From: JAUXIQ01 sp030620925 [NCBI: Nitrospinota bacterium]
GTDB lineage: Bacteria; JAUXIQ01
Assembly: GCA_030620925.1 (NCBI GenBank)
Contig: JAUXIQ010000147.1
Location: forward strand, 1 to 5,907
Direction of reading: 5' to 3'
Length of the DNA stretch: 5,907 nt
Positions 1 through 5,907 of the stretch are shown here, in pieces (the first letter of the stretch is position 1; each line of letters starts with the position of its first letter). The translations under genes and the position numbers were made by a program. The notes under the pieces were generated by a model. It was given only the letters and a program-made list of their open reading frames with translations. It searched no databases and had not been told where the DNA came from.

Positions 1-93
1 CAGCGTAAAGGCGGTTTCAAAGATTTCCTGAAAGCCCGGGACGGCGACTTCCTGCCCGAACCCTTCGGGCCGAAGTCTGCGCCGAAAAAGTAA
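1..93 (+). CDS. C-terminal fragment of an unidentified protein (possibly crotonase family)
   Basis: The window opens inside a reading frame that runs 30 codons to a TAA at 91-93; its start lies upstream. The tail is basic and ends in KSAPKK. The stretch GGFKDFLKARDGDF loosely recalls the end of enoyl-CoA hydratase (crotonase) proteins, where a helix of the type 'EGxxAFLEKR' precedes a short tail, and an acyl-CoA dehydrogenase lies nearby. This is a resemblance only, and no catalytic region is visible. Codon use looks like that of the neighbours. It is on the same strand as the regulator gene but separated by 155 bp with its own promoter, so it probably belongs to a preceding transcription unit. 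Confidence is fair that it is a real gene end and low for any function. Confidence 0.6.
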   Translation, partial: QRKGGFKDFLKARDGDFLPEPFGPKSAPKK

Positions 94-179
94 CGGGGCC
101 AAATTCATATTCCATACTACCGGGCCGTTTCCGACGGTCAGTGACTGAGTCCACCCTTCAGGCGGGAGAAAAATTGTTC

Positions 180-208
180 TTGACACCTTTCGCCTGATCG
201 GTGATAAT
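180..208 (+). promoter_or_regulatory. sigma70-type promoter of the TetR-family gene
   Basis: A perfect -35 box TTGACA (180-185) is followed after exactly 17 bp by GATAAT (203-208), a 5/6 match to the -10 consensus. Transcription should start near 215, inside the inverted repeat at 204-227, about 34 nt before the ATG at 249. The near-consensus boxes imply a strong promoter unless repressed, and the overlap with the palindrome implies it is repressed by the product of the gene it drives. Confidence 0.8.
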
Positions 209-227
209 ACCAACTGGTTGGTATTAT
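204..227 (+). promoter_or_regulatory. palindromic operator, likely bound by the adjacent TetR-type repressor
   Basis: The arms ATAATACCAAC (204-214) and GTTGGTATTAT (217-227) are exact reverse complements of 11 bp each around a 2-nt centre TG. The size and symmetry are typical of TetR-family operators. The site covers most of the -10 box and the expected transcription start, so a bound dimer would block RNA polymerase. This indicates negative autoregulation of the gene at 249-842. A degenerate second copy lies at 863-880. Confidence 0.8.
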
Positions 228-248
228 AGATAGAAGGATGATCGATAA

Positions 249-842
249 ATGGATAGTTATACTCAGAAGAGAGAACATATCGTCAAAACCGCCGCCAGGC
301 TGGTGCACGTCAACGGGTTCAACAACACCAGCATAGACGACGTCTTGAAAGAAGGCGGCGTGGGTAAGGGCCAGTTCTTCTACTACTTCAAGAACAAGGA
401 AGAGCTGGGATACGCCATCCTGGATAGCCAGTCGAAGTCCACCGCCGAGAGATTGTGGGATCCCGCCTTTAACAGCGACCTTGACCCCCTGGGCAAGATA
501 TACAGGTTGCTGGATAACGTGGTGAAAGTCCATCGGGAACGGGGATGTACCGGAGGATGCCCTATAGGCAGCATGGCCCTGGAGATGGGAGACATACATG
601 AGGGTTTCAGGAAAAAGACGGACGGAGTTTTCCGTTCCTGGGCCCGGAGGATAAAAAAGACTCTCCGTGAAGGGGTGAAAGACGGCCAGATAAGGGAAGA
701 TGTCAACGTCGATGAGCTGGCTGATTTTATTGTCGCCTCCATACAGGGGGCCATTCTGCTTTGCGTGGCCGGTAAGGATATAAGGGTGATGCGGAGATGT
801 TTCCGGAACCTTAAGAAACATCTGGAGTCTTTGCGGGTCTAG
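249..842 (+). CDS. TetR/AcrR-family transcriptional repressor with a CxxxC ligand-domain motif
   Basis: This 197-residue protein has the length and layout of a TetR regulator. An N-terminal three-helix DNA-binding domain (about residues 7-55) includes the recognition region TSIDDVLKEGGVGKGQFFYYF, followed by KNKEEL. The rest is a helical ligand-binding and dimerisation domain. Residues 100-107 read CTGGCPIG; a cysteine-bearing motif at this position is typical of the TetR subgroup that includes NemR- and AcuR-like regulators, some of which sense electrophiles or oxidants through cysteine. Redox or electrophile sensing is therefore plausible but unproven, and the ligand is unknown. The start is supported by AGAAGGA at 232-238, 10 nt before the ATG. 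Its promoter is covered by a palindrome, suggesting autorepression. It lies 145 bp upstream of, and on the same strand as, the FMN-barrel and selenoprotein genes, which it may also control. Confidence 0.93.
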   Translation: MDSYTQKREHIVKTAARLVHVNGFNNTSIDDVLKEGGVGKGQFFYYFKNKEELGYAILDSQSKSTAERLWDPAFNSDLDPLGKIYRLLDNVVKVHRERGCTGGCPIGSMALEMGDIHEGFRKKTDGVFRSWARRIKKTLREGVKDGQIREDVNVDELADFIVASIQGAILLCVAGKDIRVMRRCFRNLKKHLESLRV

Positions 843-862
843 TATTTTTGTGAATATTCACT

Positions 863-880
863 ATACGGGCCGGTTGGTGT
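863..880 (+). promoter_or_regulatory. degenerate second TetR operator ahead of the FMN-barrel gene (candidate)
   Basis: ATACGGGCCGGTTGGTGT matches the 18-bp core of the operator at 207-224 at 13 of 18 positions. The right half GTTGGT is intact, and the left half keeps ATAC and one C. It lies in the gap between the regulator gene and the FMN-barrel gene, where a second control site would be expected. Just upstream is a perfect 12-bp palindrome GTGAATATTCAC (850-861), which may be another protein-binding site. No convincing -35/-10 pair is visible in this gap, so the downstream genes may depend partly on read-through from the promoter at 180-208. A chance match is possible. Confidence 0.35.
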
Positions 881-972
881 TGGGATTGGATAAGTCCGGA
901 CCGGAGTAAAAGAGGTATCCGAGGATGACGTCACCGGGAAGGCGAAGGAGGTTTTCATTCTAGGGATTATAA

Positions 973-990
973 AGAAGGAGATAAAACTTG
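973..990 (+). promoter_or_regulatory. ribosome binding site that fixes a TTG start
   Basis: AGAAGGAG (973-980) lies 7 nt before TTG at 988-990. In this frame there are stops at 961-963, 970-972 and 982-984, so translation cannot begin earlier. The first in-frame ATG (1006-1008) is 25 nt from the Shine-Dalgarno sequence, too far to use it. TTG is therefore the best start, giving an N-terminus MQYDELMETA that fits the family. Confidence 0.8.
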
Positions 991-1971
991 CAATATGATG
1001 AATTGATGGAAACGGCCCTTATGAAGATGGAAGAGAAGGGGGCGCTCAAGCGGTACACGGGTAAGGGAGCCGAGACCGGTTATGCCGGGAGATACAACAG
1101 AGAAATTTTCAAGGCCTTCGGCTTCAAGTTCAGGATGATAGATGCTGTAGCCGCCGATACATCCATGACGCTGTTCGGCAGACAGTTCAAGACCCCCGTT
1201 ATGTGCGCTGCCTTGTCAGGGATGACGGATATCACCGATGAGCCTTTAGCTAAAATAGCGAAAGGGGTTTCGGAAGCGGAATCCCTGATGTGGGTGGGTA
1301 TCACAAACGAGGAGCAATTCAGCAGTGTCCTTGCCACTGGAGCGCCCACGGTACGCATAGTAAAGCCCTTTGCGGATATGGAGAAGATGTATGGTGAAAT
1401 CAGGCAAGCCGAAGACGGAGGGGCGTTTGCCGTGGGCACGGATATAGACTTTTTCTTCGGTGGAAAGGTCGGGGAGAGGATGTTTGCCCCTGCCGCCATG
1501 GGTCCCAAGAATAGCGAAGAACTCAAGGAGCTCATCTCAGCCACCCGGTTACCCTTCATCTTGAAAGGGGTGCTCAGTGCGGAGGATGCTCGGCGGGCCG
1601 TCGATTTGGGGGCCGGAGGGATAGTGGTTTCCAATCACGGGGCGGCCATTATAGACTTCAGCGCCCATCCCCTGGAGGTGCTGCCCGAAATAAAAGAAGC
1701 AGTAGGGGATAAGATACCGGTGTTTGCGGATAGCGGGTTCTTGAGGGGTTCGGACATTGTTAAAGCGCTGGCCCTGGGGGCGGATGCCGTTTGTGTGGGT
1801 AAGGCTCTCATTATGGGACTGGCGGCCAATGAGAGCGATGGGGTCAGGGAAATGGTGGAGATATTGACCGAGGAAGTGCGCCGGATTATGTCTGTTACCG
1901 GATGTCCTGATCTATCCAGTGTTGATGAGTCTATCCTGGTGAGGAGAAATCTTTTCCTGCAGGAAGACTGA
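988..1971 (+). CDS. divergent FMN-dependent alpha-hydroxy-acid dehydrogenase-like protein (FMN_dh fold)
   Basis: This 327-residue TIM-barrel protein aligns along its length with the glycolate oxidase / lactate dehydrogenase (LldD) family. LFGRQFKTPVMCAALSGM (63-80) matches the early barrel strands. PFILKGVLSAEDARRAVDLGAGGIVVSNHG (189-218) contains the conserved Lys193 and the catalytic-type His217. PVFADSGFLRGSDIVKALALGADAV (244-268) matches the FMN-phosphate region. Several hallmarks are altered. The substrate-carboxylate Arg of the SNHGxR motif is Ala220. The DGGxR arginine is Leu252. The usual GR of the next loop is GK (271-272). No Tyr is seen where glycolate oxidase has its active-site QLY (here about 123-127, RIVKP). 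FMN binding is likely, but classical oxidation of 2-hydroxy acids is doubtful. It starts at TTG and is followed after 56 bp by the selenoprotein gene, with which it probably forms an operon. Other TIM-barrel FMN enzymes, such as type 2 IPP isomerase-like proteins, fit less well. The substrate is unknown. Confidence 0.85.
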   Translation: MQYDELMETALMKMEEKGALKRYTGKGAETGYAGRYNREIFKAFGFKFRMIDAVAADTSMTLFGRQFKTPVMCAALSGMTDITDEPLAKIAKGVSEAESLMWVGITNEEQFSSVLATGAPTVRIVKPFADMEKMYGEIRQAEDGGAFAVGTDIDFFFGGKVGERMFAPAAMGPKNSEELKELISATRLPFILKGVLSAEDARRAVDLGAGGIVVSNHGAAIIDFSAHPLEVLPEIKEAVGDKIPVFADSGFLRGSDIVKALALGADAVCVGKALIMGLAANESDGVREMVEILTEEVRRIMSVTGCPDLSSVDESILVRRNLFLQED

Positions 1972-2027
1972 ACCCGGAATTTAGGTCTTTTAACGCAGTT
2001 CAAACTTTATTAGAGGAGAACAGAAAG

Positions 2028-2885
2028 ATGATCGACGGATTTAAATTCTGTCCACCAGGGCTTCCCGACCGGCTTCAGCAGATGAAGTTCGTGGAGCATG
2101 AAGATATTCCCTGGGCACCCGTGAACAAGAAGATAGAAGACTGCAAGTTCGCTATCCTCTCCACCGCGGGTATCTCCATGAAAGGGGATGTTCCATTCGA
2201 TATGGAGCGCGAGTATAAGGAACCTACCTGGGGCGACCCGACTTTCAGGGTGATTCCAAAGGATGCCAAGCAGGCTGACCTTGAGGTAAATCATCTGCAC
2301 ATAAATACCAGAGATATCGAAAAGGACTTCAACTGCGCCTTCCCTCTCGACCGTTTCAAAGAGCTGGAAGAGCAGGGACGGATAGGCTCCTTCGCCGAGA
2401 ATAACTACTCAATAATGGGATACCTACCCACCCCTCATACCGGTGAGCTTATCAAAGGGACTGCTCCTGCAATAGCCGATAAGATGAAGGCGGATGGTGT
2501 GGATGCGGCGTTTATGGCCCCCGTCTGACCGCTCTGCAACCAGTCCGTGGGACTGGTTCAGAGGATAGTTGAGGAAGCAGGCATTCCCACCATATCCCTG
2601 ACTCTGCTGCCGTTCATCACCCGCAAGGTGAAGGTTCCCAGGGCTCTGGCGATTGAGTTCCCCTTCGGCCATCCTTTCGGGAAACCTTTCGACAATGAGC
2701 AGCAGCTCAGCATCATAAACGATGGTTTGAGGGAGCTGGAATCCATCCAAGAGGCGGGCACTATTCTGGACCTTCCTTATAAGTGGCCCGAAGAGGACTT
2801 CAAGAAGCAGGACTGGTGGCCGGAGGAGCACCCGCCCATAGTCAAGTTCATGCAGGAACAGCTAGCCAAGAAGAATAAGAAGTAA
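2028..2885 (+). CDS. selenoprotein of the GrdB/PrdB reductase family (Sec at an in-frame TGA)
   Basis: Read through the TGA at 2526-2528, this is one frame of 285 residues ending at TAA 2883-2885. Residues 41-51 (FAILSTAGISM), the NHLHINTRDIEKDFNCAFPLDRFKEL block (88-113) and the segment around the TGA match the Sec subunit of D-proline reductase (PrdB) and its relative GrdB of glycine, sarcosine and betaine reductases. The TGA is codon 167 and falls at the Sec position of those proteins, giving U167-P-L-C170, a UxxC redox pair, followed by GLVQRIVEEAGIPTISLT as in PrdB/GrdB. These enzymes reductively cleave substrates through a selenoether; the substrate here is unknown. AGAGGAG (2012-2018) precedes ATG 2028 by 9 nt. 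A SECIS-like hairpin follows the TGA. No pyruvoyl partner (PrdA/GrdE type) is adjacent; the neighbour is the FMN-barrel gene. No signal peptide is seen, so it is cytoplasmic. TGA is also a true stop in the neighbouring genes, so context-dependent decoding is required. The alternative is a nonsense mutation, which I consider unlikely. Confidence 0.88.
2526..2563 (+). promoter_or_regulatory. bacterial SECIS element with its Sec TGA codon
   Basis: Three nucleotides after the TGA (2526-2528), CTCTG (2532-2536) pairs with CAGAG (2559-2563), and AACCAGTCC (2538-2546) pairs with GGACTGGTT (2550-2558). This leaves one bulged C (2537) and a GUG apical loop (2547-2549). All 14 pairs are Watson-Crick. 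The apical loop begins 18 nt after the TGA and has G as its first base. This agrees with the known bacterial SECIS pattern of a hairpin directly downstream of the Sec codon with a G near the start of the apical loop. E. coli fdhF has a bulged U rather than C. The expected role is to recruit SelB with Sec-tRNA during translation. Confidence 0.85.
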
Positions 2886-2890
2886 GAACA

Positions 2891-2924
2891 TTGAGGGAAC
2901 CCTTTTGAAAAAGGGTTCCCTCAA
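2891..2924 (+). terminator. strong hairpin just after the selenoprotein gene (terminator-like)
   Basis: TTGAGGGAACCCTTT (2891-2905) pairs perfectly with AAAGGGTTCCCTCAA (2910-2924) around a TGAA loop, a 15-bp stem starting 5 nt after the stop codon. The position suggests transcript termination or 3' end protection for the FMN-barrel/selenoprotein unit. It is not a classical intrinsic terminator, because C-rich sequence rather than a T-run follows. The right arm is one copy of a short sequence that recurs at 3093-3107 and 3132-3146. Confidence 0.6.
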
Positions 2925-3146
2925 ACTCCCCCCAAAACTTTTGTCATTGTCGATTGGTGCTTTCCCTCACTGACGTTCTGGATAATGTTTATTAGGTCTA
3001 TTCCTATTGGCGGTGTTCGGATTAGTTTACCCTGAGCGGCATCATACCCAAAAGATTCGGAGGGAATTTGCCCCGCGGAAGGCGGGGTTTTCAAAAGGGT
3101 TTCCTCAGTAGCATGGGGAAGATATTTTTATAAAAAAGTTTCCTCA
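2908..3146 (+). repeat. three dispersed copies of an AAAAGGGTTTCCTCA-type repeat in the 2886-3150 gap
   Basis: Related 15-17-bp segments occur at 2908-2924 (AAAAAGGGTTCCCTCAA), 3093-3107 (AAAAGGGTTTCCTCA) and 3132-3146 (AAAAAAGTTTCCTCA), all in the same orientation. The first is one arm of the hairpin at 2891-2924, and the last ends 5 bp before the acyl-CoA dehydrogenase stop codon. They look like remnants of a hairpin-type intergenic repeat. Nothing protein-coding is recognisable in the 265-bp gap. The segments 2965-2982 and 3024-3037 (the latter reads GCTCAGGGTAAACT on the - strand) vaguely resemble intergenic repeats seen in some environmental bacterial genomes, but this is an impression only. 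Confidence 0.5.
3071..3091 (+). terminator. short GC-rich hairpin followed by TTTT
   Basis: CCCCGC (3071-3076) pairs with GCGGGG (3082-3087) across a GGAAG loop, and TTTT (3088-3091) follows directly. This is the form of a small intrinsic terminator reading on the + strand. It would catch + strand transcripts passing the hairpin at 2891-2924 before they run antisense into the acyl-CoA dehydrogenase gene. The stem is short and the T-run brief, so efficiency is uncertain. Confidence 0.5.
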
Positions 3147-3150
3147 AACA

Positions 3151-4308
3151 TCAATAGGAGCGTGGCAGGCCCAACGATTCGGCAATGAAATTGCGGGCCA
3201 TGTCGTTACTCACCGGACTGAAAGTGCCCAGCCGCGCGTCGCGAAAGTAGCGCTGCATGTCCTGCTCCATAAGGTAGCCGTGCCCCCCCAATATGTGCAT
3301 CCCAGTGGAAGCGGACCTGAATGCGACCTCGGAAGCTATCATCTTGGCCATGGTGGCCTCGTAGCCGCAGGGTCGGCCGAGAGATTGCAGCCATGCCGCG
3401 CGGTATACCTGCCACCTGGCGCACTCCACCTCCGCGGCTATATTGGCGATGCGATGCTGGATGGACTGGAATTGGCCGATGGGTTTATCGAAAGCGTGTC
3501 GCTGTTTGGCGTATTCCAGCATGTCCTCTAAAGCCGCCTGGGCGATGCCTACTCCCATGGCCCCCAGGGTTATTCGCTCGTTGTTGAGGGTTTGCAGCAG
3601 GTGGTACCAGCCCTTGTCTATCTGCCCCAGGAGGTTCGTCTTGGGGACCTTCACATCTTGCAAGATGATATGGTTTATGCCAGATGCGCGCATGCCGAAC
3701 TGGTTCAGGCGCTCCACGGTGATGCCCGGGCTTTTCATGTCGGTGATGATCAGGGACAGCCCGTGAGATTTCTTGGGAATGGGCTGGCCCGTGCGGGCCA
3801 CGGTGACCATGAAGTCCGCTTCATGGGCCAGGGTGATAAACATCTTCTCCCCGTTGATTACGAAGTTATCCCCGTCATACTCCGCCCGGGTGGTGAGTGA
3901 AAGGACGTCGCTGCCGCCGCTGGCTTCCGTCAATCCCAGGGCGTAGAGTATCTCCCCTCTGGCCAGCCTGGGCAGATATTCCGCCTTCTGCTCGGGGCTT
4001 CCGAAATAGTCTATGGATTTACCCCCGAAGCACATGGATACCACGTAGGCCAGGGCGCCGGCGGTGAGTCCCCTCGCTAATTCCTCTATCAGAATGGTCA
4101 TATCCATTTCCGTGCCGCCGGTGCCGCCATACTCCTTGGGGAGAGGCAGACCCAGCCAGCCCATTTCCGCCATTCTATTCCACAGCTCGCGGGGGAATCG
4201 GCGTTGTTCGTCGCACTCCCGCGCATAAGACCTGGGGAACTCTTTTTCCAGAAGTCTCCGGACAGAATCCTTTAGCATCTGTTGTTCTTCGCTGAAATCG
4301 AAGTCCAT
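3151..4308 (-). CDS. acyl-CoA dehydrogenase (FAD-dependent)
   Basis: This 385-residue protein is full length for the family, which oxidises acyl-CoA thioesters to 2-enoyl-CoA and passes electrons to ETF. The N-terminal helical domain begins MDFDFSEEQQMLKDSVRRLL. The middle domain carries YALGLTEASGGSD (122-134), the FAD/substrate motif, and INGEKMFIT (151-159). The C-terminal domain carries QRHAFDKPIGQFQSIQHRIA (270-289) and GGHGYLMEQDMQRYFRDAR (341-359). At the usual medium-chain catalytic Glu position (YEGT) this protein has SPVS (364-367). Glu244 in LNNER lies where isovaleryl- and long-chain-type enzymes place their base, so it is the likely catalytic residue. The ending SPVSNDMARNFIAESLGLPRSY is, as I recall, shared by a distinct clade of anaerobe dehydrogenases. 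The ATG at 4308 is preceded by a GGGAGGG Shine-Dalgarno sequence. The gene is convergent with the selenoprotein unit and divergent from nadB. The substrate cannot be told from sequence. Confidence 0.93.
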   Translation of the reverse strand: MDFDFSEEQQMLKDSVRRLLEKEFPRSYARECDEQRRFPRELWNRMAEMGWLGLPLPKEYGGTGGTEMDMTILIEELARGLTAGALAYVVSMCFGGKSIDYFGSPEQKAEYLPRLARGEILYALGLTEASGGSDVLSLTTRAEYDGDNFVINGEKMFITLAHEADFMVTVARTGQPIPKKSHGLSLIITDMKSPGITVERLNQFGMRASGINHIILQDVKVPKTNLLGQIDKGWYHLLQTLNNERITLGAMGVGIAQAALEDMLEYAKQRHAFDKPIGQFQSIQHRIANIAAEVECARWQVYRAAWLQSLGRPCGYEATMAKMIASEVAFRSASTGMHILGGHGYLMEQDMQRYFRDARLGTFSPVSNDMARNFIAESLGLPRSY

Positions 4309-4483
4309 TCCTATTTCCCTCCCTCAGGAAAATCGATCTCTTAAAGTAACGAAATAAATATTGCGAAACGCCGACGGTTAAGCATATTTTATTAGATAGC
4401 GCCGCACAAGGGAAGTTCCAATACTCTCCATTATAATTATATTTCACATTTACCGGTACATTCCATGAACATGATCATCTATT

Positions 4484-4505
4484 GCATCGTCTCAAGGGCC
4501 GATGC
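4484..4505. repeat. inverted repeat upstream of the nadB promoter
   Basis: GCATCG (4484-4489) and CGATGC (4500-4505) are exact 6-bp inverted arms 10 nt apart. They end 5 bp before the -35 box of the proposed nadB promoter. A regulator-binding site is possible, but arms this short can arise by chance and I do not recognise the motif. Confidence 0.25.
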
Positions 4506-4510
4506 GCAGG

Positions 4511-4539
4511 TTGTAATAAATAACGTTGGATGTTAAAAT
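4511..4539 (+). promoter_or_regulatory. nadB: extended -10 promoter for nadB
   Basis: TTGTAA (4511-4516, 4/6 match to the -35 consensus) is followed after 17 bp by TAAAAT (4534-4539, 5/6 match to the -10 consensus). TG at 4531-4532 is in the extended -10 position. Transcription would start near 4546, about 38 nt before the GTG start. The rest of the divergent 4309-4583 region holds AT-rich stretches, including TATAAT on the - strand near 4431-4442, which might serve the acyl-CoA dehydrogenase. No good -35 box for it was found. Confidence 0.6.
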
Positions 4540-4583
4540 TAATTTAGCTTAATTATGGCGTCTTTTCTACGGAGGCATCCGGA

Positions 4584-5907
4584 GTGATAAATACCGATTT
4601 CCTGGTGGTGGGCAGCGGCATCGCAGGGCTTTCCTTGGCCCTCAGGGCTTCTGAAAAGGGATCGGTGGCGGTTGTTACCAAAAGGTCACTCGAGGAGTCC
4701 AGCACCAAGTATGCGCAGGGAGGTATTGCATCGGTACTCAGCGAGGAAGACTCCTTCGACCTCCATATACAGGACACTTTAGAGGCCGGAGCGGGGCTCT
4801 GCCACGAGGACGCAGTGCGGGTGCTGGTGGAAAACGGGCCCCAGCGGATAAAAGAGCTGATGGAATGGGGGGCCAAGTTCACCTTTCGGGAGAATGAGGG
4901 CGAGATGAGCACGCTTGACCTGGGCAGGGAGGGGGGGCATTCCCGCAGGCGCATAGTCCATGCCGCAGACCTCACCGGCCTCGAGGTGGAAAGAGCTTTG
5001 ATCAAAGAGGTGGCCTCGCGACACAACGTGCACATTTTCGAGTACCACATGGCCATAGACTTCATCACCAGGGGAAAGCTGGAAGAAGATGTTCCCCTCG
5101 GTTCTCCGGAGGACACCTGCTTCGGTATCTACGCGCTGAACACTGAGGAAGGAACGATCGAGACTTTTCTTTCACCTGCCACCATGCTCGCCACCGGGGG
5201 GGCGGGAAAAGTCTACCTCTACACCAGCAACCCCGATGTGGCCACCGGCGACGGCGTAGCCATGGCCTACCGCGCCGGAGCCCGGATCGCCGACATGGAG
5301 TTCATTCAGTTTCATCCAACTTGTCTTTTCCATCCGGAAGCGAAGTCTTTCCTCGTTTCAGAAGCGGTGCGAGGCGAGGGGGGCATACTCAAACTCAAAG
5401 ACGGCTCGACGTTCATGGAAAACTATCATCATCTTGCTTCTCTGGCTCCCAGGGATATTGTTGCCAGGGCCATTGATAACGAGATGAAGAAAGGCGGAGA
5501 CGACTACGTGCTGCTGGATATAACCCATCTCCCCGGGTATCAGATAAGAGAGCGTTTCCCGAATATATACAAAGAGTGTCTCTCTTTCGGTTACGATATG
5601 ACTGATGAGCCTATACCCGTGGTACCTGCCGCCCATTATACTTGCGGCGGAGTGCTCACCGACCTCTGGGGCAGGACCAACATCAAGGGGCTCTTCGCTT
5701 GCGGCGAAGCGGCCTGCACAGGGGTGCACGGCGCAAACAGGCTGGCCAGCAACTCGCTCCTGGAGGCGCTGGTCTATTCTGAAAGGGCCTTCAGAGCGGC
5801 ATGTGAAGAGAGAGTGGAAAGAAGCCCCGAAATCCTGGACGTGCCCAAATGGGATACCGGCAAGGCGGTGAACAGCGACGAATTGGTGGTGGTGTCACAT
5901 AACTGGG
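4584..5907 (+). CDS. nadB: L-aspartate oxidase, first step of de novo NAD synthesis (3' end outside window)
   Basis: The enzyme oxidises L-aspartate to iminoaspartate, which quinolinate synthase NadA uses. The 441 visible residues are most of a protein usually about 530 long; the C-terminal helical domain continues past the window. The N-terminal FAD dinucleotide fold has VVGSGIAGLS (8-17), followed by YAQGGIASVL (43-52). LGREGGHSRRRIVHAADLTG (113-132), FIQFHPT (240-246), LAPRDIVARAIDNEM (287-301) and VPAAHYTCGGV (347-357) match E. coli NadB closely. They include the residues usually assigned to substrate handling: His244, Arg290 and His351, with Glu117 near the E. coli Glu121. The succinate dehydrogenase flavoprotein is related, but the EGGHSRRR and HYTCGGV forms identify NadB. 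The start is GTG 4584 with GGAGG at 4571-4575, 8 nt upstream; the fold begins at once, so little N-terminus can be missing. In anaerobes fumarate rather than oxygen is a likely electron acceptor. nadA and nadC may follow downstream. Confidence 0.96.
   Translation, partial: MINTDFLVVGSGIAGLSLALRASEKGSVAVVTKRSLEESSTKYAQGGIASVLSEEDSFDLHIQDTLEAGAGLCHEDAVRVLVENGPQRIKELMEWGAKFTFRENEGEMSTLDLGREGGHSRRRIVHAADLTGLEVERALIKEVASRHNVHIFEYHMAIDFITRGKLEEDVPLGSPEDTCFGIYALNTEEGTIETFLSPATMLATGGAGKVYLYTSNPDVATGDGVAMAYRAGARIADMEFIQFHPTCLFHPEAKSFLVSEAVRGEGGILKLKDGSTFMENYHHLASLAPRDIVARAIDNEMKKGGDDYVLLDITHLPGYQIRERFPNIYKECLSFGYDMTDEPIPVVPAAHYTCGGVLTDLWGRTNIKGLFACGEAACTGVHGANRLASNSLLEALVYSERAFRAACEERVERSPEILDVPKWDTGKAVNSDELVVVSHNW

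Follow-up and report, generated by a model that had tools for sequence, protein, structure and literature searches.

Two open reading frames that share one frame and are parted by a single TGA raise the question of whether positions 2028-2885 of the window (the whole stretch of DNA analysed here, 5,907 nucleotides from a Nitrospinota bacterium) encode two truncated proteins or one selenoprotein, and, if the latter, whether that protein is the PrdB subunit of D-proline reductase or an enzyme of another kind. Our overall reading is that the product is a selenocysteine (Sec) enzyme made with a SECIS element and the genome's own Sec set, which would belong to a stand-alone subfamily and act as a selenol/thiol reductase. 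Judged from sequence, we put the probability of this reading at about 0.6.

The in-frame TGA and its decoding

The gene and the elements that bear on its decoding are as follows.

2028..2885, + strand: PrdB-like selenoprotein gene, ATG 2028 to TAA 2883-2885, 285 codons via the TGA, motif UPLC
2012..2019, + strand: likely ribosome-binding site AGAGGAGA before ATG 2028, read directly in the sequence
2526..2528, + strand: TGA decoded as selenocysteine 167, on the strength of TGA in the homologue column (78/80; 14/17; 19/20)
2532..2563, + strand: SECIS-like hairpin, pairing 2532-2536/2559-2563 and 2538-2546/2550-2558, loop GUG 2547-2549
2540-2546/2550-2556, + strand: apical helix common to homologues, 7 pairs

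The preliminary description had proposed one selenoprotein split by its Sec codon, and the reading of 2028-2885 agrees: the region is a single frame whose sole internal stop is TGA 2526-2528. Standard gene calling was expected to yield two truncated proteins, and the open reading frame list does report a 166-residue piece (2028-2528) and a 112-residue piece (2547-2885) with a GTG start. The read-through product has 285 residues, with U167 and C170 forming the pair in UPLC. Family similarity had been claimed on both sides of the TGA, and the alignment to TIGR04483 (residues 29-253) spans U167, while that to PF07355 covers residues 20-163 only and stops just short of it.

Named genomes were scanned with patterns from five Sec-form proteins, and the best 80 of 122 loci were kept. 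TGA occupies the Sec column in 78 of these 80 homologues, each of the 78 with Cys at +3, and Ser occupies it in the other two. A second set of 17 single-domain homologues has TGA in 14, Cys in one (L021, CVVC), Gly in one (L017, GGPLG) and Ser in one (L019, SATTG), and 20 further loci have TGA in 19 and Cys in one (L151, CELG). The three sets overlap (L011 is L077, and L012 is L116) and their counts are not additive. Cys or Sec had been predicted for homologues at residue 167, and the column is dominated by TGA in every set; homologues with neither residue, which had been named as evidence against a selenoprotein, do exist, but they are few (L017, L019, L092 and L093). Both active-site residues are lost in L017 and L019. 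In L092 and L093, from Desulfobacterales, the motif is SGLC, with Ser for Sec and the resolving Cys kept, and the host genomes have SelB. One of the 19 TGA loci, L144, reads UPLD, keeping Sec and replacing the resolving Cys with Asp.

The Sec-form rows of the best 80 of 122 loci divide into UPxC (73 of 78) and UGxC (5 of 78), and UPLC occurs exactly in 31 of the 80. As UPxC is the commonest form, UPLC is no special feature of this gene. Retention of TGA and of Cys at +3 across homologues makes a sequencing error not credible, and we rejected that explanation on the column TGA, the covarying hairpin and the fold z-score.

Folding of the 45-base segment that starts at the TGA gives -21.8 kcal/mol (z -3.85), a value that none of 200 shuffles equals. 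Across 93 aligned rows (82 distinct), the cells of the apical helix are paired at a rate of 83.1%, where shuffles average 70.9% and none of 500 reaches the observed rate; the covariation score of the helix is 0.367 against 0.204 shuffled and at most 0.210 for slid versions, and all seven pairs show changes on both sides. A compensatory example is TCC...GGA becoming ACC...GGT in L024 and L025. The count of further pair types in this helix showed no excess over shuffles, 189 of 500 of which reached the observed count. Of the 93 rows, 71 form six or more of the seven pairs and 22 form fewer.

Twelve rows of a UPxCC..V type, mostly from Dehalococcoidia (L065, L076, L079, L081, L085, L087, L089, L090, L091, L095, L097 and L106), have only one to three apical pairs; in most of them this 45-base segment adopts a different hairpin, possibly a shifted SECIS. 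In a hand-picked subset of 44 of the 93 rows, which omitted near-duplicates, the 12 Dehalococcoidia-type rows, the L049- and L053-type rows, L057, L061 and L070, apical pairing was 95.1% against 83.4% in shuffles and covariation 0.459 against 0.226, and RNAalifold recovered the apical helix unaided. The statistics to rely on are those for all 93 rows (82 distinct), which are lower than the 44-row values and still clear. The basal helix of the window hairpin is not general, the whole structure being 72.9% paired in the 44 rows. Additionally, 69 of 78 homologues have a more stable fold over the 55 bases that begin at the TGA than they have on average elsewhere in the gene (mean z -1.06), and for 39 the difference exceeds 1 s.d. 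A search of the window against Rfam gave no match up to E 1.

The source assembly (2.5 Mb in 445 contigs, 89.5% complete, 3.55% contamination) contains all four of selA, selB, selC and selD, the set for which a search had been proposed. The selB gene (415 bits) adjoins selA (611 bits), and tRNA-Sec is found at 78 bits and by ARAGORN as tRNA-SeC(tca). A second match to the tRNA-Sec model, at 47.4 bits, just exceeds the gathering score of 47. There are two selD genes, each with an in-frame TGA (GGGUACKI and GAGUACKI); these (L123, C134:3689-4615; L124, C51:87-1013) may be a genuine pair or may reflect the 3.55% contamination.

Among 47 other chosen carriers of the family, SelB was detected (E <= 1e-60) in 37 of 42 with Sec forms and three of five with non-Sec forms, too small a contrast for SelB distribution to carry weight alone. 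The two non-Sec carriers without SelB, G052 (100% complete) and G053 (99%), hold L017 and L019, the forms with both active-site residues lost. The Sec-form carriers without a SelB match are G149, G158, G160, G164 and G167, their completeness being unstated. One homologue on a Methanothrix sp. contig (L048) clusters closely with a row from Deltaproteobacteria, and the host genome has no SelB match; the tree position of L048 and the missing SelB together make a mis-binned contig likely. Another lies on a contig assigned to Klebsiella pneumoniae (L112), and that assembly may be mislabelled.

A true stop, whether in a decaying gene or between two separate proteins, would fit the in-frame position of the TGA and the GTG-start frame behind it, but we consider its chances negligible given TGA in the same column across many phyla, a covarying hairpin 3' of it in most rows and Sec machinery in the same genome. 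Thus, 2028-2885 almost certainly encodes a selenoprotein, in which the SECIS-like hairpin after UGA 2526-2528, together with SelA, SelB, tRNA-Sec and SelD, would place Sec at residue 167.

A PrdB-like protein and its apparently missing partner

The relationship to PrdB and GrdB proposed at the outset is supported by homology that runs across the TGA and by membership of PF07355. The PF07355 (GRDB family) match reaches 35.7 bits, above the gathering cut-off of 22, and covers model positions 207-344 of 347 only. The best NCBIfam match is TIGR04483, PrdB, at E 4.5e-49 and 167 bits, below the cut-off of 300. Eight relatives score 113-190 bits on that model, and two proteins annotated prdB score 407 and 400. 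A zinc-finger model matched at E 0.0067, below its own cut-off; clear matches are to PrdB and GrdB models only.

Relative to GrdB, GrdF and GrdH (PF07355, TIGR01917/01918), the protein is homologous to the C-terminal half and has its Sec in the same column, so that the TGA does fall at the PrdB/GrdB Sec position with a UxxC pair, as had been claimed. It lacks the N-terminal half of GrdB, the TIGR01918 alignment being restricted to model positions 218-421 of 431, and it lacks the third Cys of UxxCxxC (residue 173 is Ser). The motifs cited in the preliminary description proved correct: three of three PrdB have UGTC, and two GrdB (L022 and L023) have UGTCTRC and UGTCARC.

The protein and PrdB are both single-domain proteins with UxxC, and identity is 35-37% to the 20 plasmid-collection matches listed, most of them annotated prdB. 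The family has 36 positions that are conserved in 85% or more of 44 rows, and three true PrdB carry the identical residue at 26 of these. These shared positions include D70, H89, D100, N102, P106, G131, R179, E182, T188, R205 and G218. In contrast, P165 and P168 of the family are replaced by A and G in PrdB, the motif here is UPLC against UGTC, and the protein is indeed longer than PrdB, as had been stated, at 285 residues against 241 in two annotated PrdB.

A tree of 103 rows separates three true PrdB, two GrdB and L027 from the other 97 rows, a split of moderate support only (85/83), and places the 2028-2885 protein on the opposite side from PrdB. There it branches deeply and on its own, at a weakly supported position (80/43), with no more than 45% identity to any tree row over the compared columns, with single pairwise matches of up to 48%. 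Because the fork is weak and the tree midpoint-rooted, its nearest kin are not fixed by the tree. Three longer forms of 381-409 residues (L015, L020 and L028) carry extra C-terminal sequence and form a separate subclade.

The partner subunits of the known reductases, GrdE and PrdA, form a pyruvoyl group from cysteine, according to the titles of the cited references. The PF09338 profile, which detects PrdA and GrdE in four controls (W01, W02, G035 and G072), found no match in the source genome, where at 89.5% completeness a missing PF09338 gene could be missing sequence. Neither did it find one in 37 of the 47 other chosen carriers (17 of 21 and 20 of 26 in two groups), or in 32 of the 42 with Sec forms, the remaining five of the 47 carrying non-Sec forms. 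A match is present in ten of the 47 (G047, G094, G147, G148, G159, G160, G163, G166, G174 and G175). No PrdA- or GrdE-like gene lies in the flanks (up to 6 kb) of the best 80 of 122 homologue loci, and the same search detected these genes in control loci. Searches of the source genome for GrdA, with no positive control detected, and for PrdA, run without a positive control, each gave zero matches. Thus a pyruvoyl partner for the protein seems to be absent, and the enzyme probably acts alone, without a pyruvoyl subunit.

These results bear directly on the possibility that 2028-2885 encodes PrdB as part of a true D-proline reductase. The top NCBIfam match and the 35-37% identity to proteins mostly annotated prdB speak for it. 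They are outweighed by the score of 167 bits where the cut-off is 300 and two true PrdB reach 407 and 400, by the UPLC motif, by the empty PF09338 search of the genome (to which the uncontrolled PrdA search adds its own blank), and by the flanks of 80 homologues, which hold no PrdA-like gene although PrdA sits beside prdB in control loci. We rejected this identity on the TIGR04483 score, the lack of PF09338 and the lack of a PrdA-like flanking gene; it is very improbable, and we are confident that the product is not a D-proline reductase. The protein instead appears to belong to a stand-alone PrdB-like subfamily, mostly with U-[PG]-x-C. The earlier proposal of a distinct subfamily therefore stands insofar as the protein fails the PrdB tests, and falls short in that the kind is not new and UPLC is not unique to the gene.

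Neighbouring genes, distribution and fold

Four further genes occupy the window.

249..842, + strand: TetR-family regulator (PF00440 and PF16925), upstream of the selenoprotein gene and on the same strand
988..1971, + strand: FMN-dependent alpha-hydroxy-acid dehydrogenase-like gene (PF01070, 236 bits), TTG start as listed
3151-4308, - strand: acyl-CoA dehydrogenase, taken as unrelated by position
4584 to window end: L-aspartate oxidase nadB, taken as unrelated by position

Between the end of the FMN-dehydrogenase-like gene (1971) and the ATG of the selenoprotein gene (2028) lie 56 bases, and the former is a possible operon partner at this locus. The TetR-family protein is AcuR-like, with a score below the AcuR cut-off, and from its position is a possible regulator of the pair. 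A conserved operon of the two genes was rejected, as the FMN-dehydrogenase-like gene had no tblastn match in any other homologue locus examined and is found in the window only. Aligned with a solved L-lactate oxidase, the encoded protein keeps the histidine of SNHG and reads SNHGAAII where the oxidase has SNHGARQL, so that the Arg is replaced. This Arg binds the substrate carboxylate; with it gone, the protein is perhaps something other than a typical 2-hydroxyacid oxidase. Downstream, 6 bases past the selenoprotein stop, a terminator-like inverted repeat (2891-2924) has 15 pairs and a 4-base loop, and stretches like AAAGGGTTTCCTCA are found again near 3094-3148.

Genes flanking the homologues were called by a simple longest-ORF rule. 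An MDMPI_N-SCP2 protein lies directly upstream (12-123 bp) in nine of the best 80 of 122 homologue loci; MDMPI/DinB proteins use low-molecular-weight thiols. Poribacteria homologues are flanked on one or both sides by Gfo/Idh/MocA oxidoreductases, and in three Dehalococcoidia a D-2-hydroxyacid dehydrogenase follows 1-15 bp downstream. An MFS transporter lies 15-33 bp upstream in five loci, a flavoprotein upstream in three and a putative cyclase upstream in two. Because neighbours vary among subfamilies and the FMN-dehydrogenase occurs at this locus only, no single pathway is pointed to.

Homologues at E <= 1e-20 occur in 37 of 386 genomes, the source genome included, and in 32 of 333 of high quality. 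Carriers include Nitrospinota, Poribacteria and Chloroflexota, which are not known as amino-acid fermenters. Viral contigs gave three pattern matches, none of them a relative, in a single-protein query that reaches close relatives only.

The predicted fold is confident (pLDDT 97.2). Sequence searches of the PDB gave no match at E <= 0.2, and a profile match at 9.5e-4, to 32 positions of a de novo designed homodimer, was taken as chance. Foldseek found no PDB match at E <= 0.001, and the best VIA-align result (Z 8.8) was an allulose transcriptional regulator, followed by Lac repressors, with 138 of 285 residues aligned, which is uninformative. The lack of a clear solved-structure match does not imply a new fold.

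Possible chemistry and earlier annotations

If the protein works as a reductase in its own right, two kinds of chemistry come into question. In one, the selenolate of Sec167 would attack a small substrate at an electrophilic centre, C170 would free the product and leave a selenenyl-sulfide, and a cellular thiol would reset it, with the PrdB-shared D70, H89, D100, R179, E182 and R205 shaping the active site. With amine activation by a pyruvoyl group out of reach, the leaving group would have to come with the substrate itself. In the other, again without a pyruvoyl partner, the enzyme would carry out a plain selenol/thiol redox exchange. Attack on carbon rather than plain redox is a tentative choice that we would not yet favour. 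Still more speculative are an alpha-substituted carboxylate, for example a 2-hydroxy or 2-halo acid, as the first-guess substrate class, and a role for the upstream FMN-dehydrogenase-like protein, which would act on that same metabolite or on the one that follows it.

The closest precedent for selenolate attack without a Schiff base is FarB, a GrdB-like selenoprotein of Cloacibacillus. The authors propose, in the accessible part of their report, that its Sec attacks fluoroacetate at the C-F bond, in a substrate for which a Schiff base is impossible. This proposed attack on carbon is where the likeness lies. FarB differs in working with a partner, FarE, and in having a dedicated farACEB operon; its assignment came from transcriptomics and comparison, and the authors suggest an amine as the substrate that it may prefer.

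A general thiol/selenol oxidoreductase acting on disulfides or peroxides, with UxxC as a redox pair only and no C-X cleavage, is somewhat unlikely, and it is the rival that survives best. UxxC is widespread as a thiol-redox motif, and neighbours that differ by subfamily, including MDMPI_N proteins in one clade, would suit such a role. A table of the Global Ocean Sampling (GOS) survey, in its accessible part, also places 'Proline reductase PrdB' with homologues of thiol-based oxidoreductases or Trx-fold proteins. However, the clear sequence matches here are only to PrdB and GrdB models, the many conserved residues outside UxxC that are common to PrdB suggest a substrate pocket, and the clade-specific neighbours suggest specific substrates.

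The most far-reaching version of our stand-alone reading is that these PrdB-like proteins form a separate selenoenzyme class, in which Sec cuts an alpha C-X bond without a pyruvoyl group and with clade-specific partners, and that the marine 'PrdB' is unrelated to proline. X would be OH-derived, a halogen, an amine or a thioether, and the partner here would be the FMN-dehydrogenase-like protein. We regard this version as unlikely in its entirety.

Proteins of this kind have been counted before. In the accessible text of the respective reports, marine surveys have since 2005 recorded family relatives under the name 'proline reductase PrdB', with 42 selenoprotein sequences (UxxC) in the Sargasso Sea and 235 (UxxC, pfam07355), plus 110 Cys homologues, in GOS. 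Likewise as far as accessible, a later survey assigns 6.4% of 4324 selenoprotein genes to 'proline reductase', an earlier one lists such selenoproteins in Anaeromyxobacter and a Geobacter, and reviews of 2022 and 2026 place D-proline reductase under TIGR04483 with no split. The accessible GOS text contains no occurrence of 'PrdA', and no PrdA check or subfamily split.

The marine sequences resemble the present protein in UxxC and, for GOS, in pfam07355, and they differ in that GOS counts 110 Cys homologues whereas Cys forms are rare in our homologue sets. We infer that the marine 'PrdB' may be this stand-alone subfamily. No description of such a subfamily appeared among the literature matches listed, in a search that covered subscription papers thinly and had bioRxiv outside its range. 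Thus, what was known is a PF07355 UxxC kind of selenoprotein, and what appears new is the stand-alone subfamily and the deep branch formed by the 2028-2885 protein.

Ordinary gene calling cuts such selenoprotein genes in two. If the marine 'proline reductase' sequences, which surveys count among the prominent selenoproteins of the sea, do belong here, their name is wrong, and they would represent a widespread selenium-dependent activity that is as yet uncharacterised.
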